NCBI GenBank assembly: GCA_030619985.1 | Contig: JAUXAI010000055.1 | Span: 1 to 7,732 of the forward strand | Length of the DNA: 7,732 nt | Direction: 5' to 3' | Origin: a bacterium | Lineage (GTDB): Bacteria > UBP18 > UBA7526 | Shown: piece by piece, positions 1-7,732 of the stretch | Layout of the letters: every line of letters starts with the position of its first letter | Numbering within the stretch: the first letter of the stretch is position 1 | Translations under genes and position numbers: made by a program | Notes under the pieces: model-generated | The model's input: only the letters and a program-made list of their open reading frames with translations | Database searches by the model: none | Told to the model about the DNA's origin: nothing

Positions 1-1
1 T

Positions 2-1771
2 CTGGGAGAGGTGGTTATTACTCCTACCAGAACTCCAAAACTTTTAGGGGATGTATCTCTCCACACTACCATCATCACCAAAGAAGAGATTGCAAAGAGT
101 GGAGCGAGAAACATCGGAGAGGTAATAGAGAAGGAGACTGGAGTCAAGGTGGATAGCTATGGAGCTATGGGGGCCTCGACCAAGGTGAGTATGCGCGGTT
201 CTTCATCAAAGCAGGTGTTGATACTCATCGATGGTCAGAGGATGAACTGTATCCAATACGGCTATGTAGATTTTGGCGAATTCCCTCTTCTAGAACATAT
301 TGAAAGGATAGAGATAGTGAGAGGTCCGGGATCTGCTCTCTATGGCTCGGGTGCTATGGGCGGTGTAATAAATATCATCACCAAGGACCCACCCAAGAAG
401 CCTACCTTTAGTTATGAAACATCCTATGCTACGCATAATACCTTCATCAATAAGTTTACCCACGGGGCAAGGATAAAGAAGTTTGGTTACCTTCTCTCTG
501 GAGGACATTATCAATCTCAGGGCCATCGGCCTAACAGCGACTATGACGCCCATGACATCTTTGGAAAATTGACTTACGATCTGGCTGATTGGTCAAAACT
601 CATCCTTGAGGGCGGATATTATAATGGGGAGCATGGAAATCCGGATGAGAAAACTACGCCGGATTACGACAATAGAGAACATAAGCATCGAATTTGGGGA
701 AGCCTGGGATGGAAGGCAAAGTTCGGTGAGAGAGCCAACCTCTCTTTGAAGGCCTACGGAAGGGAAGAGAAATTAAAAAATATCACCCATACCGAAGCGC
801 CCTCCTTTCATAGAATGGATGTCTTGGGAGGGGAGGCAGAGTACTCCGTAGAAATTGGAAAGAGAAATAAGATTACTCTTGGGACTGACCTTCATGAGGA
901 TGGGTTAGACTCTATACAATCGGGGGTGAGACCGGATATTAAGCATGATCTGACCACCCAGGCCTACTGGATTCAGGATGAGATAAAGATATGCAAGCTT
1001 CTAACCGTTACCATAGGAAGCAGATGGGATTACCACCCGGCTTTTGGCACAGAGGGCTCTCCTAAAGCAAGCATCCTCTATAAAGTGACGAAGAAGACCA
1101 CCTTGAGGGCCTCTGGAGGGAAGGCCTTCCGGGCACCTACCTTATCTGAGCTCTATGCCAATGTCCCTATGATGGGGGTAGGAAACCCTGATTTAAAACC
1201 AGAGAAGGCCTGGGCCTGGGATGTAGGAATTGACCAGGTTTTTACCAAGAACCTACTGGGAAAGTCAACCTTTTTCAGAAGGGAAGTGGATAACCTTATC
1301 ATTTGGGCGGATGAGGATGGAGACAAGACCTATAATCCTACGAATGTAGAAAAGGCCTTAATTTGGGGGATAGAATCGGAACTGAGAGCCAAGATGGGCA
1401 AGTATTTCTCAAGTGGCATAGGCTACACCTGGCTCGAAACCAGGAATAAAACCGTAGGAGCTAATTACAACAACCATCTTACCTATCTGCCGATACATAA
1501 GGCTAATGCCTACTTAGAGTACAAGACTAAGTTTGGGCTTCTGGCCAGGGTAGAGGAGGAGTTCGTTGATTCTCACTTCGTTAATAAAGCCAATACAAAA
1601 ACAAGGGAACTTCCTCGTTATTTCCTGACCAACCTCAGGGTAGAATACACTAAGAAGTACTTCACCTGGTTTGCTGGGGTTAACAACGTTTTCAATACCA
1701 ACTATGAGATGAGAGAGCACTATCCCATGCCCAGAAGGACGGGGATGGTGGGAATGAAAGTAAAGTTTTGA
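2..1771 (+). CDS. btuB: TonB-dependent outer-membrane receptor, BtuB-like (5' end missing)
   Basis: Outer-membrane active transporter, most likely for a corrinoid. The frame is already open at base 2 and reads LGEVVITPTR, a typical TonB box leading into the plug, so the signal peptide and true start lie before the window; the GTG at base 11 is not a start. Counting from that GTG, the plug spans about residues 1-130, with MRGSSSKQVLILIDG (61-75) and RGPGSALYGSGAMGG (104-118). The rest is the barrel, including the family motif FRAPTLSELY followed by GNPDLKPE (about 373-402). It ends in KVKF, with the terminal Phe typical of proteins assembled by the BAM complex. At about 590 visible residues it is close to mature BtuB. 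The substrate is inferred from the downstream cbiB, pduX and cobD genes and a BtuB-like plug; a siderophore receptor cannot be excluded from sequence alone. Confidence 0.85.
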   Translation: MGEVVITPTRTPKLLGDVSLHTTIITKEEIAKSGARNIGEVIEKETGVKVDSYGAMGASTKVSMRGSSSKQVLILIDGQRMNCIQYGYVDFGEFPLLEHIERIEIVRGPGSALYGSGAMGGVINIITKDPPKKPTFSYETSYATHNTFINKFTHGARIKKFGYLLSGGHYQSQGHRPNSDYDAHDIFGKLTYDLADWSKLILEGGYYNGEHGNPDEKTTPDYDNREHKHRIWGSLGWKAKFGERANLSLKAYGREEKLKNITHTEAPSFHRMDVLGGEAEYSVEIGKRNKITLGTDLHEDGLDSIQSGVRPDIKHDLTTQAYWIQDEIKICKLLTVTIGSRWDYHPAFGTEGSPKASILYKVTKKTTLRASGGKAFRAPTLSELYANVPMMGVGNPDLKPEKAWAWDVGIDQVFTKNLLGKSTFFRREVDNLIIWADEDGDKTYNPTNVEKALIWGIESELRAKMGKYFSSGIGYTWLETRNKTVGANYNNHLTYLPIHKANAYLEYKTKFGLLARVEEEFVDSHFVNKANTKTRELPRYFLTNLRVEYTKKYFTWFAGVNNVFNTNYEMREHYPMPRRTGMVGMKVKF

Positions 1772-1773
1772 GG

Positions 1774-1821
1774 CGCGAATAGACGCGAATTTAGAAACGC
1801 GAATCAACGCGAATCTAAAAA
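1774..1821 (+). repeat. Two tandem 24-nt units built on CGCGAAT
   Basis: CGCGAAT occurs four times, at 1774-1780, 1784-1790, 1798-1804 and 1808-1814. The spacing is 10, 14, 10, so the structure is a 24-nt unit (1774-1797) repeated at 1798-1821 with 20 of 24 bases identical. It fills almost the whole 60-nt gap between the receptor gene and exbB and runs directly into the exbB Shine-Dalgarno. I recall similar ACGCGAAT strings from many uncultured-bacterium assemblies, but their function is unknown to me. Confidence 0.8.
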
Positions 1822-1828
1822 AGGAGGT
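1821..1828 (+). promoter_or_regulatory. Strong ribosome binding site of exbB
   Basis: AAGGAGGT is a full match to the anti-Shine-Dalgarno, ending three bases before the ATG at 1832. It selects this ATG over the in-frame ATGs five and twelve codons in. It is the best Shine-Dalgarno seen in the window, consistent with independent translation initiation after the repeat-filled gap. Confidence 0.8.
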
Positions 1829-1831
1829 ATT

Positions 1832-2488
1832 ATGTTTGACATTATGGTAAAAGGTGGAGTTTTGATGTGGCCCATTCTTCTCTGTTCGATAATATCCGTT
1901 GCCATTATTTTGGAAAGACTCTATCACTTTCATCGAATAAGAATAAATATTCCTGGGTTTTTCTCATTGATAAGAAATCTTTTGCAAAAGAAAAAGGTTA
2001 AAGAGGCCTTAGACCTATGTCAAGATACTCCTGCCCCTATAGCACGCATCTTGGCTTGCGGCATTCAAAATCACAAAGAAGATACTACAGTCCAGGAGAA
2101 AGTGCTCTCTCGCATAGGCTCCTGGGAAGTGAGGGGTTTAGAAAAACACCTGAGGGGCTTGGCTATTATTGGCAATATTACCCCCCTTATAGGTCTTTTG
2201 GGCACCGTTGTGGGGATGATCAAGGCCTTTGCAAAGATCCAGGAGTTGGGTGGTAGGGTGGACGCCAGCGTGCTTGCTGGCGGTATCTGGGAAGCACTGC
2301 TTACTACTGCTGCAGGATTGACTGTGGCTATACCTACCCTAGTGGCTTATCACTATTTTGAAAGTAAGATTGACAATATGTCTTGCTGGATGAAAGAGGT
2401 AGCATCAGAACTCCTCGAGTTTCTTGGAAGAAAGGTAGCAATTCCTGAAATAGAACACGGGAAAGAGGATAAAAATTATGGAATTTGA
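1832..2488 (+). CDS. exbB: ExbB/TolQ/MotA-family proton-channel subunit
   Basis: Inner-membrane subunit that, with ExbD, uses the proton gradient to energise TonB. At 218 residues it has the family's three membrane segments: about 10-30 (ending ERLYHF), 108-134 and 153-178. The conserved core is GNITPLIGLLGTVVGM (114-129) and ALLTTAAGLTVAIPTL (155-170); Thr125 and Thr159 match the channel threonines of helices 2 and 3 in E. coli ExbB. A cytoplasmic loop of about 75 residues lies between helices 1 and 2. The start follows a perfect Shine-Dalgarno. The gene overlaps exbD by 11 nt. The family alone could also be TolQ, but the adjacent receptor and TonB, and the absence of TolA, TolB or Pal, favour ExbB. 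Confidence 0.93.
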   Translation: MFDIMVKGGVLMWPILLCSIISVAIILERLYHFHRIRINIPGFFSLIRNLLQKKKVKEALDLCQDTPAPIARILACGIQNHKEDTTVQEKVLSRIGSWEVRGLEKHLRGLAIIGNITPLIGLLGTVVGMIKAFAKIQELGGRVDASVLAGGIWEALLTTAAGLTVAIPTLVAYHYFESKIDNMSCWMKEVASELLEFLGRKVAIPEIEHGKEDKNYGI

Positions 2489-2891
2489 AGGACGAAAAAG
2501 AATTAGCACCCGCCTTAATATCGCTCCTCTAATAGATGTCGTCTTTCTTCTCTTAATTTTCTTCATGCTCTCTTCCCATTTTATTACTCAACCGGGGATA
2601 AAGATCACTCTTCCTTCCGCAGTTACCGCCAAATTACATCCTGAGAAAGATATTACTATCTCTATCACAGAAGATAGTAACCTATACCTGAATGAAAGAC
2701 TGGTAACTCTAGAGAATCTTCTGGAGCAATTAAAAATAGAGATGGCAAAGACCGAGAAGAAGGCAGTGATTATTAAGGCTGACGAGAAGATAGACTTAGG
2801 CTTGGCGGTTAAGGTCATGGACCTTGCCAGACAGGCCGATGTCGAGAGGTTAATAATCTCCACTAAATTAGAAGAAGATGTCAAAAGATAG
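2478..2891 (+). CDS. exbD: ExbD/TolR-family biopolymer transport protein
   Basis: Partner of ExbB in the proton-driven TonB motor. The 137 residues form a short cytoplasmic N-terminus, one membrane helix (about 16-35) and a periplasmic domain. The helix carries the family signature NIAPLIDVVFLLLIFFM, with Asp20 at the position of the essential proton-carrying aspartate (Asp25 in E. coli ExbD). The periplasmic part contains the expected KAVIIKADEKI strand and the following helix with MDLARQADVERLIIST. The ATG lies inside the end of exbB (11-nt overlap), preceded by AGAGG at 2464-2468, and the gene's own end overlaps tonB by 14 nt. This implies translational coupling through the motor subunits. 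Confidence 0.93.
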   Translation: MEFEGRKRISTRLNIAPLIDVVFLLLIFFMLSSHFITQPGIKITLPSAVTAKLHPEKDITISITEDSNLYLNERLVTLENLLEQLKIEMAKTEKKAVIIKADEKIDLGLAVKVMDLARQADVERLIISTKLEEDVKR

Positions 2892-3474
2892 AGTAATCAG
2901 AGCAACATTTATAATCTCTCTCCTTAGCCATGGCTTATTTTTGGCTATACCCGCATTTAATATAAATGTGTCCAGATTTGAGAGACCCAAAGAACTTACT
3001 CTCCAGATAGAGATAGAAAAGCCATCCCTTCTCCCCAAAATAGAGAAAATGAGGGAAGAGAAGAAGATAAAAGAAGTAATAGAGAAAGCAGAGCCTGAAA
3101 AACAGGCTAAGGAAGTAGTATTAGAAGAAGTAAGTCCCCAGCCGGTCAAAGAAAGAGTGGAGGTCTTAAACCCAGCCGATGAAGCCATGCTCCGCTATCA
3201 GGACATGGTCAAACAGAAAATAGAAGAGGTGAAAAGATATCCTGAGTGGGCGAAGAAGCAAGGTATTGAAGGGATTGCCCATCTTGAATTCGTAATTTTA
3301 GCGAATGGTAGGGGTCAAGAGATTAAATTAATACGTTCCTCAGGATCTAAAATTTTAGACCAGGAAGCGATCGCCACCATAAAAAGAGCCTCCCCCTTCC
3401 CACCCCATCCAAAGGAAATAGCCAGTTCTTCCATCCAGATGGAAGTCTCCCTTGTCTTTACTTTGAAGGAATAA
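2878..3474 (+). CDS. tonB: TonB energy-transducing protein
   Basis: Links the ExbB-ExbD motor to the TonB box of the outer-membrane receptor. The 198 residues comprise a basic N-terminus, one membrane anchor (about 8-27), a charged periplasmic spacer (about 35-100) and a C-terminal TonB domain (about 105-198). Ser14 and His18 in the anchor have the same four-residue spacing as the functionally important Ser16 and His20 of E. coli TonB. The C-terminal domain shows RYPEWAKKQGIEGIAHLEFV and a second half with SSGSKILDQEAIATIKRASP, the usual TonB/TolA fold signature with the Tyr-Pro pair at 121-122. The spacer is rich in Lys and Glu, with few of the Pro repeats seen in enterobacterial TonB, and is short. 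No clear Shine-Dalgarno precedes the ATG, so coupling to exbD through the 14-nt overlap is likely. Confidence 0.92.
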   Translation: MSKDRVIRATFIISLLSHGLFLAIPAFNINVSRFERPKELTLQIEIEKPSLLPKIEKMREEKKIKEVIEKAEPEKQAKEVVLEEVSPQPVKERVEVLNPADEAMLRYQDMVKQKIEEVKRYPEWAKKQGIEGIAHLEFVILANGRGQEIKLIRSSGSKILDQEAIATIKRASPFPPHPKEIASSSIQMEVSLVFTLKE

Positions 3475-3482
3475 GGTAAACG

Positions 3483-4451
3483 ATGGAATTAGCCTGCGTT
3501 TGTATAATTGCCTATATCATGGATTTGACCTTAGGAGACCCAAAGTGGCTGGGCCATCCTGTGGTCTGGATGGGAAAAGCCATTGCTTTTTTAGAAAGAA
3601 AGGTTTACGGTTTACGGTTTACCGTTTACGGCAAAGGATTAAATCATAAAAAGATTGCGGGGGTTATTCTGACAATTGTTGTTGCGGGGGGAAGTTTTTT
3701 AATTGCCTGGACAGTTATTAGAATAGCCTATAAGTTACATCCTGTCTTGGGTTTAATTGTGACCATCTGGGGCGCTTTTACTACTCTTTCTATAAGAGGA
3801 TTAGGGCAGGGAGGAGAATGGGTCTATCAAGCATTAGCGAAGAAGAACCTTAAGTTAGCCCGCAAAAGACTTTTTGAAATTGTAGGACGGGATACTAAAA
3901 ATTTAAGAAGAAAGGGGATAATTAGGGGAACGGTGGAGAGTGTAGCAGAAAATACCATAGATGGTGTAGTGGCCCCCCTATTCTATCTCTTCTTAGGGGG
4001 TGTTCCCCTGGCCTTTACCTACAAGGCAATAAATACTCTGGACTCTATGATTGGCTATCAGAATAAGAAATATAAGGATTTTGGCTGGGCAGGAGCAAAA
4101 TTGGATGATATTGCCAACTATATCCCTGCTCGCTTGGGAGGAGTATTAATCTCTCTGGGAGCGTTTTTCTTTAAGAAAGATGGGAAGAACGCCTTCCGAA
4201 TTATGCTTAGGGACGGAAGAAAGTATCATAGTCCAAATGCCGGTCTTCCCCAGGGGGCGATGGCCGGAGTACTGGGAATAAGATTGGGCGGGATAAACTA
4301 TTACCGGGGCAAGAAGATAAACAAACCTTATTTAGGCAATGCAAAGAAAAAACTTTCTTCAATTCATATCAAAGAGTCCATTAATCTAATGTATCTGACA
4401 TCTGTTCTTACTCTAATCTTAGGAGTTTTTATTAGATGGCTCCTCCTATAG
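3483..4451 (+). CDS. cbiB: Adenosylcobinamide-phosphate synthase CbiB
   Basis: Integral inner-membrane enzyme that amidates adenosylcobyric acid with aminopropanol phosphate to give adenosylcobinamide phosphate (the homologue is called CobD in the aerobic pathway). The 322 residues match the family along their length: GDPKWLGHPVVWMGK (18-32), IVGRDT (133-138), VESVAENTIDGVVAPLFY (151-168), YKAINTLDSMIGY (180-192), AKLDDIANYIPARL (205-218) and SPNAG (250-254). Several hydrophobic segments occur, including about 57-78, 87-103, 161-179, 218-230 and 305-322. The ATG follows TAAGGT with a 6-nt spacer, 8 nt after tonB. Residues 40-50 are encoded by a four-copy heptamer repeat in the variable loop before the second hydrophobic segment. 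The 3' end overlaps pduX by 16 nt. Confidence 0.95.
   Translation: MELACVCIIAYIMDLTLGDPKWLGHPVVWMGKAIAFLERKVYGLRFTVYGKGLNHKKIAGVILTIVVAGGSFLIAWTVIRIAYKLHPVLGLIVTIWGAFTTLSIRGLGQGGEWVYQALAKKNLKLARKRLFEIVGRDTKNLRRKGIIRGTVESVAENTIDGVVAPLFYLFLGGVPLAFTYKAINTLDSMIGYQNKKYKDFGWAGAKLDDIANYIPARLGGVLISLGAFFFKKDGKNAFRIMLRDGRKYHSPNAGLPQGAMAGVLGIRLGGINYYRGKKINKPYLGNAKKKLSSIHIKESINLMYLTSVLTLILGVFIRWLLL
3602..3629 (+). repeat. Heptamer repeat (GGTTTAC)x4 inside cbiB
   Basis: Three exact GGTTTAC units (3602-3622) are followed by CGTTTAC (3623-3629). A 7-nt unit passes through all three frames, so three units encode one heptapeptide cycle, visible in the protein as VYGLRFTVYG. In the coding orientation the repeat has no stop in any frame; in the reverse orientation it contains TAA. 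It lies in a poorly conserved loop, which may explain why it is tolerated. Confidence 0.85.
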
Positions 4452-5407
4452 GTATAGCAAAAGCGCCTGGCTCCTGCGGGGAATTGGTTCAGGGAACGCT
4501 CAATGGAGAGAGTTTTCATATCTCTTGCCCCATAAATCTATATTCCCAGGTAAAAATTGTCTTGAATGACAGGGGTAAGATAATCGGTCCTCCTGATAGA
4601 TGGAAGACGAAAGAAGCGATTAAACGAACCCTAAAATTCTTTAGCAACGAAAATCTTGGAGCGAGGTTTGAGATTGACTCTAAAATACCCTTGGGAAAGG
4701 GAATGGCCTCCTCTACTGCAGACATTGGAGCTGCCTCTCTTGCAACCGCCAAAGCGCTAACCGCAAAATCGCTAGTAAACCCGCCAAGGCGCCTGTCTGC
4801 CGACGAGGCAGGCAAAATTTGGCGTCTTTGTTTTAAACCTTGGCGACTTGGCGTTAAACACAAAGAGATATCTCCCCAGGAGATTACCAAGATTGCCCTA
4901 TCCATCGAGCCCACGGATGGGACATTGTTTAATGATATAGTCATCTTCGACCATAGAAACGGCGCCCTTTTTAAATTCTTAGGGAAAGCACCAGATATAG
5001 AGATACTCGTTATCGATTTAGGAGGAGAGGTAGATACGTTACAATTTAACAGAAGGGATTTGACCAGAATTAACCGGGGGAGAGAAAAAGAGGTAAAAGA
5101 AGCCCTAAAGTTAGTGGAAAAAGGAATAAGAGAAAAGAATCCAAGATTGATTGCTCAAGGAGCAACGATTAGCGCTTTCAGTAACCAGAGAATTCTTTAT
5201 AAACCTGCTCTTGATAGAGTATGGAAGATCTCTCAAGAAGCAGGGGCTTTAGGAATAAACATCGCCCATAGCGGAACAGTGGTGGGCATTCTGGCCGAGC
5301 CAAATAGAGTTAATTTTACAGAACTGAAAAATTCTTTGCAGGGCAGGGGAATTGGCAAAATTTTCTATAAAACAAAGATAGTAAATGATGGCTTACAGAT
5401 AATCTGA
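4436..5407 (+). CDS. pduX: L-threonine kinase, PduX-like GHMP kinase
   Basis: Cytoplasmic kinase expected to make L-threonine O-3-phosphate, the substrate of the CobD decarboxylase encoded next. The N-terminus carries KAPGSCGELVQGT (9-21), characteristic of the PduX group. The GHMP ATP-binding loop is IPLGKGMASSTADIGA (84-99), followed by SIEPTDG (156-162) and the C-terminal motif IAHSGTVVGIL (276-286). The start is the ATG at 4436 inside the end of cbiB, with AGGAG at 4421-4425. The protein has 323 residues, about 35 more than the conserved motifs seem to need. The surplus, residues 109-143, lies between the ATP loop and SIEPTDG and is encoded by a palindromic repeat, keeping the frame. The gene context excludes homoserine or mevalonate kinase as the better call. 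Activity despite the insertion is inferred from the intact motifs. Confidence 0.9.
   Translation: MAPPIGIAKAPGSCGELVQGTLNGESFHISCPINLYSQVKIVLNDRGKIIGPPDRWKTKEAIKRTLKFFSNENLGARFEIDSKIPLGKGMASSTADIGAASLATAKALTAKSLVNPPRRLSADEAGKIWRLCFKPWRLGVKHKEISPQEITKIALSIEPTDGTLFNDIVIFDHRNGALFKFLGKAPDIEILVIDLGGEVDTLQFNRRDLTRINRGREKEVKEALKLVEKGIREKNPRLIAQGATISAFSNQRILYKPALDRVWKISQEAGALGINIAHSGTVVGILAEPNRVNFTELKNSLQGRGIGKIFYKTKIVNDGLQII
4747..4864 (+). repeat. Nested palindromic element inserted in frame in pduX
   Basis: Three nested inverted pairs are visible. CGCCAA (4747-4752) pairs with TTGGCG (4848-4853), CGCCAAGG (4782-4789) pairs exactly with CCTTGGCG (4838-4845), and GCCTGTCT (4791-4798) pairs with AGGCAGGC (4806-4813) with one G-U, around a 7-nt loop. 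A further TTGGCG lies at 4819-4824. The corresponding residues (about 109-143, 105 nt) are basic and Trp/Arg-rich and look foreign to the kinase. The exact borders are uncertain, because the first CGCCAA may belong to the original gene. It resembles in concept the palindromic elements found inside Rickettsia genes, but I do not claim homology. Confidence 0.75.
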
Positions 5408-5426
5408 AGATGCAAGAGACAGATAA

Positions 5427-5561
5427 ACCACAAATCACAATATACAAATCACAAACAAATTCCAAATTCCAATTACCAAATGTTCAAAACAAACCGTTTT
5501 GGACATTGTGATTTTGGTCATTGTATATTGTTTGTAATTTGGTGCTTGTTATTTGGAATTT
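5427..5561. repeat. Composite A/C-rich to G/T-rich inverted-repeat element
   Basis: The left half (5427-5490) has a single G, and the right half (5496-5561) has only three C. At the centre a 12-bp hairpin (5479-5490 with 5496-5507, one G-U) encloses the loop AAACC. Two outer word pairs are exact reverse complements: CAATATACAA (5438-5447) with TTGTATATTG (5521-5530), and AAATTCCAAAT (5457-5467) with ATTTGGAATTT (5551-5561). These two pairs are crossed, not nested, so the whole is not one simple cruciform. No coding, promoter or terminator signal is convincing here. I recall similar strings in many uncultured-bacterium genomes. Confidence 0.75.
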
Positions 5562-5577
5562 ATTCATTCTGGTTACC

Positions 5578-5605
5578 GATCACTGTTCACAGTTCACTGA
5601 TCACA
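5578..5605 (+). repeat. Degenerate heptamer repeat before cobD
   Basis: GATCACT, GTTCACA, GTTCACT and GATCACA follow each other without gaps: four 7-nt units of the form GWTCACW. The block ends exactly where the cobD Shine-Dalgarno begins. It shares the 7-nt period and copy number of the repeat inside cbiB but has a different sequence. Confidence 0.75.
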
Positions 5606-5610
5606 GAGGT
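5605..5610 (+). promoter_or_regulatory. Ribosome binding site that fixes the cobD start
   Basis: AGAGGT lies 6 nt before the ATG at 5617. This, together with the N-terminal homology that begins at MHIHGGN, shows that the in-frame upstream ATG at 5521, which lies inside the repeat element, is not the start. Confidence 0.75.
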
Positions 5611-5616
5611 ATCAAG

Positions 5617-6687
5617 ATGCATATCCATGGTGGGAATGTAAAAGAGATTGCTAGAAGGTATGGATTAAGGGGAGAGAAGATAATAGATTTCAGTGCCAAT
5701 ATCAATCCTTTGGGTTCTTCTCCAAGAGTAATCAGAACCCTAAAGAAAAATTTAGATAGAATTGCTCGTTATCCCGATCCAGAGGCAATGAATTTGAGAG
5801 AAGAACTCTCTAAATATCTAAAGGTCAATCCAGAGAATATAATTGCCGGGAATGGGGCAGTAGAACTTATCTATCTAATCTGCCGCACTCTCAGGCCCAA
5901 GAAAGCCTTAATTGTTATCCCTACCTTTAGTGAGTATGAATTTGCCCTAAAGAGCGTGGGATGTAAGATATCTTTTTTTACCTTAAGACCAGCTAATAAT
6001 TTTAGGCTGAATGTAAAAAGATTAATAGAGCGTTTAAAGAAAATAGACTTATTATTTTTATGTAATCCCAATAATCCTACGGGACAACTTATGAGTAAAG
6101 CCGATATGTTAAAGATAGTCGATGCTGCCCGAAAGAGAGGAGTATTTGTTGTTATAGACGAGGTATTCATGGATTTTGTTGAGGAGGATTGGAAAGAGAC
6201 CTTGATCTATGAGGCAACAAGAAGAGACAATCTTTTTATCATAAGGTCCTTGACCAAGTTCTTTGCTCTTCCTGGGATACGCATCGGCTATGGAATAGGG
6301 AATAAAGAACTTTTGAAAAGAACGAAGATTCATAAGGAATACTGGAGCGTCAACGCCCTAGCCCAAGTAGCAGGAATAGCAGCTTTGAGAGACAGGGAAT
6401 ACATCAAAAAAACAAAGGGACTTATCTCGGAAGAAAGGGAGTTTCTCTACCATAGATTATCTAAAATTAATGGTCTAAAGCCCTATCCCTCAGTCACCAA
6501 CTTCGTCCTTTGTCGACTAACTAATAAAATGGATTCCAAAAGACTTCAGGAAAAATTAATCCAAAAAAATATCCTCATTCGAGACTGCGCATCCTTTCAC
6601 CCCTTAAATAATAGATATATTCGCATCGCAGTAAGAACCCGCAAGGAAAACCTACATTTAATTAATTCTCTTTCAACCATTATTTAA
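5617..6687 (+). CDS. cobD: L-threonine-O-3-phosphate decarboxylase CobD
   Basis: PLP-dependent cytoplasmic enzyme that converts L-threonine phosphate to (R)-1-amino-2-propanol phosphate, the linker used by CbiB. The 356 residues fit the usual length of about 360. The N-terminus has HGGN (4-7) and DFSANINPLG (24-33), which distinguish CobD from its paralogue histidinol-phosphate aminotransferase. Further aminotransferase fold I motifs are RYPDPEA (51-57), GNGAVELIY (78-86), CNPNNPTG (149-156), DEVFMDF (181-187) and SLTKFFALPGIRIGYG (211-226), with Lys214 as the predicted PLP Schiff-base residue. The C-terminal domain has IRDCASF (321-327) and YIRIAVRT (334-341). The start is fixed by AGAGGT. 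The 209-nt gap before it holds only repeats, so cobD probably shares the upstream transcript. A terminator follows directly. Confidence 0.94.
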   Translation: MHIHGGNVKEIARRYGLRGEKIIDFSANINPLGSSPRVIRTLKKNLDRIARYPDPEAMNLREELSKYLKVNPENIIAGNGAVELIYLICRTLRPKKALIVIPTFSEYEFALKSVGCKISFFTLRPANNFRLNVKRLIERLKKIDLLFLCNPNNPTGQLMSKADMLKIVDAARKRGVFVVIDEVFMDFVEEDWKETLIYEATRRDNLFIIRSLTKFFALPGIRIGYGIGNKELLKRTKIHKEYWSVNALAQVAGIAALRDREYIKKTKGLISEEREFLYHRLSKINGLKPYPSVTNFVLCRLTNKMDSKRLQEKLIQKNILIRDCASFHPLNNRYIRIAVRTRKENLHLINSLSTII

Positions 6688-6702
6688 TCAACATAAAAGA
6701 AG

Positions 6703-6737
6703 GCCTCCTGTCGATTAGAGGAGGCTTTTGTCTTTTT
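6703..6737 (+). terminator. Intrinsic terminator after cobD
   Basis: GCCTCCT (6703-6709) pairs exactly with AGGAGGC (6719-6725) around a 9-nt loop, and the stem can be lengthened by a G-U and two A-U pairs (6700-6702 with 6726-6728). A T-rich tract, TTTTGTCTTTTT (6726-6737), follows. It starts 15 nt after the cobD stop and closes the corrinoid operon. Confidence 0.88.
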
Positions 6738-6756
6738 ACCTAAAGTATGATAAAAT
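6728..6756 (+). promoter_or_regulatory. Possible sigma-70 type promoter of the downstream barrel gene
   Basis: TTGTCT (6728-6733) and TAAAAT (6751-6756) are separated by 17 nt, an ideal spacing, and the -35 box overlaps the terminator T tract. Transcription would begin about at the ATG at 6765, giving a nearly leaderless message, which fits the absence of a Shine-Dalgarno. The match is modest and the AT-rich context makes chance likely. Confidence 0.35.
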
Positions 6757-6764
6757 TTAGCAAT

Positions 6765-7732
6765 ATGAAGAATATCGCTATTCTCCCAGTAATTCTTGGT
6801 TTAATTGTTGTTCTTTCTGGTAAGGCCTGGGCAGAAGAAAAGAAAAAACCTACAGTGAGTGGGAGCTTTGAGAGAGGATATAGGTTCACCGATCTGGATG
6901 AGGATGTCGATCTCTTAGGTCGGGAGAATGAGGACTTAGTCTATCGGTATGATAAGGGCTATCTAAAGATTATCCAGCCATTCAAATGGGGTGAGGCCTC
7001 TTTCAAATATAAGTACTTCATAAGGGATTATAGCGGCCCCAATAGAAACAAGAATAGCCACGCCCATTACTTCATCCCCGGCTTGAAGTATAGATTAACC
7101 GATATCTGTACTTTAAAATTAAAGTTAGAGATAAAAGATAAGAACTATACCCATGGCGGTATAGACGATAACCTCACCCTTTCTCCTTCCGTAGAACTGG
7201 GAATAAAACCCAGGCTAAAGGAAAGTTATAATCTGAAGTATAGTTACAAGCACCAGGACTTTCCCAATAATTCCATTAAGGATAATCAGTTACACATCCT
7301 CGCTTTCTCCGCCAGGAAGGGATTCATCGATTGCCTTACCCTGAAGGGAAGGGCGCGGGCATTATATAAGGATTATGACCATACCGCTCCCCAGAGGAAG
7401 GACTTCTGGAAGGAGTCTCTCACCGCAGGTTTTAAATTTCACAGGAGGAAAACCTTTTTGCCCGTTGTTGACCTCTCCTTCACCAGGGGCCATAGAGCCA
7501 CCTCTTTAGATGAGGATATCCCCTTTCGGGCGACAGAGGAGGAAGGAGATGCCTATCGGTTCCACAAGGGATATATAAAGTATACCCAGCCCATTGGCAA
7601 AAAATATGAACCCTTCTTCAAATACGAGTTCGCTGATAAAGATTACTACTATTCTGTTGATCGAAATAAGGATTCTATCGCTCAGTACTATACCCCAGGG
7701 CTCAAGGTCAAAGTGACAAAGAAGATTACTAT
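6765..7732 (+). CDS. Secreted outer-membrane beta-barrel protein with internal duplication (3' end missing)
   Basis: The frame stays open to the window edge, giving 322 codons. It starts with a classical signal peptide, MKNIAILPVILGLIVVLSGK then AWA, with cleavage likely after Ala23. The mature part alternates polar and aromatic or hydrophobic residues (for example LKYSYKHQDF, FKYEFADKDYYY), as in barrel strands of outer-membrane proteins. No TonB box, plug or known enzyme motif is seen, and I do not recognise the family. Residues 34-115 and 238-320 align as two copies of one module: both have DLDED- or SLDED-type turns, then Y-R-x-x-K-G-Y-x-K, Q-P, F-K-Y, R-N-K and P-G-L-K at matching spacing. 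An in-frame ATG at 6747 would add six residues; neither start has a clear Shine-Dalgarno. It begins after the terminator, so it is probably a separate unit, and its link to corrinoids is unknown. Confidence 0.8.
   Translation, partial: MKNIAILPVILGLIVVLSGKAWAEEKKKPTVSGSFERGYRFTDLDEDVDLLGRENEDLVYRYDKGYLKIIQPFKWGEASFKYKYFIRDYSGPNRNKNSHAHYFIPGLKYRLTDICTLKLKLEIKDKNYTHGGIDDNLTLSPSVELGIKPRLKESYNLKYSYKHQDFPNNSIKDNQLHILAFSARKGFIDCLTLKGRARALYKDYDHTAPQRKDFWKESLTAGFKFHRRKTFLPVVDLSFTRGHRATSLDEDIPFRATEEEGDAYRFHKGYIKYTQPIGKKYEPFFKYEFADKDYYYSVDRNKDSIAQYYTPGLKVKVTKKIT

Follow-up and report, generated by a model that had tools for sequence, protein, structure and literature searches.

Nested palindromic repeats in frame within a PduX-like kinase gene and their dispersed copies in an uncultured bacterial lineage

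The window analysed in this study, a stretch of 7,732 nucleotides, is one contig of genome G000 (1.25 Mb, 91 contigs, 84% complete) and harbors a cobalamin transport and assembly cluster that comprises a BtuB/TonB-dependent receptor, ExbB, ExbD, TonB, CbiB, a PduX-like kinase and CobD, with ExbB, ExbD and TonB named by position and appearance. CbiB and CobD both scored above the NCBIfam cut-offs, and the kinase encoded between them scored above the cut-off for Pfam GHMP_kinases_N/C. A sequence search of the PDB with PduX returned no match at E<=0.001, and the fold was therefore identified by structure; the kinase model matched GHMP kinases, such as mevalonate kinase (6mdf, E 5.5e-17). The place between CbiB and CobD, together with the family resemblance, makes L-threonine kinase (PduX) the natural call, and the nearest named PduX relatives were from Candidatus Aerophobetes (44-50%). 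Every catalytic motif of the window kinase was found intact, as the initial annotation had stated. The relevant features are as follows.

3483..4451, + strand: CbiB (adenosylcobinamide-phosphate synthase), upstream neighbour of the kinase; TIGR00380, 263 bits, cut-off 166
3603..3631, + strand: GTTTACG heptamer repeats in cbiB, in frame, GLRFTVY, 7 extra residues (21 nt)
4436..5407, + strand: 323-aa GHMP kinase, PduX-like L-threonine kinase, encoded with cbiB and cobD on either side
4744..4858, + strand: element A, a ~95-nt palindromic repeat, longer in the window; from covariance model, BLAST and hairpin fold
4763..4861, + strand: the 33 codons (residues about 110-142) that G001, G003 and G004 lack; from codon and protein alignments and a spacing census
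4782..4789, + strand: inner inverted repeat of A, 5' arm CGCCAAGG, perfect complement of the 3' arm
4792..4812, + strand: the 21-nt element B, CCTGTCTGCCGACGAGGCAGG, lying within A; 12 genome copies, missing at this point from other A copies
4838..4845, + strand: inner inverted repeat of A, 3' arm CCTTGGCG, perfect complement of the 5' arm
5617..6687, + strand: CobD (threonine-phosphate decarboxylase), downstream neighbour of the kinase; TIGR01140, 347 bits, cut-off 291

Compared with the same-family orthologues of G001, G003 and G004, the window kinase contained 33 additional amino acids, corresponding to 99 nt, between the P-loop helix and SIEPTDG, and the placement of these codons is ambiguous by a few residues. 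The surplus had been put at 105 nt and about 35 residues; the alignments reduced this size, and its being a multiple of three was upheld. The earlier remark that this segment departs from the family spacing was borne out by a census of 80 orthologue loci taken from an 84,980-species collection; 57 of these loci were readable with one motif pattern. The GKGMASS-to-PTD spacing was 63 in the window kinase, compared with 30 or 31 in 55 of these 57 orthologues (30 in 48, 31 in 7), and the two exceptions were G002 (45) and one unrelated Bacillota protein (58). In G002, the nearest orthologue, a shorter and remodelled insert was found at the same position, with ends as in the window (AACCGCCAAAGCGC...ACGCAAAG) and different inner palindromes. 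A Bacillota PduX (L135) had an unrelated 28-residue insert in the same loop, which suggests that this site is length-tolerant in general. In addition, a separate in-frame palindromic insert, QVKSPWATSSHYAKGFTG, was observed in the pduX of G003 (L023) between PPDRW and WKTKEA, and its DNA had no second copy in the six genomes.

These comparisons bear on the explanation that the segment is a conserved extra domain of a PduX subfamily whose DNA is palindromic by chance. The extra residues of G002 at the same position would fit such a domain; however, they match those of the window in neither sequence nor length, intergenic copies of the DNA exist, and the segment is lacking in almost every distant orthologue as well as in G001, G003 and G004. 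The initial annotation had named its presence in close and distant orthologues as a refutation, and this presence was not observed. The conserved domain was refuted by these empty sites and by the dispersed copies described below, and it retains practically no probability.

The DNA of the insert was resolved into two elements. Element A has a length of ~95 nt, and its copy in the window is longer (~115-117 nt) because element B lies inside it. The nested inverted pairs reported earlier proved to be real: the inner arms are perfectly complementary, the wider pairs 4782-4793/4842-4853 and 4747-4760/4840-4853 are 92% and 79% complementary, respectively, and the GCCTGTCT hairpin of the kinase insert is element B. 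The insert stretch folded better than dinucleotide shuffles (z -3.3), and so did an intergenic copy of A, L026 (z -5.0), which folded into a single long hairpin. BLAST aligned 44 nt of the window (4817-4860) to an intergenic copy elsewhere in G000 (L002/L026) at 95% identity (E 3.5e-14 to 4.6e-14), and the A family model matched window 4745-4858 with an E value of 1.3e-16, the window copy being among the training sequences of that model. With the intergenic copy as the query, BLAST detected 7 copies of A in G000 and a further 20 across five relatives, a census that rests on searches and on the stretches around their matches, and A was absent from the other 274 of the 280 genomes searched. RNAalifold analysis of 10 copies supported 15 pairs, 2 of them compensatory, and covariation support was weak; the covariance model R1 contained only 7 base pairs, so that matches to A rest mainly on sequence.

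Most copies of A were intergenic, and many of them lay directly 5' of a ribosome-binding site (...GGTTGCAAAGGAGG). An internal, in-frame position of A within a gene was shown only for pduX; a second gene carried it as a C-terminal tail. The tail was observed in a ScpB-like protein, named by eye, of two genera (L206, G000:C53:2221; L236, G005:C5). Moreover, the 5' ~18 nt of A in the window aligned with host codons (ACCGCCAAAGCG versus ACTGCTAATGCC), so that the left boundary is uncertain and either host sequence was replaced or the match arose by chance. Given this ~18-nt host counterpart, the window copy amounts to an element of about 117 nt with a net gain of 99 nt, and the simple clean addition that had been proposed does not hold.

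When up to 3 mismatches were allowed, G000 contained 12 copies of element B and its relatives a further 14, and the reversed control gave 0. The window B is an exact copy of the repeat found 12 times in G000, and the other copies of A were devoid of B at the corresponding place. Among 290 genomes, only isolated matches with 1-2 mismatches were found outside the taxonomic family, and viral contigs contained no exact match; A and B were essentially confined to this lineage among the 280-290 genomes. The initial annotation had interpreted the segment as one mobile or self-copying palindromic element, a reading that a single occurrence of the DNA core in the host would have refuted. The host-genome search for this core instead revealed dispersal, with 7 copies of A, mostly intergenic, and 12 of B, often in genes; the single element gave way to two, one nested in the other, and self-copying is no more than a possibility. 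With a length of 7 codons, B is stop-free in all six frames, a property shared by 11% of random 21-mers of the window, and this openness is therefore not necessarily adaptive. As for a possible preference of B for nesting in other repeats, 86% of B sites and 60% of random sites had a 12-mer that occurred at least 3 times, the sampled loci being themselves rich in repeats.

B was also found in frame inside other genes, namely valS (G000, G002), dnaN (G001, G002), waaA (G000), a priA-like gene (G002), a metH-like gene (G004), a gene for a multi-pass membrane protein (G000), a pilus-assembly-like gene (G005) and the N-terminus of comEC, as well as in two lysine/proline/alanine-rich tails, one of which contained two copies (G000). 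Across these genes, B was read in several frames and in both orientations. The identities of valS, waaA, dnaN and metH were backed by PDB matches, relative to which B falls in an insertion or a linker; the remaining genes were named by eye from sequence. In valS, an exact empty site was available: G001 and G004 read ATATAAACGCAGATG (ATATAAA|CGCAGATG), whereas G000 reads ATATAAA-CCTGTCTGCCGACGAGGCAGG-CGCAGATG, a net difference of 21 nt, and the site of G002 is the same as that of G000 except for one base. This exact gain of 21 nt, without target-site duplication, is the cleanest proof of B insertion. For dnaN, an exact empty site was found for a 51-nt composite in which B lies within an outer palindrome; the composite was present in G001 and G002 and absent from G003-G005. 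Furthermore, a second B copy in the comEC of G000 was missing from G002, again with a net difference of 21 nt. A gain of exactly 21 nt with no duplication is unlike what the usual transposition of insertion sequences would leave.

REP and REPIN sequences, which are associated with RAYT, are palindromes of 20-40 bp in multiple copies (PMC3733652, PMC3116915), and B is REP-like in its size and palindromy. However, no match to Y1_Tnp (PF01797, RAYT) was obtained in the six genomes, which are 53-93% complete, although the control search was positive in five reference genomes, and many B copies are gene-internal rather than extragenic. The mobilization of REP/REPIN-type sequences by a RAYT transposase is considered very unlikely.

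Other short in-frame repeats were encountered in this lineage. The GTTTACG repeats of cbiB were absent in G003, and in G004 their site held another insert of larger size. GATCACC heptamers and the palindrome 'CCGCCCCAGGGGGCGAGACCTCGCC' occurred in the variable linkers of WaaA and ValS. The linker of WaaA (L197-L203) was different in each species, consisting of palindromes or of GATCACC/GAACTCC heptamer arrays, always in frame. A CAGGATCCTGAGGATCCT repeat lengthened the C-terminus of ValS in G000 and G001 (L246, L247) and occurred at ~8 places in the sampled DNA. In the spacer between pduX and cobD (window 5420-5620), an AT-rich stretch of ~150 nt with short direct and inverted repeats was observed, whose arms were 82% complementary at 5454-5481/5537-5564 and perfectly so at 5437-5447/5521-5531; it is likely another repeat family. 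The sampled proteins suggest that loop growth by short repeats may be widespread.

The in-frame heptamer tandem arrays in cbiB, valS and waaA, along with 15-nt local direct repeats, lend some support to the explanation that the kinase segment arose within pduX itself, by slippage or local tandem duplication and without any connection to dispersed elements. Nevertheless, the 44-nt core is 95% identical to a remote intergenic copy, the family model, which includes the window copy in its training set, matched at the E value given above, and B exactly reproduces a repeat with 12 copies in the genome. A purely local origin is consequently regarded as highly improbable.

The codon tree of the kinase placed G000 and G002 together with a support of 0.988. 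Between these two insert-bearing species, dS was about 0.5 and dN/dS was 0.149 over the 237 codons outside the inserts, which shows that the gene is under purifying selection. The AlphaFold2 model of the kinase had a mean pLDDT of 92.8, with values above 90 in the catalytic core and of 67, 69 and 47 in the blocks of the insert (residues 111-140). On the question of a surface loop, which the initial annotation had raised for modelling, the insert is modelled with low confidence and may best be regarded as a flexible loop borne by an intact GHMP kinase. The conserved motifs, the dN/dS of 0.15 and the model are consistent with a working enzyme. These sequences are most simply read as the outcome of a single shared insertion in the ancestor of G000 and G002, with divergent remodelling afterwards; as the inner palindromes of G002 differ, this single event is likely but unproved, and repeated insertion at one tolerant site of the kinase is possible.

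The retention of the insert, though remodelled, in two species at this dS might suggest that it is functional and was selected for a new role of the kinase, such as binding or regulation. However, the low model confidence, the lack of sequence conservation with the insert of G002 and the occurrence of B in several frames of unrelated proteins make such a role very unlikely.

Taken together, the segment very probably consists of two lineage-specific dispersed palindromic repeats that were inserted into a surface loop of the kinase in the common ancestor with G002. Element A, which is open in the frame of the kinase, would have entered the gene first, and B would then have inserted into the loop of A. 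The protein tolerates the elements because their site, presumably a length-tolerant loop joining the P-loop helix to the helix after it, accepts additional residues, because they add a number of nucleotides divisible by three and because they bring in no stop codon. Being 7 codons long and stop-free in six frames, B is suited to coding DNA: whatever its frame or orientation, an inserted copy mostly does no more than add residues. The elements may move by trans-acting machinery or by repair-coupled copying, their effect on the enzyme was presumably near-neutral, and out-of-frame insertions would have been lost by selection. A broader proposal, advanced here tentatively and with considerable doubt, is that B is a 'frame-neutral' 21-bp mobile repeat, able by virtue of its length and its freedom from stops in six frames to enter coding DNA nearly anywhere, and that, with A, other palindromes and heptamer arrays, it keeps entering the loops of essential proteins throughout the lineage through a form of copying for which target duplication is not required.

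The closest known case is that of the Rickettsia palindromic elements (RPE), short dispersed palindromic repeats with an open frame that occur between genes and in frame inside conserved genes (PMC2229807, PMC10969869); at least one RPE-bearing enzyme, a guanylate kinase, has been shown to be active (PMC2229807; also PMC10969869). The behaviour matches, as in-frame insertion in conserved genes with empty-site orthologues was found at pduX, dnaN and valS. Membership does not: the present host is not Rickettsia and belongs to an unrelated lineage, and B measures 21 nt in contrast to 105-150 nt for RPE. Element A has ~95 nt (115 nt with B) and forms one long hairpin in L026, but over 10 copies only the 15 pairs mentioned above, 2 of them compensatory, were supported. 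Moreover, B differs from RPE in being open in six frames, several of which are used, and the elements described here are nested in each other. The two systems are set apart by host lineage and size rather than by sequence comparison. Bacterial MITEs with coding potential (ERIC/RU-1, YPAL/RU-2, and Correia of 107 bp) are small non-autonomous stem-loop repeats for which in-frame gene fusion is possible (PMC2229807). The present elements are likewise small stem-loop repeats able to fuse in frame, but the exact empty sites of B are without target-site duplication. The small dispersed repeats of cyanobacteria (SDR5 type) are hairpins of ~21-27 nt that are seemingly mobile and nest in other repeats; they belong to another lineage and resemble B in size and nesting. 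A literature search of incomplete coverage found no account of such elements in the lineage studied here.

In conclusion, Rickettsia is the best-known host of palindromic repeats that lie in frame in conserved genes. The uncultured lineage studied here, which is unrelated, behaves in the same way, with elements that are far smaller and nested, with empty sites that are exact and with core genes such as dnaN and valS among the recipients. It provides another system in which to study the movement of very small repeats in the absence of known transposases and the acquisition of new loops by proteins.
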